In this document: piece after piece, positions 1 to 64,000 of the stretch
How positions within the stretch are numbered: the first letter of the stretch is position 1
How the letters are laid out: the number at the start of each line of letters is the position of its first letter
Assembly: GCA_003139095.1 (NCBI GenBank)
Contig: PLHW01000063.1
Span: 15,644-79,643 of the forward strand
Source: Acidobacteriaceae bacterium
Lineage (GTDB): Bacteria; Acidobacteriota; Terriglobia; Terriglobales; Acidobacteriaceae
Length of the DNA stretch: 64,000 bases
Direction of reading: 5' to 3'
Position numbers and translations under genes: made by a program
The notes under the pieces: model-generated
What the model saw: only the letters and a program-made list of their open reading frames with translations
Told to the model about the DNA's origin: nothing
Database searches by the model: none

Positions 1-1752
1 GAGCAGAACAACGAACTGGTCCGGCTCCTCGATGAAGAACTAGCCGAGGTGCATCGCATCCTGCTCGAAATGACACGCCAGATTGGCGAGAATGCAGGCG
101 CCATTCTGGCGGCGGCCGATGTACTCGCCGAGTTGGAACTGCAATTCGCGAAGGCGAGATTTGCCGAAGACTACAACTGCGTTTCGGTAAGCCTCTCCCG
201 GGACGGCCCTCGACCGTCCGAGGCGGGCGGACCTCGCTTGTTGCTCCATCGCGCGCGGCATCCGCTGCTCGAACGCAATCTCAAGCTAAAGAATGCGGTG
301 ATCGTCCCGGTCACGATCGAACTCGAAGGCGAGCGGCGGCAACTGGTCATCACCGGGCCCAACACCGGCGGCAAAACCGTCGCGCTCAAAACTCTGGGCC
401 TGCTCGCATTGATGGCGCAGTCGGGAATCCCGGTCCCAGCCGACCGCGCCGAAATGCCCGTGTTTGATTCCATTCTGGCCGACATCGGCGACTATCAGTC
501 GATCGAGCAGAATCTCTCCACCTTCTCCGCGCATGTCACCAACATCGATTTCATCTCGCGCACGGCAACGGCGAAATCTTTGGTGCTGCTCGACGAACTC
601 GGTTCGGCGACTGATCCCGAAGAAGGGGCCGCACTGGCCGTGGCCATCGCCGAGCACTTCCGCAAAATCGGCTGCATGACGGTGATCTCGACTCACCACA
701 CTTCGCTCAAAATCTACGGCGCAAACACGCCCGGCGTCGTGAACGCCTCGGTTGGCTTCGATGAGTCCACACTGCAACCGACTTATGAACTCAAGATTGG
801 GGTGCCGGGGGCGTCGGCGGGCCTCAACATCGCGCGCCGGCTGGGATTGAACCCGGCGATTATCGATTCGGCGCAAGGAAGGCTCGGCTCGCAAACGCAG
901 GATGTAGCGCGCTTCCTCGACCGTCTGCACACCGAACTGAGGACCGTGGAAGATGAGCGCGCGCGGATCAAGGCGCGCGAACAGGAACTCGAACGCGAAA
1001 CGTCGCGTCTGGCCACGGAAGGGCGCAAAGAGCAGCAGGCCAAGGTTCGCGAGATGGAAAAGAAGCTCGACAGTATTTTTCGCGACCTTGAATATCACGC
1101 GCGCGAGGCGGTGAGCGCCGTGCAGGACCGCGCGGCCGCGCAAAAAGTCTCGAAGGAAGCCGAGCGGCGGATTGCCAAGCTGCGCCGGGAATTTCGCGAG
1201 CAGTTCGATTCCGCGGTGGTCGCACATGCCACCGGCGCCGACCGCGGCGATCCCGATGCCCAGCCCGCCTTGGTGAAAAATGTCTCCGAGGGCGACACCG
1301 TAAAGCTCAAATCGATGGGTCGCGCGGCAGTGGTCAAAAAGAGGGTAGGCGACAATCACTTCGACGTCGAGATCGGTTCGATGAAGATGCGCATCGCGCG
1401 CGAAGATATCGCCGAGGTGCAACAGCGTGTCGGCGAGTCGCCGGTGGAAGCAGCACGCGCCCGCGGCATAAAAGTCTCGCTGCAAAACGAGTCGGGCGGC
1501 TCAAACGTGCCGAGTGAAATCAATGTTATTGGACGCACCGTCGACGAAGCAACCAGTGAAGTGGAAAAGTTCATCGACCGCGCGTTCCTGGCCGGCATGG
1601 CGCGCGTGCGCATCATCCACGGCAGCGGCATGGGAATTCTTCGCAAGGCGCTGCGGGGCTATTTAAAGAAGCATCCGCACGTGGAGTCAGTCATTGAGCC
1701 CGCGCAAAACGAAGGCGGCGGCGGCGCCACGGTGGTGGAGTTAAGAGTGTAG
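1..1752 (+). CDS. mutS2: MutS2 family DNA-binding ATPase/Smr protein (5' partial)
   Basis: The reading frame is open from base 1, so the N-terminus lies outside the window; 583 residues are visible. Seen: a Walker A loop GPNTGGKT at about residues 119-126, a Walker B LLDELGSATDP near 194, the MutS-type STHH switch near 233, a long charged coiled coil (about 295-400), a KOW-like stretch and a C-terminal Smr domain (about 505-583) with IIHGSGMG. MutS2 proteins are ABC-type ATPases that bind branched DNA or stalled ribosomes, in different species suppressing recombination or rescuing collided ribosomes. The LDLR-type nuclease motif that opens many Smr domains reads INVIG here, so nuclease activity is doubtful. 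It is followed by dnaG in the same direction after 129 bp. Family assignment is firm; the role is inferred. Confidence 0.95.
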   Translation, partial: EQNNELVRLLDEELAEVHRILLEMTRQIGENAGAILAAADVLAELELQFAKARFAEDYNCVSVSLSRDGPRPSEAGGPRLLLHRARHPLLERNLKLKNAVIVPVTIELEGERRQLVITGPNTGGKTVALKTLGLLALMAQSGIPVPADRAEMPVFDSILADIGDYQSIEQNLSTFSAHVTNIDFISRTATAKSLVLLDELGSATDPEEGAALAVAIAEHFRKIGCMTVISTHHTSLKIYGANTPGVVNASVGFDESTLQPTYELKIGVPGASAGLNIARRLGLNPAIIDSAQGRLGSQTQDVARFLDRLHTELRTVEDERARIKAREQELERETSRLATEGRKEQQAKVREMEKKLDSIFRDLEYHAREAVSAVQDRAAAQKVSKEAERRIAKLRREFREQFDSAVVAHATGADRGDPDAQPALVKNVSEGDTVKLKSMGRAAVVKKRVGDNHFDVEIGSMKMRIAREDIAEVQQRVGESPVEAARARGIKVSLQNESGGSNVPSEINVIGRTVDEATSEVEKFIDRAFLAGMARVRIIHGSGMGILRKALRGYLKKHPHVESVIEPAQNEGGGGATVVELRV

Positions 1753-1881
1753 ATTTCGATTCAGCTACTCTTCAACCGATTCGCGGGGTATTCCACACCT
1801 TTCCCACAGATGACAGGCGATTGCTGGCTTTTCGTGGCTCCTCCCAAGCCTCACAATGAATCGACGTAGTGTGCGCCGCCC

Positions 1882-3921
1882 ATGACCTCTGCCGACAACT
1901 TTAAAGAGACCCTGAAGCAACAGGCGGATATCGTCCGCATTGTCGGCGAGTACGTCAAGCTGAAAAAGGCGGGTGGACCGAACTTCTCCGGTCTGTGTCC
2001 CTTCCACAAGGAGAAAACGCCCTCGTTCACCGTGCAGGCCACTCAACAGTTCTACTACTGTTTCGGCTGCCACGAATCTGGCGACGTGTTTAAGTTCTTG
2101 CAGAAGATCGAAAACATCACGTTCCCGGAAGCGGTGCGGTTGATCGCGCAGAAGCTCGGCGTGCCCATGCCGAAGGTTGCATTCTCCAGCCCGGCCGAGG
2201 CGCGCGATGCCCACGTGCGGATGGCACTACTCGACGTTCACGAGCGCGCTACCGCATTTTTTCAGCAATGCCTGCGGCGTCCGGAAGGCGCCCACGCGCG
2301 TGAATATTTGAAGGGACGCGGGCTGGACAATGAGACGATTGCCCGGTTTCGAATTGGCTACGCGCCCGATTCCGGCTTTCTGTTGCGCGACGCGCTACGC
2401 CGCGAGTTCGACGAGGAACTCCTGCGCGAGAGCGGCTTGTTTTCGTGGAAGGAAACCGCCGCGGCTCCCGAGCCCCGCGCTGCCAACGACCAACCGCAAG
2501 GCCCAGATCAACAGACAGCCGAGCCACAAACTGAAGCCCCCAACGCAAACGGCGAGCCGCAAACCGCGAATCGCGAACAGCCGACGAGCGGCGATCAGGC
2601 CCACGGCGATCCGTCGTCGCCCGAAGTCCCGGGCTCGAAGCCCGAGCCTCGGGGCTCGCAGCTCGCGGCCATCTACGCCAAATTTCGCAACCGGGTCATG
2701 TTTCCCATCGCCAACGAGCAGGGAAAAGTCATCGCCTTCACCGGGCGCACACTTTCTTCCGATGAAAAAGCCGGGCCCAAATATTTAAATTCGCCGGAGA
2801 CGAAGATCTACTCGAAGTCGCGCGTGCTCTTCAATCTCGACCATGCGAAGGAGGCAATCCGCAAGCTGGAGTACGGCATTCTCGTCGAGGGTCAAATGGA
2901 TTGCATCTCCGTCTTCGCGGCGGGGTTCAATAACGTGATTGCCTCGTCGGGCACCGCATTCACCGAGCTGCAGGCGCGCCTGCTCGGCCGCTTCTCAAAG
3001 AATATCGTCGTCAACTTCGATCCCGATACCGCCGGAGCCCGCGCCACCGAACGCACGCTTGGACTGCTCGTCGAAGAGGAATTCAACATCCGCGTTCTGA
3101 CTTTGGAAACCGGATTCGATCCGGATCTTTTTATCCGCCGTAAGGGGAAAGACGCGTACGCCGCGGCCCTGAAGAGCTCGCAAAAATATTTCGATTATTT
3201 GATCGACCGCGCTCGCACGCAATTCGGCGCGCGCACCGCCGAAAGCAAGGTGAAAGCCGTCAACTATCTGCTCCCGCACGTTCAACGCGTCCCCAGCCGA
3301 ATTGCCCGCGATGAGCTGGCAATGGAAATTTCTCAAAAGCTCGGGATCGACTCGGCTGTGTTGCGGCAAGAACTGAAGCACGTTGCCGGCAGCCGCGCGG
3401 CGAGCGCGGTGAAAGCCTCCGCGGAGTCGCAGATTACGGGCGCCGAGCGCGTGCTGATTCGGGCGCTCGCATCGGCCCGGCAAATGCAATCCGGCGGCGG
3501 GCGCACTTCGGCTCGCGAAGGCGCAGAAGAAGATTTTGATCCGGCGCGTCAGGCCCAGTACGCGCTCGAATCCGAGCGTCTGCACGAGGGGCTGGCATCC
3601 GAGTCTCTCATCGATTCCCTGCTCGCGGGTGGCCCGGAGTCTGGCGATCCGCTCGAATTGGCCCGGAGCGACGAGGATCGCCGTTTGTTGGCATCAGTCC
3701 TGATGCAGCAAGAGGAAGAACTGACGCCGGAGACGGTCGAAGGCGCCGTTCGCGGCCTTCGGAGGATCAGCCTGCGGCGGAGACTGGATGACGTGCAGCG
3801 GCGACTTCTGGCGCATGGGCTCTCTATGGACGAAAAGCAGCAGCTATTGCTGGAAAGAATGCATTTGAAGCGAGTGCTAATGGATCCGGCGATGGCTGAG
3901 GCGGCGGGACGAGCCAGCTAA
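1882..3921 (+). CDS. dnaG: DNA primase DnaG
   Basis: 679-residue bacterial primase that makes RNA primers at the replication fork. Seen: a CHC2 zinc finger with ligands C39, H42, C60 and C63, an RNA-polymerase core, a TOPRIM domain (EGQMDCISVFAAG and NFDPDTAGARATER), and a helical C-terminal region for helicase contact. The protein is longer than the usual 580-640 residues because of a low-complexity insert at about residues 193-258, rich in Pro, Gln, Glu and Asn, placed inside the catalytic core before YAKFRNRVMFPI. The insert stays in frame and looks like an unstructured loop. ATG at 1882 is used because the zinc finger sits at the usual distance from it. It lies between mutS2 and rpoD, recalling the widespread macromolecular-synthesis order dnaG-rpoD. 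Confidence 0.96.
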   Translation: MTSADNFKETLKQQADIVRIVGEYVKLKKAGGPNFSGLCPFHKEKTPSFTVQATQQFYYCFGCHESGDVFKFLQKIENITFPEAVRLIAQKLGVPMPKVAFSSPAEARDAHVRMALLDVHERATAFFQQCLRRPEGAHAREYLKGRGLDNETIARFRIGYAPDSGFLLRDALRREFDEELLRESGLFSWKETAAAPEPRAANDQPQGPDQQTAEPQTEAPNANGEPQTANREQPTSGDQAHGDPSSPEVPGSKPEPRGSQLAAIYAKFRNRVMFPIANEQGKVIAFTGRTLSSDEKAGPKYLNSPETKIYSKSRVLFNLDHAKEAIRKLEYGILVEGQMDCISVFAAGFNNVIASSGTAFTELQARLLGRFSKNIVVNFDPDTAGARATERTLGLLVEEEFNIRVLTLETGFDPDLFIRRKGKDAYAAALKSSQKYFDYLIDRARTQFGARTAESKVKAVNYLLPHVQRVPSRIARDELAMEISQKLGIDSAVLRQELKHVAGSRAASAVKASAESQITGAERVLIRALASARQMQSGGGRTSAREGAEEDFDPARQAQYALESERLHEGLASESLIDSLLAGGPESGDPLELARSDEDRRLLASVLMQQEEELTPETVEGAVRGLRRISLRRRLDDVQRRLLAHGLSMDEKQQLLLERMHLKRVLMDPAMAEAAGRAS

Positions 3922-4082
3922 AGCGCAAAGCGAGATGGGACCACAATTTGTCCTTGGAACCGATCAGGCTCCGGCGCCATCTAACTATCAGTGGAGAAAG
4001 TAGCGGGCGGCGTGGATTCTGAAGCGGTAGTGTTCCAAACATGGTCCGGCAGGGAAATCTGCTGGCCGGGCGATCCTGAGAA

Positions 4083-4091
4083 TGCTATACT
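4083..4091 (+). promoter_or_regulatory. rpoD promoter, extended -10
   Basis: The 309-bp dnaG-rpoD gap holds TGcTATACT, an extended -10 element with the hexamer TATACT at 4086-4091. The -35 region (around 4062-4068) is weak, which fits an extended -10. Predicted start near 4098 leaves about 130 nt of leader before the TTG start of rpoD. No other gene is seen in the gap. Confidence 0.5.
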
Positions 4092-4230
4092 TGATAGGTT
4101 TGTGCGCACTCGCACAACTCCATACAACTCCCACCGGTGAAGTTTCGGCGTCCGTACGTCCCGGATTGCAGCAGGCCCGGGTTGGGCTTGGTGAGGCCGG
4201 AGACGACGGGCGCGCTGAGGATAACCTGTT

Positions 4231-5925
4231 TTGGCACTTGACGACAAGTTCGACGACATAAAAAAGCTGATCGACGCAGGCAAGGAAAAGGGATATCTGA
4301 CCTATGATCAGGTCAACGACCTTATCCCGCACGATGTGCATTCTCCTGAAGACCTGGAAGATCTGCTAACCACGATCGGGACGCAGGGAATCGATGTACT
4401 CGAAGGCAGCAAGATGCCTTCGACCGATCTGGAAAAAAAATTCGAGGAAGTGGATGATGCGTCGGAGGATGTCGAACTCGACCTGACCCCCGGCGCTCTG
4501 GAAAAAACCAATGATCCCGTCCGCATGTATTTGCGCGAGATGGGAACCGTGCCGTTGCTCACGCGCGAAGGCGAAGTCGAAATCGCCAAGCGCATCGAGC
4601 GCGGCCAAAACCGCGTACTGAAGGCGCTTTCGCGCTCTCCCATCGTGATTCGCGAACTCCTCGCCCTCGGCGAGGACCTTGAAAAAGGTGTCCGCTCCAT
4701 CAAGGAGTTGGTCACCTTCGACGAAGAGGAGATCACCGAAGAGATCGTCGAAAATCGCCTGAAGGAGTTTCTCGGCAAGATTGCGGTGCTCGACAAGACG
4801 TACAAAAAAGTCGCGCCGCTGCAGGAGAAGTACGCCGACGTAAATGCCAAGAAGCGGCCCAAGGACCATCGCCGCTATCGCTTCAACCTGGCTCGCGCCA
4901 TCGTGCGAACTTCGCTGGCGGTGCGCAACCTGGGCTTCACTAACAACGAACGCAAACGCCTGATCGAGCGCGTGAACCGCACGGTCGATGGCATGCGCTC
5001 GCTCGACCGCCAGATCCAGAACCTGGAAAAGCGCGCCGAGCAGACCCGCAGCGAAGAGCAGCGCAAGGAATACAGGAAGCAGGCGCGTGCGGTTCGCGGA
5101 GAACTCGAGAAGCTCGAAGTCGATGCCGGCCTGTTGTACCCGGAGCTCAAGCGCACACAGCGCGAGATCATCCAGGGCGACATGGACGCCGAGCAGGCGA
5201 AGCGCGAGCTGATCGAGGCCAACCTGCGACTCGTCGTTTCGATCGCGAAAAAGTACACCAATCGCGGATTGCAGTTCCTCGACCTGATTCAGGAAGGCAA
5301 CATCGGACTGATGAAGGCCGTGGACAAGTTCGAATACCGCCGCGGGTATAAGTTCTCGACTTATGCCACGTGGTGGATTCGGCAGGCCATTACACGTGCC
5401 ATTGCCGACCAGGCGCGTACGATTCGCATCCCCGTCCACATGATCGAAACGATCAACAAGCTGATCCGCACCTCGCGGCAACTTGTGCAGGAACTGGGAC
5501 GCGAACCGACGTCGGAAGAAATCGCCAAGCGCATGGATATTCCGGTGGCGAAAGTCCGCAAGGTGCTGAAGATTGCGCAGGAGCCGATCTCCCTCGAAAC
5601 GCCGATTGGCGAAGAGGAAGATTCGCACTTGGGCGACTTCATCGAAGATCGAGCGGTCGTTTCGCCCGCCGAAGCCGTCATCAACGTCAATCTCAAGGAC
5701 CAGACAGGACAGGTCCTGCGCACGCTGACGCCGCGCGAGGAGAAAGTGATCAAGATGCGCTTCGGCCTCGAAGACGGCTCCGAGCACACTCTCGAAGAGG
5801 TCGGCCAGTCCTTCGCGGTCACGCGCGAACGCATTCGCCAGATCGAAGCGAAGGCGCTCCGCAAACTGCGTCATCCGTCGCGCTCGCGCAAGCTGCGCGC
5901 GTTCATGGATGGCGTCAGAGACTAA
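4231..5925 (+). CDS. rpoD: RNA polymerase primary sigma factor RpoD (sigma-70)
   Basis: 564-residue housekeeping sigma factor. Seen: N-terminal region 1.1 (about 1-65), region 1.2 starting at [12 protein letters not shown] (about 94), a charged non-conserved region (about 130-320), region 2 with [17 protein letters not shown] (from about 351) and [12 protein letters not shown] for -10 recognition and melting, region 3, and region 4.2 ending in [17 protein letters not shown] (about 530) for -35 recognition. Start is TTG at 4231, preceded by CTGAGG; no ATG is better placed relative to region 1.1. It has its own promoter at 4083 and a terminator at 5957-5980. The presence of all regions marks it as the primary sigma factor. 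Confidence 0.96.
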
Positions 5926-5956
5926 GGCAAAAGTAAGAAATCAGAACGAAGAACAA

Positions 5957-5980
5957 GGCGCGAGCAATCGCGCCCTTTTT
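5957..5980 (+). terminator. rho-independent terminator of rpoD
   Basis: Perfect 7-bp stem GGCGCGA/TCGCGCC (5957-5963 with 5968-5974), GCAA loop, then C and five T. It lies 31 nt after the rpoD stop. Confidence 0.85.
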
Positions 5981-6017
5981 ATTTGTGATGTCGCGCCATG
6001 CCGGGCCGGATGCTGCG

Positions 6018-6449
6018 TTACCCACGCCGAAAGGGATCTCTTACTCGGACGCTGCCATAAAGCCGCCCATGTTCGAAGTCCTCGGAGACAATTTCCTCCA
6101 GCCCGTAGTGTTCGGCATAAGCCCACAGATGCGCGTCAAACCAAGAGAGCTGAAAAGCCGCCGCGCCTAGCAGAGCTAAATGAACTACCGCTGCGTTCGG
6201 GTAAAGAATGGGGAACTGCTCCATGAGTTCTTCCACTTCGTGGCGCGATTCGTCCAAGGAAAGCAGGGGATCGGAGCCGACTCTTGTGCGCGTCGTCGCT
6301 GATACAAACTCAATCAGCGCTTGGTGTGGAATTCGGGCAGAATCATCCCCGAGTCCCCGATGCAGAACATCGCGAGCAATTCGCTGCTTCTCCGGATAAC
6401 GGGCATCAAAACGGTAGACAAGCACATTTGTATCAACGAGGAAGGCCAC
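6018..6449 (-). CDS. PIN-domain ribonuclease toxin (VapC-like)
   Basis: 143-residue PIN-domain protein. The acidic residues of the family are visible in order: D in FLVDTNV near the N-terminus, E in ALIEFV, D in SWFDAHLWA and D in SEDFEHG. PIN toxins are Mg-dependent RNases that cleave tRNA or rRNA and are held inactive by a partner antitoxin. The start is GTG at 6449, giving the usual short lead to the first Asp; an upstream in-frame ATG at 6506 would add 19 non-conserved residues lying inside the antitoxin gene. The toxin start overlaps the antitoxin stop by 17 bp, the classic toxin-antitoxin arrangement with coupled translation. Cleavage target unknown. Confidence 0.85.
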   Translation of the reverse strand: MAFLVDTNVLVYRFDARYPEKQRIARDVLHRGLGDDSARIPHQALIEFVSATTRTRVGSDPLLSLDESRHEVEELMEQFPILYPNAAVVHLALLGAAAFQLSWFDAHLWAYAEHYGLEEIVSEDFEHGRLYGSVRVRDPFRRG

Positions 6450-6744
6450 GATCGTAAAGGTCCTCTCTCGTCCAGCCCCGGTTTGAGGGCTGGGCTCCGT
6501 GGGCATGCTTCTTGCGGAAGGCAGCGTTTCGCTTTTCCTGGCGGGCTGTCGCCTCTTCGAAAAGCCGGAGACGGTGCTGGAGCGAGGCAGCGTCGGCTCT
6601 CGAGGATTTTGACCGCGACCGCTTCACCACTCGTATCGCCTCTCCTGCCGGCAGCCAGTCTAGCTCATCTCCCGGACGGATTTGGTACTGCTCGGCGATC
6701 GCCTTGGGAAGGGTGAGCTGGAGCTTGCTGGTAACTTTAGCCAC
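6433..6744 (-). CDS. AbrB/MazE-type antitoxin of the PIN toxin
   Basis: 103 residues. The N-terminal half is an AbrB/SpoVT swapped-hairpin DNA-binding domain (MAKVTSKLQLTLPKAIAEQY, then RPGDELDW and GEAIRVV). The C-terminal half is charged and probably wraps the toxin. Start is GTG at 6744, because no other in-frame start exists downstream of the promoter; the -10 ends only 6 nt upstream, so the transcript may have no leader. The gene runs directly into the VapC-like toxin. Such antitoxins usually bind operators in their own promoter; an inverted repeat sits in the spacer here. Confidence 0.85.
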   Translation of the reverse strand: MAKVTSKLQLTLPKAIAEQYQIRPGDELDWLPAGEAIRVVKRSRSKSSRADAASLQHRLRLFEEATARQEKRNAAFRKKHAHGAQPSNRGWTREDLYDRGLPR

Positions 6745-6750
6745 GGTAGA

Positions 6751-6787
6751 AGTATAACAAGGATTCTGTCCTTGTTCAATCCTTGTT
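6751..6787 (-). promoter_or_regulatory. Toxin-antitoxin promoter with operator repeats
   Basis: On the minus strand, -35 TTGAAC (6779-6774), a 17-bp spacer and -10 TATACT (6756-6751) form a near-consensus sigma-70 promoter. The spacer is filled by an inverted repeat AACAAGGA/TCCTTGTT (plus-strand 6756-6763 and 6769-6776), and a third TCCTTGTT lies at 6780-6787 over the -35. This is a likely autoregulatory operator for the AbrB-type antitoxin. The predicted transcript start falls on or next to the GTG start at 6744. Confidence 0.7.
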
Positions 6788-6807
6788 CGGCCTCATTCTC
6801 GGCTTAG

Positions 6808-7470
6808 TTAGAACGCGCCTGTCCCATTCGCATTCCGAATCTTGAACCAGTCATAGGCTGCCGGCTTGGTTTTGTTGGGGCGGCAGATCACGTCGACGCG
6901 CACTTTCATCAGCGCCTGCTGAATCCGCGAGATGACCTGGAAGTTCTCCTGCGAACTGCGCGCGTCTACGCGCTGCGACCAGCGTTCGGTCGTCAACCGC
7001 TCGTTGTACTTGGAGGATTCTCCGCCATCATACCCGTAGTTGTACGGATAAGCGGATCGGTCCTGCATGGATTCCATGCGCAGTTGATTGTGTTTCATCA
7101 TCTGGATGTTCGCGTCGATGGCCGCCGATAGCACCGCCGTCTGCTCGTCGAACCAATCATGTAGGACGGCTTCGGTGTCTTCGGCGTTATGCGTCGCGCG
7201 GAACTCGTGGAGGGCGGCCAGCACCTCCTCGACGTTATCGGCGCCTTGCAGGGCTATGGCTGGAATCGGGCTCTTCCGCAGCGAAAAATCGTCGTCGGTA
7301 AAGACGCGCTTCGGCTTGCTCGAGCCGTCTTTGTCCTTCTCCTTCCTGGCCTCTTCATTTTTCTTGGCCACGTCGCCCAGAGAGGTTGGGGCGTTGTCGG
7401 CACTCTGCGCGAAGCTTGGCCGCGCGAATGGAAGGACGAGAAGCAGCGCCAGTAAGCGCTTCCAAGGCAT
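6808..7470 (-). CDS. Putative secreted protein of unknown function
   Basis: 220 residues with a typical signal peptide (MPWKRLLALLLVLPFARPSFA, cut after about residue 21). The mature part starts with a Lys/Glu-rich linker (KKNEEARKEKDKD, about 37-49), followed by a mainly helical region with AALHEFRATHNAEDTEAVLHDWF and a C-terminal segment with a single Cys (VDVICRPNK). I recognise no catalytic motif. It stands alone between the toxin-antitoxin pair and the divergent tdh gene. Codon use matches its neighbours, so it is probably a real exported protein. Confidence 0.7.
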   Translation of the reverse strand: MPWKRLLALLLVLPFARPSFAQSADNAPTSLGDVAKKNEEARKEKDKDGSSKPKRVFTDDDFSLRKSPIPAIALQGADNVEEVLAALHEFRATHNAEDTEAVLHDWFDEQTAVLSAAIDANIQMMKHNQLRMESMQDRSAYPYNYGYDGGESSKYNERLTTERWSQRVDARSSQENFQVISRIQQALMKVRVDVICRPNKTKPAAYDWFKIRNANGTGAF

Positions 7471-7756
7471 AGGACCTCGACTGGGGATGATTGCTTTTCG
7501 ACCTTCATGATAGCGGCTTAGCGAACCCGGAAACAGTTACCTCCGTTATAAGACGAAGGTGCCCACGGAACGAAGCCTCGTCACCGCTTCAGGAATTTGA
7601 GTTGTTGCCGGACCACCTCGCCACGGAAGCTGCAAGCAGAGAAGTCAGGGATTTACATCCGCAATTGGGCTCCTCAGTGCCTCGGTGATCTTGTGTTGGA
7701 AATGCTGAATGCAAACACAATGAGACATGCGGCGCTCCTGCAACATGCGGCCGCGG
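7471..7756. other. Intergenic region between divergent genes
   Basis: About 290 bp between the start of the secreted-protein gene and the tdh promoter. It holds two 9-bp direct copies of ACATGCGGC (7724 and 7743) just upstream of the tdh -10, which could be a regulator site. No gene or RNA is seen. Confidence 0.4.
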
Positions 7757-7765
7757 TGCTAAAAT
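7757..7765 (+). promoter_or_regulatory. tdh promoter, extended -10
   Basis: TGcTAAAAT forms an extended -10 (hexamer 7760-7765) with no good -35, 43 bp upstream of the tdh ATG. Confidence 0.4.
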
Positions 7766-7807
7766 AAGCGGTTTGCTCTTCTAATTCCGTTCTGGAAGGG
7801 TCCCTTC

Positions 7808-8860
7808 ATGCCCAGCAGCATGCTCGCAGTCGTCAAAGCGGAAGCCGCGCCCGGCGCGGAAGTCCGCCAGGTCCCAATCCCGTCATACGGCCGCACCGAC
7901 GTTCTGGTCAAAGTACGAGCCGCCTCCATTTGCGGCACCGATCTCCACATTTTTGAATGGGACCGCTGGGCGCAAGGCCGCATCCATCCTCCGCTCATTC
8001 CCGGCCACGAATTCTGCGGCGACGTGGTTGCTTTTGGCGATGAAGTCACCAGCGTGAAGGAAGGCGATTTTGTCTCCGCCGAAATGCACGTCGCCTGCGG
8101 AAAATGCCTCCAGTGCCGTACCGGCGAAGCGCATATCTGCCAGCACGTGCGGATCATCGGCGTCGATTCCGACGGCGCCTTCGCCGAGTACGTCGTCATC
8201 CCCGAGTCCAACATCTGGAAGCTCGATCCGGCCATCCCCCAGGAATACGCCTCCATCCTCGATCCGCTCGGCAATGCTGTACATACAGTTCTGGCGGGCG
8301 AGATTGCCGGAAAGACCGTCGCTATCACCGGCTGCGGGCCCATCGGCCTGTTCTCGATTGCCGTCGCCCGGGCCTGCGGCGCCACCACGGTGTTCGCCAT
8401 CGAAGTCAACGAGCACCGCCGCAAGCTCGCGGCGAAAATGAATGCCGATTACGCCCTCGATCCGTCTAAGGACGACGTACGCGCCATCGTCGCGGAAAAA
8501 ACCGACGGCGCCGGCGTCGATGCCGTGCTCGAAATGGCCGGACATCCCGACGCCATCCGCCTCGCGTTCGACATCATTCGCCGCGGTGGCCGCATGTCGC
8601 TGCTCGGCCTCACCTCAAAACCGATTCCGGTTAATTTTTCCGAAGACATCATCTTTAAAGGTCTGACCATCCAGGGCATCAATGGCCGCCGCATGTATCA
8701 GACCTGGTATCAGATGACCGCCCTGCTCAAAGCCGGCAAACTGGACCTGCATCCGGCCATCACCGACCGCATCGCCATGAAGGATTTCTCCCAAGCCATG
8801 GCTCGCCTGAAAACCGGCGAGGCAAGCAAGATTCTGGTCTATCCAAACGGAACCAGGTGA
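7808..8860 (+). CDS. tdh: L-threonine 3-dehydrogenase
   Basis: 350-residue zinc-dependent medium-chain dehydrogenase; it oxidises L-threonine to 2-amino-3-ketobutyrate with NAD. Seen: catalytic zinc ligands in SICGTDLHIF and GHEFCG, the structural zinc loop CGKCLQCRTGEAHIC, the Rossmann motif ITGCGPIG, and the Tdh-type ending with ITDRIAMKDF and a region containing GRRMYQTWYQM. Length equals the usual 341-350. ATG at 7808 is the first in-frame start after the promoter. The partner 2-amino-3-ketobutyrate ligase (kbl), often adjacent, is not in the window, so a related sugar-alcohol or butanediol dehydrogenase role is a small residual possibility. Confidence 0.9.
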   Translation: MPSSMLAVVKAEAAPGAEVRQVPIPSYGRTDVLVKVRAASICGTDLHIFEWDRWAQGRIHPPLIPGHEFCGDVVAFGDEVTSVKEGDFVSAEMHVACGKCLQCRTGEAHICQHVRIIGVDSDGAFAEYVVIPESNIWKLDPAIPQEYASILDPLGNAVHTVLAGEIAGKTVAITGCGPIGLFSIAVARACGATTVFAIEVNEHRRKLAAKMNADYALDPSKDDVRAIVAEKTDGAGVDAVLEMAGHPDAIRLAFDIIRRGGRMSLLGLTSKPIPVNFSEDIIFKGLTIQGINGRRMYQTWYQMTALLKAGKLDLHPAITDRIAMKDFSQAMARLKTGEASKILVYPNGTR

Positions 8861-8972
8861 TCCGAATCCCAGTGCCCGAACCAGAGAACTGGCGCCGCCT
8901 TGCCGCCCTGATCCTGAGCCCCCGGATCTGGAGCCATAACCGCCTTCCGATTGGTAAACTCTTGTTAGCCGC

Positions 8973-9062
8973 GGAGGGATGTGTGAGCGGTTGAAACAGT
9001 CGGTCTTGAAAACCGATGTACGGGAAACCGTACCGGGGGTTCGAATCCCTCTCCCTCCGCCA
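8973..9062 (+). tRNA. tRNA-Ser(UGA)
   Basis: Complete type II tRNA with encoded CCA. Acceptor GGAGGGA (8973-8979) pairs with TCCCTCC (9052-9058), discriminator G, CCA at 9060-9062. Anticodon arm TCGGT-CTTGAAA-ACCGA gives anticodon TGA. A long variable arm (TACGG-GAAA-CCGTA) and T-loop TTCGAAT identify serine. Confidence 0.95.
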
Positions 9063-9099
9063 CACTAACGCATATTGAATTAGTTAGTTAGGGCGAGCC

Positions 9100-9540
9100 C
9101 TTTTCCCATGTACCTCTTTTGTACCTTGGGCAACGGTTTGGTAATCAACCAGATCTTCTTCGTAACGGATGTACCGGGACAACTAATAGGCCACGAACAG
9201 GTCGGAAAATTCGTGCCCGATGCAGCGCTTCCATCATGGCTTTCTTGTCGATGCGCAGAACGGCGCAATCCGTCGTTGCGGTTGCAGACGACATCCGCAG
9301 GAGCTGCCCGGCCAGACAACCTTCTCCGAAAAAGTCTCCGTCGCTCAACATTCCGATCGTTGCTTCCTTGCCAATCTTTGAGACCACGGTGAGTTTCACA
9401 TTGCCGGTCTGGAAATAAAACACCGCATCCGCGGCATCCCCTTGCGCAAAGATTTCTTGTCTCCTCGGGAAAACCATATATGTCCTGTCCTCGCCGATGG
9501 TCGCGAGGAATTGATGGGCATCGAAATCGAGCCCTTTCTT
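9100..9540 (-). pseudogene. Decayed Crp/Fnr-type regulator
   Basis: The minus strand carries a clear cyclic-nucleotide-binding domain (YFQTGNVKLTVVSKIGKEA, DGDFFGEGCLAG, CAVLRIDKKAMMEALHR), open from about 9600 and with an ATG at 9477. After EALHR the family's next segment, HEFSDLFVAY, continues in another frame, followed by an in-frame TAG and then IRYEEDLVD. So there is at least one frameshift and one stop, and the helix-turn-helix domain is missing. No ribosome binding site or good start is seen upstream. It lies just after tRNA-Ser, a common landing site for transferred DNA. Probably nonfunctional. Confidence 0.75.
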
Positions 9541-9562
9541 GGCCGCTACACGTGGACTTGTG

Positions 9563-9923
9563 GCAATTACGCCCGGTTTGCAGTGGCGGGGCGATTGGAG
9601 CCGGGCGTGCGGTTTTCCTTGCGCGCGGAGAACCGTTCAGTTGGCAAGCAGGAGACAGCCCCTTCTGCCTAAGCAACGAACAGCCATATTTTACCACTCT
9701 CCTGGATGGCCTCTTCCGAAAACCACGGTAGTGGGTCAGGAACTGAACCACTACCAAACCAACAGGTACTAGGTCAGTTTGAATGTCCACATGGGCCCGC
9801 AGAGGTTTCCGTTGAAAAAGCGATCCAGGATATGCATAATAATGCCTTTCGTTTTCGAGTCTAGAAGGGAAATTGCAAGTTGATTATGGACGGGCTGTTA
9901 AAACCTCTAATTGAGGAACTGGA
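9563..9923. other. Noncoding stretch next to the Crp/Fnr remnant
   Basis: About 360 bp with no credible gene on either strand. Near 9876 TTGCAA followed 17 bp later by TGTTAA is a possible promoter for the small gene at 9924, but it is weak. Confidence 0.35.
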
Positions 9924-10286
9924 ATGTTGAGCAAACTTCTTCAGATCGTGGCTTTGACTACGTGTCTGACTCCCGCCTGGTGCAAACCAACTTCGGAATT
10001 GTCATTCATCCCGCAACCCAGCACGGTCTTTATCGTAGGACCTGGAACGGTTTTGTCCGTTCACCTTCTAGATTTACCCTTCGTCAAGCAGCACTATGCG
10101 GTCAAGTACAAGACGGACGGGGGAGAACTGATCGAAGTGTGGACTCCTGGGAAGGACGTTTTGGTGCTGGAAGGGATGCACGGGATTCTGACCTACTCCA
10201 CTCATCCTGAGAAGATCCTTAGCTTTCGAGTAGTCGAAAAAAGTTCACAGCGTAGCGGACAGGTTGTGCCTGCCCCGCTGCGTTAA
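9924..10286 (+). CDS. Small secreted protein of unknown function
   Basis: 120 residues, start ATG at 9924 preceded by TTGAGGAA. The first 20 residues look like a signal peptide (LLQIVALTTCLTPAWC). The mature part contains beta-rich stretches such as VFIVGPGTVLSVHLLDL and HYAVKYKTDGGELIEVW. I recognise no family. The 3' end overlaps the convergent gene at 10219-10497 by 68 bp, which weakens one of the two calls. It lies in an accessory region between a pseudogene and an IS remnant. Confidence 0.5.
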   Translation: MLSKLLQIVALTTCLTPAWCKPTSELSFIPQPSTVFIVGPGTVLSVHLLDLPFVKQHYAVKYKTDGGELIEVWTPGKDVLVLEGMHGILTYSTHPEKILSFRVVEKSSQRSGQVVPAPLR

Positions 10287-10497
10287 CCATCATCACGCCT
10301 TCCCCCCACGCTACATGATGGGCCCAAGGTCCCCCTTGGCATAAATTGTTGATGAGCCTGTCCTTTTCCCCATCCGCGTCTGGAACACTGGAACTGGTGG
10401 CGTCGTCCAGCCGTTCGGTGGCATCTTCCCGCGCCGACCCTCCCCAGCACAACGTGCCGAGACTCAACCTCGCAAGTACGAACATTACTTTTTTCAT
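10219..10497 (-). CDS. Putative small secreted protein
   Basis: 92 residues from ATG at 10497, which has a GAGG ribosome binding site eight bases upstream. The N-terminus (MKKVMFVLARLSLGTLCWGG) looks like a signal peptide or lipoprotein leader. The C-terminal half contains CQGGPWAHHVAWGEGVMMVN and no known motif. It converges with and overlaps the gene at 9924-10286, so both cannot be under ordinary constraint over 68 bp. Modest confidence. Confidence 0.4.
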   Translation of the reverse strand: MKKVMFVLARLSLGTLCWGGSAREDATERLDDATSSSVPDADGEKDRLINNLCQGGPWAHHVAWGEGVMMVNAAGQAQPVRYAVNFFRLLES

Positions 10498-10541
10498 GGA
10501 CAACCTCGTTTCTGTCAACTCTGCGCCGCATCTCTTACTTG

Positions 10542-10855
10542 TGTAGTGCACCCCGCTAGAACTGGACACGGAAGTTAGTTAGGCTTGGGGCCTCCGCCAG
10601 GAGTCGAGAAAGCCGAGAGTCCAGAGAACCCCGGAAGAGAAGTGGCAGATCGTGTTGGAAGGTCTGAAGAGCGGCAACGTGGCCGAGACCTGCCGCAAAT
10701 ACGAGATCGCTCCCAATCTCTATTACCGCTGGAAGGATGAAGTGGAAGCGGGAGCCAAAGCTGCGCTTGGGGGGAGAAGCGCAGCCGCGCGGCCCACCTG
10801 TGCCAGTGACGGGGCCGGACATCAGTACTACTTTGCGCTAATTGTTAAGTCATGA
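10542..10855 (+). mobile_element. IS3-family remnant (left end and OrfA fragment)
   Basis: An end-like sequence TGTAGTGCACCCCGCTAGAA at 10542, typical of IS3-type termini, is followed by an open frame (about 10583-10855) encoding RKPRVQRTPEEKWQIVLEG, LKSGNVAETCRKYEIAPNLY and YRWKDEVEAG, the helix-turn-helix of an IS3 OrfA transposase. The native start codon is lost, the conserved part stops after ALGGRSAAA, and there is no OrfB. It is a truncated dead insertion sequence just upstream of the blaI-like promoter. Confidence 0.75.
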
Positions 10856-10875
10856 TGAAATCTGCGGGCGGGCGG

Positions 10876-10904
10876 TTGACTACTCAAGAGTGCAACGCTA
10901 GAGT
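10876..10904 (+). promoter_or_regulatory. Promoter of the BlaI/M56 pair
   Basis: TTGACT (10876-10881), a 17-bp spacer and TAGAGT (10899-10904) make a good sigma-70 promoter, 41 bp before the ATG at 10946. The spacer and -10 contain ACTC/GAGT half-sites that could serve as a BlaI-type operator. Confidence 0.55.
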
Positions 10905-10945
10905 TCTGTTGTCCGGAAACTTCCCCATTGCTTTCGAGATCGACA

Positions 10946-11371
10946 ATGACCCCGCTTCCTCTTTTTGGCGACTCTTCCGCTTCGGCCCAACTGGGACCGC
11001 TGGAGAGGAAAGTGCTCCAGGCGGTGTGGGCGCGAGGCAGCGCCACGGTTCGTGAAGTGCGCGAGGATGGCACGATCTGGCAAACCTATCCTACGATCAT
11101 GACGACGATGGACCGTCTTTTTAAGAAGGGACTCCTCGACCGAGTTCCGGACGGACGGGCGTTTCGCTATTCCGCGCGCTATACCCCGCAGGAACTGGAA
11201 CGCGTGGCGGCGGAAACGGGCATTCGCCAGCTTCTGGGCTCGGAACATGCCTCCCTGCACCTCTCCTATTTGGTCGAAGCGGTCAGCACGCAAAGCGTGA
11301 AGTTACTCGACGAGTTGCAGTCGCTGGTGGAGCGTCAGCGCGCCCAACTCAACAAGGGAGAAGAGCAGTGA
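10946..11371 (+). CDS. BlaI/MecI/CopY-family repressor
   Basis: 141 residues from ATG 10946 (a TTG at 10928 would add six). The N-terminal winged helix is visible: LGPLERKVLQAVWARGSATV, then TYPTIMTTMDRLFKKGLLDR and GRAFRYSARYT. The C-terminal part (about 75-141) is the helical dimerisation region. BlaI proteins repress promoters until the paired M56 membrane protease triggers their cleavage. The downstream M56 gene overlaps by 4 bp (GTGA), so the two are translationally coupled. No beta-lactamase is nearby, so the regulated process is unknown; many such pairs act on other envelope or metal stress genes. Confidence 0.88.
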   Translation: MTPLPLFGDSSASAQLGPLERKVLQAVWARGSATVREVREDGTIWQTYPTIMTTMDRLFKKGLLDRVPDGRAFRYSARYTPQELERVAAETGIRQLLGSEHASLHLSYLVEAVSTQSVKLLDELQSLVERQRAQLNKGEEQ

Positions 11372-12303
11372 TATTTGCTGCCCGAGGCCTCCTCGTTTCG
11401 CTTGCCTTTTTCGCAACCGTCTACTGCCCGCTGTCTTTGCTGGTCGTGTTGCTGTGGCGTGGCGCGAAGCACATGCGCCAAGCGACTGCCGCGAACACCG
11501 CCAGACTGTTATTCGGGCTGCGGATTTTTCCCTTTGTCGTTTCCGCCGCGGTAACGGTGTTCTTCACGTTTCCGTCGTTCTGGCTGCTGGAGAGGAAGTC
11601 GCCCGACGAGGATACCGCGACGTTCCTTCTTGCCCTGTGCTCGCTGCTCATCCTTGGCTCCGGGTTGTTCCGCGTGCTGAAAGTTCAAGCGTGCACCACG
11701 CGCGCCGTCACGCAGTGGCGGACGGGAGGGCCGACACTGGGAGCCGATAAGGGGACGCCCATGCTTAGGGCTTCGGAGGGCGCGCCGCCAGTGATTCTTG
11801 TCGGATTTTGGAAACCGAGGGTGATGATTTCCGATTTGGCAACCGCAGTGCTGACTGACGACGAGCTTCGGGTAGCGGTCCGGCACGAACTCGGGCACGC
11901 ACAGTCCTGGGACAATCTGAAGAGAGTTATAGTCTCTTCCACTCCTTTCCCTGGAATGAGCGGCATCGAGACTGCCTGGCAGGAATCGTCCGAACTGGCC
12001 GCAGATGAAGCGGCCGTGGCGAATCGCCAGGAAGCGCTCGATCTGGCGGCAGCATTGATCAAGCTTTCCAGATCCACTCATCGATGGCCCGAGCCGTTGC
12101 TCGCAACTGGACTGGTCAGCGGCTCGTGTTCGATTAGTCTCCGCGTAAGGCGCTTGCTCCAGTGGCGCATGGCTGGCCGACACGCCCAACGCAGCTGGGG
12201 TTTGGGCCTTCTGGTTCTGTTCACAATGTTCATCGGGATTGCCATCAATTACAGCGCAACACTGGTGCTGACGCATCGACTGACTGAACTTCTTGTGCCT
12301 TAG
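11368..12303 (+). CDS. M56-family (BlaR1-like) membrane metallopeptidase, sensor-less
   Basis: 311 residues with hydrophobic segments at about 5-27, 47-68, 85-105 and 280-303. The zinc site is RHELGH (about residues 171-176) with the downstream acidic motif ESSELAADEAAV, both typical of M56 peptidases. The start GTG overlaps the stop of the repressor gene. Compared with BlaR1 (about 585 residues) the large C-terminal extracellular penicillin-sensor domain is absent: the protein ends a few residues after the last membrane segment. It probably cleaves its BlaI partner, but what it senses cannot be told. Confidence 0.85.
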   Translation: MIFAARGLLVSLAFFATVYCPLSLLVVLLWRGAKHMRQATAANTARLLFGLRIFPFVVSAAVTVFFTFPSFWLLERKSPDEDTATFLLALCSLLILGSGLFRVLKVQACTTRAVTQWRTGGPTLGADKGTPMLRASEGAPPVILVGFWKPRVMISDLATAVLTDDELRVAVRHELGHAQSWDNLKRVIVSSTPFPGMSGIETAWQESSELAADEAAVANRQEALDLAAALIKLSRSTHRWPEPLLATGLVSGSCSISLRVRRLLQWRMAGRHAQRSWGLGLLVLFTMFIGIAINYSATLVLTHRLTELLVP

Positions 12304-12555
12304 TCGAAGCTCCGCAGGTAAATCAGCGCTCCCACCTTCCACTCCTTAGCGTGATCGGAGCGCTCCGAAAAGGCCGTCTAACCGACGGTAACCGCAAACA
12401 TGACGGCGGGGTGCGCGCCCAAAGTACGAGGGCGATATGACGTCACCATCCGCGACAGAAGTTCAGCCCCCTGTAACAGAAGTTTCACGCGATCTTCATA
12501 GTGCGGTAACAAGCCCATAACGCTTGCCAACTATTATCGCTGCTCATACTTACAT
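12304..12555. other. Intergenic, no gene seen
   Basis: About 250 bp between the M56 gene and the tandem repeat. Two copies of ACAGAAGTT (near 12439 and 12477) are seen; nothing else is supportable. Confidence 0.3.
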
Positions 12556-12660
12556 GCCCAATGTTTTTCCACCCCAATGCCGTTCCACCCAATGTGGTTC
12601 CACCCGAATGTCTTTCCACGCAATGCGTTTCCACCCAATGTCGTTCCACCCCCAATGTCG
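12556..12660 (+). repeat. Degenerate 15-17 bp tandem repeat in a gene leader
   Basis: About seven head-to-tail units of the form TTCCACCCAATGTCG (15-17 bp each, with CCACCC and CAATG the most constant parts) precede the phosphoesterase gene by 55 bp. Units differ by one to three changes. Because unit length varies, the array is not a coding repeat; an open frame through it is fortuitous. Confidence 0.8.
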
Positions 12661-12714
12661 CGCGGCCGATCGCGGTTGCGAGAGGAAAAAAATCCAATGA
12701 GGAGAACTGTGTAT

Positions 12715-15700
12715 ATGTCACGAAAAACGGCTCGAAATCATTCTCTAAGCAGGCCTCGTATCCATTGTGTGCGGCTGTTTGCCGTCCTGGCAATGGTAGC
12801 GGCGCTGAGCGTTTTGGCGCTCGCGCAGTCGCAGGAGTTCCCGACCTACACACCCGGCGAGAACACGAACGCGACCACCGGCCCGACCTTCACGGCGCCC
12901 TTGTCCGATCCGTGGGTGGTCAGCGATGGCACGATCATCACCCCTGCCGGCACCCAGGTCTACCTCAGCACCACGACCCGGGCCAAAGCCGTCGCACTCA
13001 ATCCGACGGGCAACGGAACCGCTGCTGTCCTTCAGATGGGCGCGCCGCAGTCGGTCTCGATCTTCTGCGTCGCCTCCGCCGGCTGCAATGGCGGGGCCTA
13101 CACGCAAGGCCAGGTCATGCAGAACTACATTCCGTCCAAGACCAACAGCGGTAGCTCCATGGGCATCACCTATACGCCCAATGGCCAGTACCTGCTGTTT
13201 AGCCAGGACGGAGACTACGGGCCAGCGTACGTTGCCATCGCGAACGTCAACTCGATCGGCTTGCTCTCCAATTACGCAGAGGTCAGCGTTCCGCTCGACG
13301 TCAACGGCGGCGGCTATCTGACTAACGTTACTTGCTATCCGTGGGTCGCTCCGTTCAACACGGCCAAGGCACCGCCGTCGGGCAGCCCTCCGGGGACCAC
13401 CGGCAGCATTGAAATCCCGTGCGGCCAGACCGTCTCGCTAGTGTCCGATGGTGCGCCGACTTCCTATCCGATGGGCATCGCGGTCACGCCGAATGGCAAT
13501 ACCGCCTACGTGGTGCTGGACAACAACGACACGCTGACCAAGATCGACCTGACGCAGCCGAAGCCGGTGGAAGGTCCGGAGCTCCGCGTCGGTCAGGTCC
13601 CGAACAACATCGTGATCAACAACGCCGGCACTTACGCCTACGTTGCCAACGAGGCTGGAAAGGTTCCTGGGGCGAACAGCTTCCAGGAATACTCGAACGG
13701 CACGCCGGTCGTCGCCGTCTATCCGACTGGCGCGACGAGCGAGGGCACCATTTCCGTCGTGAACCTGTCTACGTTCAAAGTCACCAAGACCATCACGGTC
13801 GGTCTGCACCCGACGGGCATGGCCTTTTGGGGCACGAACCTGTTGGTCACGAATGCCTATGACGACACGATCTCGGTGATCAACACGAACGCCAATACGG
13901 TGTCGTCGACGATTAAGCTTGACGCCTTCCTGGGTGGGCTGGGGGTTACAGTGCCCGGCGGACTCGTGACTGGCGTGGGTCCAAACGCGATCGCCGTCGA
14001 TAATTCAAACAACGCCTACGTGGCGCTCTATAATGCGAACGCCATTGCCGTGATCGACCTGAACACCCAAGTTGTTTTGGGCCTGATCCCGACCGGCTAT
14101 GCGCCGAGCTCAGTCGTGTTCGACTGGACTGACGGTGAGTTGCTGGTTGCCAACGACAAAGGCCTGGGCACTGACGGCTACGGCGTAGCGCCGCCTCCGC
14201 AGAAGACGTTCGAAAATTCATACGCTACATATTGGGGCGTGAGCGACTTCAACACGCACCAGGACCTCGGCACCGTGAGCATCATTCCCATTGCGAGCTT
14301 AAGCCTGCCGGCGATGACGACGCAGGTTCTATACAACAACCACTGGGATCTCACGCAAAATATCAGGTCTGCATCCGGTGGCAGCCCGAAGGCCGCGCCG
14401 GTCGCAATCCCAGCCAAGATCGGCAGTCCTTCGCTGATCAAGCACGTTTTCGTGATCATCCGTGAAAACCGCACCTACGATCAGATCCTGGGCGACGTGG
14501 CCGCCGGCAACGGCGACGCTTCCCTGGCAGTCTTCGGCGACGGCGCCGCAGCCGGCGGCACGCCGATCACGCCGAATGCGCACGCGCTAGTGCAGCGCTT
14601 CCCGCTGTTGGATAACTTCTACGACCCGAGCCGCCAGTCGGCGGACGGTCACAACTGGATCACGCAGGCCATGGCTCCTTACTCCGACGACGTGCAGTCG
14701 CCGGATTGGCTCCGCGACTACCCGTCCAACGGAGGCGAAGCGCTTGCCTACCAGAAGGTCGGGCACTTGTGGGACACGGCAGCAACCGCCCACGTCTCGT
14801 TTAAGAACTACGGCGAGTACATCGAATACAACTTGTTCAACCAGCCGAACGGCTCGACCGCAGAGCCGCTGTGGATCGATTTCTACAACGACATAACCTG
14901 TTACGAGGCTGGCAACGAACCCCAGCTTTATAACTTCAACACGGTCTCCTCGTACTCCCCGCTCCCGAACCTGATTAACAACACGGTCCAGAACTATCCG
15001 CAGTTCGACTTGGGCATCCCCGACCAGTTCCGCTTTGACGTCTGGAATGAAGACTTCCAGAATGACGTGGCGAAGGGAACGTTGCCTCAGTTGGAATTCA
15101 TGTGGATCAGTTCCGACCATACCGGCGGCCCGGTTACCGGGCAAGCCGGGCAGTCCGATAACGACCTGGCCCTTGGGCGCTACGTCGCGGCCATCAGCAA
15201 CAGCCCTGCTTGGGCGACTTCGGCGATCTTTGTGGAGGAAGACGACGCGCAGAACGGCGTCGACCACGTCGATGGTCACCGCAGCCCTGGCTATGTCATC
15301 AGCCCCTACGTCATCCAGAGTACCGGGGACGCACCGTACGTAGACAGCACCTTCTACACGCAGGTCAACTTGACCCGCACCATCGAGCAGATCCTCGGCA
15401 TCAAGCCCATGAACCAGAATGACCTCGTGGCCTCGCCGATGAGCACGCTCTTCCTGGATAGCCCCCCGGCAAGCAACTTCCTGCCGTGGAACTACGTGCC
15501 AGCCGCCTACGCGCTGAACACGGGCAATAGCCAGACTCCAACTCAGACCCTCCCGCCGTCGTGTTCTGCGTCAAGGGCTCAGTCTAAGCCGCAGTCCACG
15601 GTGAAAGAGAGCCCGAAGGTTCAGGCTCTGCGGGCTGGGTGGATGGCAAAGAAGGCGGAGATCTTCGCTGGCAAGTACCAAAAGCCAGACTCGGAAGACC

Positions 15701-15831
15701 CGGACACGGTTAACCACCTCAACTGGTACGAAGCCACCGGCTTTACTCGCCCCTACCCCGGCGAGGATACGGTTCGGCCCGCGAGCGAGTTCAACAATGC
15801 TGCTCCTGCTCGTGACGGAGACGACGACTAA
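12715..15831 (+). CDS. Secreted YncE-type beta-propeller/phosphoesterase fusion
   Basis: 1038 residues. Start ATG 12715 is preceded by GAGGAGA at nine bases; another ATG six codons upstream (12697) also has a possible site. The leader (about 1-40: RLFAVLAMVAALSVLALA) is a signal peptide. Residues about 60-490 form a YncE/YVTN beta propeller (MGIAVTPNGNTAYVV, VANEAGKVPG, INTNANTVSSTIKLD). From about 575 an alkaline-phosphatase-superfamily phosphoesterase domain follows (VIIRENRTYDQILGD, DNFYDPSRQSADGHNW, ISSDHTGG, FVEEDDAQNGVDHVDGHR), with metal ligands visible. Related proteins are annotated as bifunctional YncE/alkaline phosphatase. The substrate is unknown; a phosphodiesterase or phospholipase C-like role is possible. 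A strong terminator follows. Confidence 0.85.
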   Translation: MSRKTARNHSLSRPRIHCVRLFAVLAMVAALSVLALAQSQEFPTYTPGENTNATTGPTFTAPLSDPWVVSDGTIITPAGTQVYLSTTTRAKAVALNPTGNGTAAVLQMGAPQSVSIFCVASAGCNGGAYTQGQVMQNYIPSKTNSGSSMGITYTPNGQYLLFSQDGDYGPAYVAIANVNSIGLLSNYAEVSVPLDVNGGGYLTNVTCYPWVAPFNTAKAPPSGSPPGTTGSIEIPCGQTVSLVSDGAPTSYPMGIAVTPNGNTAYVVLDNNDTLTKIDLTQPKPVEGPELRVGQVPNNIVINNAGTYAYVANEAGKVPGANSFQEYSNGTPVVAVYPTGATSEGTISVVNLSTFKVTKTITVGLHPTGMAFWGTNLLVTNAYDDTISVINTNANTVSSTIKLDAFLGGLGVTVPGGLVTGVGPNAIAVDNSNNAYVALYNANAIAVIDLNTQVVLGLIPTGYAPSSVVFDWTDGELLVANDKGLGTDGYGVAPPPQKTFENSYATYWGVSDFNTHQDLGTVSIIPIASLSLPAMTTQVLYNNHWDLTQNIRSASGGSPKAAPVAIPAKIGSPSLIKHVFVIIRENRTYDQILGDVAAGNGDASLAVFGDGAAAGGTPITPNAHALVQRFPLLDNFYDPSRQSADGHNWITQAMAPYSDDVQSPDWLRDYPSNGGEALAYQKVGHLWDTAATAHVSFKNYGEYIEYNLFNQPNGSTAEPLWIDFYNDITCYEAGNEPQLYNFNTVSSYSPLPNLINNTVQNYPQFDLGIPDQFRFDVWNEDFQNDVAKGTLPQLEFMWISSDHTGGPVTGQAGQSDNDLALGRYVAAISNSPAWATSAIFVEEDDAQNGVDHVDGHRSPGYVISPYVIQSTGDAPYVDSTFYTQVNLTRTIEQILGIKPMNQNDLVASPMSTLFLDSPPASNFLPWNYVPAAYALNTGNSQTPTQTLPPSCSASRAQSKPQSTVKESPKVQALRAGWMAKKAEIFAGKYQKPDSEDPDTVNHLNWYEATGFTRPYPGEDTVRPASEFNNAAPARDGDDD

Positions 15832-15852
15832 AACACGTTTAGACTGCACCGG

Positions 15853-15886
15853 CCCTCTCCCCGTATTACTGGGGAGAGGGTTTTTT
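15853..15886 (+). terminator. Strong rho-independent terminator
   Basis: Perfect 10-bp stem CCCTCTCCCC/GGGGAGAGGG (15853-15862 with 15871-15880), 8-nt loop and six T, 21 nt after the phosphoesterase stop. Confidence 0.93.
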
Positions 15887-16422
15887 GTTCACGCCTCAAA
15901 ACTTAAAGTCCCCACAAACATGAACCCGCCCGCCACTGCACCGTGTCCGTGATTCGCGTTGTGTTTTGACCAATGCCCGCCCCCACTACCAGGAAAAGCG
16001 TCGCCGCCGCGGCGAACATCCGAGAGTACGTTGAGCGCATAAGAGTCGGGATTAAAGTGCACTAACTGTGGCGCAACCGATCTCGCAGGAATGCTCGAAT
16101 CTAACCAGCACCCTGCCAAGCTCCGTCGTCCGTATCGTCCTCCTGTGCAGAGACTGCGACTCAGGGCTGAATGTATGTATTGTAATTCACAGCTTTCGCG
16201 ATCTCGTCGTGCTGAGCGCCTTTGCCCTCAGGCGCTCTGCAACCTGACCCCGCAACAGTCTCGGCGCCAGAACTCATCTCCACGAAGGGAATGAAAAGTG
16301 TCACCCATCGACTGGACGAGTAGAAGCGTTTGTTGATGGTGCCAGAACTGCATTACGATAATTGGGGCGTTTGCTTGAGAGACGCAGGCGCTTGTCCTGG
16401 CGCAGCGCTGGAGGAGGTTCGC
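15887..16422. other. Intergenic region, no credible gene
   Basis: About 535 bp. Short open frames on both strands lack ribosome binding sites and family features. A 7-bp hairpin GAGCGCC/GGCGCTC (16214-16237) has no T tract. The promoter for the first universal stress gene must lie here but no convincing hexamers are seen. Confidence 0.4.
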
Positions 16423-17355
16423 ATGTCACTCGTCTCAGCGACTGGAGACCTTCAACTGAAGTCGGTCCTGATTGCAACCGATTTCTCGGAAGCATCGGAA
16501 AAAGCCCTCCGCCATGCTCTGGCCATTGCCCGCCACTATGGGGCGAAGCTTTACCTGGCGCACGTGGTCTCCTCAATCGGCTTCACGCTCGCAGGTCCAG
16601 AGGCCGTAAATACGGTCACCGAGATCGTTTGGAGAGATGCCCGTCAATTGGAGGCCCGACTTCTTCAGAGTGGAGCGCTGGCCAGTCTGCGCCATGAGAT
16701 CATCGTCTGCCAGGGCAATGTTTGGGAAGAGCTGGAAAAAGTAGTCCGGCAAGAGCAAGTAGAACTGGTCGTCATCGGCACACACGCTCGACGAGGTTTG
16801 GGAAAGCTACTCCTCGGCTCGGTGGCGGAACACATCTTTCGACACTCGGAATGCCTGGTTCTAACCGTGGGTCCGGGTTCTTTGCAGGATTCCCCGGTCG
16901 ATGGTAGCCGAGCCATTCGGCCGTTCTTGTTCGCCACGGACTTCGGTGAACCCTCGCTACGCGCTCTGCCCTATGCGATCTCGTCCGCCAATCACTTTGG
17001 AACGAAACTCGTTTTGCTCCACGTTCTCGCTGCGGCCCCAACACCGGAGGGCGTGAACCGTCCCACGGCCGGTGATGTTATGCAGACGCGAGAGAACGCC
17101 CGGATGACAAGCTTGCGGCGGCTTGCGGAGTTGGTGTCTCAGAGCGCCAAACTGGCCGCCGAACCGGCGTACTTAGTCGAGTTCGGTTCGCCGAGTGAAA
17201 AGATCTTGCAGACGGCCAGTAACCTCAAAGCCGATGCGATCATTTTGGGTTTGCACCGCTCGGGCCACATCGACGCAAAGACCCATCTGCCGTGGGCTAC
17301 GGCGTATGAGGTAGTGTGCGGCGCCAGTTGCTCCGTATTGACCGTGAGGAATTGA
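16423..17355 (+). CDS. Universal stress protein, two Usp domains
   Basis: 310 residues from ATG 16423, which has an excellent GGAGGAGG site; an in-frame start farther upstream lacks one. Two Usp domains: about 7-150 (SVLIATDFSEASEKALRHAL, then GTHARRGLGKLLLGSVAEHI, an ATP-binding G-x2-G-x9-G-S pattern) and about 165-310 (FLFATDFGEPSLRALPYAIS), where the nucleotide loop is degenerate (LGLHRSGHIDAKTH). Cytoplasmic; such proteins bind ATP and help survive starvation, hypoxia or oxidants. It is first of three tandem-domain Usp genes within 3 kb. Confidence 0.93.
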   Translation: MSLVSATGDLQLKSVLIATDFSEASEKALRHALAIARHYGAKLYLAHVVSSIGFTLAGPEAVNTVTEIVWRDARQLEARLLQSGALASLRHEIIVCQGNVWEELEKVVRQEQVELVVIGTHARRGLGKLLLGSVAEHIFRHSECLVLTVGPGSLQDSPVDGSRAIRPFLFATDFGEPSLRALPYAISSANHFGTKLVLLHVLAAAPTPEGVNRPTAGDVMQTRENARMTSLRRLAELVSQSAKLAAEPAYLVEFGSPSEKILQTASNLKADAIILGLHRSGHIDAKTHLPWATAYEVVCGASCSVLTVRN

Positions 17356-17487
17356 AACGGCGAGTACAGCGGAGGCGGTACGTTCGGCTCAGTAGTATCG
17401 TTGCGTCGACGTTCACGCCAGTCTCTTATCCGTGCGCGCGGAAGGTTGCTGTTCGATTCTCTCGGCCCTTGCGCAACCGGCTTGCAA

Positions 17488-18327
17488 TTACACGCTCAAA
17501 ACTGGAATCTGCACCGCACAAATAATTGCGTAGCCGTGGATCAGCAGGTTGCCACCATAAGGGTAGCAGCCGGTTACCAGCAAATCCGCTTTCGTCCGCT
17601 GCGAAGCTTGGCTCAGCACCTTTGGCACGTCACCACTACCGACTAATACGTCGGCGTTAATGCCCATCTCCTGCTGAAGCTCCTGGAGATGCTGAGAAGC
17701 ATCGCCGACCAGTTCCTGTTTCAATCTTGGATCGACGTAGGTGCCGCCAGGTCCCCATAGCTCTACCGAGGCCGTGACGTGGACGAGCGTAAGACGAGCA
17801 CCGAATTCGGCGGCCATTTGCGCGGCCCACGACGCGGCTTTGCGACTATTGGGGCCAAGGTCGATCGCGCAGAGTACGTTGCGAATGGGAAATTCCCGCA
17901 CGGGCAGTTTTTCGACGTGAGCGCCGGTCCAAACTGGACACTCGCTCCCGTGTAATACTCTTGCCGTTACTGAGCCCAGAAGAAACTGCTCGAACACGGA
18001 GCCATGAGAAGGCATCATAATCAGGTCGGCGCTTTCCACCTGAGCCATCTGTACAATTGCCCGGGCCGGGTTACCTTTTAACAAGACGCCCCGGATGGCA
18101 ATACCGTCTAGCACGGACCCGGAAGACGGCTCCAGGCTCTTGGCCTCTTTAGTAATCTCTGCAAGCAGATCCCAACCATCGATCTCGCCGCTAATCTCCG
18201 GCACGCCGGCAGCGTGGCTCTCAGCCGTCACAACGTGCAACATCACGATCTCAGAACGGAAATGGCGAGCCAACGTCGCAGCGTGATGAATCACGCCCAG
18301 TGAAGTGATCGGGATATCAACCGGCAA
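17488..18327 (-). CDS. Universal stress protein, two domains, frameshifted N-terminus
   Basis: 279 residues in the frame that opens at TTG 18327. Two Usp-like domains are seen (about 1-135 with HVVTAESHAAGVPE and MMPSHGSVFEQFLLGSVT; about 148-279 with NVLCAIDLGPNSRKAASWAA and TGCYPYGGNLLIHGYA). The expected first strand, of the form KRILLPVDIP, is split: an ATG at 18350 reads MLSIKRI and then falls out of frame one base before LPVDIP. Thus a single-base deletion between 18350 and 18327 has removed the natural start, unless it is a sequencing error. With TTG there is no ribosome binding site. It is oriented opposite to its two Usp neighbours. Confidence 0.75.
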   Translation of the reverse strand: MPVDIPITSLGVIHHAATLARHFRSEIVMLHVVTAESHAAGVPEISGEIDGWDLLAEITKEAKSLEPSSGSVLDGIAIRGVLLKGNPARAIVQMAQVESADLIMMPSHGSVFEQFLLGSVTARVLHGSECPVWTGAHVEKLPVREFPIRNVLCAIDLGPNSRKAASWAAQMAAEFGARLTLVHVTASVELWGPGGTYVDPRLKQELVGDASQHLQELQQEMGINADVLVGSGDVPKVLSQASQRTKADLLVTGCYPYGGNLLIHGYAIICAVQIPVLSV

Positions 18328-18548
18328 AAGATTCTTTTAATGCTCAGCATCGCGCATCCACCTAAGAGTCAAAATTCGCTGTGGCCACCGTTCTCAGGAC
18401 GTTCCCGCCCAAGTTGGACTGTAACGCAAGTTTCCTCAGCGCGTCGAACTTGAGCCGCTACGCGTCGGTTAGAATCTCCTCCACGATGGAATCTGCGCGG
18501 CATTCCAACCACGGCCAGACCGGGCGTATAGTTGACGGCAGGCACACT

Positions 18549-19433
18549 ATGGATAGCCTCCTTGCAGCCGGTGAAATCCAGTTTGGCAACGTTTTATTCG
18601 TGACCGATTTCTCGACTTCATCCGAATTGGCTCTACCCTATGCGGTCGCATTGGCGGCGCAGTATAGCGGGAAGGTTTACATCGCACATGTGATCTCCCC
18701 GGAAATGTTCGAGTTCTTGCCCCCGGCGTTGCTATCGGAAATCGGAGAGCGCATTAAAACCTACGCGCGGAAACGAATGGACGAATTGGTGAACGAAACA
18801 TCTTTCGGTAGCGTCCCACACGAGGTTCTTCTGGAAGAAGGGGAAATTTGGGAAACGCTTAAAGCGGCCGCCGCAAAGTACAGCATTGACGTAGTCGCTC
18901 TCGGAACACATGGCCGTTGTGGAGTGCAGAAGTTGCTGATGGGGGCCGTCGCTGAAGAAACTCTCCGATTGGCACAGCGCCCAGTTCTGACCGTGGGCCC
19001 GCAAAGCCACGAGTTCGTGCCTGAGCGCCGGCCTCGAAACATCCTGTTCGCAGCCGATTTCTCAACTGATTGTGTGCGCGCCATGAATTGCGCTTTCTCT
19101 TTGGCGCACAGGTTCGCGGCCCGTCTGATCACGGTTCACGTGGTATCCAACGTCGCCGAAGATCCACAAACCCTTACACGATTCGAACAGTTCTTTATTC
19201 AGCGATTGCGGGAACTGGTCTCCGCGCCGCCCGGTTTGCAACAGGAATTCCGGGTGGAATTCGGATCGCCGGCGGAATGCATTCTCAAAGTCGCTGCTGA
19301 TGCCGCCATCGACCTGATCGTTATGGGGGTGCGCGGCGCGGGCTCCCTGGATCGCGCCGACCGCCATTTTGGCACCACGGCGTATCGGGTTGTCTCGGAA
19401 GCGCGCTGTCCGGTGCTGACCGCTCGAGGATAG
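18549..19433 (+). CDS. Universal stress protein, two Usp domains
   Basis: 294 residues from ATG 18549; another in-frame ATG at 18486 would add 21 residues without homology to the fold. Domain 1 (about 12-155) has NVLFVTDFSTSSELALPYAV and the ATP loop GTHGRCGVQKLLMGAVAEET; domain 2 (about 165-294) has NILFAADFSTDCVRAMNCAF and the less canonical loop GVRGAGSLDRADRHFGTTAY. It is similar in layout to the protein at 16423-17355, suggesting a local duplication. It is divergent from the frameshifted Usp gene, with which it shares about 220 bp of upstream sequence. Confidence 0.92.
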   Translation: MDSLLAAGEIQFGNVLFVTDFSTSSELALPYAVALAAQYSGKVYIAHVISPEMFEFLPPALLSEIGERIKTYARKRMDELVNETSFGSVPHEVLLEEGEIWETLKAAAAKYSIDVVALGTHGRCGVQKLLMGAVAEETLRLAQRPVLTVGPQSHEFVPERRPRNILFAADFSTDCVRAMNCAFSLAHRFAARLITVHVVSNVAEDPQTLTRFEQFFIQRLRELVSAPPGLQQEFRVEFGSPAECILKVAADAAIDLIVMGVRGAGSLDRADRHFGTTAYRVVSEARCPVLTARG

Positions 19434-19524
19434 CGCACGAGCGACGGGGAGGCGGCGCTCGGCTGCAAGACCTTCTCTCTACCTGGGACTCGGTTGTGTT
19501 TCCAGGTAAGCGGCTCGACTTGAC

Positions 19525-20319
19525 TCAACTGAATACGTCCACGGTTGCGGAAGTATCGCTGACCGGTGGCACCGGCTGATGCGCCACCACGACTGGCGGC
19601 GCAGTGATTGCTCCGCCTTCTTGGACCGGCGGCACCGGCTGATGCCCCTGGCTTCCAAAGGTCTGCTCTAACGTCTGAAAGGCCTGTTGCGCCCCGGCCA
19701 GGTCTCCGGATTGCAGCGCCTGCCCAATCGCAGTAAAGTCCTGCTCCCGGTTCGCTTTGCCAAACGGTCCACCATCCTTGAACGGGCCAGTTTGCCCCAG
19801 TTGCTGCAAGGCTGTGTAGTCACTTTGCGCTCCCGCCACATCGCCCGATTGCAGATCGCTCGCTAGTTGCGAAATATCCGCCTTTCGCTCTTGCCGGAAG
19901 GCCTGAAGTTGCTGGTAGATGGAACCCGTGGCCTCAGTCGCCTGGTTTCCGCTCGCCGAACTTGTGCCGCTAATGTCCACCGTATCCGCAGCCTGCGTCA
20001 ACCCAGATGCGGCCGTGTTGCCCTTAATCTCGTTCTCTAGCGTCGCAAACGCGCTCTGCGCTCCCGCCAAATCGCCCGCTTGCAAGTCCGTTCCTATGGT
20101 CTGGAACGCCGTCTCCCGGTCGGACTTCGCAAACGGGGCGGCATCACTGAATGGACCACTTTGGCCCAGATTCACAAGCGAGTTAAAAATCTGTTGCGCA
20201 GAATTCGCGTCGCCCGACTGGAGCGCGCTGCCGAGTTGTTTCAGGTCGGAACCGCGCGTCTGATAGAAAGCCTGGATCTCTTGATACAGCGAACTGCCGG
20301 AAATAGCTTGGGTTGCCAT
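19525..20319 (-). CDS. Internally duplicated protein with LQSGDLAGAQ repeats, function unknown
   Basis: 264 residues from ATG 20319 (GGAGGGA site three bases upstream). Two copies of a 91-residue unit (about 10-100 and 133-224) align along their length: each runs YQ-QAF-R-D-QL-LQSGD-AQ, a GQ-GPF-D-PF-K segment, then IG-LQ-GDLAGAQ-AF-TLE. Each unit itself repeats the LQ-GD-AGAQ helix pair. The units are joined by a Ser/Thr/Ala linker; the C-terminus has two HQPVPPV motifs. No signal peptide and no membrane segment. I do not recognise a described function. It closes the stress island and has its own ribosome binding site. Confidence 0.75.
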   Translation of the reverse strand: MATQAISGSSLYQEIQAFYQTRGSDLKQLGSALQSGDANSAQQIFNSLVNLGQSGPFSDAAPFAKSDRETAFQTIGTDLQAGDLAGAQSAFATLENEIKGNTAASGLTQAADTVDISGTSSASGNQATEATGSIYQQLQAFRQERKADISQLASDLQSGDVAGAQSDYTALQQLGQTGPFKDGGPFGKANREQDFTAIGQALQSGDLAGAQQAFQTLEQTFGSQGHQPVPPVQEGGAITAPPVVVAHQPVPPVSDTSATVDVFS

Positions 20320-20739
20320 CGTTCCCTCCGAACTCACGGATATACACAGCTGCTAAAACGAATCACTGTTTAGTTACATCGGGCACACCGCCCGAACTGC
20401 TTAGGGCGCGCTGTGTCACGAACGTACAGGGTTCCGCACTGAACTAAAAGCCAATCGCAATCGGCTCCGAAAACAAACTGCAACTGGCCTTCCATTGCCC
20501 CAGAGCCAAGAAAGGCAAACCAATGAACACCAGCAGCTTTGTGCCCAAAGCCGCGAGCGTGAGCAAATCAGCCTTCCGCGCGGCAAGCACGCGGCCCAGG
20601 AACCGTCGCCTTCCACGCACGGCGAACCGATCGCCTCCTCGCTGCCCCTCAACTCGGCAAAAGCTCACCGGACCACCGGCAAGATCTGCCGCTGAACTAA
20701 CCCGCCTTGGTCACAGCCTCCTGTACAATTTTGCTTCCC
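20320..20739. other. Intergenic region between divergent genes
   Basis: 420 bp with only short overlapping frames that lack start signals. TACAAT at 20724-20729 could be the -10 of the TPM gene, with no good -35. Nothing else is supportable. Confidence 0.35.
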
Positions 20740-21516
20740 ATGCGTTCGCGCACAAAATGGTGTCTGTTTGTGGCCTGTGCTCTTCTACTCGTCCCGCCAG
20801 CGCAGGCCGAACCCATCACTCAGCTCAAAGCCACCGATTACGTCAACGATTTCGCTCACGTTCTGGACCAGAACACCATCGCGCAGATGGACAACATCTG
20901 CCGCGAAATCGACCAGAAGGCGCACGCCCAGATCGCCGTCGTCACCATTCACACGCTCGATGGCTCCGATGTCGAAAGCTACGCCGTCGACCTCTTCCAT
21001 CAGTGGGGAGTAGGCAGCAAGTCCACCAACCGCGGCGTTCTGATTCTGTATGCCATCGACGATCACCGCGCCCGCGTCGAGGTTGGCTACGGGCTCGAGC
21101 CCATCCTGCCCGACGGCAAGGTCGGCGGATTTCAGCGCGAAGCGATCCCACTCATGCGCGCCGGCAACTATAGCCAGGCCCTCCTGCTCGTCACTTCGCG
21201 GATCGCGGACGTCATCGCCCAGGACGCCGGCGTCCAAGTCACCACCCCGCAAATGGCACCGCCGTCACAGGCACCGGTCGAGAGGCCAGGCGGAGGCATC
21301 TCGCTCGGCGGAATTGTGCTGGTGATTATCGTCATCCTCATTGTTCTCTTTACTCCCCTTCGCAGCGTGCTTTTCTGGATGCTCTTTTCTGGAATGTTTG
21401 GCGGTGGCGGCCGCGGCGGCGGATTCGGCGGTGGCGGCGGCTTTGGCGGTGGCGGCGGCTTTGGCGGATTCGGCGGCGGCAGTTCCGGTGGCGGCGGCGC
21501 CAGCAGCAGTTGGTAG
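20740..21516 (+). CDS. TPM-domain membrane protein
   Basis: 258 residues from ATG 20740. Signal peptide about 1-22 (WCLFVACALLLVPPAQA), TPM domain about 25-150 (YVNDFAHVLD, AQIAVVTIHTLDG, GVGSKSTNRGVLILYAID, RARVEVGYGLE), a proline-rich link, one membrane segment about 187-212 (GIVLVIIVILIVLFTPL), and a C-terminal tail of Gly with Phe and Ser. TPM proteins are membrane-anchored with the domain outside; some have acid phosphatase activity and others assist photosystem or respiratory assembly. It heads a cluster with a nucleotidyltransferase-like gene and lemA; TPM and LemA are frequent partners. Confidence 0.88.
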   Translation: MRSRTKWCLFVACALLLVPPAQAEPITQLKATDYVNDFAHVLDQNTIAQMDNICREIDQKAHAQIAVVTIHTLDGSDVESYAVDLFHQWGVGSKSTNRGVLILYAIDDHRARVEVGYGLEPILPDGKVGGFQREAIPLMRAGNYSQALLLVTSRIADVIAQDAGVQVTTPQMAPPSQAPVERPGGGISLGGIVLVIIVILIVLFTPLRSVLFWMLFSGMFGGGGRGGGFGGGGGFGGGGGFGGFGGGSSGGGGASSSW

Positions 21517-21530
21517 ACAGCGAGGACGAA

Positions 21531-22298
21531 ATGGCTTCAGAAAAAATGCTTCCCGAAAATATGCTTCCCAAGAAAAAGATCGACGAATTTGTCAGTCGGC
21601 TGCGCTCGGCGGCCGGAGCGAACCTGGAGAGCGTGATCCTGTACGGATCCGCCGTCGCCGGCGATTTTCATCCCGAATTCTCGAACGTCAATCTGTTCTG
21701 CGTCATTCGCGACAGCTCCTTCGCCGCATTGCAGGCGTTTGCTCCCGCCCTCAAGTGGTGGAACGCGCAGAAACAGCCGCCTCCGCTCTTCATGACTCGC
21801 GATGAGATCGTCCGTTCCACCGACGTGTTCACTATCGAACTCATCGATATGCAACGGCACCATCGCATTCTTTTCGGCGAGGATGTTCTGCAAGGCCTGT
21901 CGATTCCGGCAAACCTGCACCGTTTGCAGGTCGAGTATGAACTGCGCGAAAAACTCGCGCTCCTGCGCCAGCACGCGGTCCTCGCCTCCGGCAATGACTC
22001 GCGCCTGTGGGAAGTGTTGCTGCGCTCGGTTTCGTCGTTCGCCACGCTCTTCCGCCACGCTCTCATTGTGCTTGGCCAACCCGCCCCGGTTGCAAAACGC
22101 GAGGCGGTGCAGGCGTTGGCAAAACAAGTTGCCTTCGACGCCTCGGGCATTCTCCACGTGCTCGACGTCAGAGAGCGGAAATCCAACCGCAAACACTTCG
22201 ATGTGGTGGACGTTTTTGCGCGCTATCTGTCCGCGCTGGAGCAGGTGACCGCGGCAGTTGATAGAATGCTGGACTCGGGTACCGCGGCCTCTTCATAA
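21531..22298 (+). CDS. Nucleotidyltransferase-domain protein
   Basis: 255 residues from ATG 21531 (GAGGA seven bases upstream, 14 bp after the TPM stop). The N-terminal part (about 18-60) has the GSAVAGDFHPEFSNVNL pattern of DNA-polymerase-beta-type nucleotidyltransferases, although the second acidic residue of the GS-D-D signature reads N (VNL), so catalysis may be lost. The remainder is helical, as in HEPN-like or kanamycin-nucleotidyltransferase C-terminal domains. Substrate unknown. It sits between TPM and lemA genes in one transcription unit. Confidence 0.65.
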   Translation: MASEKMLPENMLPKKKIDEFVSRLRSAAGANLESVILYGSAVAGDFHPEFSNVNLFCVIRDSSFAALQAFAPALKWWNAQKQPPPLFMTRDEIVRSTDVFTIELIDMQRHHRILFGEDVLQGLSIPANLHRLQVEYELREKLALLRQHAVLASGNDSRLWEVLLRSVSSFATLFRHALIVLGQPAPVAKREAVQALAKQVAFDASGILHVLDVRERKSNRKHFDVVDVFARYLSALEQVTAAVDRMLDSGTAASS

Positions 22299-22329
22299 AG
22301 TCCGCGAACGTCTTTTTCAGGAGGGTTTC

Positions 22330-22962
22330 ATGGGCAAAGCTCTGATCGCCATCGTAGTAATCGTCGTAATTCTCTTGCTCGGCGGCTTGTTGATTTTCGG
22401 CCAGTACGTCAGCGTGAAAAATACGCTCGTCGCCAAGAACGAGTCGGTGAAGGCGGCCTGGTCGCAAGTCGACATCGTGCTGCAGCGCCGCGCCGACCTC
22501 ATCCCCAATCTGGTCGAGACCGTCAAAGGCTACGCCCAGCAGGAGGTCGTCGTCTTCGGCGATATCGCAAAGGCGCGCTCCGCCCTGCTTTCCGCGGGTA
22601 CGCCGCAGGAAAAAATCGCTGCCAACGGTCAACTCGATGGCGCGCTCGGACGCCTGCTGGTGGTTGTCGAAAACTATCCGCAATTGAAGTCCAACGAGAA
22701 TTTCCTGCGCCTCCAGGATGAACTCGCGGGCACCGAGAATCGCATCGCGGTTGAGCGCAAGCGCTACAACGACACGCTGCGCGACTACAACACCTACGTT
22801 CAGCAATTCCCCAACAGCGTTTTCGCGGGATTCGCCGGATTCAAGCCCAACGAAGCCTACTTCGAAGCCACGCCCACATCGCGTGAAGTTCCGAAGGTGA
22901 ACTTCTCAAATCCGGGCGCATCGGCTCCGCAACCGGCTCCGCAACCCGCACCGGCGCGCTAA
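22330..22962 (+). CDS. lemA: LemA family membrane protein
   Basis: 210 residues from ATG 22330 with a strong AGGAGGG site. One N-terminal membrane segment (about 4-27, ALIAIVVIVVILLLGGLLI), then the LemA coiled-coil domain (NESVKAAWSQVDIVLQRRAD, LIPNLVETVKGYA, ENYPQLKSNENFLRLQDELA, ERKRYNDTLRDYN, and the hallmark FAGFKPNEAYFEA). The Pro/Ala-rich C-terminus is variable. LemA proteins are of unclear function; they often sit beside TPM proteins or proteases such as HtpX. Here it is third in a TPM-nucleotidyltransferase-LemA unit. Confidence 0.93.
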   Translation: MGKALIAIVVIVVILLLGGLLIFGQYVSVKNTLVAKNESVKAAWSQVDIVLQRRADLIPNLVETVKGYAQQEVVVFGDIAKARSALLSAGTPQEKIAANGQLDGALGRLLVVVENYPQLKSNENFLRLQDELAGTENRIAVERKRYNDTLRDYNTYVQQFPNSVFAGFAGFKPNEAYFEATPTSREVPKVNFSNPGASAPQPAPQPAPAR

Positions 22963-22983
22963 CGATTTTCAACCGCGCCTGCG

Positions 22984-23013
22984 TTGCCATCGCGCATCCA
23001 GTGCGGTTAGAAT
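22984..23013 (+). promoter_or_regulatory. Promoter of the kynurenine operon
   Basis: TTGCCA (22984-22989), an 18-bp spacer and TAGAAT (23008-23013): five of six consensus bases in each hexamer. Predicted start near 23020, leaving only about 14 nt before the GTG at 23034. Confidence 0.65.
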
Positions 23014-23033
23014 GCGGCGGGGTTCCGCGCTCA

Positions 23034-24488
23034 GTGAAGTCAATTCAGAATTACATCGACGGAAACTTTGTCCGCGGTAAGCAGGACTTCGCCGACGTCA
23101 ACCCGGCCGACGGCAGCGTAATTGCCCACGTCTCGGAGGCGGACCAGTATTTAGTCGATGCTGCAGTGCGGGCGGCCCGCAAGGCTTTGCGCGGCGGGTG
23201 GGGCCGACTCACCGTCCGCGAGCGCGCCGCGCGCTTGCTCAAAGTCGCTGACGCCATCGAGTCGCGCTTTGACTGCTTCGTGGCGGCCGAGGTCGCCGAC
23301 ACCGGCAAGCCCATCACGCTGGCCTCGCGGCTCGATGTCCCCCGCGCGGCCGCCAATTTCCGCGTCTTCGCCGACCTCATCAAGACCACCGGCCTCGAAT
23401 CGTTTCAGTCCGAGACTCCCGACGGCAATACCGCTCTCAACTACGCCGTGCGCAAGCCCCTTGGCGTGGTCGGAATCATCACTCCCTGGAATCTTCCTCT
23501 CCTATTGCTCACCTGGAAGGTCGCGCCCGCGCTCGCCTGCGGCAACACGGTGGTCGTCAAGCCTTCCGAAGAAACCCCCGCGACCGCGACCCTGCTCGCC
23601 GAAACCATGCAGCAGGCTGGCATTCCCAGCGGAGTTTACAACGTTGTGCACGGCTTTGGCCCGAACTCGGCTGGCGAGTTTCTCACCCAGCATCCGGACG
23701 TGAACGCCGTGACCTTCACCGGCGAGTCGCAAACCGGCGGCGCCATCATGAAGTCGGTCGCCGCGTCGCTCAAGCCCGTCTCCTTTGAGCTCGGCGGCAA
23801 AAACGCGGCCATCGTCTTTGCCGATTGCGACTTCGATGATGCGGTCGCCGGGATCAGTGACGCCGTTTTCCTCAACTCCGGCCAGATTTGTCTCTGCATG
23901 GAGCGAGTGTATGTGCAGCGCCCAATCTTCGACCGCTTCGTCGAGGCCCTCGCCCGCAAATCGCAAGACCTGCGCATCGGATCGCCCATGGAGAACACCA
24001 CAAACTTTGGCCCGCTGATCTCGTCCGCACATCGCGAAAAAGTTTTGTCGTACTATCGCCTGGCCCGCGAAGAAGGCGCTACAGCAGTCTTCGGAGGCGG
24101 CATTCCTCAACTCGACGGCCCGCTCGCCCAGGGCTTCTACGTGCAGCCCACCATCTATACTGGACTGGCCGAGTCGGCGCGTTGTGTAAAGGAAGAAATT
24201 TTCGGGCCGGTATGCCATATCGCTCCCTTCGACACTGACGAGGAAGCGATCAACATGGCCAACGACACAAAGTACGGCCTCGCCGCCTCGATCTGGACGA
24301 CGAGTCTGAAACGCGGACACCATGTCGCGCAGCAGATGAACGTGGGGATTACCTGGGTGAATTGCTGGTTTTTGCGAGACCTGCGTACGCCGTTCGGCGG
24401 CGCAGGCCTATCGGGAATCGGACGCGAGGGCGGTATTCACTCCCTCAACTTCTATTCCGAACTTAACAATATCTGTGTTCGTCTTTGA
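23034..24488 (+). CDS. 2-aminomuconate-6-semialdehyde dehydrogenase (ALDH family)
   Basis: 484 residues from GTG 23034, chosen because an earlier frame opening overlaps the promoter -10. ALDH superfamily features: [51 protein letters not shown] with the catalytic Glu, and [12 protein letters not shown] with the catalytic Cys. ALDHs of this subgroup (ALDH8-like; AmnC, NbaE, XylG) oxidise 2-aminomuconate or 2-hydroxymuconate semialdehyde with NAD. Its place next to the aminomuconate deaminase, HaaO and ACMS decarboxylase genes argues for 2-aminomuconate semialdehyde as substrate (EC 1.2.1.32). First gene of the kynurenine operon; cytoplasmic. Confidence 0.88.
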
Positions 24489-24552
24489 CATCGGATTTAA
24501 AAACATCGAATTAAGCAGTAAGTCCGATTCGCAGTTCTGTGGGGAAAGCAAA

Positions 24553-25514
<962 letters not shown>

Positions 25515-25516
25515 CC

Positions 25517-27403
25517 GTGAAAAAGGCCGGTCAGAAAAAAATGCCTGTCATCGATATTCACAACCACTTCTTTCCGCGCACCTGGCCCGACCTCGCGGCC
25601 CGCTTCGGAACTCCCGACTGGCCCTGGATCAAGCACACGGAGCCCGGCAAAGCCGAGATCATGGTGGGCAATCGATTCTTCCGCCACATTACCTCTGCCT
25701 GCTGGGACCCGGAGGTGCGGCTTCACGACATGGATCGGGACGCCGTCGATATGCAAATCATCTCGGCCACGCCCGTGCTTTTTGCCTATGAGCGCCCGGT
25801 CGAGCATGCTCTCGATTGCGCGCAATTGTTCAACGATGCCGCGCTTGAGCTTTGCTCCCGCGGTAACGGGCGGCTGAAGTCGCTCTGCCAGGTTCCTCTG
25901 CAAGATCCCGACGCCGCCTGCAAAGAGTTGAGCCGGTGCATGCGCGCCGGCCATCTCGGCGTGCAGATCGGCAATCACGTGGGAGAAAAAAATCTCGACG
26001 ATCCCGGCATCGTGACCTTCCTGCATCATTGCGCCGACGAAGGCGCCGCCGTGCTCGTGCATCCGTGGGATATGCTCGCGCAATCGCGCATGCCGAAGTA
26101 CATGACGCCCTGGACCGTCGGCATGCCCGCCGAAACTCAGCTGGGCATCGTTGCCATGATATTGGGCGGCGCCTTCGACAAACTGCCGGCAGACCTGCGC
26201 ATCTGCTTCGCGCACGGTGGCGGCAGCTTTGCATTTCTCCTCGGGCGTCTGATGAACGCCTGGAATCATCATCCCGTCGCCCGCGGCATCTGTGCGGTGC
26301 CGCCAAATCAGTACTTGAAGCGGTTCTCTGTAGACTCCGCGGTATTTGACGAGCACGCCCTTCAGTTTCTTGTGGACACAATGGGTGCAGAGCAGGTCAT
26401 GCTGGGCTCCGACTATCCGTTTCCGCTTGGCGAGCACAGCGTCGGCGCACTAATAAAATCGAGCCAATTGGCGACGACGACGAAAAATCGTCTGCTCGGC
26501 GCAAATGCCGCGCAATTTCTCGGGCTGCAAGTTGAGTCTGACGCGACGGATCGCCAAACAACGCCGGAAATCAAAACTCCGCTTGTTCCCCACGGCGAGC
26601 AACTCACCTACAGTTCCTATCTCAAAGTCCCGCAGCTCCTCGCCCTCCAACAGCCGCAGTCCTCGCCGCAGCATCACGACGAACTGCTCTTCATCATTGT
26701 CCACCAGACCTATGAGTTGTGGTTCAAGGAACTTCTGCACGATCTGGATGCTGTGGTCGAAAATTTGCGCGGAGCGGGCGCGAATCCCGATTCGCACGAT
26801 GAAGTCTACGAAGCCGCGCGCCTGCTTCGGCGTTGCACCGAAATAACCCGCGTACTGGTCGAGCAATTCACCATCCTCGAAACCATGCTGCCCACGCACT
26901 TTCTCGCCTTTCGCGGCAAGCTCGAACCCGCCAGCGGCTTCCAGTCCGAACAGTTTCGCGAAATCGAATTCCTCTGCGGACTAAAAGACGAGCAGATGCT
27001 GCGCTATCACCGGCCCACGCCCGAAGCCCATGCGCAACTGGAACGTCGATTGCGCGAACCGTCCCTTCCCGATGTTTTCTTCGAGGCATTGCGCGCCATC
27101 GGCAAGCTGCGCGTAGATGACAACGCGACCGGGTCGGAGCGCTCTGGCGCCCGCGCCCGCGCCGTTCTCTCCTTGTATCGCGATGAGCACCGAAGCCGCG
27201 ACTGGATTGATGTCTGCGAGCGCCTGACCGAATTCGACGAACTCGTTGTGAGCTGGAGGCTTCGTCATATTCAACTCGTAGAGCGCATCATTGGTGCGCG
27301 CATGGGAACTGGCGGCAGTACCGGCTCCTCCTACCTGAAGCACACGCTCGACAAGAAATTTTTCCCGGAACTCTGGGAGGCGCGCACGCTGCTGACCGAA
27401 TAG
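25517..27403 (+). CDS. ACMS decarboxylase / tryptophan 2,3-dioxygenase fusion protein
   Basis: 628 residues in one uninterrupted frame. Residues about 9-336 are an amidohydrolase-2-type 2-amino-3-carboxymuconate-semialdehyde decarboxylase: HNH metal motif (H15, H17), VHPWDM, FAHGGGSFAFLLGR and GSDYPFPLGE supply the zinc ligands. Residues about 353-628 are a tryptophan 2,3-dioxygenase: LTYSSYLKVPQLLALQQP at its N-terminus, HQTYELWFKELLHDLD with H396, ASGFQSEQFREIEF, the heme-ligand His in RLRHIQLVERIIG (H584) and GTGGSTGSSYL. The linker (about 337-352) holds no stop and no start codon. Both halves are full length. Start GTG 25517 or ATG 25541. It joins the first step of the pathway to the step that prevents quinolinate formation. 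Confidence 0.93.
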   Translation: MKKAGQKKMPVIDIHNHFFPRTWPDLAARFGTPDWPWIKHTEPGKAEIMVGNRFFRHITSACWDPEVRLHDMDRDAVDMQIISATPVLFAYERPVEHALDCAQLFNDAALELCSRGNGRLKSLCQVPLQDPDAACKELSRCMRAGHLGVQIGNHVGEKNLDDPGIVTFLHHCADEGAAVLVHPWDMLAQSRMPKYMTPWTVGMPAETQLGIVAMILGGAFDKLPADLRICFAHGGGSFAFLLGRLMNAWNHHPVARGICAVPPNQYLKRFSVDSAVFDEHALQFLVDTMGAEQVMLGSDYPFPLGEHSVGALIKSSQLATTTKNRLLGANAAQFLGLQVESDATDRQTTPEIKTPLVPHGEQLTYSSYLKVPQLLALQQPQSSPQHHDELLFIIVHQTYELWFKELLHDLDAVVENLRGAGANPDSHDEVYEAARLLRRCTEITRVLVEQFTILETMLPTHFLAFRGKLEPASGFQSEQFREIEFLCGLKDEQMLRYHRPTPEAHAQLERRLREPSLPDVFFEALRAIGKLRVDDNATGSERSGARARAVLSLYRDEHRSRDWIDVCERLTEFDELVVSWRLRHIQLVERIIGARMGTGGSTGSSYLKHTLDKKFFPELWEARTLLTE

Positions 27404-27435
27404 CCGATGCCGATGCAACCCTCAATCTCTCTTCC

Positions 27436-28800
27436 ATGACCTCGACTCGCCAAACCATCACGCTGATCGGCGCCGGGCTGAATGGGCCGCTCCTCGCTCT
27501 CGGCCTGGTGCAGCGCGGCTTTCAGGTCGAGATCTACGAGCGCCGTCCCGATATGCGCCGCGTGCGCATGAGCGCCGGCCGCTCCATCAACCTCGCCCTT
27601 TCCACTCGCGGCATTCACGCCCTCAAAAAAGTTGGGCTGTGGGATGCGATGCAGAAAATCATCATCCCTATGAAGGGTCGCATGATGCACTCGGTGACCT
27701 CCGAGCTGACCTTTCAGCCCTACGGAAAAAACGAATCCGAAGTCATCAATTCCATTTCGCGCGCCGAGTTGAACATTGCCCTAATGAATGCCGCGCAGTC
27801 GCAGGGCGTCGCAATCCACTTCCAGCAACGATGCGCGGGAATCGATTTCAAAACCGGGACGCTGCAATTGCGCGACGAAACATCCTGCGACGAACGCCCC
27901 GTTGACTGCGCCGTCGTCATTGGTTGCGACGGCTCAGCCTCGGCAATTCGCAATGAGATGCTCAAGCTCAACCGCTTCAATTTTTCTCAGCAATTCCTTG
28001 ACTACGGATACAAGGAACTCGCCATTCCGCCGGGGCCTGCCGGGAAGCACGCGCTCGAGACGAATGCCCTTCACATCTGGCCTCGCGGAAACTACATGCT
28101 CATCGCGCTCCCCAATATGGACGCCACGTTTGCTTGCATCCTATTTCTACCCTTCGGGGGGCCGGACAGCTTTGAGCGCCTGACCACGCCCTCTGCGCTG
28201 GATGAGTTTTTCCGATCGCGCTTTCCCGACGCGGTTCCGCTAATGCCAAACTTGGCCAATGACTTCTTTGCCAATCCAACCGGCGCGATGGTGACCATTA
28301 AATGCTCGCCCTGGCACTTCGGCGGCCAGGCGCTCCTTTTGGGCGACGCCGCTCACGCCATCGTTCCGTTCTTCGGTCAGGGAATCAACTGCGGTTTCGA
28401 GGACTGCACCACCTTGCTTGAGTTGCTGGACCAGCACGGCGCGGATTGGAAAACGGTTTTTCGCGAGTTTGAAGTCGCGAGAAAAGTAAACACCGACGCC
28501 ATCGCCGATCTGGCCGTCGAAAACTTTGTAGAAATGCGGGATCGCGTCGCCGATCCGCGTTTTCTCTTCCGCAAGAAAGTTGAGCTTGCACTCGAGGCCA
28601 AGTACCCACAGCTTTTTGTTCCCAAGTATTCCATGGTCACCTTTCACCGCATCCCGTATTCGACCGCCCTGAACCGCGGCCGCGTGCAAGACGAGATGTT
28701 GGCGGCGCTTTGCGATGGCATCGAGCGAATCGAAGAACTCGACTGGGAAAGAGCTGACCAACTCGTGCGCACCAGTCTCACTCCTCTGGAGCATTCGTGA
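27436..28800 (+). CDS. kmo: Kynurenine 3-monooxygenase
   Basis: 454-residue FAD-dependent aromatic hydroxylase; converts L-kynurenine to 3-hydroxykynurenine with NADPH and O2. Seen: FAD motif LIGAGLNGPLLALGLVQRGF, the KMO-type segment RRVRMSAGRSINLALSTRG, DG motif VIGCDGSASAIR, and GDAAHAIVPFFGQGINCGFEDC. Length matches bacterial KMO (about 450-460); the hydrophobic C-terminal anchor of eukaryotic KMO is lacking, so it is probably soluble or peripheral. Start ATG 27436, 32 bp after the fusion gene. Its last bases overlap the kynU start (GTGA). Confidence 0.95.
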   Translation: MTSTRQTITLIGAGLNGPLLALGLVQRGFQVEIYERRPDMRRVRMSAGRSINLALSTRGIHALKKVGLWDAMQKIIIPMKGRMMHSVTSELTFQPYGKNESEVINSISRAELNIALMNAAQSQGVAIHFQQRCAGIDFKTGTLQLRDETSCDERPVDCAVVIGCDGSASAIRNEMLKLNRFNFSQQFLDYGYKELAIPPGPAGKHALETNALHIWPRGNYMLIALPNMDATFACILFLPFGGPDSFERLTTPSALDEFFRSRFPDAVPLMPNLANDFFANPTGAMVTIKCSPWHFGGQALLLGDAAHAIVPFFGQGINCGFEDCTTLLELLDQHGADWKTVFREFEVARKVNTDAIADLAVENFVEMRDRVADPRFLFRKKVELALEAKYPQLFVPKYSMVTFHRIPYSTALNRGRVQDEMLAALCDGIERIEELDWERADQLVRTSLTPLEHS

Positions 28801-30071
28801 GCACCACTTCTTTTCAAACCTCCGAGGATTTCGCCGCCGCGATGGACGCTCGCGATCCGCTCGCCCATTTTCAAGAGCGCTTTTACATTCCCACCGCAGC
28901 GAACGGCAGCGAGTGTATCTATCTCTGCGGCCATTCCCTCGGACTGCAACCCAAAACAGCTCGCTCCTATCTCGAGCAGGAACTACGGGACTGGGCGAAA
29001 CTCGGCGTCGAAGGCCACTTTCACGCGAAAAATCCCTGGATGCCCTACCACCGTCTGCTAACCCAGCAGACCGCCGACCTCGTGGGCGCGCAACCCAACG
29101 AAGTCGTTGTGATGAATTCACTCACGGTTAATCTCCATCTGATGATGGCGTCCTTTTACCGCCCCACTTCGCAGCGGCACAAGATTTTGATCGAGCGTGG
29201 TGCCTTCCCCTCGGATCAATACGCGGTACACTCGCAGATCCGGTTTCACGGCTTCGATCCCCAATCATCGCTCATCGAGCTATCGCCTCGCGACGGCGAA
29301 GCCTGCCTGCGTGAAGAAGATATCGAATCCTCGATCGAACTCCACGGCGATGCAATCGCGCTCATTCTGCTGGGCGGCGTGAACTATGCCACCGGCCAGG
29401 CTTTCGACATGGCAGAGATCACGAAGGCCGGCCATCGCCAGGGCTGCGTGGTCGCGTTCGATCTCGCGCACGCCGCCGGCAACATTCCGCTCCGCCTTCA
29501 CGATTGGGGACCAGATTTCGCGGTCTGGTGCAGCTACAAGTATTTGAACGGCGGCCCAGGCTGCGTCGCTGGCTGCTTCGTGCATGAGCGTCACGCGCAA
29601 GCCAACGCTATGCCGCGCTTCGCCGGTTGGTGGGGCCACGATGAGAAGACTCGCTTCAAGATGGGTCCGGACTTTCATCCAATGCCGGGCGCGGAGGGCT
29701 GGCAGCTCAGTAATCCTCCGATCCTGGCGCTCGCGCCCCTGCGCGCTTCGATGGAAATTTTCTCCGAGGCCACGATGGAGCGCCTGCGCGCCAAGAGCAA
29801 ACTCCTCACCGCCTACCTGGAGTTCCTTCTTCGCGAAAACGCTTCGCCAAAATTCGCCATCGTCACGCCGTCGGACCCGGAACGCCGCGGCGCGCAACTA
29901 TCGATCAAATTGCCCCATCACGGTCGCGCCCTGTGCGACCGATTAACCGCCGAAGGAACTATCGGCGACTGGCGCGAACCCGACACCTTCCGCGTTGCCG
30001 CCGTCCCGCTTTACAACTCTTACCTCGACGTTCACCGCTTCGCTCAGCACTTTCTAGCCGCGCTTCAATAA
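28797..30071 (+). CDS. kynU: Kynureninase
   Basis: 424-residue PLP enzyme; cleaves 3-hydroxykynurenine (or kynurenine) to 3-hydroxyanthranilate and alanine. Seen: YLCGHSLGLQPK near the N-terminus, FHAKNPWMPYHR, VVMNSLTVNLHLMM, GDAIALILLGGVNYATGQ, VAFDLAHAAGNIPL and WCSYKYLNGGPG in which K248 should hold PLP. Start GTG 28797 overlaps the kmo stop by four bases, so the two are coupled. Last gene of the operon; a convergent hydrolase gene ends 14 bp downstream with no hairpin between them. Confidence 0.95.
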   Translation: MSTTSFQTSEDFAAAMDARDPLAHFQERFYIPTAANGSECIYLCGHSLGLQPKTARSYLEQELRDWAKLGVEGHFHAKNPWMPYHRLLTQQTADLVGAQPNEVVVMNSLTVNLHLMMASFYRPTSQRHKILIERGAFPSDQYAVHSQIRFHGFDPQSSLIELSPRDGEACLREEDIESSIELHGDAIALILLGGVNYATGQAFDMAEITKAGHRQGCVVAFDLAHAAGNIPLRLHDWGPDFAVWCSYKYLNGGPGCVAGCFVHERHAQANAMPRFAGWWGHDEKTRFKMGPDFHPMPGAEGWQLSNPPILALAPLRASMEIFSEATMERLRAKSKLLTAYLEFLLRENASPKFAIVTPSDPERRGAQLSIKLPHHGRALCDRLTAEGTIGDWREPDTFRVAAVPLYNSYLDVHRFAQHFLAALQ

Positions 30072-30084
30072 CAAATCGCTTCAT

Positions 30085-30873
30085 TCAAACATCCGCAAAG
30101 ATTCGCCAGACCTCGTCCGCCACAGCATTCCATGCGGCCGTTCGCGGATCGATCAGCGAAAAATGATCGGCCGCGTCAATCTCGACCAGCCGCACATCTT
30201 CTTTCTCCACGCCGGTTCGCCTCTGCTTTGCGGCAACGTACTCGCGGCTGACGTCGACAGGCACCACATCATCCGCGCTTCCATGAATTAGAACCTGCCG
30301 AGCGCCAATAATTGAAAGCTGCATCGGATCGGCCTCGCCGTAGCGCGCTGCAACCGCTCCCGGCGCACCATCCAAAAACTCCACGACCGCGTCGTCGCTC
30401 AGGTGAAGTTCATAGGCCCGCCGCAGGTCCAACACTCCCGCAAGCGCAATCACCCGCCGCACTCCGCTCTCGCAAGCCGCCAGGCACAGCGCAAGCTGCC
30501 CTCCCGCCGAGTGACCAACCACGAGAACTTTCGTCGCATCGAAGTTGTGCCGCTCCTCGTTTCGCCGAAGAAATTCATACGCCCTGCGAATATCTTCCAG
30601 CGTCCCCGGCCAGCCCCCGCCTTCATTCCCCACGCGCCGGTATTCTACATTCGCCGTGGCAAGTCCCCTTGCAGTGAGAGCCGCGCAAAAGTGCCCAGCA
30701 TGCGCGAGATCATATCGCGCACGCCAAAACCCACCATGAATGTTCATCACCAGCGGCGGCGCACTCACGCCCGGCTGCGGCAATCGCAAATCAATAAAGT
30801 GACTTTCGTCCCCTCCATACCGGACCCGCGCATCGGCGGGCGGCGGCGGCGGAGTGAGAATATCGGACGGCAT
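30085..30873 (-). CDS. Alpha/beta hydrolase, candidate kynurenine formamidase
   Basis: 262 residues from ATG 30873 (GAGGA five bases upstream). Alpha/beta hydrolase fold of the BD-FAE/kynurenine-formamidase group: oxyanion motif NIHGGFW (about 44-50), nucleophile elbow VGHSAGGQLAL, Asp in HGSADDVVPV and His in AADHFSLID. The HGG-W motif is shared with eukaryotic-type arylformamidases (BNA7/AFMID). Position beside kynU and absence of another formamidase (KynB) suggest it hydrolyses N-formylkynurenine to kynurenine, completing the pathway. It could instead be a carboxylesterase. It is transcribed toward the operon and so is regulated separately. Confidence 0.7.
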   Translation of the reverse strand: MPSDILTPPPPPADARVRYGGDESHFIDLRLPQPGVSAPPLVMNIHGGFWRARYDLAHAGHFCAALTARGLATANVEYRRVGNEGGGWPGTLEDIRRAYEFLRRNEERHNFDATKVLVVGHSAGGQLALCLAACESGVRRVIALAGVLDLRRAYELHLSDDAVVEFLDGAPGAVAARYGEADPMQLSIIGARQVLIHGSADDVVPVDVSREYVAAKQRRTGVEKEDVRLVEIDAADHFSLIDPRTAAWNAVADEVWRIFADV

Positions 30874-30954
30874 GCTGTTCCTCATTCTAGATTGCTCGCC
30901 TGTTCGCGCGTTCGGAGCTTCCGCTCCAGCGCCCAACGACCGGCGTCAACGCAG

Positions 30955-30981
30955 AAAAAAAGGCGGGACCGAAGCCCCGCC
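30955..30981 (-). terminator. Terminator of the Hydin-domain protein gene
   Basis: On the minus strand GGCGGGGC-TTCG-GTCCCGCC (8-bp stem with one G-U pair, UUCG-type loop) followed by seven T, 25 nt after the stop of the gene at 31007. Confidence 0.9.
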
Positions 30982-31006
30982 CATTGATTCAGCTCGTCGT
31001 GTGAAC

Positions 31007-32941
31007 TTATTTGCCCGTCCCCGTCAGAGCGACGCTCTGCGGGCTGCCGGGCGCGTTATCGGTAAAGTTGACATCGCCCGTCCGCGCTCCCTTTTGCGTC
31101 GGCGTGAATGTCACCTTGATCTCGCAACTCGCCCCCGGAGACAACGCCGTCCCATTGGCGCACGGCGTAATCTTCTTCGTCTTCTTCACGGTTGCCAGCG
31201 CGAAATCGCCAGTCGTGGCAAGGTTCGTGATGTTAAGTGTGGCCGTCCCGGAGTTCGAAACGGTAAGCTTCTTCGCCGCCGACGTCGCACCCACCACAAC
31301 CTTGGCAAACTTCAGTGAAGTGGGTGTAAAGCTGATCGCCGCCCCGCCGCCACCGCCGCCGCAGCCGTTAAAGATGAACGAACCGATGCGCGTGCTCCAG
31401 TTGTAATACCCGCTCGCTTGCAAATACTCATCTACATACCAGAAGGTGCAATCGTCAGTGGGGTCAACTTGCATCGCGGTGTAATCGCCCCAACGGTTGG
31501 CGTACGTACCACCCGTCTGCGATCCCACACCCTCAATAATGCTCGCTTCCGTCTCCATGCTTCCGAGCGGATCGCCGGGCACGCGCCCGGTAAAGCGCAC
31601 GGCCGGGTAAACGCTGCTGCTGGAAGCGCTGTATCCCAGCGCAATGTCCTGGCTCTGGTCTTCGGCCACACTCGACATCCAGCGGAACGTAGCGTCCGGC
31701 GCGAAGGTTCCTTGCTGGTTTAGAGTCACAGTGCCCGCGGGATCGTAAAGTTCATACCACCGCACCGCGACCTGGCTTCCGTTTTCCACGGCGTGGCTCA
31801 CCACCGCCCGATCATGGTCGGCAAAGTGGCGGATCGCAAAACGGTACATCAACCGATCGCCCAGCGTGTCGAGTTGCTGCGTCGTTCCCGGCTGCGGAAC
31901 GCACGTGCCGAATCCAACCCCGCACGACAAATTGTCATTGGCCACGCTGATCGTCGTTGGACTGGAAAGCGTCGCCTTACCCGAGGAAAAATTCAGCGTC
32001 AGTTTCCGCAGGTACAACTGCCCTGGATTGTTGTTCTGCCACGTCAGGAACAGTCCCGGAGTTCCATCCACCGGTGGCGTCGGGCCGTCCATCTCCGACG
32101 GCAAATAACTGCCTTCATCGGAGGGACTCATCTGGCACAGCATCGCCGCCGACGAATTTCCGGCTAACATCTTGGTCCGATCGAAGCCGCAAAGGTCCGC
32201 GCCCGCGAAGCTGGAGCCGCCATCGAAAATGTTGTAGGTCGCCAGATACGCGCTATTGCTATTCGTCGCCCACACGCTCAGCTTGTCATAGTCGTTCAGG
32301 TTACCGCCGAAGCTATAGAAATAGAGACTATACGATGCTGTCGGGTCGTTCGTCGTCGACACCGCAACACACTCCCCATAGCTGCCCGCGTAATTGTCTC
32401 CGATCCCCGCCACCACCCAGCGGTCGGCTGCGCGGTCATACAACACGATCGGATCGACAATATACGACGTGCATAGCCCCCCAATGGGAGCGAATAAAGT
32501 CGGAATGTTCGTGGGCCCGGAAAGAAGTGTGCCAGTCTTGCTGTATATCGCCAGATACGTGTTCACGATTGCGCCAATGTAGTTGGGAGCGATTGCCAGG
32601 TTGGAATCCGAAGGAATCCATCCGTTCGACCCGATGCCGTCGAAGCTAATGCCCTGGGTCGCGCTCACCTCGGGCAGCGCCTCCGTCTGGAGCGCGGGAT
32701 CGGCCTGTTGCGGGCCATGGTAGGCATGTTGCACCAACGGGCTCGGCCGAGGCTCCGGCATTTCCCGCCCCGCAAACATCGAGAGATCAATCGGCAAATC
32801 GCCCACGCGTTCCGAAACCCCGAACGCTGATGGGTAGGTCACAATGGTTTTGTTGGTCTTGGCAGAGGCCACCGCACTCAACGCGAGGCCGCAAAGAGCG
32901 AGCGCAAGCAGCGCCCGACTAAACATTCCTGGGCGGGACAT
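31007..32941 (-). CDS. Secreted protein with C-terminal Hydin-type Ig-like domain
   Basis: 644 residues with a signal peptide (about 1-27, LLALALCGLALSAVASA) and GGAGG ribosome binding site. The bulk (about 90-530) is a probable beta-propeller-like region with GSNGWIPSDSNLAIAPNYIG, DPIVLYDRAADRWVVAGI and RWGDYTAMQVDPTDDCTFW. After a Gly run the C-terminal 100 residues are an ASPM/SPD-2/Hydin-type domain (FTPTSLKFAKVVVGATSAAK, VSNSGTATLNI, CEIKVTFTPTQKG). No enzyme motif is seen; adhesion or cell-surface binding is a guess. It has its own terminator. Confidence 0.75.
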   Translation of the reverse strand: MSRPGMFSRALLALALCGLALSAVASAKTNKTIVTYPSAFGVSERVGDLPIDLSMFAGREMPEPRPSPLVQHAYHGPQQADPALQTEALPEVSATQGISFDGIGSNGWIPSDSNLAIAPNYIGAIVNTYLAIYSKTGTLLSGPTNIPTLFAPIGGLCTSYIVDPIVLYDRAADRWVVAGIGDNYAGSYGECVAVSTTNDPTASYSLYFYSFGGNLNDYDKLSVWATNSNSAYLATYNIFDGGSSFAGADLCGFDRTKMLAGNSSAAMLCQMSPSDEGSYLPSEMDGPTPPVDGTPGLFLTWQNNNPGQLYLRKLTLNFSSGKATLSSPTTISVANDNLSCGVGFGTCVPQPGTTQQLDTLGDRLMYRFAIRHFADHDRAVVSHAVENGSQVAVRWYELYDPAGTVTLNQQGTFAPDATFRWMSSVAEDQSQDIALGYSASSSSVYPAVRFTGRVPGDPLGSMETEASIIEGVGSQTGGTYANRWGDYTAMQVDPTDDCTFWYVDEYLQASGYYNWSTRIGSFIFNGCGGGGGGAAISFTPTSLKFAKVVVGATSAAKKLTVSNSGTATLNITNLATTGDFALATVKKTKKITPCANGTALSPGASCEIKVTFTPTQKGARTGDVNFTDNAPGSPQSVALTGTGK

Positions 32942-33188
32942 TTGATTTTTCCTCCGGTCGCTTTTGAGAATGAGGTCGGATCGTGGGGGAATATCGATCA
33001 GATTCTCTTACTTCAAAAAGGTATGAACAGCACGAAGCCGACTACCGACAATCGTAGTTCTTAAGGATTATAGGGCCGGGCCTGTGCTATGCCAACTCCA
33101 AAATGCCCGAAAACTATGGGATTCCGCGCCTGACGCCGCTTTTCCGCCCGACTCGTGCGCGCTCATCTCCTCTGCGGCGAACCACGCG

Positions 33189-35486
33189 TCACGGCAAATG
33201 CGCCGGCGGTGCCGCGCCTCGTCCAGCACCGTGCCCCACCACCGGCGTGATGATCTCATCCGCTTTGCTCTTCTCGCCCTCCGCCGGCCCGTGCCAGAAG
33301 CCGCCCCCGAACGTGGTGATATAAATCTTGCTCGCATCCGCCGGATCCGGAATCACGCTCTGCCCCCACTTGAAATTGAACCCCGCGATTCGTTGCCAGC
33401 TCACCCCGCTGTCTTTCGACCTCCAGGCCGACGATTCGAAACCCGCCGCATAAATTACATTGGGCGAGTGCTCGTCCACCGTTACATCGAAGACGTGCCC
33501 GTCCGCAGCCAGCACGTGGCGCCACGACGTGCCGCGATCCGTCGACAAATAAATCCCCCCGCCCTCCTGTCCGCCCTCCGTGAATCTGCCCCACGCTGAC
33601 AGATAGACGCGGTCCGCATTTTTCGGATCGACCGCCAATCCCGTCGGCCCATTCACCGCCTCCGGCAACGCAACTCGTCTCCAGTGCTCGGCCCCATCGC
33701 CGGAATAGTACAGTGCCCCGTCATCGCCCGAGCCCGGCGCCGCCTCTTCCCTCCCGCGCACAATAACCAGATACAGCCCGCCCGACGTATCTCTGATGAT
33801 TCGCCACACCCGCGGCTCCTTCTCCGCAATTCCCCCGTTTTTCAATATCCAGTTCTTGCCCCCATCCACCGACTTATAGACGCCGCTTCCGCAAGCCGCC
33901 ACATAGAGCACGCGAGCGTTCGGTGGGCTCGTAGGATCAAGTAAGATGTAAGTCGGAGCGGTGAGCGGCATTCCATTGCTTGACTTACTCCACGTTCTAC
34001 CCCCGTCGTCACTAATTGTTACGCCACCAATAAACGATGATGGCGGCCGGCGATCGAAGATCTTAGTCCTCGGTAAGTCATGTATCTTGCTCATCACCGC
34101 CCACGCGCGCCCGCGCACTGCCGGGTCAAAGACCATCCAGTAAGTCGTGTTGCGCCAGTTATGGGGCACACCTTCGGTGGACGGCAACCACCCCACGCCT
34201 CCGTTTTCGCTGCGGAAAAGCCCTATGTCAGTGTAGGAAACAAAAATTCTTTTGGAATCGAAGGGATCGAAATGCACGCCATGCGCATTCGTGCCTTCCA
34301 TTCCTGTCCCCGCGAAACTGCCGTCGTTCAACCGCGACGAATAAATTGCTTTCCAGTTCACCCCGCCATCGTCGCTCCGCAAAACCCGCCCCGCATCGGT
34401 CGAATAAACCGTCATCGGCCGGTTTGGAGCCACCACCAGCGCAATCGGCGCCGCCGCATATCCCGAGCCGAAAAACTCCCCAATCCAGTCGTCCCCGAGC
34501 GGCTTGTGTTCTCCCTCTTTCTCTTTCCGCACCAACTTCCAGGTCGCGCCGCCATCGTCCGTGCGCGCCACGCCAAGATAAGTCAGGCTCTTATCGCCCG
34601 AGCCCTCTTCCAGATTCTTGTAAGACGCGTACGCGATCTCCGGATGATCGGGGCTGGCGGCAATCGCTCGCACCTCCGGTTCCCCCGGCAGCGGCGATTT
34701 CTTCCAGGTCGCGCCTGCATCACCTGAGACATACACCGCCCCGCCTGCCAATAGATAAAGCTTCGCTCCTTGCGCGCCCGAAAACCCCGCGCTCAGATCC
34801 GATAAGCTCTCCGCCCCCGCCGGAGCCCGCACCTCAACCCACTTTCCGTGCCGTCGCGCCGCCATCGACGACGTTCCAAGCGCATAAATATCCGGAGTCG
34901 CAACTCCAGGCGCAGGATCGACCACCAGGCGATGGGTTCCTGCGGGCAAGGGCGTGTCGCCCTTCCAGGTTTCTCCCGCATCCGTCGAAGTAGCGAACCA
35001 TGCCGCTCGTTTGTGGCCGAGCGCCGCATACATAGTTTTTGAATTTCCATGGTCGATGGCGAGCGCCTGAATTTGCGGCCGGCTCGGGTCCGTGATCAGG
35101 TCTTCGCCGGCATGATCGCCCTGCATTTCGATTCCGCGCACTTCCTTCGGGTCCGGATACACCAGCGACCACGTAACGCCCGCATCCACGCTGCGCCACA
35201 GCCCCACGCTCTTGGCATAAAGAACTTTCGGATCTTTCGGATCGAACGCGAAAAAACGTATCCTGCCCCGCAGATTGAAGCTGCGCCACGACCTTCCTCC
35301 GCTGTCGGAGAAGTAACCATTTGTCATGTCGCACGCAACCAGAATCTGGTTCGGGTCGTGCGGGCTCACCGTCGGTTCAAAGAACGCCCCACCGCCTCCC
35401 GGCCCAATGTAGGCACCCTCCGCCGCAAATAGCAGACCACAAGTGGAAACAATCAGAATAAATAGACCCAACTTACCGCGGACCAT
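33189..35486 (-). CDS. Secreted sortilin/BNR-type beta-propeller protein
   Basis: 765 residues from ATG 35486; an earlier in-frame start at 35570 adds 28 residues before the obvious signal peptide (KLGLFILIVSTCGLLFAAEG). The whole mature chain is built of BNR/VPS10-type blades with S-DGG-W or DAG-TW motifs (SDSGGRSWRSFNL, SVDAGVTWSLVYP, TDAGETWKGD, RSDDGGVNWKAIY, STDRGTSWRHVL). Such double propellers occur in GH74 xyloglucanases and in photosystem-assembly-like or WD40/YVTN proteins; I cannot place the catalytic Asp pair of GH74 with confidence. Exported; substrate unknown. Confidence 0.75.
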   Translation of the reverse strand: MVRGKLGLFILIVSTCGLLFAAEGAYIGPGGGGAFFEPTVSPHDPNQILVACDMTNGYFSDSGGRSWRSFNLRGRIRFFAFDPKDPKVLYAKSVGLWRSVDAGVTWSLVYPDPKEVRGIEMQGDHAGEDLITDPSRPQIQALAIDHGNSKTMYAALGHKRAAWFATSTDAGETWKGDTPLPAGTHRLVVDPAPGVATPDIYALGTSSMAARRHGKWVEVRAPAGAESLSDLSAGFSGAQGAKLYLLAGGAVYVSGDAGATWKKSPLPGEPEVRAIAASPDHPEIAYASYKNLEEGSGDKSLTYLGVARTDDGGATWKLVRKEKEGEHKPLGDDWIGEFFGSGYAAAPIALVVAPNRPMTVYSTDAGRVLRSDDGGVNWKAIYSSRLNDGSFAGTGMEGTNAHGVHFDPFDSKRIFVSYTDIGLFRSENGGVGWLPSTEGVPHNWRNTTYWMVFDPAVRGRAWAVMSKIHDLPRTKIFDRRPPSSFIGGVTISDDGGRTWSKSSNGMPLTAPTYILLDPTSPPNARVLYVAACGSGVYKSVDGGKNWILKNGGIAEKEPRVWRIIRDTSGGLYLVIVRGREEAAPGSGDDGALYYSGDGAEHWRRVALPEAVNGPTGLAVDPKNADRVYLSAWGRFTEGGQEGGGIYLSTDRGTSWRHVLAADGHVFDVTVDEHSPNVIYAAGFESSAWRSKDSGVSWQRIAGFNFKWGQSVIPDPADASKIYITTFGGGFWHGPAEGEKSKADEIITPVVGHGAGRGAAPPAHLP

Positions 35487-35593
35487 GTCTTCCAGCCTCG
35501 GTCTCGCCTTCCTCGCGCCCACCAAAACTTCCATCACACGCAACCTAACCGCCGCATCCCTCGAACTCATAGAGGGACTACTGAGGCGTGGCG

Positions 35594-35622
35594 AGTATAC
35601 CTATGTCTCGTAAAAAGTTACA
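35594..35622 (-). promoter_or_regulatory. Possible promoter of the BNR protein gene
   Basis: On the minus strand TATACT (35599-35594) stands 17 bp after a weak TGTAAC (35622-35617), about 110 bp upstream of the ATG at 35486. Confidence 0.35.
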
Positions 35623-35885
35623 TCGTAGTATGGGACGGATGAGACCAGTTGGATGGCGCCGACGAGTCACGCGGGGCGGAGTTGACAGCAATTGACGACT
35701 AGCGATTTGCCAACTAGCGACGAGACACCTTGCGAGCCACGCCAATTTCACCGCAAGGGCCGGCCCGGCCATTCCCTCTATCCACACTGCAGCCCACAGC
35801 GGCCCAACGTCGGGATGCCGGCTATTCCTCCGCCTACACTTCGGCCGATCCTCACTTAACTTCACGACAGGCGCAGGCCCGCCGG
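35623..35885. other. Intergenic, no gene seen
   Basis: About 260 bp between the putative promoter and the next stop codon. Only short frames without start signals. Confidence 0.3.
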
Positions 35886-36224
35886 CTACTTCTCGGACAG
35901 GCAATACTCTCCCATTTTCCTGTTCGCCTCTGAGTCCGCCCCCGGGTCTGCGTATACCTCGACATCCCGGCAGTCATACATGCCGTGATTGCTCGGCAGC
36001 TCAACCAGCACGTATTTCCCGCCTTTCAGCGATGCGCAACCCGGCGCTCCCTGGTTGCATTGCAGTTCGTATTCTTTGCCGGCCTTCACCACGGTGACCA
36101 CCACTACGCCATTATTCAGTTCGGTCCCTTTTACCGTGATGCCCGACTTCTCCTGGCCCAAGACCGTCTCCACGCCCGCAACCATGAAAATCCCCAACGC
36201 CACCAACATAACCGCTTTCTTCAT
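35886..36224 (-). CDS. Small secreted protein of unknown function
   Basis: 112 residues, ATG 36224 with GGAGAG upstream. Signal peptide about 1-23 (AVMLVALGIFMVAGVETVLG). The mature domain has four Cys (ELQCNQGAPGCASL, MYDCRDVEVY, GEYCLSEK), which could form two disulfides. No family recognised. It stands alone about 250 bp from the left end of the insertion sequence. Confidence 0.65.
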   Translation of the reverse strand: MKKAVMLVALGIFMVAGVETVLGQEKSGITVKGTELNNGVVVVTVVKAGKEYELQCNQGAPGCASLKGGKYVLVELPSNHGMYDCRDVEVYADPGADSEANRKMGEYCLSEK

Positions 36225-36467
36225 AACCGCTCTCCCATTGCGGCGGGATGCTTGCCACGCCGCTCCCTAACCAATGGTTTCGCTCCTCTGGCCGCTTGTC
36301 TGTGACGCGTGATCGGCCCCTGCGTGACGATTGCCACTCCGGGAGTGCCCAACGGCCGTGCCCAGCCGCGTCTATACCTGCCGAGAATTGAGAGAACCAC
36401 AAGCCGGTAGCCGGGTCATCCAAGAAGCAGGACCATGCGACCAGGCCATGCGAAAGCATCGGCCTGC

Positions 36468-36475
36468 CTCCCGCC
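36468..36475 (+). repeat. Target-site duplication, left copy
   Basis: CTCCCGCC immediately left of the IS inverted repeat; the identical octamer follows the right end at 37561-37568. Confidence 0.9.
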
Positions 36476-36520
36476 GGTAGTGCCTCAGTTTGAATTGCCC
36501 AGAGAGCTACGATTCTTGGG

Positions 36521-37360
36521 ATGTTAGTGGAAGGAAACAGCTTGCGGTCTTGCAGTCGCATGGCCGACGTTTCACTCAACACCGTTACAAAGCTGCTGGT
36601 GGACTTGGGTGCGGCCTGTGAGCAGTTTCACGATGAGCACGTTCGGAACGTGCGCGTGCGCCGCCTCCAGGCCGATGAAATCTGGTGCTTCATCGGCGCT
36701 AAGGCAAAGAACGTCACACTAGAGCAGAAGGCGGAAGGATGGGGAGACGTTTGGACGTGGACCGGTTTGGACGCTGACACGAAGCTCTGCGTCAGCTACT
36801 TGGTTGGCGGTCGCAGCGCAGATTGGGCAATTGACTTCATGAAAGACGCCGCGAGTCGCATCCGTGGCCGCGTCCAGATAACGACTGACGGCCACAGAGC
36901 CTATCTAGAGGCAGTCGAAGAAGCGTTCGGAGCCGATGTTGACTACGCGCAATTGCAGAAAATCTATGGCGCACCAGCGGAGAACGATACGCGGTATTCC
37001 CCGGCAACGTGCATCGGGTGCGAAATGAAAACGGTGAGCGGTGATCCAGATCCCAAGTATGTCAGCACGTCCTATGTGGAACGTCACAATCTGACGATGC
37101 GAATGGGTATGCGGCGCTTCACTCGGCTAACCAATGCTTTCAGCAAGAAGATTCAGAATCACATCGCTATGGTCGCGATCCATGCGGTGTACTACAATTT
37201 CGCCAGAATCCACAAGACGCTGAGGATTACCCCGGCAATGGCTTGCGGCCTGAGTGATCACGTTTGGAGTCTGGAAGAAATCGTGATGATGGCTGATCGT
37301 TATGCGCCAGCACCAAGACCGCGTGGTCCTTACAAAAAGCGAATCGGGAGCGCGGCATGA
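36521..37360 (+). CDS. IS1-family DDE transposase
   Basis: 279 residues. N-terminal helix-turn-helix (about 1-30, LVEGNSLRSCSRMADVSLNT), then a DDE domain with D52 (LQADEIWCF), D123 (ITTDGHRAYLEAVE) and E187 (STSYVERHN), followed by TMRMGMRRFTRLTNAFSKK and YNFARIHKTLR, hallmarks of this transposase group. No zinc-binding N-terminus is seen, unlike classical IS1 InsAB, and no frameshift is needed. ATG 36521 is the first start after a stop inside the left repeat, so a little N-terminal sequence may be missing relative to relatives. It appears intact. Confidence 0.9.
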   Translation: MLVEGNSLRSCSRMADVSLNTVTKLLVDLGAACEQFHDEHVRNVRVRRLQADEIWCFIGAKAKNVTLEQKAEGWGDVWTWTGLDADTKLCVSYLVGGRSADWAIDFMKDAASRIRGRVQITTDGHRAYLEAVEEAFGADVDYAQLQKIYGAPAENDTRYSPATCIGCEMKTVSGDPDPKYVSTSYVERHNLTMRMGMRRFTRLTNAFSKKIQNHIAMVAIHAVYYNFARIHKTLRITPAMACGLSDHVWSLEEIVMMADRYAPAPRPRGPYKKRIGSAA

Positions 37361-37551
37361 AATGGTTCTACTTGATTTCTTTCATCGCTGGATGCTTTAT
37401 TTGCGTTTTTCTTAGCTCGTTGCTCGTTTTCGCGCTTGCCACTCGCGGGTTCGGTGGATTGCGAGCTGCCACTATCTTCCTGCTACAGATCGCGCTTTTC
37501 GGCTCTATAACCCGGCAAATGTTTCTATGGTTCAAGGAAAATTCAAACTGA
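37357..37551 (+). CDS. IS passenger: small two-helix membrane protein
   Basis: 64 residues; its ATG overlaps the transposase stop (ATGA), and its stop lies inside the right inverted repeat. Two hydrophobic segments, about 4-28 (YLISFIAGCFICVFLSSLLVF) and 36-56 (AATIFLLQIALFGSITRQMF), separated by a short charged turn, with a basic/polar tail. I recognise no family. Overlap with the transposase stop suggests translational coupling and so a role, if any, in the element itself. Confidence 0.6.
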   Translation: MKWFYLISFIAGCFICVFLSSLLVFALATRGFGGLRAATIFLLQIALFGSITRQMFLWFKENSN

Positions 37552-37560
37552 GGCACTACC

Positions 37561-37568
37561 CTCCCGCC
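37561..37568 (+). repeat. Target-site duplication, right copy
   Basis: CTCCCGCC directly after the right inverted repeat, identical to 36468-36475. Confidence 0.9.
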
Positions 37569-37575
37569 ACACGCC

Positions 37576-37604
37576 TTCACGTCAGCCCCGCGCAGTGATA
37601 CCAT
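37576..37604 (+). promoter_or_regulatory. Promoter of the alpha-hydroxy-acid oxidase gene
   Basis: TTCACG (37576-37581), 17-bp spacer, extended -10 TGaTACCAT (hexamer 37599-37604), 34 bp before the ATG at 37639. The IS target duplication ends 7 bp upstream of the -35, so upstream activator sites may have been displaced. Confidence 0.45.
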
Positions 37605-37638
37605 CAAACGGTTTTCCGCATCCGATTCAACGCTCGCA

Positions 37639-38814
37639 ATGACTGCTTCCGTTGCTTCTCCCCGCGTCGTCTGCATCGCCGATCTGCGCACGCTGGCGCG
37701 GCGGCGCGTCCCCAAGGCCGTGTTTGACTATCTCGACGGCGGGGCCGAAGGCGAGATCACTCTGCGCGAAAACTGCCGCGTGTACGACGACCTGACCTTC
37801 CGCCCACGCCACGCCGTAGCCCTCGCCAATTGCAACCTCGGAACGAAGGTGTTGGGTCTCGATCTCGCGCTGCCCTTCCTGCTCGCACCCGTCGGTTACA
37901 GCCGGATGATGCATCCCAAAGGTGAGGTCGCGGCTGCGCGCGCCGCTGGCAACGCAGGCACCGCATACATTTTGTCCACCATCTCCGGCCACAAGCTCGA
38001 GGACGTAAAGGCCGCTTCCACCGGCCCTGTCTTTTATCAGCTCTATCTCATGGGCGGACGCGAGGCCGCCGAATTCGCCCTCGACCGCGCCCGTCGCGCC
38101 GGCTTCTACGCCCTCGTCGTCACCATCGATACGGCCGTCTCCGGCATCCGCGAACGCGACTACCGCAACGGCATGAGGGAATTGATCAGCGGCAGCGTCT
38201 TCCAGAAGTTGCCTTACCTGCCCGACATCCTCGCGCATCCCGGTTGGCTCGCCGCCTACCTGCTGGATGGCGGCCTGCCTTCTCTGGCCAACGTCGTGAT
38301 TCCCGGCAAGGGTCCCATGCCGCTGCTCGATGTCGCCGCCGCGCTCGCCGCCTCGACCGTCACATGGGATGATCTCCAATGGATTCGCAGGCTCTGGCCT
38401 GGGCCGATCGTGATCAAAGGCGTGCTCACCGCCGAAGATGCCCGCCGCGCCGTAGACGAAGGCGCCGCCGCAATCTCCGTATCCAATCACGGAGGCCGCC
38501 AGTTAGATTGCGTTCCCTCGTCCCTGCGCGCTCTGCGCGAGGTCGTGAAGGCCGTCGGCACCCAGACCGAAGTGCTCATGGATGGCGGCATTCGCCGCGG
38601 CACCGACATCGTGAAAGCCCTGTGCCTCGGTGCGCGCGCGGTGCTCTGCGGCCGCGCCTACGCCTATGGCCTCGCGGCCGCCGGAGAAGCGGGCGTCAAC
38701 CGCGCCATCGAAATCCTCCGCGCCGACCTCGACCGCACGTTGCGGCTGCTGGGTTGCCCGTCTGTCATCAACCTCGATCGTTCGTATGTAAATGCCCCCA
38801 CAGTTGGGGCATAG
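37639..38814 (+). CDS. FMN-dependent alpha-hydroxy-acid dehydrogenase/oxidase
   Basis: 391 residues of the lactate/glycolate/mandelate oxidising family. Seen: FDYLDGGAEGEITLREN near the N-terminus, PFLLAPVGYSRMMHPKGEVA, FYQLYLMGGREAA, VTIDTAVSGIRERDYRNG, IVIKGVLTAEDAR with the FMN-contacting Lys, and SNHGGRQLD holding the catalytic His, then MDGGIRRGTDIVKAL and GRAYAYGLAA. No membrane segment. The exact substrate (L-lactate, mandelate, glycolate) cannot be read from the sequence; the MnGG- or LldD-type spacing is shared. Start ATG 37639 follows a plausible promoter. Confidence 0.88.
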   Translation: MTASVASPRVVCIADLRTLARRRVPKAVFDYLDGGAEGEITLRENCRVYDDLTFRPRHAVALANCNLGTKVLGLDLALPFLLAPVGYSRMMHPKGEVAAARAAGNAGTAYILSTISGHKLEDVKAASTGPVFYQLYLMGGREAAEFALDRARRAGFYALVVTIDTAVSGIRERDYRNGMRELISGSVFQKLPYLPDILAHPGWLAAYLLDGGLPSLANVVIPGKGPMPLLDVAAALAASTVTWDDLQWIRRLWPGPIVIKGVLTAEDARRAVDEGAAAISVSNHGGRQLDCVPSSLRALREVVKAVGTQTEVLMDGGIRRGTDIVKALCLGARAVLCGRAYAYGLAAAGEAGVNRAIEILRADLDRTLRLLGCPSVINLDRSYVNAPTVGA

Positions 38815-38885
38815 ACTGAATGCACGAAGACGCGGTTCGGGCGTTCGCACCGTCCATGCGTTAGAATCTCGCGGGAGGCTTGCGC

Positions 38886-40001
38886 GTGCGTCGTCGCGAT
38901 TTTAATCTCTCCGTTCTTCGAACATCGGCAGCGGCACTAATCGCCCCACGCCTTTTCGCGCGGGGGCTCGCCGATTCGGCGCCTTCGCAAGCTTCTCTCT
39001 ACGCGAACGCCATCGTCATCGACTCCCTCTGCTCACCGTTTATCGCGATGGATGTATTGCCCAGCGCCGAGACCGTGGCCGCCGTGCGCCAATCCGGCAT
39101 CACCGCCATCAACTTCACCGCCTCGGTACCTGTTTTTGAGGACACGATCAACATTCTGGCGAACCTGCAATATCTTGTGGAACATTGTTCCGACGCGTTC
39201 CTAATCGTCCGCCGTTACTCCGACATCGCTCGCGCCAAGCGCGAGAACAAGATTGGCATCATGCCCGGCTTCCAGGAGACGCAGTTTCTTGAGGAAGATG
39301 CGGATCGCATCACGACCTTCCGGCGGCTGGGCGTGCGCATCATGCAGATCACCTACAACAACCGCAGCATCTTCGGTGACGGCTGCCTCGAACCGGGAAA
39401 CGCCGGCCTCAGCAAAGCTGGCGTCACTGCTATTAGGAAGATGAACGAACTCGGTGTCGCCGTGGATCTCAGCCATAGCGGATACCGCACCACGACCGAA
39501 GCCATCGCCCAATCCGCGAAGCCCGTATTGATCACACATTCCGGCTGTGCCGCCGTCTATGCTCATCCTCGCAACAAGCCGGATGATATCCTGAAGTCGC
39601 TGGCCGAGCGCGGCGGATACTTCGGTGTTTACCTGATGCCCTATCTGGTGGCGTCGCCCACCGTGCCCACTCGCGAGCACGTGCTCGACCACGTCATCCA
39701 CGCCATTAACGCCTGCGGTGCCGATCACGTCGGCATTGGCTCCGATGGCGCTATCGAGAAAACCGTTCTAACTCCCGAGCAAAAAGCCAGCTTCGATAAA
39801 GAAATTGCCCGCCGCAAGCAACTTGGTATCGGCGCTCCCGGCGAAGACCGCTACCCTTACGTTCCCGACGTGAATGGACCCGACCATATGCAGATCATCG
39901 CTGCAGAGCTGGCAAAACGGGGCCAGTCTTCGTCGGTCATTGAGAAGGTGCTGGGCGCGAACTTCCAGCGCGTGATCGGCGATATCTGGGGTAAGGACTA
40001 A
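38886..40001 (+). CDS. Membrane dipeptidase, peptidase M19, Tat-exported
   Basis: 371 residues from GTG 38886 with GGGAGG seven bases upstream; a TTG six bases earlier is too close to that site. The N-terminus RRRDFNLSVLRTSAAALIAP resembles a twin-arginine signal. The M19 renal-dipeptidase fold is seen: VIDSLC in place of the usual DGH-x-D start, GFQETQFLEEDADRI, MQITYNNRSIFGDGCLE, AVDLSHSGYRTTTEAI, PVLITHSGCAAVYAHPRNKPD and HVGIGSDGAI. The first metal motif (DxHxD) reads DSLCS, so one zinc site is altered, as in some non-canonical M19 members. TAGAAT at 38862-38867 is a possible -10. Confidence 0.82.
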   Translation: MRRRDFNLSVLRTSAAALIAPRLFARGLADSAPSQASLYANAIVIDSLCSPFIAMDVLPSAETVAAVRQSGITAINFTASVPVFEDTINILANLQYLVEHCSDAFLIVRRYSDIARAKRENKIGIMPGFQETQFLEEDADRITTFRRLGVRIMQITYNNRSIFGDGCLEPGNAGLSKAGVTAIRKMNELGVAVDLSHSGYRTTTEAIAQSAKPVLITHSGCAAVYAHPRNKPDDILKSLAERGGYFGVYLMPYLVASPTVPTREHVLDHVIHAINACGADHVGIGSDGAIEKTVLTPEQKASFDKEIARRKQLGIGAPGEDRYPYVPDVNGPDHMQIIAAELAKRGQSSSVIEKVLGANFQRVIGDIWGKD

Positions 40002-40063
40002 CCCTCTGCGCCCTCTCTGGTTTACGCTTTTCTCGACACGAAATCAGAGTGTCCTTAAACTGA

Positions 40064-41281
40064 ATGAACATGACATCTGCGCAATCCAGGAAAGCACTCG
40101 CGGGCGCAACCTCCGAAGCCCAACGCCGCCTTGCCTATTTCCTCACCTATTTCAAAGAGCGCCGCGACCAGATTGTCGCGACTATTCGCGAACTCGTCGA
40201 GATTGAATCCCCCAGCGATGACAAGCCCGCCGCCGATCGTCTCTCCGCGCTCCTCGCCGAGAAGTTCGCCGCCCTCGGTGCTCAGGTCAAAATCCACCGC
40301 GCGGAAAAATTCGGCAATCATCTCCAGGTCGATTTCCCCGCCCAGTCAGCCGCCAAGCCTGTGCTCCTCCTCGGCCACTATGACACCGTCTATCCGCTCG
40401 GCACTCTCGCCTCCATGCCGTGTCGCGTCGAAAAAGACCGCCTGACCGGCCCCGGCGTCCTCGACATGAAGTCCGGCATCGCCCTCATGCTGCATTCTCT
40501 GAGCGCGCTGCAACACCGGCATGGCGAAGACTGGCACAGCGAGTTGCCGCGTCCCGTCACAGTTCTGCTGGTTTCCGACGAGGAAGTTGGCAGCGATTCT
40601 TCCCGCGCCATTACCGAATCGCTGGCGAAAAAATCCGCTGCTGTCCTCGTCCTCGAACCCTCCTACGGATTCGAAGGCGCCGTGAAAACCGCCCGCAAAG
40701 GCGTGGGCGATTACCAGATCAAAATCACCGGCAAAGCCGCCCACGCCGGCCTGGATTTCCAGAAAGGCGTCAACGCCATCGTCGAACTCGCCCGCCAGAT
40801 CGACAAAATCTCCCGCTTCACCGATCTCAAAAAAGGTCTCACCGTCAACGTCGGCATCGTCAGCGGCGGCTCGCGCACCAACGTCGTTCCCGCCGACGCC
40901 ACCGCTCAAGTCGATGTCCGCATCGCGCGCCTAAAAGACGCCGCCGGCATCGACAAAAAAATGCGCAGCCTGCGCCCGTTCAACCGCAAATGCCGGCTGG
41001 AAATCACCGGCGGCATCAACCGCCCGCCCATGGAGCGCACTCCCGGCGTCGCCGCCCTCTACGCAAAAGCCGTCACCATCGCCCGTGATCTCGGCTGGGC
41101 GCTCGGCGAAGCCGCAGTCGGCGGCGGCTCCGACGGCAACTTCACCGCCGGTCTTGGCATCCCCACGCTCGACGGCCTCGGCGCAGTCGGCGACGGCGCT
41201 CACGCCCCGCACGAGCACATCCTCATCTCCGAGTTGCCGCCCCGCGCTGCCCTTCTGGCTGGCCTCATCGAGGCTGTGTGA
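40064..41281 (+). CDS. M20-family metallopeptidase (carboxypeptidase G2-like)
   Basis: 405 residues. M20 features: LLGHYDTVYP (first metal His and Asp), GPGVLDMKSGIALML (bridging Asp), VSDEEVGSDSSR (catalytic Glu pair), LVLEPSY, a dimerisation domain with KAAHAGLDFQKGVNAI, and the C-terminal AHAPHEHI with the last His. This pattern is that of glutamate carboxypeptidase/CPG2 or acetylornithine-type deacylases. No clear signal peptide. It follows the M19 dipeptidase by 62 bp in the same direction, so the pair may degrade peptides together. Confidence 0.88.
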   Translation: MNMTSAQSRKALAGATSEAQRRLAYFLTYFKERRDQIVATIRELVEIESPSDDKPAADRLSALLAEKFAALGAQVKIHRAEKFGNHLQVDFPAQSAAKPVLLLGHYDTVYPLGTLASMPCRVEKDRLTGPGVLDMKSGIALMLHSLSALQHRHGEDWHSELPRPVTVLLVSDEEVGSDSSRAITESLAKKSAAVLVLEPSYGFEGAVKTARKGVGDYQIKITGKAAHAGLDFQKGVNAIVELARQIDKISRFTDLKKGLTVNVGIVSGGSRTNVVPADATAQVDVRIARLKDAAGIDKKMRSLRPFNRKCRLEITGGINRPPMERTPGVAALYAKAVTIARDLGWALGEAAVGGGSDGNFTAGLGIPTLDGLGAVGDGAHAPHEHILISELPPRAALLAGLIEAV

Positions 41282-41455
41282 TCCAAATCACACCCAAAAG
41301 TGACAGCCAGTACGGGCGTACTTTGACTCGCCTTCTACACTGACCTAGAATTCAGTTTGGGGTATCTTGGCTACGGGCATCCAAAGCAAGCCCTTGCCAA
41401 TCAAAGGTGTACCCTGCGGGGTCGGCCACGCGGCCGGGCCGCCATGGAGGAAGCT

Positions 41456-41629
41456 ATGGGTGAGGGTCTGTTCCAGCCGCTGCACATTCTGTTGATCGTC
41501 GGCATTGCGCTCCTGCTCTTCGGTCCCAGCAAGTTTGCCGACCTCGGCAAAGGCTTGGGCGAAGGCATTAGAAACTTCAAGGCCGCAGTAAAAGAAGACG
41601 ACAAGAAAGATCCCGAGAAGAAGTCCTAG
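41456..41629 (+). CDS. tatA: Sec-independent translocase subunit TatA/E
   Basis: 57 residues from ATG 41456 with GGAGGAAG six bases upstream. Single membrane helix about 5-22 (FQPLHILLIVGIALLLF), the GPSKFADLGKGLGEGIRNFK hinge and amphipathic helix typical of TatA, then a short charged tail ending KKDPEKKS. TatA forms the pore-like part of twin-arginine export. tatB and tatC are not in the window. A Tat substrate candidate, the M19 dipeptidase, lies 1.5 kb upstream. Confidence 0.92.
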   Translation: MGEGLFQPLHILLIVGIALLLFGPSKFADLGKGLGEGIRNFKAAVKEDDKKDPEKKS

Positions 41630-41799
41630 CCGGTGTGACGCGAACACTCTGGTCCGCGCCTGGGCTGGCAGATTTGGCCGCACGCACCGTGCTGTACAAC
41701 CGCGAGTTGTCATTCGGAGCGCAGCGAGTAACCCCTACCGCCACGAGAATGTGTGCGTGCCTCCCTCGCCGAGATATGAATCCGCTTCCTCACTAGCCT

Positions 41800-42357
41800 T
41801 CATCTCCGCCCCGTCCCCCGCAACATCCGGTAAACCAGCGCAATCGGCAGCCCCACCACGTTGCTGTAATCTCCCTCAATCCGCGGAATCCAGCGCGACG
41901 CCATGCCCTGAATCGCATATCCCCCGGCCTTATCCATCGGCTCGCCGGTGGCCACGTACTCGGCAATCTCCAACTCGGAAATCCCCGTCATCGTCACGTT
42001 GGTAATTTCGCTCTCCACCGCGCAATGCCCGCTCTCCGCCAGGCACACGCCTGTAATCACCTGGTGTGTTCTCCCCGCGAGCAGCCGAAGCATGCGCCCC
42101 GCATCCGCCGCATCGAGCGGCTTGTTCAGAATCTGTCCATCGATCGCCACCACCGTATCCGCGCCTAAAACCAAATCCGCCGGCCGTCCCCGCGCGATCG
42201 CCTCCGCCTTCTCCCGCGCCAGCCGCATGGCGCAGTCCTTCGCTTTCTCGCCAGGAAGCGACTCCTCCGCAATGTCCGCCGGCTGCACCTCAAAAGCAAT
42301 CCCCGCCGCCCGCAAAAGTTCCTGTCGTCGAGGCGAAGCCGAAGCTAAAACAAGCAT
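41800..42357 (-). CDS. maf: Maf-family nucleoside-triphosphate pyrophosphatase
   Basis: 185 residues, the usual length. Seen: LASASPRRQELLRAAG at the N-terminus, REKAEAIA, VLGADTVVAIDGQILNKP with the conserved Asp, THQVITGVCL, and DKAGGYAIQGMASRWI, IEGDYSNVVGLPI near the C-terminus. Maf proteins hydrolyse dTTP, UTP and modified pyrimidine nucleotides to monophosphates, guarding against incorporation and affecting division. The SPRR and QG signatures fit the dTTP/UTP (YhdE-type) subgroup. Confidence 0.93.
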   Translation of the reverse strand: MLVLASASPRRQELLRAAGIAFEVQPADIAEESLPGEKAKDCAMRLAREKAEAIARGRPADLVLGADTVVAIDGQILNKPLDAADAGRMLRLLAGRTHQVITGVCLAESGHCAVESEITNVTMTGISELEIAEYVATGEPMDKAGGYAIQGMASRWIPRIEGDYSNVVGLPIALVYRMLRGTGRR

Positions 42358-42565
42358 TCAGACATTGTACGAGTCCCGCCTGCGCGCTCCATAAGCAGCT
42401 GCGACCCAAAGTCACGCCACCGCCCCTAATCTTTTTCTCGGGAAATGACCCCATATTCCCCGAACTGTCGCGCTTACTAGTGAAGGCAAACAGTTCGATC
42501 GTTTCAACCTCTCTTGGGCGATCAGTTGGACCTTCCAAATCAAATCAAAAAACGGAGATTACAAA

Positions 42566-43258
42566 ATGAAACTCAAGATGATCCTCGCCGCACTAGTTGT
42601 TCTGTCCCTGAGCTCCTCCGGAGCTTTCGCCCAAGCCGGCACACCCATTACCAGCATTCCCTCCTGGGAAGTTGCCTCGGAGTTCAACGATAGCGCCAAC
42701 CCCTCCGGCGTCTGGAGTTATTGCACCAAACTGACCACGTTCGCCACGTCATGCTCGCCGCTTTCCGCTCCTTACGCGGAGATGTACGATCCCACCGACA
42801 TAGTCGGCTGGACCGATCCCACCGGCAGTGGAGCGACCATCGCCCACAACGTTCACCCCGTGCCCTTCACCACTTCCAACCCTTACCCGATCACCGTCCC
42901 CGCGCACGCGCTCGCGATGAGCCCGGGAGCCGGAGGCCAATATGCCGTCCTTCGCTTCAAAGCTCCGGCTAAGGGTTCGTACAAAATAAGCGGCCAGTTC
43001 TACGTGCTCGACGCCACCAACTTTGGCCCCGGCGTCTACTGGAACACGACCGACGTCGAGATCGTCAAAAACAGCACCACCTCCGTCTTCTCCAGCACTA
43101 CCGATTACCTCTTTGGCCTGAAGTGGACCAGCTTCACTAGCAAAACGGTCGTCATGAACACGGGAGACACACTGGATTTCCAGGTGGGCTATGGCTCAAA
43201 CGGCAACAACTACTTCGACACCGATGGTCTGAACGCGGTCATCGAAAAGATCAAATAG
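42566..43258 (+). CDS. Secreted beta-rich protein of unknown function
   Basis: 230 residues, ATG 42566 after GGAGATT. Clean signal peptide about 1-23 (MILAALVVLSLSSSGAFA). The mature chain resembles small carbohydrate-binding or collagen-binding-like beta sandwiches seen in exported proteins: YAVLRFKAPAKGSYKISGQF, FGLKWTSFTSKTVVMNTGDTLDFQVGYG. No catalytic residues recognised. A GC-rich hairpin at 43305-43332 follows but its T tract is mainly on the other strand. Confidence 0.7.
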   Translation: MKLKMILAALVVLSLSSSGAFAQAGTPITSIPSWEVASEFNDSANPSGVWSYCTKLTTFATSCSPLSAPYAEMYDPTDIVGWTDPTGSGATIAHNVHPVPFTTSNPYPITVPAHALAMSPGAGGQYAVLRFKAPAKGSYKISGQFYVLDATNFGPGVYWNTTDVEIVKNSTTSVFSSTTDYLFGLKWTSFTSKTVVMNTGDTLDFQVGYGSNGNNYFDTDGLNAVIEKIK

Positions 43259-43297
43259 GCCGGTTCCTTCGTCCAGCCCGGCCGTTCGCAACTATCG

Positions 43298-43332
43298 AAA
43301 AAATCCCCGCCCAAGCGCAAGCAAGGGCGGGG
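43298..43332 (-). terminator. Terminator, mainly for the minus strand
   Basis: Perfect 8-bp stem CCCCGCCC/GGGCGGGG (43305-43312 with 43325-43332), 12-nt loop. On the minus strand it is followed by A and six T, ending the hpnH-partner unit; on the plus strand only TT follows, so it may partly serve the gene at 42566. Confidence 0.8.
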
Positions 43333-43373
43333 TTCCTTATGTATGAATTGTTTGATTTTGCGCCAGGCGGTAC

Positions 43374-43865
43374 CTATTCCAGCGCCTCCGGCTCAATCGA
43401 AATATTCTTTTCGCCCTTCGCCCGCTTCTCCCAATATTTCTTCACCCACGCCTCGTAGCTCTTGCCCGCCGCCGTGTCCCGCCCGGTAAACGCGACCCCC
43501 GCGATCTCGGAATACGCAATCGCCGGCCGCTCGTTACCGGAGGTGAGCATCAATCGCACAAACGAATCGCTCAGCGTCTTGCCGATTCGCCGGTCAAACA
43601 AATATCCCGTGATCTCGGACCCGTCCCGCCGCCTGATCGTGATATCCCCGCGATAGTCAAACGCCTTTTCGATCACCGCCCGCACGTCCGCCTCATTCGC
43701 CAGTTCCGGAATCCAGCCCTGCAAATTTTCCCGCTCGAACCCGGGAACCACTTCCAGTTCATCATGTGTGGTGGGTTGTACTGCCGATGGGACTGAAGCT
43801 CCAACCTGTGCCGCTGCCGGAACACCATGGGGCGGAGGTTCGTGCCCGTGTTCGCGTCCGCTCAT
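43374..43865 (-). CDS. Conserved-looking protein coupled to hpnH, function unknown
   Basis: 163 residues. Its ATG overlaps the stop of the HpnH-like gene by four bases, so it is translated from the same mRNA. The N-terminal 35 residues are His/Pro/Ala-rich and look disordered (MSGREHGHEPPPHGVPAAAQ); the rest is a mixed alpha/beta domain with GFERENLQGWIPELANEADV, YRGDITIRRRDGSEITGYLF and FTGRDTAAGKSYEAWVKKYW. A beta segment such as GDITIRRRDGSEI recalls small barrel folds, but no family is recognised. Context suggests a role with hopanoid or lipid modification. Confidence 0.7.
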   Translation of the reverse strand: MSGREHGHEPPPHGVPAAAQVGASVPSAVQPTTHDELEVVPGFERENLQGWIPELANEADVRAVIEKAFDYRGDITIRRRDGSEITGYLFDRRIGKTLSDSFVRLMLTSGNERPAIAYSEIAGVAFTGRDTAAGKSYEAWVKKYWEKRAKGEKNISIEPEALE

Positions 43866-45037
43866 GCGTGCGTTTCTTCCACCGCGGAGCCATTCTCGCC
43901 CACCGAAACTCCAGCCGAGTCAACCGAAGGCCCCGCCGTCTGCGCATCGTGAATCTGTACCAGCGGATTGTGCGAATAAACCGGCCGTATCTCGCGATTC
44001 AAGTCGGACGCCGCCTCCTGATCCGGATAAAGAGAAAACGTGGCCTTCACCGTGTCGACGAATCCCCGCAACGACCCAAACGTGTCATCCACCGAAGTCG
44101 GCTCATACCCGCAGTGCACCATGCAATTCGCGCATTGCGGATTCCCCGACTGCGTCCCATACGCATCCCAGTCGGTCGTCTCCATCAATTCCTTATACGA
44201 CTCCGCATACCCGTCCTGTAGCAGGTAACACGGCTTCTGCCAGCCGAACAGGTTATACGTCGGCATTCCCCACGGCGTGCAATTGTAGCTGCGCTTGCCC
44301 ATCAGGTATTCCAGAAACAGCGGCGACTGGTTAAAGCGCCAGTTCTTTTTCCGGTTCGAAAGCATTGCCCGAAAAAGTCTCCGCGTCCGCGCCCGCCCCA
44401 AAAAGTGCTTCTGGTCCGGCGCCTTGTCATACGAATATCCCGGCGAGAGCATCATGCTCTCCACACCCGCGTCCATCATCTCGTCGAAAAAATCGCGCAC
44501 GCTCTTCGGGTCCGCCCCGTCAAACAGCGTCGTATTCGTGGTCACGCGAAACCCAGCCTGCACCGCCTTGCGAATCGCTTCCACCGCGATCTCGTATCCG
44601 CCTTCGCGGCACACCGAAAAATCGTGGTGCTCCTTCTGTCCATCCACGTGCACCGAAAAACTCAGGTACTTACTCGGCTTGAACAGCTGCAGCTTCTCTT
44701 CCAGCAGCAGCGCATTCGTGCACAGGTAAATGTATTTCCTGCGCGCCACCAGCCCTTCCACAATCTCCGCAATCTGCGGATGCATCAGCGGCTCGCCGCC
44801 CGGAATGGAAACCACGGGCGCATTGCACTCATCCACCGCCTTGAAGCACTCTTCGGGCGTCAGGTCTTTTTTCAGGATGTGCGCCGGATACTGAATCTTC
44901 CCGCAACCCGCGCACGCCAGGTTGCAGCGGAAAAGCGGCTCCAGCATCAGCACCAGCGGATAGCGTTTCCGTCCTGCGAGCTTCTGCCGCAGCACATACG
45001 TCGCCACCGTCCACATCTGAGATACGGGAACTGCCAT
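43862..45037 (-). CDS. hpnH: Hopanoid-associated radical SAM protein HpnH
   Basis: 391 residues from ATG 45037 (GGAGGGG site; an in-frame GTG lies directly before). Radical SAM cluster motif CNLACAGC (about residues 39-46), preceded by PLVLMLEPLFR; GGEPLMHPQI for SAM binding; then SFSVHVDGQKEHHDF, MLSPGYSYDKAPDQKHFLGR and a C-terminal Cys set (CTPWGMP, PCYLLQDGY, CANCMVHCGYEP). This matches HpnH, which joins 5'-deoxyadenosyl to diploptene to give adenosylhopane, first step to extended hopanoids. No other hpn gene is in the window, so the pathway must be split elsewhere. Confidence 0.93.
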   Translation of the reverse strand: MAVPVSQMWTVATYVLRQKLAGRKRYPLVLMLEPLFRCNLACAGCGKIQYPAHILKKDLTPEECFKAVDECNAPVVSIPGGEPLMHPQIAEIVEGLVARRKYIYLCTNALLLEEKLQLFKPSKYLSFSVHVDGQKEHHDFSVCREGGYEIAVEAIRKAVQAGFRVTTNTTLFDGADPKSVRDFFDEMMDAGVESMMLSPGYSYDKAPDQKHFLGRARTRRLFRAMLSNRKKNWRFNQSPLFLEYLMGKRSYNCTPWGMPTYNLFGWQKPCYLLQDGYAESYKELMETTDWDAYGTQSGNPQCANCMVHCGYEPTSVDDTFGSLRGFVDTVKATFSLYPDQEAASDLNREIRPVYSHNPLVQIHDAQTAGPSVDSAGVSVGENGSAVEETHA

Positions 45038-45123
45038 CACCCCTCCGGCACTATCGTATCTCTCATCATATCGGAAAATGTATCCGGCGGGCTGCCGAGA
45101 TACGCAGAACCGAAACCCTTAAA

Positions 45124-46443
45124 TCACGCAGCCGCACATGGCAGGTCGAGCTGCCGCCCCTCTTCCCGCACCAGAATGACGGTCGCGTCATCGCGCAGCC
45201 CCGCGCCATTCGCGAACTTTTTCACGTCCGAGATCAGACTCTCCGGCGTCACATCGGGCAATCGCATTTGCGCTAGAAGCCGGGTTGCTCCGTATTCTTC
45301 CTCCGGCTCGACTTCAGCCTCCGTAATTCCGTCCGAGTAAAACACAATCCGCGAATCGGGAGTCAGATCGATTTCCACCTCGGAAAATTTCGACGCCGAC
45401 ACTCCCAGCGGCAGCCCCTGCTCGGTCTCAATCCAGCGATAGCCCGACCCCTCCACAAACAGCGGCGGCAGATGCCCGGCATTGGCCAGGCGTAGTTTTC
45501 GCCACCGAGGGTCAAGCTCCGCATAGATCATGGTCACAAATCGTCCGTCGGGAAAATCTTCCAGCAGCATTCCATTCAACCGGCTCAGAACTTCCCCTGG
45601 CCCTGAGCTGATCGGCGCCAGCGAGCGCAGCACGCCGCGCGTTGCCGACATCAACAGCGCCGCCGCCGTACCCTTACCCGAAACATCCGCCAGCACCAAT
45701 CCCCATCGCCGCTCGGGCAGCGGAATAAAGTCGTACCAGTCCCCGCCCACGGCGCCCGCCGGCACCGAAACTCCCGACACGCGAAACCCCGGAATCAGCG
45801 GCGACGAGCGCGGCAACAGCGCCTGCTGGATCGTCCGCGCCTCTTCCGCCTCGCGCGTCATCTGTTCGCGCCGTTTATGTTCATCATGAAAGCGCCGCGC
45901 GTTGTGCACCGCTACCGCTACATGCGAGCACAGTCCCTGCAGCAGCCGCAGCTCCGTCTCGCAAAACGCATCGAGGTCATGATGCGACGCCGTGAATACG
46001 CCCACCAGATCGCCGTCCACTTCCAGCGGAATCGCCACCTCCGACTGCGTTGCAGGTTCGCACGCCACATAATACGGATCGCGGCTCACATCGGGCGCGT
46101 AGTGCATCTTACGCGTCAGCGCCACATGCCCTGACATCCCCGACGCGCCCTGCTTGCCAATCTGGAAGTGATGCCCCTTCCCGTGCAACGTGCACCCCTT
46201 CACTCCGGCCAGCAGCAACTCGTTGTTCTTGGCTTCATGCAGGTAGAGATTGATCTCCACGCATCCCAGCGAGTCCGAAACCTCGTCGACCACACGCTCG
46301 ATAATTTCGTCCAGGTTCAGTGTGGAAGTGATGCGCTGCGCCGACTTTTGCAGTCGCACCAACTCGGCAACCCTTAGATTGACCGCGGCATTGAGAGAGG
46401 TATTGGTTGCGGGATCGAACTCGGAATGCAAACTTGTGGCCAT
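45124..46443 (-). CDS. RsbU-like PP2C serine phosphatase with GAF domain
   Basis: 439 residues. N-terminal helix (about 20-45), GAF domain (about 45-185: LNLDEIIERVVDEVSDSLGC, QSEVAIPLEVDGDLVGVFTA), linker coiled coil with EEARTIQQALLPRSSPLIPG, and a SpoIIE/PP2C domain (about 215-430) with metal-binding GGDWYDF, LVLADVSGKGTAAALLMS, LANAGHLPPLFV, FYSDGITEA and DDATVILVRE. Such proteins dephosphorylate anti-sigma-factor antagonists in partner-switching stress pathways; the GAF domain senses a small ligand. No RsbV/RsbW genes are adjacent. Confidence 0.9.
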   Translation of the reverse strand: MATSLHSEFDPATNTSLNAAVNLRVAELVRLQKSAQRITSTLNLDEIIERVVDEVSDSLGCVEINLYLHEAKNNELLLAGVKGCTLHGKGHHFQIGKQGASGMSGHVALTRKMHYAPDVSRDPYYVACEPATQSEVAIPLEVDGDLVGVFTASHHDLDAFCETELRLLQGLCSHVAVAVHNARRFHDEHKRREQMTREAEEARTIQQALLPRSSPLIPGFRVSGVSVPAGAVGGDWYDFIPLPERRWGLVLADVSGKGTAAALLMSATRGVLRSLAPISSGPGEVLSRLNGMLLEDFPDGRFVTMIYAELDPRWRKLRLANAGHLPPLFVEGSGYRWIETEQGLPLGVSASKFSEVEIDLTPDSRIVFYSDGITEAEVEPEEEYGATRLLAQMRLPDVTPESLISDVKKFANGAGLRDDATVILVREEGRQLDLPCAAA

Positions 46444-46541
46444 GCGCGCCTCCTGGAGAAGTGGCCAGAAACGAGAAGCTCAAAACGAGTAGTGGCCGGG
46501 TACGAAAATCCCTCAAAAACCACTCTTACAGATTCCCGGCC

Positions 46542-47906
46542 CTACCCTCCAGATTCTCTTTTTGTTCGGTGCGAGGCGCCCTGCTTTACGCGCTTGATCT
46601 CCTCCAGCCGCTCGCGAATCCGCTTCTCCACGCCCTCGTTCGTGGGCCGGTAATACACGCGATCTCGCAGGCTGTCCGGCAGGCATTGCATGTCGGCCAC
46701 TTTCTCTTCCGCGTCATGCGCGTACTGGTATCCCTTACCGTAACCTAATCCCTTCATCAGCGCGGTCGGCGCATTCCGCAAATGCAGCGGAACCGGTTCC
46801 GCCGCCGTCTCCTCCACGTCCTGCTGCACCGCCCCGTAAGCCGTGTAAAGCGCGTTCGATTTCGGCGCCGCGCACAGATACACGATCGCCTGCGCCAGCG
46901 CCAGGTTTCCTTCCGGCATCCCGATAAAATCCACCGCATCCCGCGCCGCCATGCACAGCGCCAGCGCGTTCGGCTCCGCCAACCCGATGTCCTCCACCGC
47001 CATGCGCACCACCCGCCGCGCAATGTACAGCGGATCTTCCCCCGCATCCAGCATCCGCCCCAGCCAGTACAGCGCCGCGTCAGGGTCGCTGTTGCGCACC
47101 GATTTATGCAGCGCAGAAATCAGGTTGTAATGTTCTTCGCCCGATTTGTCGTAGAGCAGCACGCGCCTTTGCAGCGCCTCATGCGCGACTTCATCGGTAA
47201 TGGCCTTCGCGCCCGCCTGCTCCGCCAGTGACGCCGCTACTTCCAGCGCGTTATAAGCGCTCCGCGCATCGCCGCTCGAGTAGGCCGCAATTTTCGCGAG
47301 CACCTCGCCCGCCGCCTGCAACCGCAACTCGCCCAACCCGCGCTCCCCGTCCCCGAGCGCCCGCCGCAGCAGCGTCACGATCTGCTCTTCACTCAGTTGC
47401 TGGAGCACATACACTCTGCACCGCGACAGCAGCGCGCCGTTAATTTCAAACGACGGATTCTCCGTCGTCGCCCCAATCAGACGGATGTTTCCCTTCTCCA
47501 CGTGTGGCAGAAAAGCGTCCTGCTGCGCTTTATTAAAGCGGTGAATCTCGTCCACGAAAACGATGGTCCGCGTGCCATACTGCCGCGCGCGCTCCGCGTC
47601 CGCCATCACCTGCTTAATCTCTTTAATTCCCGCCAGCACCGCCGAAAATTCGATGAACTCCGCTTTCGTCAGCCGCGCAATAATTTTCGCCAGCGTCGTC
47701 TTTCCCGTCCCCGGAGGCCCCCAGAAAATCATCGACGCCGGATCGTCGCGCTCAATCTGCACCCGCAGCGGCTTGCCCGGCCCCACCAGGTGTTCCTGCC
47801 CGACAAATTCTTCCAGCGACCGTGGCCGCATCCGGTCCGCCAAAGGCCGCTTCCCCGGCCCCGCCGGCTCAACATTCGGTATAGGCGCAAAAAGACTCAT
47901 AGACAT
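46542..47906 (-). CDS. rarA: Replication-associated recombination ATPase RarA (MgsA)
   Basis: 454 residues. AAA+ clamp-loader-like ATPase: Walker A GPPGTGKTTLAK (about 59-70), Walker B VDEIHRFNKAQQDAFLP, sensor GATTENPSFEINGALLSRC, lid, and the C-terminal MgsA region (SGEEHYNLISALHKSVRNSD, PDAALYWLGRMLDAGEDPLY, ARRVVRMAVEDIGLADP-like, YPHD-type ending read as YQYAHDAEE). Acts at stalled forks with SSB. Two in-frame ATGs (47906, 47900) and no Shine-Dalgarno; an AT-rich inverted repeat abuts the start codon. Confidence 0.95.
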   Translation of the reverse strand: MSMSLFAPIPNVEPAGPGKRPLADRMRPRSLEEFVGQEHLVGPGKPLRVQIERDDPASMIFWGPPGTGKTTLAKIIARLTKAEFIEFSAVLAGIKEIKQVMADAERARQYGTRTIVFVDEIHRFNKAQQDAFLPHVEKGNIRLIGATTENPSFEINGALLSRCRVYVLQQLSEEQIVTLLRRALGDGERGLGELRLQAAGEVLAKIAAYSSGDARSAYNALEVAASLAEQAGAKAITDEVAHEALQRRVLLYDKSGEEHYNLISALHKSVRNSDPDAALYWLGRMLDAGEDPLYIARRVVRMAVEDIGLAEPNALALCMAARDAVDFIGMPEGNLALAQAIVYLCAAPKSNALYTAYGAVQQDVEETAAEPVPLHLRNAPTALMKGLGYGKGYQYAHDAEEKVADMQCLPDSLRDRVYYRPTNEGVEKRIRERLEEIKRVKQGASHRTKRESGG

Positions 47907-48022
47907 TTGTAATTGGTAATTTGAAATTGGTAATTGAAAGTCCAGCGTTGGCAGCGGCGTTCAAATTACCAATTACAAATCGCAAATTACAAATTCCGTG
48001 GTTCAAATTGCCAAATTACAAA
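47906..48022. repeat. AT-rich inverted repeat between rarA and trmH-type gene
   Basis: Perfect 20-bp inverted repeat: left arm TTTGTAATTGGTAATTTGAA (47906-47925) and its exact reverse complement at 47960-47979, separated by 34 bp. Further partial copies follow: AAATTGGTAATTGAAA (47924-47939), GCAAATTACAAATT (47982-47995) and a 21-bp variant at 48002-48022 that contains the stop codon of the methyltransferase gene. Base composition is strikingly AT-rich compared with the flanks. Confidence 0.85.
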
Positions 48023-48882
48023 CTCCCCCTCCGCTCTCTCGCGCACTCATACAGCACAATGCTCGCCGCCACTCCCGCATTCAGCGACTCCACCACTGCC
48101 GCCTGCGGAATTGCCAGCGTCTCATCCATCTGATGCATGATCTCGCCCCCCAGTCCCGCCCCCTCGTTGCCGATAAATATCGCCAATGGCAAACTCCAGT
48201 TCGCCTCCGGCAGCGGCGTCCCGTTGTGTGACGATGTCGCCAGCAGCCGCACTCCCCGCTCCCGCAACCGCGGAATCAGCTCCGCCGTGGACGTCTGCAC
48301 AAATCGCAGCCGGAAAATCGATCCCGCCGATCCTCGCAACACCTTCGAGTTGTACGGACTCACCGTTCCCTCCGCCAGAAACACCCCCGCTGCCCCAAAC
48401 GCCTCCGCCGACCGCAAAATCGTCCCCAGATTCCCCGGGTCCTGAATCCCGCACACCACCACAATCGGCCCTTCCTTCGCTCGCTCCAGCACCCGCTCCG
48501 TCGACCGCGCCTGCATCTTCACTAGCGCCGCCACCCCCTGCGGAGTCTCGCTCGGCACAATCGAATTAAACAGCGCGCTCGGCAAAATCAGCGTCTCCGT
48601 TCCATGTCCGATCTGCGCCAGCAACTTCTCCGCCAGCGGCCGCGCCGCCTCGCTGAAAAAAACGCTCTCCAGCTTCTGCCCAGTCCGCAAAGCCTCTTCC
48701 ACCAGTTTCACGCCTTCGATCGCGCACTCTCCCTGCTCGGTCAATCGGCCCTGCCGGAAGGCCAGCCGCAGTTCTTTCAGCCGCGCATTGTGCCGCCCCG
48801 TCACTGGCCGCAATCGTTCTCCCGCATTGCGATTCCGCGCGCTCCTCGCGTCCTGCTTCATTCCCGGCATTCCCATCAGCAT
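48016..48882 (-). CDS. TrmH/SpoU-family RNA 2'-O-methyltransferase
   Basis: 288 residues from ATG 48882; several later ATGs (48876, 48870, 48861) and a GTG at 48894 are also possible. N-terminal substrate-binding domain (about 20-110: HNARLKELRLAFRQGRLTEQ, CAIEGVKLVEEALRTGQ), then the SPOUT knot: motif 1 VVVCGIQDPGNLGTILRSAE, motif 2 IFIGNEGAGL, motif 3 IPQAAVVESLNAGVAASIV. These proteins methylate ribose in 23S rRNA or tRNA (RlmB/TsnR-like); the target is not readable. Same direction as rarA downstream, separated only by the repeat. Confidence 0.92.
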   Translation of the reverse strand: MLMGMPGMKQDARSARNRNAGERLRPVTGRHNARLKELRLAFRQGRLTEQGECAIEGVKLVEEALRTGQKLESVFFSEAARPLAEKLLAQIGHGTETLILPSALFNSIVPSETPQGVAALVKMQARSTERVLERAKEGPIVVVCGIQDPGNLGTILRSAEAFGAAGVFLAEGTVSPYNSKVLRGSAGSIFRLRFVQTSTAELIPRLRERGVRLLATSSHNGTPLPEANWSLPLAIFIGNEGAGLGGEIMHQMDETLAIPQAAVVESLNAGVAASIVLYECARERRGSL

Positions 48883-49080
48883 ACGCCCGCCCACCGCAGA
48901 ATCCGAGCGCCTGCCCCCCTTAAATCAACTCGCCGAATGCGCCTTCGTCAACCAAACTCATTCGCCCCTGTTAAGTGCGCGGCGCACTTCGAGACCGGCC
49001 CGATATGTGATACATTGCAGTGTGTTTAGCCGACAACCTCTCAGCCGATGATTCTGCGCTGAAACCAGGAAGGGACCCGC

Positions 49081-49719
49081 GTGCGCGCTGAAATCCTGAA
49101 AATTCAAGCTGAAACCCCGGAGGCATCGCTCATCAAGTACGCCGCCGAGCAGATTCAAGCCGGCCACGTGCTCGGCATGCCCACCGACACGTTCTACGGC
49201 CTCGCCGCCGATCCGTTCAATCTGCGCGCCGTCGAGCGCGTCTATGAAATCAAGTCGCGCCTGCGCCACAAGCCGCTCTCGCTCTTGATTGAGCACGTCG
49301 ATCAGGCCGAAGAATTCGCCCGCCCCCTGCCCGATGATTTTCATCTGCTCGCGCGCCGCTTCTGGCCCGGCCCGCTGACCATGATCGTTCCCGCCGCCTC
49401 CCACTTGCCCCTCAAAGTCACCGCCAACACCGGCAACGTCGCGCTCCGCGTGCCCGCCGCCGAAATCCCGCTGGCCATCGTGCGCGCCCTCAAAATTCCC
49501 ATCACCGCCACGTCCGCCAACCTCAGCGGCGCTGTCGAATGCACTTCCGCCGAGCAGGTGCGCGAGCAACTCCAGGAGCGCATTGCCCTCATCGTCGATG
49601 GCGGGCCGTCGCCCCGCAATATGGCGTCCACTATCGTGTTCTTTAAAGAAGATGGCAGTTGGCAGATTTTGCGCGAAGGCGCAATCCCCGCCAAGGACAT
49701 CGTCGAAGCGCTTTCTTAA
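49081..49719 (+). CDS. L-threonylcarbamoyladenylate synthase (Sua5/YrdC family)
   Basis: 212 residues, GTG 49081 with AGGAAGGGA upstream. Seen: AGHVLGMPTDTFYGLAADPF, VYEIKSRLRHKPLSLLI, RRFWPGPLTMIVPA, NTGNVALRVPA, ITATSANLSG and a C-terminal PRNMASTIVFF; the KxR-SxN signature residues are present. It makes threonylcarbamoyl-AMP for t6A37 in ANN-decoding tRNAs. The length is that of a YrdC domain without the Sua5 extension (about 350). Cytoplasmic. Confidence 0.93.
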   Translation: MRAEILKIQAETPEASLIKYAAEQIQAGHVLGMPTDTFYGLAADPFNLRAVERVYEIKSRLRHKPLSLLIEHVDQAEEFARPLPDDFHLLARRFWPGPLTMIVPAASHLPLKVTANTGNVALRVPAAEIPLAIVRALKIPITATSANLSGAVECTSAEQVREQLQERIALIVDGGPSPRNMASTIVFFKEDGSWQILREGAIPAKDIVEALS

Positions 49720-49793
49720 ATCGGCATCGGATTTTCAGGCCTCAACTCAACCGGCTGCGCGAAAACTGAAGGCGTGAACGTGGCAACCTGATC

Positions 49794-50417
49794 ATGTCCG
49801 CAGATCCAGCCAATCCCTCGAAGCCCCTCTGGTCGCGTCCTCTCCCCTTGTTCGTCCTGGCGCTGGCCGGCGCTCTCGTCTTATTCCTCGGCATCACCGG
49901 CCTTCGCATCGTGCGCGCCGCCGCCGAATCCCCTTCGCGCACAGCCGATGTGATCATCATCTTCGGCGCCGCCCAATATGCCGGCCATCCCTCGCCCGTC
50001 CTGCGCGCCCGCCTCGATCACGGCTTCGATCTCTTCGAAAAAGGTATGGCCCCCGTCGTCATCACCACCGGCGGCGCCGGACAGGATCCCGAATTCAGCG
50101 AAGGCGGCGTCGGCCGCGATTATCTTCTCCGCCGCGGCATCCCCGAGCGCGCTCTCATCGCCGAAACCCAGGGCTCCGACACTGCTCAATCCGCCGCCCG
50201 CGTCGCCAACATCATGCGCGTAAATGGCATGCGCAGTTGTATCGCTGTCAGCGATGCCTATCATGTCTTCCGCATCCGCGCCCTCCTCGAACGCGATGGC
50301 ATCGCCGTCGAAGTTTCTCCCCGCCCCGAATCCCGCCCTCACTCCCTCCGCGAGCGCTTCCTGGCAGTACTGCGCGAAGCCACCAGCTATCTAGCCTGGA
50401 AATCCGGCCTCTCCTAG
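49794..50417 (+). CDS. YdcF/SanA-like (DUF218) membrane protein
   Basis: 207 residues. One N-terminal membrane helix (about 17-43, PLFVLALAGALVLFLGITGL), then a DUF218 domain: TADVIIIFGAAQYAGHPSPV, LRARLDHGFDLFEKGMAPVV, TTGGAGQDPEFSEGG, DTAQSAARVANIM and AVSDAYHVFRIRALLERDG. These proteins influence envelope integrity; biochemical function is not settled. It follows the Sua5-like gene by 74 bp in the same direction. Confidence 0.88.
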   Translation: MSADPANPSKPLWSRPLPLFVLALAGALVLFLGITGLRIVRAAAESPSRTADVIIIFGAAQYAGHPSPVLRARLDHGFDLFEKGMAPVVITTGGAGQDPEFSEGGVGRDYLLRRGIPERALIAETQGSDTAQSAARVANIMRVNGMRSCIAVSDAYHVFRIRALLERDGIAVEVSPRPESRPHSLRERFLAVLREATSYLAWKSGLS

Positions 50418-50734
50418 AGCACGTTTCATAACTCGGCTTTGGGAAGGGCACGGCTTTAGCCGTGCCGTCTACGGCTCGGATGAATGCGGGGTTTAGCCTA
50501 ACTCGCGGCTCAAAAAAAAGCGCCGGCCAGCCCGTTTTCCTCCCCGAAAACGGCCCGACCGGCACACTCGTGCTACTGCCCGTGGCTGCGCCCTTGAGAT
50601 AAAATTTCCACTCAGCGGAGCCCTCGCGCCTTCCCTAAGCTCGAGGTGCGCCACGCATCGCCATTGTGCCGTTTGCTCTTATCGAAAGTCGTTAGCCCGT
50701 CTAAATTTTTTATTATTTTTTTCTCACCACTCCT
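50418..50734. other. Intergenic region with two hairpins
   Basis: About 317 bp. Contains a perfect hairpin GGCACGGC-TTTA-GCCGTGCC (50447-50466) 29 nt after the YdcF stop, with no T tract; a minus-strand terminator-like structure at 50512-50563; and TAAAAT (50600-50605) as a possible -10 for the regulator at 50735. No gene is seen. Confidence 0.5.
50512..50563 (-). terminator. Orphan terminator-like hairpin on the minus strand
   Basis: On the minus strand a long imperfect stem (GCCGG...CCGTTTTC with GAAAACGG...CCGGC, loop of six) is followed by GC and eight T (complement of A at 50512-50519). No minus-strand gene precedes it; it may end an unannotated short transcript. Confidence 0.55.
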
Positions 50735-52663
50735 ATGGGCAGCCCCGTCAAACACTTATACGAGTTCGGCCCCTTCCAGCTTGACGCCGCCGAACGCCTC
50801 CTGCGCCGCGGCTCGGAGCGTATCGACCTGCCCCCGCGCGTCTTTGACCTCCTCGTCCTCATGGCCCAAAGCGATGCCCGCCTGCTCACCAAAGACGAAT
50901 TAATGGACCGCATCTGGCCCGACTCCTCCGTCGAAGAAAACAACCTCACCCAGGCCGTCTACCTCCTTCGCCGTGTTCTCCGCGATGGCGAAGATGGCGC
51001 CCGCTTCATCGAAACCGTCCCCAAACGCGGCTACCGCTTCATCGCCCAAGTGCGCGACAGAGCCTCTGACGCGGATTCCTCCGCCTCGCCTTCCGCCGTC
51101 CCCGACTCCGCCAGCCCGCCGCCATTCCCCGCGCCCGCCGCCGCGCCGCTCAACTCAGTTCCTTCCACCTCTTCCGACCACTCCCCCGCCCGCTGGGCCG
51201 TCGTCGCCCTCCTCATCCTCACCTTCGCCGCCGCCGCCATTTTCTTCGTCAACCGATGGCAGACTTTCCGCGCCTCCACTCACCCCGCTACCCACGCCCT
51301 CGCCGTCCTTCCCCTCCAAAATCTCTCCAAAGACCCCGGCCAGGATTATTTCGCCGACGGCTTCACCGAGGAGCTCGTCACCGATATCGCTCAAATCCGG
51401 TCCCTCCGCGTCATCTCGCGCACCTCCACCATGGTCTACAAAGGCACGCAAAAGCCTTTGCCCGTCATCGCCCGCGAGCTCCACGTCGATCTCATTCTCG
51501 AAGGCTCCGTCGTTCGCGATGGCGATCGCGTTCGCGTCACCGCCCAGCTCATCAACGCTCCCACCGATACTCACCTCTGGGCCCAAACCTACGAATCCCG
51601 CGTCAACGACATTCTCGACATTCAGAGCCAGATCTCCCAGGCCATCGCCAACGACGTCCGCCTCGATCTCTCGCCCCAGGAAAAAGAGCGCCTCGCCTCC
51701 GTCCCCACCGTCAACCCCGAGGCCCACGATCTCTACCTCCGCGCCAGCTATCAGTTCGCCCTGCAGACCGCCGACTCCCTTCGCCAAAGCCTCTCGCTCT
51801 ACCAGGCCGCCGTCGCCCGCGATCCTTCCTTCGCCATGGCCTACGTCGGCATCGCGCAAGCCGAAGCCTCTCTCACCCAAATCACCGCCGCCGCTCCCAA
51901 CGAGGCCATTCAAAACGAAAAGGCCGCCCTCGCCAAAGCCCTCGCCATCAATCCCCATCTCGGCGATGCCCACGGCCTCCTCGCCTCTCTCGCCTACTAT
52001 CGCGATTGGGATTGGCCCCGCGCCGAACAGGAATTCAAAGCCGCCCTCGCCGAGGGCGCCGGCGCTCCCACCGAGCAGCGCTATGGCAGTTCCCTCATCA
52101 CCCGCGGCCGCTTTGACGAAGGCACCGCCCACTTGCAGGCCGCCCTCGAACTCGACCCTCTCGGCAAGTCGCCCCGCGTCAACCAGTTTTACGGCCTCTA
52201 TTTCCAGCGCAAATATCCCGAAGCCCGCCAGAAACTCGAGGAGACTTTAGCCTCCAGCCCCGACTGGCTCGCCGGTCACGGTCTGCTCGCCCTCCTCGCC
52301 GCCACCGAGCGCAACTGCCCCGACGCCGAAAAACACTCGCAGTGGATGCTCCAGAAATATCCTTCCCCGCTCTCCGATTTCCTGCTCTCCCTCGCCAGCG
52401 CCTGCCGCGGCGATCCAGTCAAAGCGCGCGACTCTCTCGAGCACGCCGCCGCCTACCAGGGTCCAGCCTTCGTCTCCCCCTACCAACTCGCCCTCGGCTA
52501 CTCCTACCTCGGCGACAAAGAAAACGCGATGTCCTACCTCCTCAAGTCCGCCGACATTCGCGAGCCCCAGGTTCCTTACATCAAGGTCGATCCCCTCTTC
52601 GATCCCATCCGCTCCGATCCCCGCTACCTCGCCTTAGAAAAGAAAGTCGGCCTCGAGCCTTAA
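50735..52663 (+). CDS. CadC-like winged-helix regulator with TPR domain
   Basis: 642 residues. N-terminal OmpR/PhoB-type winged helix (about 8-106: FGPFQLDAAERLLRRGSERI, LMDRIWPDSSVEENNLTQAV, VPKRGYRFIA), a Pro/Ser-rich linker, one membrane helix (about 153-172), a TolB/adenylate-cyclase-associated-type domain (about 190-320: AVLPLQNLSKDPGQDYFADG, FTEELVTDI, VISRTSTMVYKG, RELHVDLILEGSV) and tetratricopeptide repeats to the end. DNA-binding would be cytoplasmic and sensing extracytoplasmic, as in CadC. Regulon unknown. Such proteins are abundant in acidobacteria. Confidence 0.9.
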   Translation: MGSPVKHLYEFGPFQLDAAERLLRRGSERIDLPPRVFDLLVLMAQSDARLLTKDELMDRIWPDSSVEENNLTQAVYLLRRVLRDGEDGARFIETVPKRGYRFIAQVRDRASDADSSASPSAVPDSASPPPFPAPAAAPLNSVPSTSSDHSPARWAVVALLILTFAAAAIFFVNRWQTFRASTHPATHALAVLPLQNLSKDPGQDYFADGFTEELVTDIAQIRSLRVISRTSTMVYKGTQKPLPVIARELHVDLILEGSVVRDGDRVRVTAQLINAPTDTHLWAQTYESRVNDILDIQSQISQAIANDVRLDLSPQEKERLASVPTVNPEAHDLYLRASYQFALQTADSLRQSLSLYQAAVARDPSFAMAYVGIAQAEASLTQITAAAPNEAIQNEKAALAKALAINPHLGDAHGLLASLAYYRDWDWPRAEQEFKAALAEGAGAPTEQRYGSSLITRGRFDEGTAHLQAALELDPLGKSPRVNQFYGLYFQRKYPEARQKLEETLASSPDWLAGHGLLALLAATERNCPDAEKHSQWMLQKYPSPLSDFLLSLASACRGDPVKARDSLEHAAAYQGPAFVSPYQLALGYSYLGDKENAMSYLLKSADIREPQVPYIKVDPLFDPIRSDPRYLALEKKVGLEP

Positions 52664-52687
52664 CCAACTCGTCTTTCCCACTTCAGC

Positions 52688-52715
52688 AAAAAAGCCCTCC
52701 CTTTCGGGAGGGCTT
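52688..52715 (-). terminator. Terminator of the sedolisin gene (partly bidirectional)
   Basis: Perfect 10-bp stem AAGCCCTCCC/GGGAGGGCTT (52692-52701 with 52706-52715), TTTC loop. On the minus strand it continues into T-rich sequence (six A on the plus strand, 52688-52693). It lies 18 nt past the stop at 52734 and 24 nt past the convergent regulator's stop. Confidence 0.88.
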
Positions 52716-52733
52716 AAACGCAGAAACCAGCGA

Positions 52734-53954
52734 TTACAGGCCTTTCAGCGACTTCGGTGCCCCAACGCCCGTGCAGTAATCCCAGCCCTTTTGGGCGGGA
52801 TAGCCGTTGTTGCCGATCGTAACGTCGTTGAAATCCTTTTTGTACGTCTTTGCAACTCCGTACTCGCCATAAACCTTCGTCAACTCGTCCACGGTGGAAG
52901 CCTCAAATCCGCCCGCCGCGTTCACGATTGCCGCCAGTACCGGCGAGGCCACGCTCGTGCCGCCCACCGTGCACCATCCTTTGCAGCCCGTCGTGCTGTA
53001 CACCGACACGCCGCTCGCTGGACTCGCATCCGCCGCCATATCCGGTGAGCCGCGGAAGTTGCCCACGATCTTCGAAATCACATTCTGATAGGAAGGAATC
53101 GGCTCAACCGCGCTCGGTCCGCCTCCGCTGCCCCCCCAGCAGGTCTGCTTGGTGTAGGAGCCGCTCCCATTTCGAAGGATGTATGTTCCGCCTGCCGATA
53201 TCACATTCGGCGAAATGCTGGGATAGGCCGCGCCCGCTCCGCTGTCGCCCGCCGACCCGAAGAAGACTACGCCGGAGTAAACAAAATAGGAGTCGTATTG
53301 CAGCTCGCAATCGCCGGAACCGCACCAGCCTTCTCCGCCGTTGTAGGTCCAGCTATTGGAGACTTCTCCACCACCCAACGCCGCCACTGCCTTTGCGGCA
53401 TCCGTCTCCGCTCCATCGCCGATCGGATCGTTCGAGAACTCGGCCACATAAATCGCCGCGTTCGGCGCCATCGCATGTGCCCATTGCACATCAAGAGAGG
53501 TTTCTACGTCCCATCCCGTACCGTTGTTCGACGGACACGTTTTGCCAGTCGCGCAAATCTCCGTAATGTTCGGCGCCGGCAACCCAAACTGCGTCGAAAA
53601 AGTTTTCGCGTCGCTCTGCAGCGTCGAAGTCGAGCCGTACTCCACCACCGCGATCGCCTTCGTTCCGCCCGTCGGAATCACCGTCCCGTTCTTCGGGCAG
53701 CCTTTCGTCTTCTTCGTCACCCCATAAATGCAACCGATCGAAGCCGGTGTCTCTCCCGTCGGCCCTGCGTCCGGATTCACTCCGCCCTCCGGGATGAAGA
53801 TGAACAAGTGGGTATGCACCGGCAAGCCTAGCGTCCCCTGCGTGCTCGCGGGCGCGATCACCGTCCCCCGGGCCGCTTCCTGCCCCGCGGCAAATCCCGC
53901 AAGCACAACCACCACTGAGGCGACAATCGCCAACAACAAAACTGTACGTCGCAT
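52734..53954 (-). CDS. Sedolisin-like (S53) secreted serine peptidase without propeptide
   Basis: 406 residues, ATG 53954 with AAGGAGAG. Signal peptide about 1-24. Catalytic set of the S53 family: E151 and D155 in DVETSLDVQWAH, oxyanion D237 in GSAGDSGAG, and Ser S334 in GGTSVASPV. The C-terminal calcium-site pattern is present (KDFNDVTIG, GWDYCTGVGAP). The large chaperone prodomain of kumamolisin-type proteins (about 180 residues) is absent: the catalytic domain starts soon after a 75-residue lead containing HTHLFIFIPEG. Probably an extracellular acid protease. Confidence 0.85.
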   Translation of the reverse strand: MRRTVLLLAIVASVVVVLAGFAAGQEAARGTVIAPASTQGTLGLPVHTHLFIFIPEGGVNPDAGPTGETPASIGCIYGVTKKTKGCPKNGTVIPTGGTKAIAVVEYGSTSTLQSDAKTFSTQFGLPAPNITEICATGKTCPSNNGTGWDVETSLDVQWAHAMAPNAAIYVAEFSNDPIGDGAETDAAKAVAALGGGEVSNSWTYNGGEGWCGSGDCELQYDSYFVYSGVVFFGSAGDSGAGAAYPSISPNVISAGGTYILRNGSGSYTKQTCWGGSGGGPSAVEPIPSYQNVISKIVGNFRGSPDMAADASPASGVSVYSTTGCKGWCTVGGTSVASPVLAAIVNAAGGFEASTVDELTKVYGEYGVAKTYKKDFNDVTIGNNGYPAQKGWDYCTGVGAPKSLKGL

Positions 53955-54131
53955 AGAAACTCTCCTTTTTAGATTGAAATCGAACTTCTGGCCGAACTCA
54001 TGAGGAGGTCGGCCGACCCTGGGAAGCCCTTCTTACAACCGTTGCACGCAGGCGCCACACGAGCCTGAGTTTTGAAGTTAAAGTTTGATCTTAGAACCTG
54101 ATTGCGGCAGCGGGGGCACTGCGTGAGCCCA

Positions 54132-54162
54132 AGTATACACCGCATTTTCTCGGCTCCGTCAA
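54132..54162 (-). promoter_or_regulatory. Promoter of the sedolisin gene
   Basis: On the minus strand TTGACG (54162-54157), a 19-bp spacer and TATACT (54137-54132). The start would be near 54125, giving a leader of about 170 nt. The long spacer lowers confidence. Confidence 0.45.
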
Positions 54163-54461
54163 GCAAATCTCCCTCTCATTTGTGCATTCAACGTTCAAAA
54201 TCCCGCCCCACTGCCGATCTCGCGTAGTACTACTAGCACTCGTACATACACAACAGCTTCGCCAGCAAAAACGTAGCGCCGGCGTCCACAACATTCCCGG
54301 TCCCCTCCGCCCCCTCCGCGAAAAAACTCCGCGCTGTCTGCGGTTGCAAGCTCTCGACTCCCCCTCTTGCCCCCATATGCCCCGTGGTGAAAGCTTTTGA
54401 CCTCCTCCGCCGCCACGCATTCACCTCCAGTATGCGAGAATGTAGCGTCATTTCCCCCAAC
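54163..54461. other. Intergenic, upstream of the FAD oxidoreductase
   Basis: About 300 bp with no gene. Frames opening at 54384 or 54432 run into the oxidoreductase but lack start signals. Confidence 0.3.
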
Positions 54462-55937
54462 ATGAATTCTCCAACCTTCAAAGCCATCATCGTCGGCGCC
54501 GGCCCTGCCGGACTCACCGCCGCCTACGAACTTTCCAAAAACCGCGCCTCCGTCCTCGTCCTTGAGGCCGACCCCGAATACGTCGGCGGCATCTCCCGCA
54601 CCGTCAACTACAAAAACTTTCGCTTCGATATCGGCGGCCATCGCTTCTTCTCCAAGTCCCGCGAAGTCGAAGACCTCTGGACCGAGATCGCGGGCCCTGA
54701 CATGCTCACCCGCCCGCGCTCTTCGCGCATCTACTACCGCGGCCAGTTCTACACCTACCCCCTCAAGCCCTTCGAGGCCCTCTCCAAACTCGGCATCTTC
54801 GAGTCCACCCGCTGCATGGCCTCGTTCGCCCGCGCCCGCCTCAGCCCAACGCCCAATCCAAGAACTTTTCAGGACTGGGTCGTCAACCAGTTCGGCGAGC
54901 GTCTCTTCCAGATTTTTTTCAAAACCTACACCGAGAAAGTCTGGGGCATGAAGTGCACCGAAATTTCCGCCGACTGGGCCGCCCAGCGCATCAAAGGCCT
55001 CTCGCTCGGCTCCGCCATCAAACACGCGCTCCTGCCGCAGCGCAAGCCTAAAGACCGCTCCCAGGTCGTCAAAACTCTCATCGATACCTTCCGCTATCCC
55101 CGTATGGGTCCCGGCATGATGTGGGAATGCTGCACCGCAAAAGTTCGTCAGCAAGGTGGCGAAGTCCTTCTCGGCCGCGCCGTCACCGCCTGCCGCTTCG
55201 ATCCCGCTACCAACACCTGGCTCGTGACCGCCCGCGACATCAACGGCCAAACGCAAGAATTTCGCGGCGAGCATCTCGTCTCCTCCATGCCCATCCGCGA
55301 ACTCGTCTCCGAAATCGAGCCGCGCCTCCCCGCGAACATCCTCCACGCCGCTCAGTCTCTCCGCTATCGCGACTTCCTCACCGTCGGCCTCATCGTCCAC
55401 GACCAGGGCCGCTTCACCGACAACTGGATTTACATCCACGACCCCGCCGTCCAGGTCGGCCGCGTGCAGAACTACAAATCCTGGTCGCCCGAAATGGTCC
55501 CCGATCCCGCCTACTCTTCCTACGGCCTCGAATACTTCTGCTTCGAAGGCGACGGCCTCTGGAATTCGCCCGACGCCGACCTCATCGCGCTCGCGAAAAA
55601 AGAAATTCAGCAAATCAATTTAGCCAGCGGCCCCGACATCGTCGATGGCGTAGTGATTCGCCAAAAGAAAGCCTACCCCGTTTACGACGACACCTATCAG
55701 CAGCACGTCGACACCATTCGCGCCGCCCTCGACCAGCACTTCCCCACTCTTCATCTGGTCGGCCGGAACGGCATGCACAAGTACAACAATCAGGATCACG
55801 CCATGATGACCGCCATGCTTACCGCCAAAAACATCTTAGCCGGCGAGCGTAAGTACGATGTCTGGGCCGTAAATCAGGACGCCGAATACCACGAGGCGGG
55901 CGAAGCCGGCGCCGAACCCTTGGAGCGAGCTTCATAA
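54462..55937 (+). CDS. FAD-dependent oxidoreductase, UDP-galactopyranose-mutase/amine-oxidase-like
   Basis: 491 residues from ATG 54462, which directly precedes the FAD motif; earlier in-frame starts would add 10-26 residues. N-terminal dinucleotide fold [19 protein letters not shown], then [36 protein letters not shown], and C-terminal [20 protein letters not shown], a pattern shared by NAD(P)/FAD proteins annotated as protoporphyrinogen oxidase- or UDP-galactopyranose-mutase-like. No membrane helix. The next gene, eight bases downstream, encodes a TMTC-like membrane protein, so a role in glycan or polysaccharide metabolism is plausible but not shown. Confidence 0.8.
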
Positions 55938-55945
55938 CAAAGCTT

Positions 55946-57835
55946 ATGGAAATTCCAGCCCAAGACCCGGGGCTGTCTAGCTCCCCCGCCAAACGCACGC
56001 TTCTACTCTGTCTGCTGTTGATCGGTGTCACTCTCACGGTGTATTTCCCCGTCACTCACAACGCGTTTATCAACTTCGACGACGACAGTTACATCACCGA
56101 CAACGATCATGTCCAGGCCGGACTCACCTGGCCTACGGTGAAATGGTCGTTCGCCACCTTCGAAATGGGCAACTGGCATCCGCTCACTTGGCTGTCGCAT
56201 GCCCTGGATTGTGAGTTGTTCGGCTTGCATGCGGGCGAGCATCATCTCGTCAACGCATTGCTGCATGCAATCAATGCTGCGGTTCTTTTCCTGCTGCTCC
56301 AAAGCGCCACCGGATTCACCGCTCGCAGCCTGATGGTGGCTGCGCTGTTTGCTCTCCATCCCGTCAATGTCGAATCGGTCGCGTGGGCCGCGGAGCGCAA
56401 GACTGTCCTCAGCACGTTCTTCTTTCTACTCGCCTTGCTCGCTTACGGATGGTATGCGCGTCAGCCGAAGGTTAGCCGCTACGCCTTGGTCTTTCTTCTG
56501 TTCTTACTGGCGCTGATGAGTAAGCCCCAGGCCATTCCTTTCCCTTTTCTTCTCTTACTCTGGGATTACTGGCCGCTCCGTCGCATGGCCACATCGTCAC
56601 CGCCGCCGCTCCACAACCTGACCGCCGCTGCCCCCCAGCGTCCCAACGCGTCGCGCTTTTCGTTCACCTTCCTCGTGCTGGAAAAGCAGCCCCTGCTTCT
56701 TCTTGCCGTCGCCAGCGCCGTCGTCACTTTGATCGCTCAGCACGCCGCGCATGCTCTGCGCCCTTTCGCCGCTCACCGCATCATGTTCATCCGGATCGAA
56801 AATGCCCTGATCTCTTATGTGCGTTACGTGGCCATCTCCATTTGGCCATCGGGTCTCACATTGTTTTATCCCCATCCCACTAAGTTGTTTCCCGCCTGGC
56901 AAGTTGGCGCGGCGGCAGTGGCGCTCGTTTTCGCGACTGTGATTGCGCTCTCGCTATGGCGTGCCCGGCCCTATCTGGCCGTCGGATGGCTTTGGTTTCT
57001 CGTCTCGATGGTCCCCATGATCGGACTCCTACAGGTGGGCCAGCAAGCCAGGGCCGACCGCTACGCCTACATATCGTTCATCGGTCTCTTCGTGATCGCA
57101 GTATGGACTGTCGCCGACTGGGCACGCCGGGCCAAGGTCCCGCGCGCCAGCGTCGCTGTTGCCGCCGCTGTGATTCTCGTCGCACTCAGCGTGGCCACCC
57201 ATCGTCAAATCGGTTTCTGGCGCAACACTCCCACGGCCTGGTTGCGCGCGCTTGCCGTCACCCAAAACAACTTCGTCGCCCACACCGGTTTAGCCATCTA
57301 CCTTGATCAACAGGGGCAGACGGAAGAGGCTGCTCTACATTTTCGCGCTGCGCTCGCCATCGATCCCGATCATCTTCCCGCCGTCCTCGGCCTCGGCGCC
57401 TGCGAACATCAGCGCGGCAACCTCCCCGCTGCCATCGAGCGTTACAAAACCGTCGCTCTTCACCCCGGCGATCCTTATCTCCGCTCCAGCGCCTACACCG
57501 GCCTTGGATCCGCCTACCGCCAGATGGGCGACTATCCGGATGCGCAGCAGTCCTACCAATCGGCGCTCCAGCTCTCCCCGGCGCGCCCAGACGCCCTCGT
57601 CGGGCTCGGCCTGGTCGCCCAGCATGATGGTGATTTGGCCGCGGCCATCCAGCAATTTTCAGACGCAATCGCGGTCGCGCCGACTGATATCGCGTACCTG
57701 CTTCTTGCCCACGCGCTGGAACAGGCTGGCCGTTCCGCCGAAGCCCAGGCCGCTCGACAAAGGGCAAGTCTCATTTCCCCCGACCTTGACCAGGCACAAA
57801 AGCAGGCCGACGCCCTCCTGGCAGGTAGATCCTGA
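55946..57835 (+). CDS. TMTC/GT39-like polytopic membrane protein with TPRs
   Basis: 629 residues. The N-terminal 410 residues hold about ten membrane segments (first about 14-33, LLLCLLLIGVTLTVYFPVTH). The first loop contains NFDDDSYITDN and the following GNWHPLTWLSHALDCELFG, the pattern of GT-C/TMTC-like O-mannosyltransferases with an acidic catalytic pair. From about 440 the protein consists of tetratricopeptide repeats (GLAIYLDQQGQTEEAALHFR, AALAIDPDHLPAVLGLG, GSAYRQMGDYPDAQQSYQSA). Probably a membrane glycosyltransferase with a periplasmic TPR part. Likely co-transcribed with the FAD oxidoreductase (8-bp gap). Confidence 0.82.
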   Translation: MEIPAQDPGLSSSPAKRTLLLCLLLIGVTLTVYFPVTHNAFINFDDDSYITDNDHVQAGLTWPTVKWSFATFEMGNWHPLTWLSHALDCELFGLHAGEHHLVNALLHAINAAVLFLLLQSATGFTARSLMVAALFALHPVNVESVAWAAERKTVLSTFFFLLALLAYGWYARQPKVSRYALVFLLFLLALMSKPQAIPFPFLLLLWDYWPLRRMATSSPPPLHNLTAAAPQRPNASRFSFTFLVLEKQPLLLLAVASAVVTLIAQHAAHALRPFAAHRIMFIRIENALISYVRYVAISIWPSGLTLFYPHPTKLFPAWQVGAAAVALVFATVIALSLWRARPYLAVGWLWFLVSMVPMIGLLQVGQQARADRYAYISFIGLFVIAVWTVADWARRAKVPRASVAVAAAVILVALSVATHRQIGFWRNTPTAWLRALAVTQNNFVAHTGLAIYLDQQGQTEEAALHFRAALAIDPDHLPAVLGLGACEHQRGNLPAAIERYKTVALHPGDPYLRSSAYTGLGSAYRQMGDYPDAQQSYQSALQLSPARPDALVGLGLVAQHDGDLAAAIQQFSDAIAVAPTDIAYLLLAHALEQAGRSAEAQAARQRASLISPDLDQAQKQADALLAGRS

Positions 57836-58137
57836 CTGTCGAAACGTCGCCATTACGCCAAACGACAGGACCAAAACAAAACGCCCCAAACTCTTACGAG
57901 TCATGGGACGTTAGTCGAACAGCCCTCCCCCGAAGCCTGCTCAATTAAGAGATTAGCCTTCATTCAAGAGTTGCGTAATGGCACTCACGGGGACCGAGAT
58001 GGCCCAATAGTTGGCGAAAAATCCGGATTACGCTCATTAACTCCGCCGCCAACAAGGGTTTTGGCCACAACGGCCGCACAGGCGCCGCAAGCTTGCGCTA
58101 AAAGCCTGATAGAAACAGTTACTGCGGAACAAACGAG
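57836..58137. other. Intergenic, no gene seen
   Basis: 300 bp between convergent genes. Only short frames on both strands, none with a start site. Confidence 0.35.
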
Positions 58138-58170
58138 AAAAGGGGTCAGCCGATCGTCCGGATGACCCCT
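58138..58170 (-). terminator. Probable terminator of the S74 surface protein gene
   Basis: Perfect 8-bp stem AGGGGTCA/TGACCCCT (58141-58148 with 58163-58170), 14-nt loop; on the minus strand it runs into a short T tract (TTTT, then CTC). Confidence 0.6.
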
Positions 58171-58184
58171 CCCTTCCCGCGCCG

Positions 58185-59729
58185 TTACTGACGAACCGTT
58201 GTCCCCTCCGCCTTCACCGCGCGAACCTCTGGCTTCGCTCCACCATTTGCTTTGAGCGAGGTTTGGATTGCGTTTACTTGCGAAGCGAGCCGGGCAAATC
58301 GTGCTTCGCTTTCCGCGCGCTCAGCCTGGATCTGCCTCTGCTGCGCGCTAATTCGCGCCTGCTGCGCCCGGATCTGCTCTTGCTGTTTCCGGATCAGTGC
58401 CTGCTGTTGCTTCGTCGCCTCGATCAGCAGTGCCGTGAGCCGTCCGTAGTCAACGCTCTGCGCGTCCTTTCCATTCTCCTCCCAGGTGACCACCTCGGGC
58501 ACAACGGCTCCCACTTCCTCGGCAATCACACCCACTTCGTGTTTGCCGCTTTCTTTCAGCTCGTAAGAGACGCCGCGCAACTGCTCGACTTTTCCCAGCG
58601 CATCGTGCAGCGTCTGGATGTTGGTCTTCCACCGCCGCGAACTGAAGGTTGCCCAGCCATCGCTCACCGGTTGCCCTGCGCCTTGCGCGATGGTGAGAAT
58701 ATTGGAAGGAGTCGTGGTGCCGATGCCCACCTTCACCGCCCACTTGCCAGTGCCTCCCAGCACCAGCGCGTTGCTGGCACCGACCATGGCATGAGCGCCG
58801 ATCGCAGTGGCATTGCTAAGGCCGTCGGCGCCTGCGTTGCATTCGTAACCGATGCATGTAAGATCACTGCCCGTGGTGTTGGAATAGAGCGCGGCGGCGC
58901 CGACGGCAGTGTTTTGGTTGCCCGTAGTGTTACCCCCTAGCGCGTCTTCCCCACTGGCCGTATTGTTGCCTCCTGTTGTGTTGCTTGAAAGGGCTACGTA
59001 GCCGGTAGCTGTGTTTTCGTAGCCCGTGGTGTTGGAGTAAAGCGCTTGCAGACCGCTGGCGGTATTCGAGCTGCCCGTGGTGTTTTCGAAAAGCGCGTAG
59101 TATCCGCTGGCGGTATTGACGGCGCCCGTGGTGTTGGAGCGCAGCGCACCCGCGCCGGTCGCGGTGTTATAGCCGCCAGTGGTGTTATATTGGAGCGCTA
59201 AAGTGCCAACGGCGGTATTGCCGCTGCCCGTGGTGTTGAACAAGAGCGCCTGCGTGCCACTGGCGGTATCCCAGGTACCCGTGGTGTTAAAGGAGAGAGC
59301 CCCCGAGCCGGTTGCGGTATTGGCGCCTCCCGTCATCGTGCCATTCCCCGCGAACCCGAGGAACACATTGCTGTTTGCGGACGAGCCGAAGGCGAACAAC
59401 GTGCCTCCCAGATTGAAGCCGGTCGCGGCGTTGATCTTCCCGTTTACGTCGAGCGTGGCCGCCGGCGACGTGGTGCCAATGCCAATGTTCGAACCCGACT
59501 GGTAGACCGCGGAGTTTTGGATCGTGTTCAGGCCCGTCCACAGAGGCAGGTAGTTGGCTGTTCCGTACGGAGCGGCAGTCTTGACGGCTTTAGAAGTGAC
59601 GAGGGGGCCGGCCGCGTTCTCTGAAAGCGCAGCGGCAGGGGGCGAGTTCTTAGGGGTTTCCTGGGCCACCGCGAACAGCCCAATAGAAAGAGTCAGAGCG
59701 AGACGAATGAGGGAAACAGAAGCGCGCAT
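58185..59729 (-). CDS. YadA-head-repeat surface protein with S74 chaperone domain
   Basis: 514 residues, ATG 59729 after TAGGAG. Signal peptide about 1-22. A stem region with NIGIGTTSPAATLDVNGKIN, then nine consecutive 17-residue repeats (about 137-289) of the form NTAxGxxALxxNTTGxx, which resemble the left-handed head repeats of YadA adhesins. After a VKVGIGTTTPSNILTIA segment comes an intramolecular chaperone (Peptidase S74: SSRRWKTNIQTLHDALGKVE, GVSYELKESGKHEVGVIAEE, SVDYGRLTALLIEATK), and a C-terminal coiled coil (KQQEQIRAQQARISAQQRQI). No membrane anchor beta barrel is seen, so it may be a secreted trimeric fibre. Confidence 0.85.
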   Translation of the reverse strand: MRASVSLIRLALTLSIGLFAVAQETPKNSPPAAALSENAAGPLVTSKAVKTAAPYGTANYLPLWTGLNTIQNSAVYQSGSNIGIGTTSPAATLDVNGKINAATGFNLGGTLFAFGSSANSNVFLGFAGNGTMTGGANTATGSGALSFNTTGTWDTASGTQALLFNTTGSGNTAVGTLALQYNTTGGYNTATGAGALRSNTTGAVNTASGYYALFENTTGSSNTASGLQALYSNTTGYENTATGYVALSSNTTGGNNTASGEDALGGNTTGNQNTAVGAAALYSNTTGSDLTCIGYECNAGADGLSNATAIGAHAMVGASNALVLGGTGKWAVKVGIGTTTPSNILTIAQGAGQPVSDGWATFSSRRWKTNIQTLHDALGKVEQLRGVSYELKESGKHEVGVIAEEVGAVVPEVVTWEENGKDAQSVDYGRLTALLIEATKQQQALIRKQQEQIRAQQARISAQQRQIQAERAESEARFARLASQVNAIQTSLKANGGAKPEVRAVKAEGTTVRQ

Positions 59730-60210
59730 ATTTTATCTCCTAGTGAGGTCCGCGTTGAAATGTAGCCCAGTCGACGGACGGCGACCTTGCGCTTGCTGGC
59801 CGAGAGTACGACCAGGTACGGCAGTCTGGGAAGGCGCGACTGCTGCGGAGCACTCTGCACAAGAAACTAGGGAAGAGTCAGTGACCCGCCTCACAGTCCG
59901 AGGTGACGGGGTGGGGGAGGCAACGTGGCGTCTCCTTGCCCACTAAGACCGCAATTTTCGGACCGGGCATTTCGATCGCACGGGACTGACGTGCTGCAAT
60001 TGACGTAACATCTCAATTTTACTTACCCCACCCCTCAATAAGCCTCAGAAAAATGCCTTGACTTAAGACCGATAACTCACCTCAACTAAGTACAGCACAT
60101 TAAAGTGCAAGCGCCCTTCGGCTGACCTTCTTACGTTCACCGGGATCCCGCGAATGAGTTCTTTGAAAATCTCCAGCACCGCACGGCATGCCATTTAACT
60201 CGTTTTTTAT

Positions 60211-60455
60211 GAATACTTTGCAGATTTCTCTATTTAGAATCAATACTTTGCAGAGAAGACAACTGCAAGAAACGCAAAACAGGCGGATTTCAGGTCCCTA
60301 ACTACCATGCAATCAAGACTTTGCCTATAAGTCCCTATTCCTCAAGACTTTGGCAGGCACAAAATCGAAAAATTGCCGAAAATCGCACCTAACCATAACT
60401 AAGAAAAAGAGTTGCGATAACTAAGTTCAAGTCTATATTTTTGAATACTTTGCGG
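60211..60455 (+). repeat. Five direct copies of an AAKACTTTGC motif
   Basis: GAATACTTTGCAG (60211), TCAATACTTTGCAG (60240), TCAAGACTTTGCC (60313), TCAAGACTTTGGCAG (60342) and TGAATACTTTGCGG (60442). Two pairs are spaced about 29 bp apart. They lie in one orientation in a noncoding AT-rich stretch. Confidence 0.75.
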
Positions 60456-60496
60456 TCCAACTTATTCTAAGTTTCTGATTCCATTAGACAGCGGCA

Positions 60497-60523
60497 GGGG
60501 GGTGGGGGAGGGGGGTACCCCCC
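60497..60523. other. G-tract cluster with C-tract palindrome
   Basis: Runs of six, five and six G (60497-60515) separated by single bases, followed by TA and six C (60518-60523). The last G run and the C run are self-complementary around TA. It could form a quadruplex or a hairpin; it lies 130 bp downstream of the aminotransferase stop. Confidence 0.6.
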
Positions 60524-60652
60524 ACAAGAAATTCCAAAATGGAAGAATTCGAAACCACAAGGACGACTCTCTGCGTCGAGATCAAACCACGAACGACGAC
60601 AGGCAAATGACGAACAAAGAACGACCAGCGACGAACGACCAACGACGACCGC

Positions 60653-61990
60653 CTAATCCACCACGGCCTTATCCGTAATCTCCAGCCCGCGATCGATAAT
60701 CGCAAACGCCTCGCGCAACTGCTCCTCGTTAATGCACAGCGGAGGATTCGTATAAAACGAGTTCCAGCGCACGATCGTATACAGTCCGTTCTCGCGGAAA
60801 AATTTCCCCAGCGCAGCCATCTCATCCGACGTGCCGTTGAACGGAGCCATCGGCTGCCGTGTCTTCTGGCTCCGCACCAGTTCCACAATTCCAAAAAGTC
60901 CAATCGATCGCACCGCGCCCACCGAGCGATGTTTTTTCTGCAACTCCGCGCCCAGCGTCTTCATCACCGCGCCCATCTTCCGCGCGTTCTCGATCAAATT
61001 GTCTTCTTCATACACGCGAATCGTCGCCAGCGCCGTCGCGCAGCCCATCGGATGCGAGTTGTAAGTCAGCCCGCCAAAAAACACCTTGTCCTGAAAATGC
61101 TGCGCAATCGCATGACGCATTCCAACCGCGCCCAGCGCAATGTAACTCGAAGTAAGTCCCTTCGCCATGCAGATAAGATCGGGAACAACCTTCCAATGAT
61201 CGATGGCAAACCACTCTCCAGTGCGCCCAAAACCAGCCATCACTTCGTCGGCAATCATCAGAATCCCATACTTGTCGCACAGTTTCCGCACGCCCTCAAT
61301 GTATCCATCGGGAGGAATCAGAATCCCATTCGTTCCCGTCACCGTCTCCAGAATAAACGCCGCAATCGTCTGCGGACCCTCCAGTTGTATCGTCTCCTCA
61401 ATCATCGCCAGCGAATCTTCCGCCGAATCCCATCCGCGCTCAATCCCGTGATACGGATCCATCACCCGCACCACGCCCGGAATCCCAGGCTCAGCGGCCC
61501 ATCTCCGCGGATCGCCCGTAAGCGAGATCGCTCCCGCGGTCGCGCCATGATACGAACGATAGCGCGCGATGATCTTGTGCCGACCCGTAAAGAAGCGCGC
61601 CAGCTTGATCGCGTTTTCGGTCGCCTCGGCTCCGCCATTCGTAAAGAAGAACGTATCAATATCGCCCGGTGTGATTTCCGCCAGCTTCTGTCCCAGCCGC
61701 GCGCGCACCTCAGTCGCCATGAACGGATTCGCATAGCAGAGAGTCTCAGCCTGCTCCTTGATCGCCTGAATGACCCGCTCATCGCCGTGCCCAATGTTTA
61801 CCGACATCAACTGGCTGTTGAAGTCGATGAAGCGTTTCCCTTCCGGCGTCCAGAAATAAATCCCCTTCGCCCGCGCCACCGGAATCGGATCGACCTTCGA
61901 CTGCGCCGACCACTCATACAAGGTATGTTTCTTAGTCAAGTCGACAATCTCTTTGCCCGTCATCGTCGGAGTGTCAGTCGCCGTCGTCAT
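60653..61990 (-). CDS. Class III (omega) aminotransferase, taurine/beta-alanine-pyruvate type
   Basis: 445 residues. Fold type I PLP enzyme: GIYFWTPEGKRFIDFNSQLM, NIGHGDERVIQAI, FFFTNGGAEATENAIKLAR, RYRSYHGATAGAISLTGDPR, ILETVTGTNGILIPP, ILMIADEVMAGFGRTG, and MAKGLTSSYIALGAVG with the Schiff-base Lys. The GxEATE and DEVMxGFGRTG motifs and substrate-end variants resemble taurine-, beta-alanine- or omega-amino-acid:pyruvate aminotransferases. Upstream partner on the same strand is a GabT-like enzyme 35 bp away and an aldehyde dehydrogenase, consistent with an amine or omega-amino-acid degradation unit. Confidence 0.85.
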   Translation of the reverse strand: MTTATDTPTMTGKEIVDLTKKHTLYEWSAQSKVDPIPVARAKGIYFWTPEGKRFIDFNSQLMSVNIGHGDERVIQAIKEQAETLCYANPFMATEVRARLGQKLAEITPGDIDTFFFTNGGAEATENAIKLARFFTGRHKIIARYRSYHGATAGAISLTGDPRRWAAEPGIPGVVRVMDPYHGIERGWDSAEDSLAMIEETIQLEGPQTIAAFILETVTGTNGILIPPDGYIEGVRKLCDKYGILMIADEVMAGFGRTGEWFAIDHWKVVPDLICMAKGLTSSYIALGAVGMRHAIAQHFQDKVFFGGLTYNSHPMGCATALATIRVYEEDNLIENARKMGAVMKTLGAELQKKHRSVGAVRSIGLFGIVELVRSQKTRQPMAPFNGTSDEMAALGKFFRENGLYTIVRWNSFYTNPPLCINEEQLREAFAIIDRGLEITDKAVVD

Positions 61991-62025
61991 TTAATCCTCA
62001 CTTTCAATCTAGCCAATCCTTACAA

Positions 62026-63381
62026 CTACGCGGTCAGCGCAGGCTTCCTCTGCGTCACATGCGCGAGCGCCGCTTCCATGACATCCATCGCTTCATCCAT
62101 CTGCGCGTCCGTCACCACCAGCGGCATTAGCAGTCGTATCACATTGCTATACGAACCCGCTGTGATCAGCACCAGCCCATGCTCATAGCAATATTGTGCC
62201 ACCTGCTTCGTCTCTTCGTCTGCCGGTTCGCGCGTCGCCTTCCGCCGCACCAGTTCCAGCGCCTGCATCGCACCCAAACCGCGAACCTCGCCCACCAGTT
62301 CCCATTGCGCCTGCCATTTCGCGGCCCGCCTCCGAAAGCGTTCGCCCAGCGCGTTCGCCCGCGCGCAAAGGTTCTCCTTCTCGATCGTCTCCAGCACTGC
62401 CAGCGCGGCTTCGCACGCCGCCGGGTTTCCACCAAACGTTCCCCCCAGTTGCCCCGATCCCGCAACGTCCATAATGTCTGCGCGCCCCGTCACCGCTCCC
62501 ATCGGCAATCCGCCAGTCAGCGACTTCGCCGTTGTCACCATATCCGGATCGAGCTCCAGCCGCTCGGACGCAAACATCGCTCCCGTGCGCGCGAAACCCG
62601 TCTGCACCTCGTCGGCAATCACCAGGATTCCATGCTTCCGGCAAATCTCGGTGAGCGTCGGATAAAACTCCGCCGGCGGCGTAACAAATCCGCCTTCCCC
62701 CAAGATCGGCTCGACGATCACCGCCGCAACCGATTCCGCCGCAACCACGCGCTTGAACGTATCTTCTATATGCTTCGCGCAAAACACCTCGCACGCCGGA
62801 TACTTCAGCGAATACGAACACCGATAGCAATACGCATACGGAATCCGGTACACCTCCGCCGGAAACGGCTCGAACCCCGCCTTGTACGGATGCGTCTTGC
62901 TCGTCATCGCCATCGCCATGTACGTACGTCCGTGGAACGCATCTTCGAACGCGATGATCGCGGGCCGACGCGTATACGCGCGCGCAATCTTCACCGCATT
63001 CTCCGTCGCCTCCGCGCCCGTATTCACCAGCAGAGTCTTCTTCGTACCCTTGCCCGGCGCAATCGCATTCAGCTTCTCGCACACCGCAACGTAACTCTCG
63101 TAAGGCAGCACGTTGAAGCTGGTGTGCAGAAATCGATCCAGTTGCCGCCGCACCGCATCGATCACCGCCGGCGCGCGATGCCCGGTATTCACGCAACCAA
63201 TCCCGCCCGCGAAGTCAATCATCCGGTTGCCGTCCACGTCCTCAATGACCGCGCCCTCGGCCTTCGCGACGAAAATAGGAGTAGCGTGAAAAGCCGCGCG
63301 CACGACCGCAGCATCACGCCGCTTCATCAGCGCCAGCGACCGCGGCCCCGGAACAGAAGTGCGAAGTTGAATCGTAGACAT
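62026..63381 (-). CDS. 4-aminobutyrate aminotransferase-like class III aminotransferase
   Basis: 451 residues. Seen: MIDFAGGIGCVNTGHRAPAV, FNVLPYESYVAVCEKLNAIA, VNTGAEATENAVKIARAYT, FEDAFHGRTYMAMAMTSK, EPILGEGGFVTPPAEF, ILVIADEVQTGFARTGAMF and TTAKSLTGGLPMGAVTGRAD with the PLP Lys. Pattern and length match GabT (4-aminobutyrate to succinate semialdehyde). A Cys-rich loop YCYRCSYSLKYPACEVFC, common in bacterial GabT, is present. Likely co-transcribed with the aldehyde dehydrogenase upstream, which could oxidise the semialdehyde product. Confidence 0.88.
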   Translation of the reverse strand: MSTIQLRTSVPGPRSLALMKRRDAAVVRAAFHATPIFVAKAEGAVIEDVDGNRMIDFAGGIGCVNTGHRAPAVIDAVRRQLDRFLHTSFNVLPYESYVAVCEKLNAIAPGKGTKKTLLVNTGAEATENAVKIARAYTRRPAIIAFEDAFHGRTYMAMAMTSKTHPYKAGFEPFPAEVYRIPYAYCYRCSYSLKYPACEVFCAKHIEDTFKRVVAAESVAAVIVEPILGEGGFVTPPAEFYPTLTEICRKHGILVIADEVQTGFARTGAMFASERLELDPDMVTTAKSLTGGLPMGAVTGRADIMDVAGSGQLGGTFGGNPAACEAALAVLETIEKENLCARANALGERFRRRAAKWQAQWELVGEVRGLGAMQALELVRRKATREPADEETKQVAQYCYEHGLVLITAGSYSNVIRLLMPLVVTDAQMDEAMDVMEAALAHVTQRKPALTA

Positions 63382-63508
63382 ACTCTAAGTCTCAATTCTG
63401 GGTTTCTCAGTCTTCAGTCGTCGGTCGTCAGGTCTCAGAATCGGATCAATCTCAACCGCGCCAAGGTTGCTTCACTGGCAACTGGCTGCTGGCAACCGGC
63501 AACCGCCC

Positions 63509-64000
63509 TCAGTACCACCCAATCGGCGCCTCATTCAAGTTGATATACACCTGCTTTGTCTCCAGATACTCCTCGATCCCCCACGGCCCAAGTTCGCGCC
63601 CAAATCCCGACTGCTTGTAGCCTCCCCACGGCGCTTCAACATATGTCGGCTGCATGTGGTTCACCCACACAATGCCGGCGCGCAGCGACTTCACCGTGCG
63701 CATCGCTTTAAAAATGTCGCGCGTCCACACTGCCGCCGCCAGCCCATACGGCGAATCGTTCGCAATCTTTAGCGCGTCTTTCTCGTCGTCAAACGGAATC
63801 ACCGCCGCTACCGGCCCAAAGATCTCCTCCCGCGCAATCCGCGCGCTGTTGTCCACATCATAAAAAATCGTCGGTTGCACGTAGTATCCCTTCGCGAACT
63901 TCTCCGCGCGCCCGCCGCCCGACGCCACCTTCGCTTCCTTCTTCCCAATGTCGAGATACCCGAGCACCCGCTCATACTGCTCTTTGCTCACCAGCGCGCC
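63509..64000 (-). CDS. Aldehyde dehydrogenase, C-terminal part (cut by window end)
   Basis: The frame is open to base 64000, so only the last 163 residues are visible. ALDH features: GYYVQPTIFYDVDNSARIAR, EEIFGPVAAVIPFDDE, ANDSPYGLAAAVWT, RAGIVWVNHMQPTYVEAPWG and GYKQSGFGRELG, then the C-terminal dimerisation tail. The ending resembles betaine-aldehyde or aminobutyraldehyde dehydrogenases. The catalytic Cys lies outside the window. It is upstream of the two aminotransferase genes on the same strand. Confidence 0.9.
   Translation of the reverse strand, partial: GALVSKEQYERVLGYLDIGKKEAKVASGGGRAEKFAKGYYVQPTIFYDVDNSARIAREEIFGPVAAVIPFDDEKDALKIANDSPYGLAAAVWTRDIFKAMRTVKSLRAGIVWVNHMQPTYVEAPWGGYKQSGFGRELGPWGIEEYLETKQVYINLNEAPIGWY

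What the first reader, a model, noticed from the sequence alone, without database searches (positions are those of the whole stretch)
25517..27403. ACMS decarboxylase fused to tryptophan 2,3-dioxygenase in one polypeptide
A single 628-codon frame encodes a complete zinc amidohydrolase-type ACMS decarboxylase (metal ligands visible) followed by a complete heme-type tryptophan 2,3-dioxygenase (H396 and proximal-ligand candidate H584, GTGGSTG motif). The 16-residue linker has no stop or start. The two domains catalyse non-adjacent steps: the pathway entry and the removal of ACMS before it becomes quinolinate. This would force equal supply of entry enzyme and detoxifying enzyme. I know of these enzymes as separate proteins; the fusion looks undescribed to me, which I cannot verify without a search.
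Basis: partly seen in the sequence, partly recalled or inferred. Interest (0 to 1): 0.88.

Follow-up and report, generated by a model that had tools for sequence, protein, structure and literature searches.

The report
Fused first and branch-point tryptophan enzymes
Some soil bacteria make one protein that joins the enzyme that starts tryptophan breakdown to the enzyme that decides whether a later product becomes an NAD precursor, which offers a natural way to study how cells control that split.

Summary
Window 25541-27403 (+) encodes one 620-residue protein: a complete ACMS decarboxylase (ACMSD) domain, a variable linker of about 24 residues, and a complete tryptophan 2,3-dioxygenase (TDO) domain. 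It is not an artefact: the same unbroken frame occurs in 45 distinct genomes; every named one is Acidobacteriota. Catalytic residues are kept and both domains are under strong purifying selection, while the linker drifts. It lies in a kynurenine-pathway operon: ALDH, RidA, HAO, [ACMSD-TDO], KMO, KYNU, plus a candidate formamidase. In six complete clusters of other Acidobacteriota the two genes are separate, with KYNU and KMO between them. Most likely it couples pathway entry to removal of the unstable branch-point product ACMS. One-to-one subunits follow from the gene. That TDO assembly holds ACMSD in its active oligomer is inference. NadA was not found in 11 of 13 carriers, so the pathway may feed NAD synthesis, but salvage genes are present and the link is not shown. 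Eight searches of one open-access library listed no paper on the fusion. It is a new variant of known enzymes.

The parts
25541..27403 (+).
25541..26530 (+). ACMSD domain, residues 1-330; equivalents of Pseudomonas ACMSD H9, H11, R51, H177, H228, R239, D294 present; the R247 equivalent is His
26531..26602 (+). linker, residues 331-354, no in-frame ATG/GTG/TTG, low model confidence
26603..27400 (+). TDO domain, residues 355-620; equivalents of Xanthomonas TDO Y24, Y27, L28, F51, H55, R117, S124, H240, T254 present; Y113 and Y131 equivalents are Phe
23001..24488 (+). semialdehyde dehydrogenase (TIGR03216 over cut-off), probable 2-aminomuconate-6-semialdehyde dehydrogenase
24475..24975 (+). RidA-family protein, probable 2-aminomuconate deaminase (true start probably later)
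24984..25514 (+). 3-hydroxyanthranilate 3,4-dioxygenase (HAO), two equivalog models over cut-off
27436..28800 (+). FAD monooxygenase, probable kynurenine 3-monooxygenase (by family and position; no KMO-specific model was hit)
28797..30071 (+). kynureninase (TIGR01814 over cut-off)
30085..30936 (-). BD-FAE alpha/beta hydrolase with HGGFW (HGGxW motif of formamidases recalled), candidate kynurenine formamidase; homologues convergent to the cluster in L061 (45%), L122 (44%) and L066 (43%)

Best explanation
A bifunctional enzyme made from a kynurenine-pathway operon. Its C-terminal half opens the pathway (tryptophan to N-formylkynurenine). Its N-terminal half removes ACMS, the unstable product formed by HAO several steps later, before it cyclises to quinolinate. 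Shown: one frame, both domains complete with catalytic residues, both under purifying selection, conserved inside the operon. Inferred: because every TDO subunit carries one ACMSD subunit, the capacity to remove ACMS rises in step with pathway entry, so the share of ACMS that leaks to quinolinate stays roughly constant. Further inferred: TDO assembly (a tetramer in known TDOs, recalled) keeps ACMSD in its active dimer or tetramer.
For: Single intact frame in 45 distinct genomes. Both domains match solved enzymes by sequence over nearly their full length; the ACMSD half also by fold. Seven ACMSD and nine TDO positions agree with the solved enzymes; over the 42 rows of A2 all 16 are invariant except the H177 equivalent, changed in L066. 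In ten gene pairs dN/dS is 0.04-0.08 for ACMSD and 0.02-0.06 for TDO; the linker is 0.29-3.4 in the nine pairs where it could be computed. Operon order is conserved. No other match to this protein in the window's genome. HAO, which makes ACMS, is over its cut-off in 12 of 12 intact carriers and in 0 of 28 non-carriers tested; one of these, G055, has a contig-edge fragment of 105 bits, and the cut carrier G271 has none. A review says the ACMSD monomer is inactive, the dimer active and the tetramer more active, and that control of the ACMS split is unexplained (PMC10143591; passages, section 7 whole).
Against: No activity, oligomer or proteomic data. ACMSD and TDO act on non-adjacent steps, so no direct channelling between the two is expected. 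Other Acidobacteriota have the same enzymes as separate genes, so the fusion is not necessary. The linker is unconserved in sequence and length (8-52 residues in 42 rows), which argues against tight interdomain contact. The AlphaFold model has pTM 0.54 and no sure domain arrangement. TDO falls short of the TIGR03036 equivalog cut-off (239.5 of 390.7 bits).
Confidence: 0.6

Rival explanations
1. A neutral operon-junction fusion: neighbouring ACMSD and TDO genes lost the stop between them; both work as before and the fusion is kept by inheritance only.
For: The linker drifts. Linkers in the window's clade often end in a stretch that by eye resembles the short N-terminal leader of the nearest free TDO (window TPLVPHGEQLTY, free SPIKPESDQLTY). 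In the careful TDO tree the fusions form one clade, 84/83, not strongly supported, compatible with one event passed down.
Against: The fused frame has survived in 45 genomes down to about 62-67% domain identity; only 2 of the 46 loci show a broken frame (L067, L069).
Confidence: 0.25
2. Two separate proteins are made, by internal initiation or by cleavage in the exposed linker.
For: The linker has low model confidence. 25 of 42 rows hold some in-frame ATG/GTG/TTG near the junction.
Against: The window has none there, the positions are scattered, and only 4 of the 42 rows have a Shine-Dalgarno-like stretch upstream of one. Cleavage was not testable.
Confidence: 0.08
3. The fusion operon serves mainly NAD synthesis where the aspartate route is lost, with the ACMSD half limiting how much ACMS becomes quinolinate.
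For: In the window's genome NadA was not found, NadC is present and no NadB match reaches that model's cut-off (best 170.8 of 452.75 bits). NadA is found in 2 of 13 carriers (12 intact plus cut G271) but 340 of 386 non-carriers of the class sample (Fisher p 1.3e-8, relatedness ignored). In genus g6 the four carriers lack NadA and the one non-carrier, G298, has it.
Against: G227 and G331 have both fusion and NadA. G236 (same genus, no fusion, no HAO) also lacks NadA. A NAPRTase salvage gene is found in 11 of 13 carriers, the window's genome included, so NAD need not come from tryptophan. NadC was not found in 3 of 12 carriers tested (G134, G294, G289). G245 keeps a NadB match over the cut-off. 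NadA is also missing in 10 of 27 genomes chosen for an unfused ACMSD match, so any link is not special to the fusion. The operon carries the catabolic branch.
Confidence: 0.25

Closest known systems
Pseudomonas fluorescens ACMSD (2hbv and other entries)
   Same: Same fold; the seven catalytic and metal positions checked are present; about 50% identity
   Different: Separate protein there; here its C-terminus runs on into TDO
Xanthomonas campestris TDO (2nw7)
   Same: Same family; distal and heme-ligand His, substrate Arg, GTGGS motif (roles recalled)
   Different: Separate protein; Y113 and Y131 equivalents are Phe here; TIGR03036 cut-off not reached
Unfused kynurenine clusters of other Acidobacteriota (L108-L112, L119)
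   Same: Same enzymes in one cluster
   Different: Order HAO-ACMSD-KYNU-KMO-TDO in these six of ten unfused-ACMSD stretches fetched; the other four (L113, L114, L117, L118) lack one or more genes in the stretch
Free TDO of family f83 (G643, G608, G657)
   Same: 73-77% identical to the window's TDO domain
   Different: No ACMSD match at E<=1e-45 and no HAO; a divergent kynureninase-like gene is next to TDO in L106 and L107 and 6 kb away in L105

Membership tests
ACMSD | Amidohydro_2 domain over curated cut-off | tested here: met
   116.7 bits against cut-off 26.4; no ACMSD-specific NCBIfam model was hit
ACMSD | Zn ligands H9, H11, H177, D294, catalytic H228, and R51/R239 from two subunits | tested here: met
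   All seven present in the window; over 42 rows six are invariant and the H177 equivalent is His in 41. Arg roles from PDB title 4ifk; other roles recalled
ACMSD | Decarboxylates ACMS | not testable with these tools
   needs assay; HAO, the producer of ACMS, is next to it
TDO (PF03301) | Trp_dioxygenase over curated cut-off | tested here: met
   193.2 bits against 34.9
TDO equivalog TIGR03036 | NCBIfam equivalog cut-off 390.7 bits | tested here: not met
   239.5 bits; the one free f83 relative scanned also fails at 257.4, so the model may be narrow
TDO | Distal His55, heme ligand His240, Arg117, Thr254 (Xanthomonas numbering, roles recalled) | tested here: met
   invariant in 42 of 42 rows
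TDO | Heme tetramer oxidising L-tryptophan | not testable with these tools
   needs purified protein

The most novel reading that the evidence does not exclude
The fusion is a built-in valve. The TDO tetramer is the scaffold and the sensor: tryptophan or heme binding to TDO sets the oligomeric state, and so the activity, of the attached ACMSD. This holds the quinolinate leak constant whatever the tryptophan flux. In 8 of 45 carriers a Gly-Cys-Pro motif in the linker (resembling a heme-regulatory CP motif, recalled) could add heme sensing; the window's own linker lacks it.
Probability: 0.12. Interest if true: 0.85.

Novelty: new variant of a known kind. Interest (0 to 1): 0.58.

Why it matters
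How cells keep quinolinate steady while tryptophan flux varies, although ACMS cyclises on its own, is called perplexing in a 2023 review about humans (PMC10143591, section 7). A lineage that has covalently tied the entry enzyme to ACMSD is a natural experiment on that question: compare the fused enzyme with the same two domains separated.

Tried and rejected
Frame artefact: in several unfused loci the TDO reading frame is also very long (up to 1087 aa from a start codon), but there it overlaps the KMO and KYNU genes in another frame and holds no ACMSD. In the window both domains align in one frame, so the artefact reading is rejected.

Fusions elsewhere: in 0 of 400 plasmid records with a match does one place cover 80% of the query. 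The genome scan used two peptide patterns, both from the ACMSD N-terminus, so diverged fusions in other phyla are not excluded. The class and phylum samples are draws (399 and 396 genomes); the phylum search was cut at E 1e-45 and its list of places was capped.

Number of fusion events: in a quick TDO tree of 78 rows the f83 free TDOs fall inside the fusions, with L064 (96 SH-aLRT). In a careful tree of 34 rows the fusions are one clade, 84/83, not starred. The ACMSD tree does not show one clade: the alphaproteobacterial singles L072 and L073 and a long-branched Pseudomonas sequence lie among the fusions, unresolved. One origin, two origins or a fission in f83 all remain open. Rows dropped before the trees: second copies of the same genomes, short or cut hits, L067 and L068, and many of the similar fusions.

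Structure: AlphaFold model mean pLDDT 74.9, pTM 0.54. The top 50 Foldseek hits that were printed are ACMSD and related decarboxylases, so the TDO half rests on sequence. One search's TDO column used a wrong-frame query of mine and is replaced. Steps after aminomuconate: catechol_dmpH (TIGR03218) was not found in the genome, but the control rang in only 1 of 14 and in none over the cut-off, so this says little. A cyclase-type hydrolase (PF04199, the other formamidase type, recalled) lies elsewhere in the genome, so the formamidase assignment is open.

Full report
What is there. The frame at 25517-27403 is open throughout. All 53 fusion loci have a Met at the place of the ATG at 25541, one residue later in L066, so I take a 620-residue protein. 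Pfam finds Amidohydro_2 and Trp_dioxygenase in it, both over the curated cut-offs. Against solved structures the first half matches Pseudomonas ACMSD (E about 1e-115) and the second half Xanthomonas TDO (E 3e-53).

It is not an artefact. A search of 399 genomes of the class, the window's own included, found 12 with the fusion in one intact frame, plus one contig that begins inside the TDO half (G271). A scan of the named genome collection gave 46 loci: 41 have the intact single-frame fusion, 2 have both domains with a broken frame (L067, L069), 1 contig ends just after ACMSD (L068), and 2 alphaproteobacterial loci have ACMSD without a TDO match (L072, L073). The 41 with record titles are all labelled as Acidobacteriota or its groups (Acidobacteriaceae, Candidatus Sulfotelmatobacter, Terriglobia, and L064 and L066 labelled Bryobacterales); the other four, the window included, are from one family of the unnamed set, which also holds genomes of that collection. 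One unnamed carrier, G227, is a single contig of 5,650,368 bp; I recall that as the size of Koribacter versatilis Ellin345, but no call names it.

Both halves look functional. Over 42 aligned fusions seven ACMSD positions (metal ligands, catalytic His, substrate Arg) are invariant, except the H177 equivalent in L066, and nine TDO positions, among them the equivalents of H55, R117, H240 and T254, are invariant; Y113 and Y131 equivalents are Phe in all rows (roles recalled, except the two Arg named in PDB title 4ifk). Mean pairwise identity is 0.78 for ACMSD, 0.83 for TDO and 0.19 for the linker. In ten chosen pairs dN/dS is 0.04-0.08 and 0.02-0.06 for the two domains; for the linker it is 0.29-3.4 in the nine pairs where it could be computed, over only 22-50 codons. 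The linker is 8-52 residues long.

Surroundings. The operon reads ALDH, RidA, HAO, [ACMSD-TDO], KMO, KYNU, with a convergent BD-FAE hydrolase that may be the formamidase. KMO is assigned by FAD-monooxygenase family and position; no KMO model was hit. The order recurs in the fusion loci of the named collection wherever the contig reaches, except L066, which has KMO after the fusion but no HAO, RidA, ALDH or close KYNU beside it. Of ten fetched stretches from more distant Acidobacteriota with an unfused ACMSD, six hold HAO-ACMSD-KYNU-KMO-TDO as separate genes and four lack one or more of them in the stretch. The closest free TDOs (73-77% identical) sit in three genomes of family f83 without an ACMSD match at E 1e-45 and without HAO. 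Linkers in the window's clade often end in a stretch that by eye resembles the short leader of those free TDOs. The trees do not settle whether the fusion or the free state came first there.

HAO follows the fusion: it is over its cut-off in 12 of 12 intact carriers and 0 of 28 non-carriers tested; non-carrier G055 has a contig-edge fragment below the cut-off, and cut carrier G271 has no match.

NAD. In the window's genome (98% complete) NadC is present, NadA was not found, and no NadB match reaches the cut-off. In the class sample NadA is in 2 of 13 carriers and 340 of 386 non-carriers. Against a simple link: G227 and G331 keep NadA; G236 lacks NadA without fusion or HAO; a NAPRTase salvage gene occurs in 11 of 13 carriers, this one included, with weak scores in the f7 carriers; and of 27 phylum genomes that I chose for an ACMSD match without fusion (other such genomes, mostly of family f34, were left out), 10 also lack NadA. 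The NAD role is therefore possible, not shown.

How it may work. Shown: one polypeptide with two complete domains. Inferred: fixed 1:1 capacity, and oligomer support of ACMSD by TDO. A review says ACMSD is inactive as a monomer, active as a dimer and more active as a tetramer, and that control of ACMS partition is unexplained; it proposes transient HAO-ACMSD-AMSDH complexes, not a TDO partner (PMC10143591: passages, section 7 read whole).

Novelty. Eight searches of one open-access library (one search listed no paper) listed no title or abstract about a TDO-ACMSD fusion; most listed papers were not opened. Word searches inside four papers (PMC4217691, PMC4646340, PMC13151070, PMC10143591) showed no passage on one; PMC4217691 notes one Acidobacteria genome with at least four of five kynurenine-pathway steps. 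Subscription papers and protein-architecture databases were not searchable.

Noticed in passing
L007, L009, L061, L062, L071, L074, L075, L076, linker region: 8 of 45 distinct fusions carry Gly-Cys-Pro in the linker, resembling a heme-regulatory CP motif (recalled); absent in the window's linker.
   Followed up: partly
G236 (same genus as the window's genome): Has NadC but no NadA and no HAO match, and no NadB over cut-off; a NAPRTase gene is present, so probably salvage.
   Followed up: partly
L105-L107 (family f83): Free TDO close to the fused one; a divergent kynureninase-like gene is next to it in L106 and L107 and 6 kb away in L105 (the two scanned, in L105 and L107, score 147-148 bits, below the 246.4 cut-off).
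   Followed up: partly
L072, L073: Alphaproteobacterial unfused ACMSD, 66% identical to the window's domain and next to HAO, may point to gene transfer between the phyla.
   Followed up: no
L066:6422-8317: Most diverged fusion; the H177 equivalent of ACMSD is Asn and no HAO, RidA or ALDH stands next to it; its ACMSD half may be changing function.
   Followed up: no
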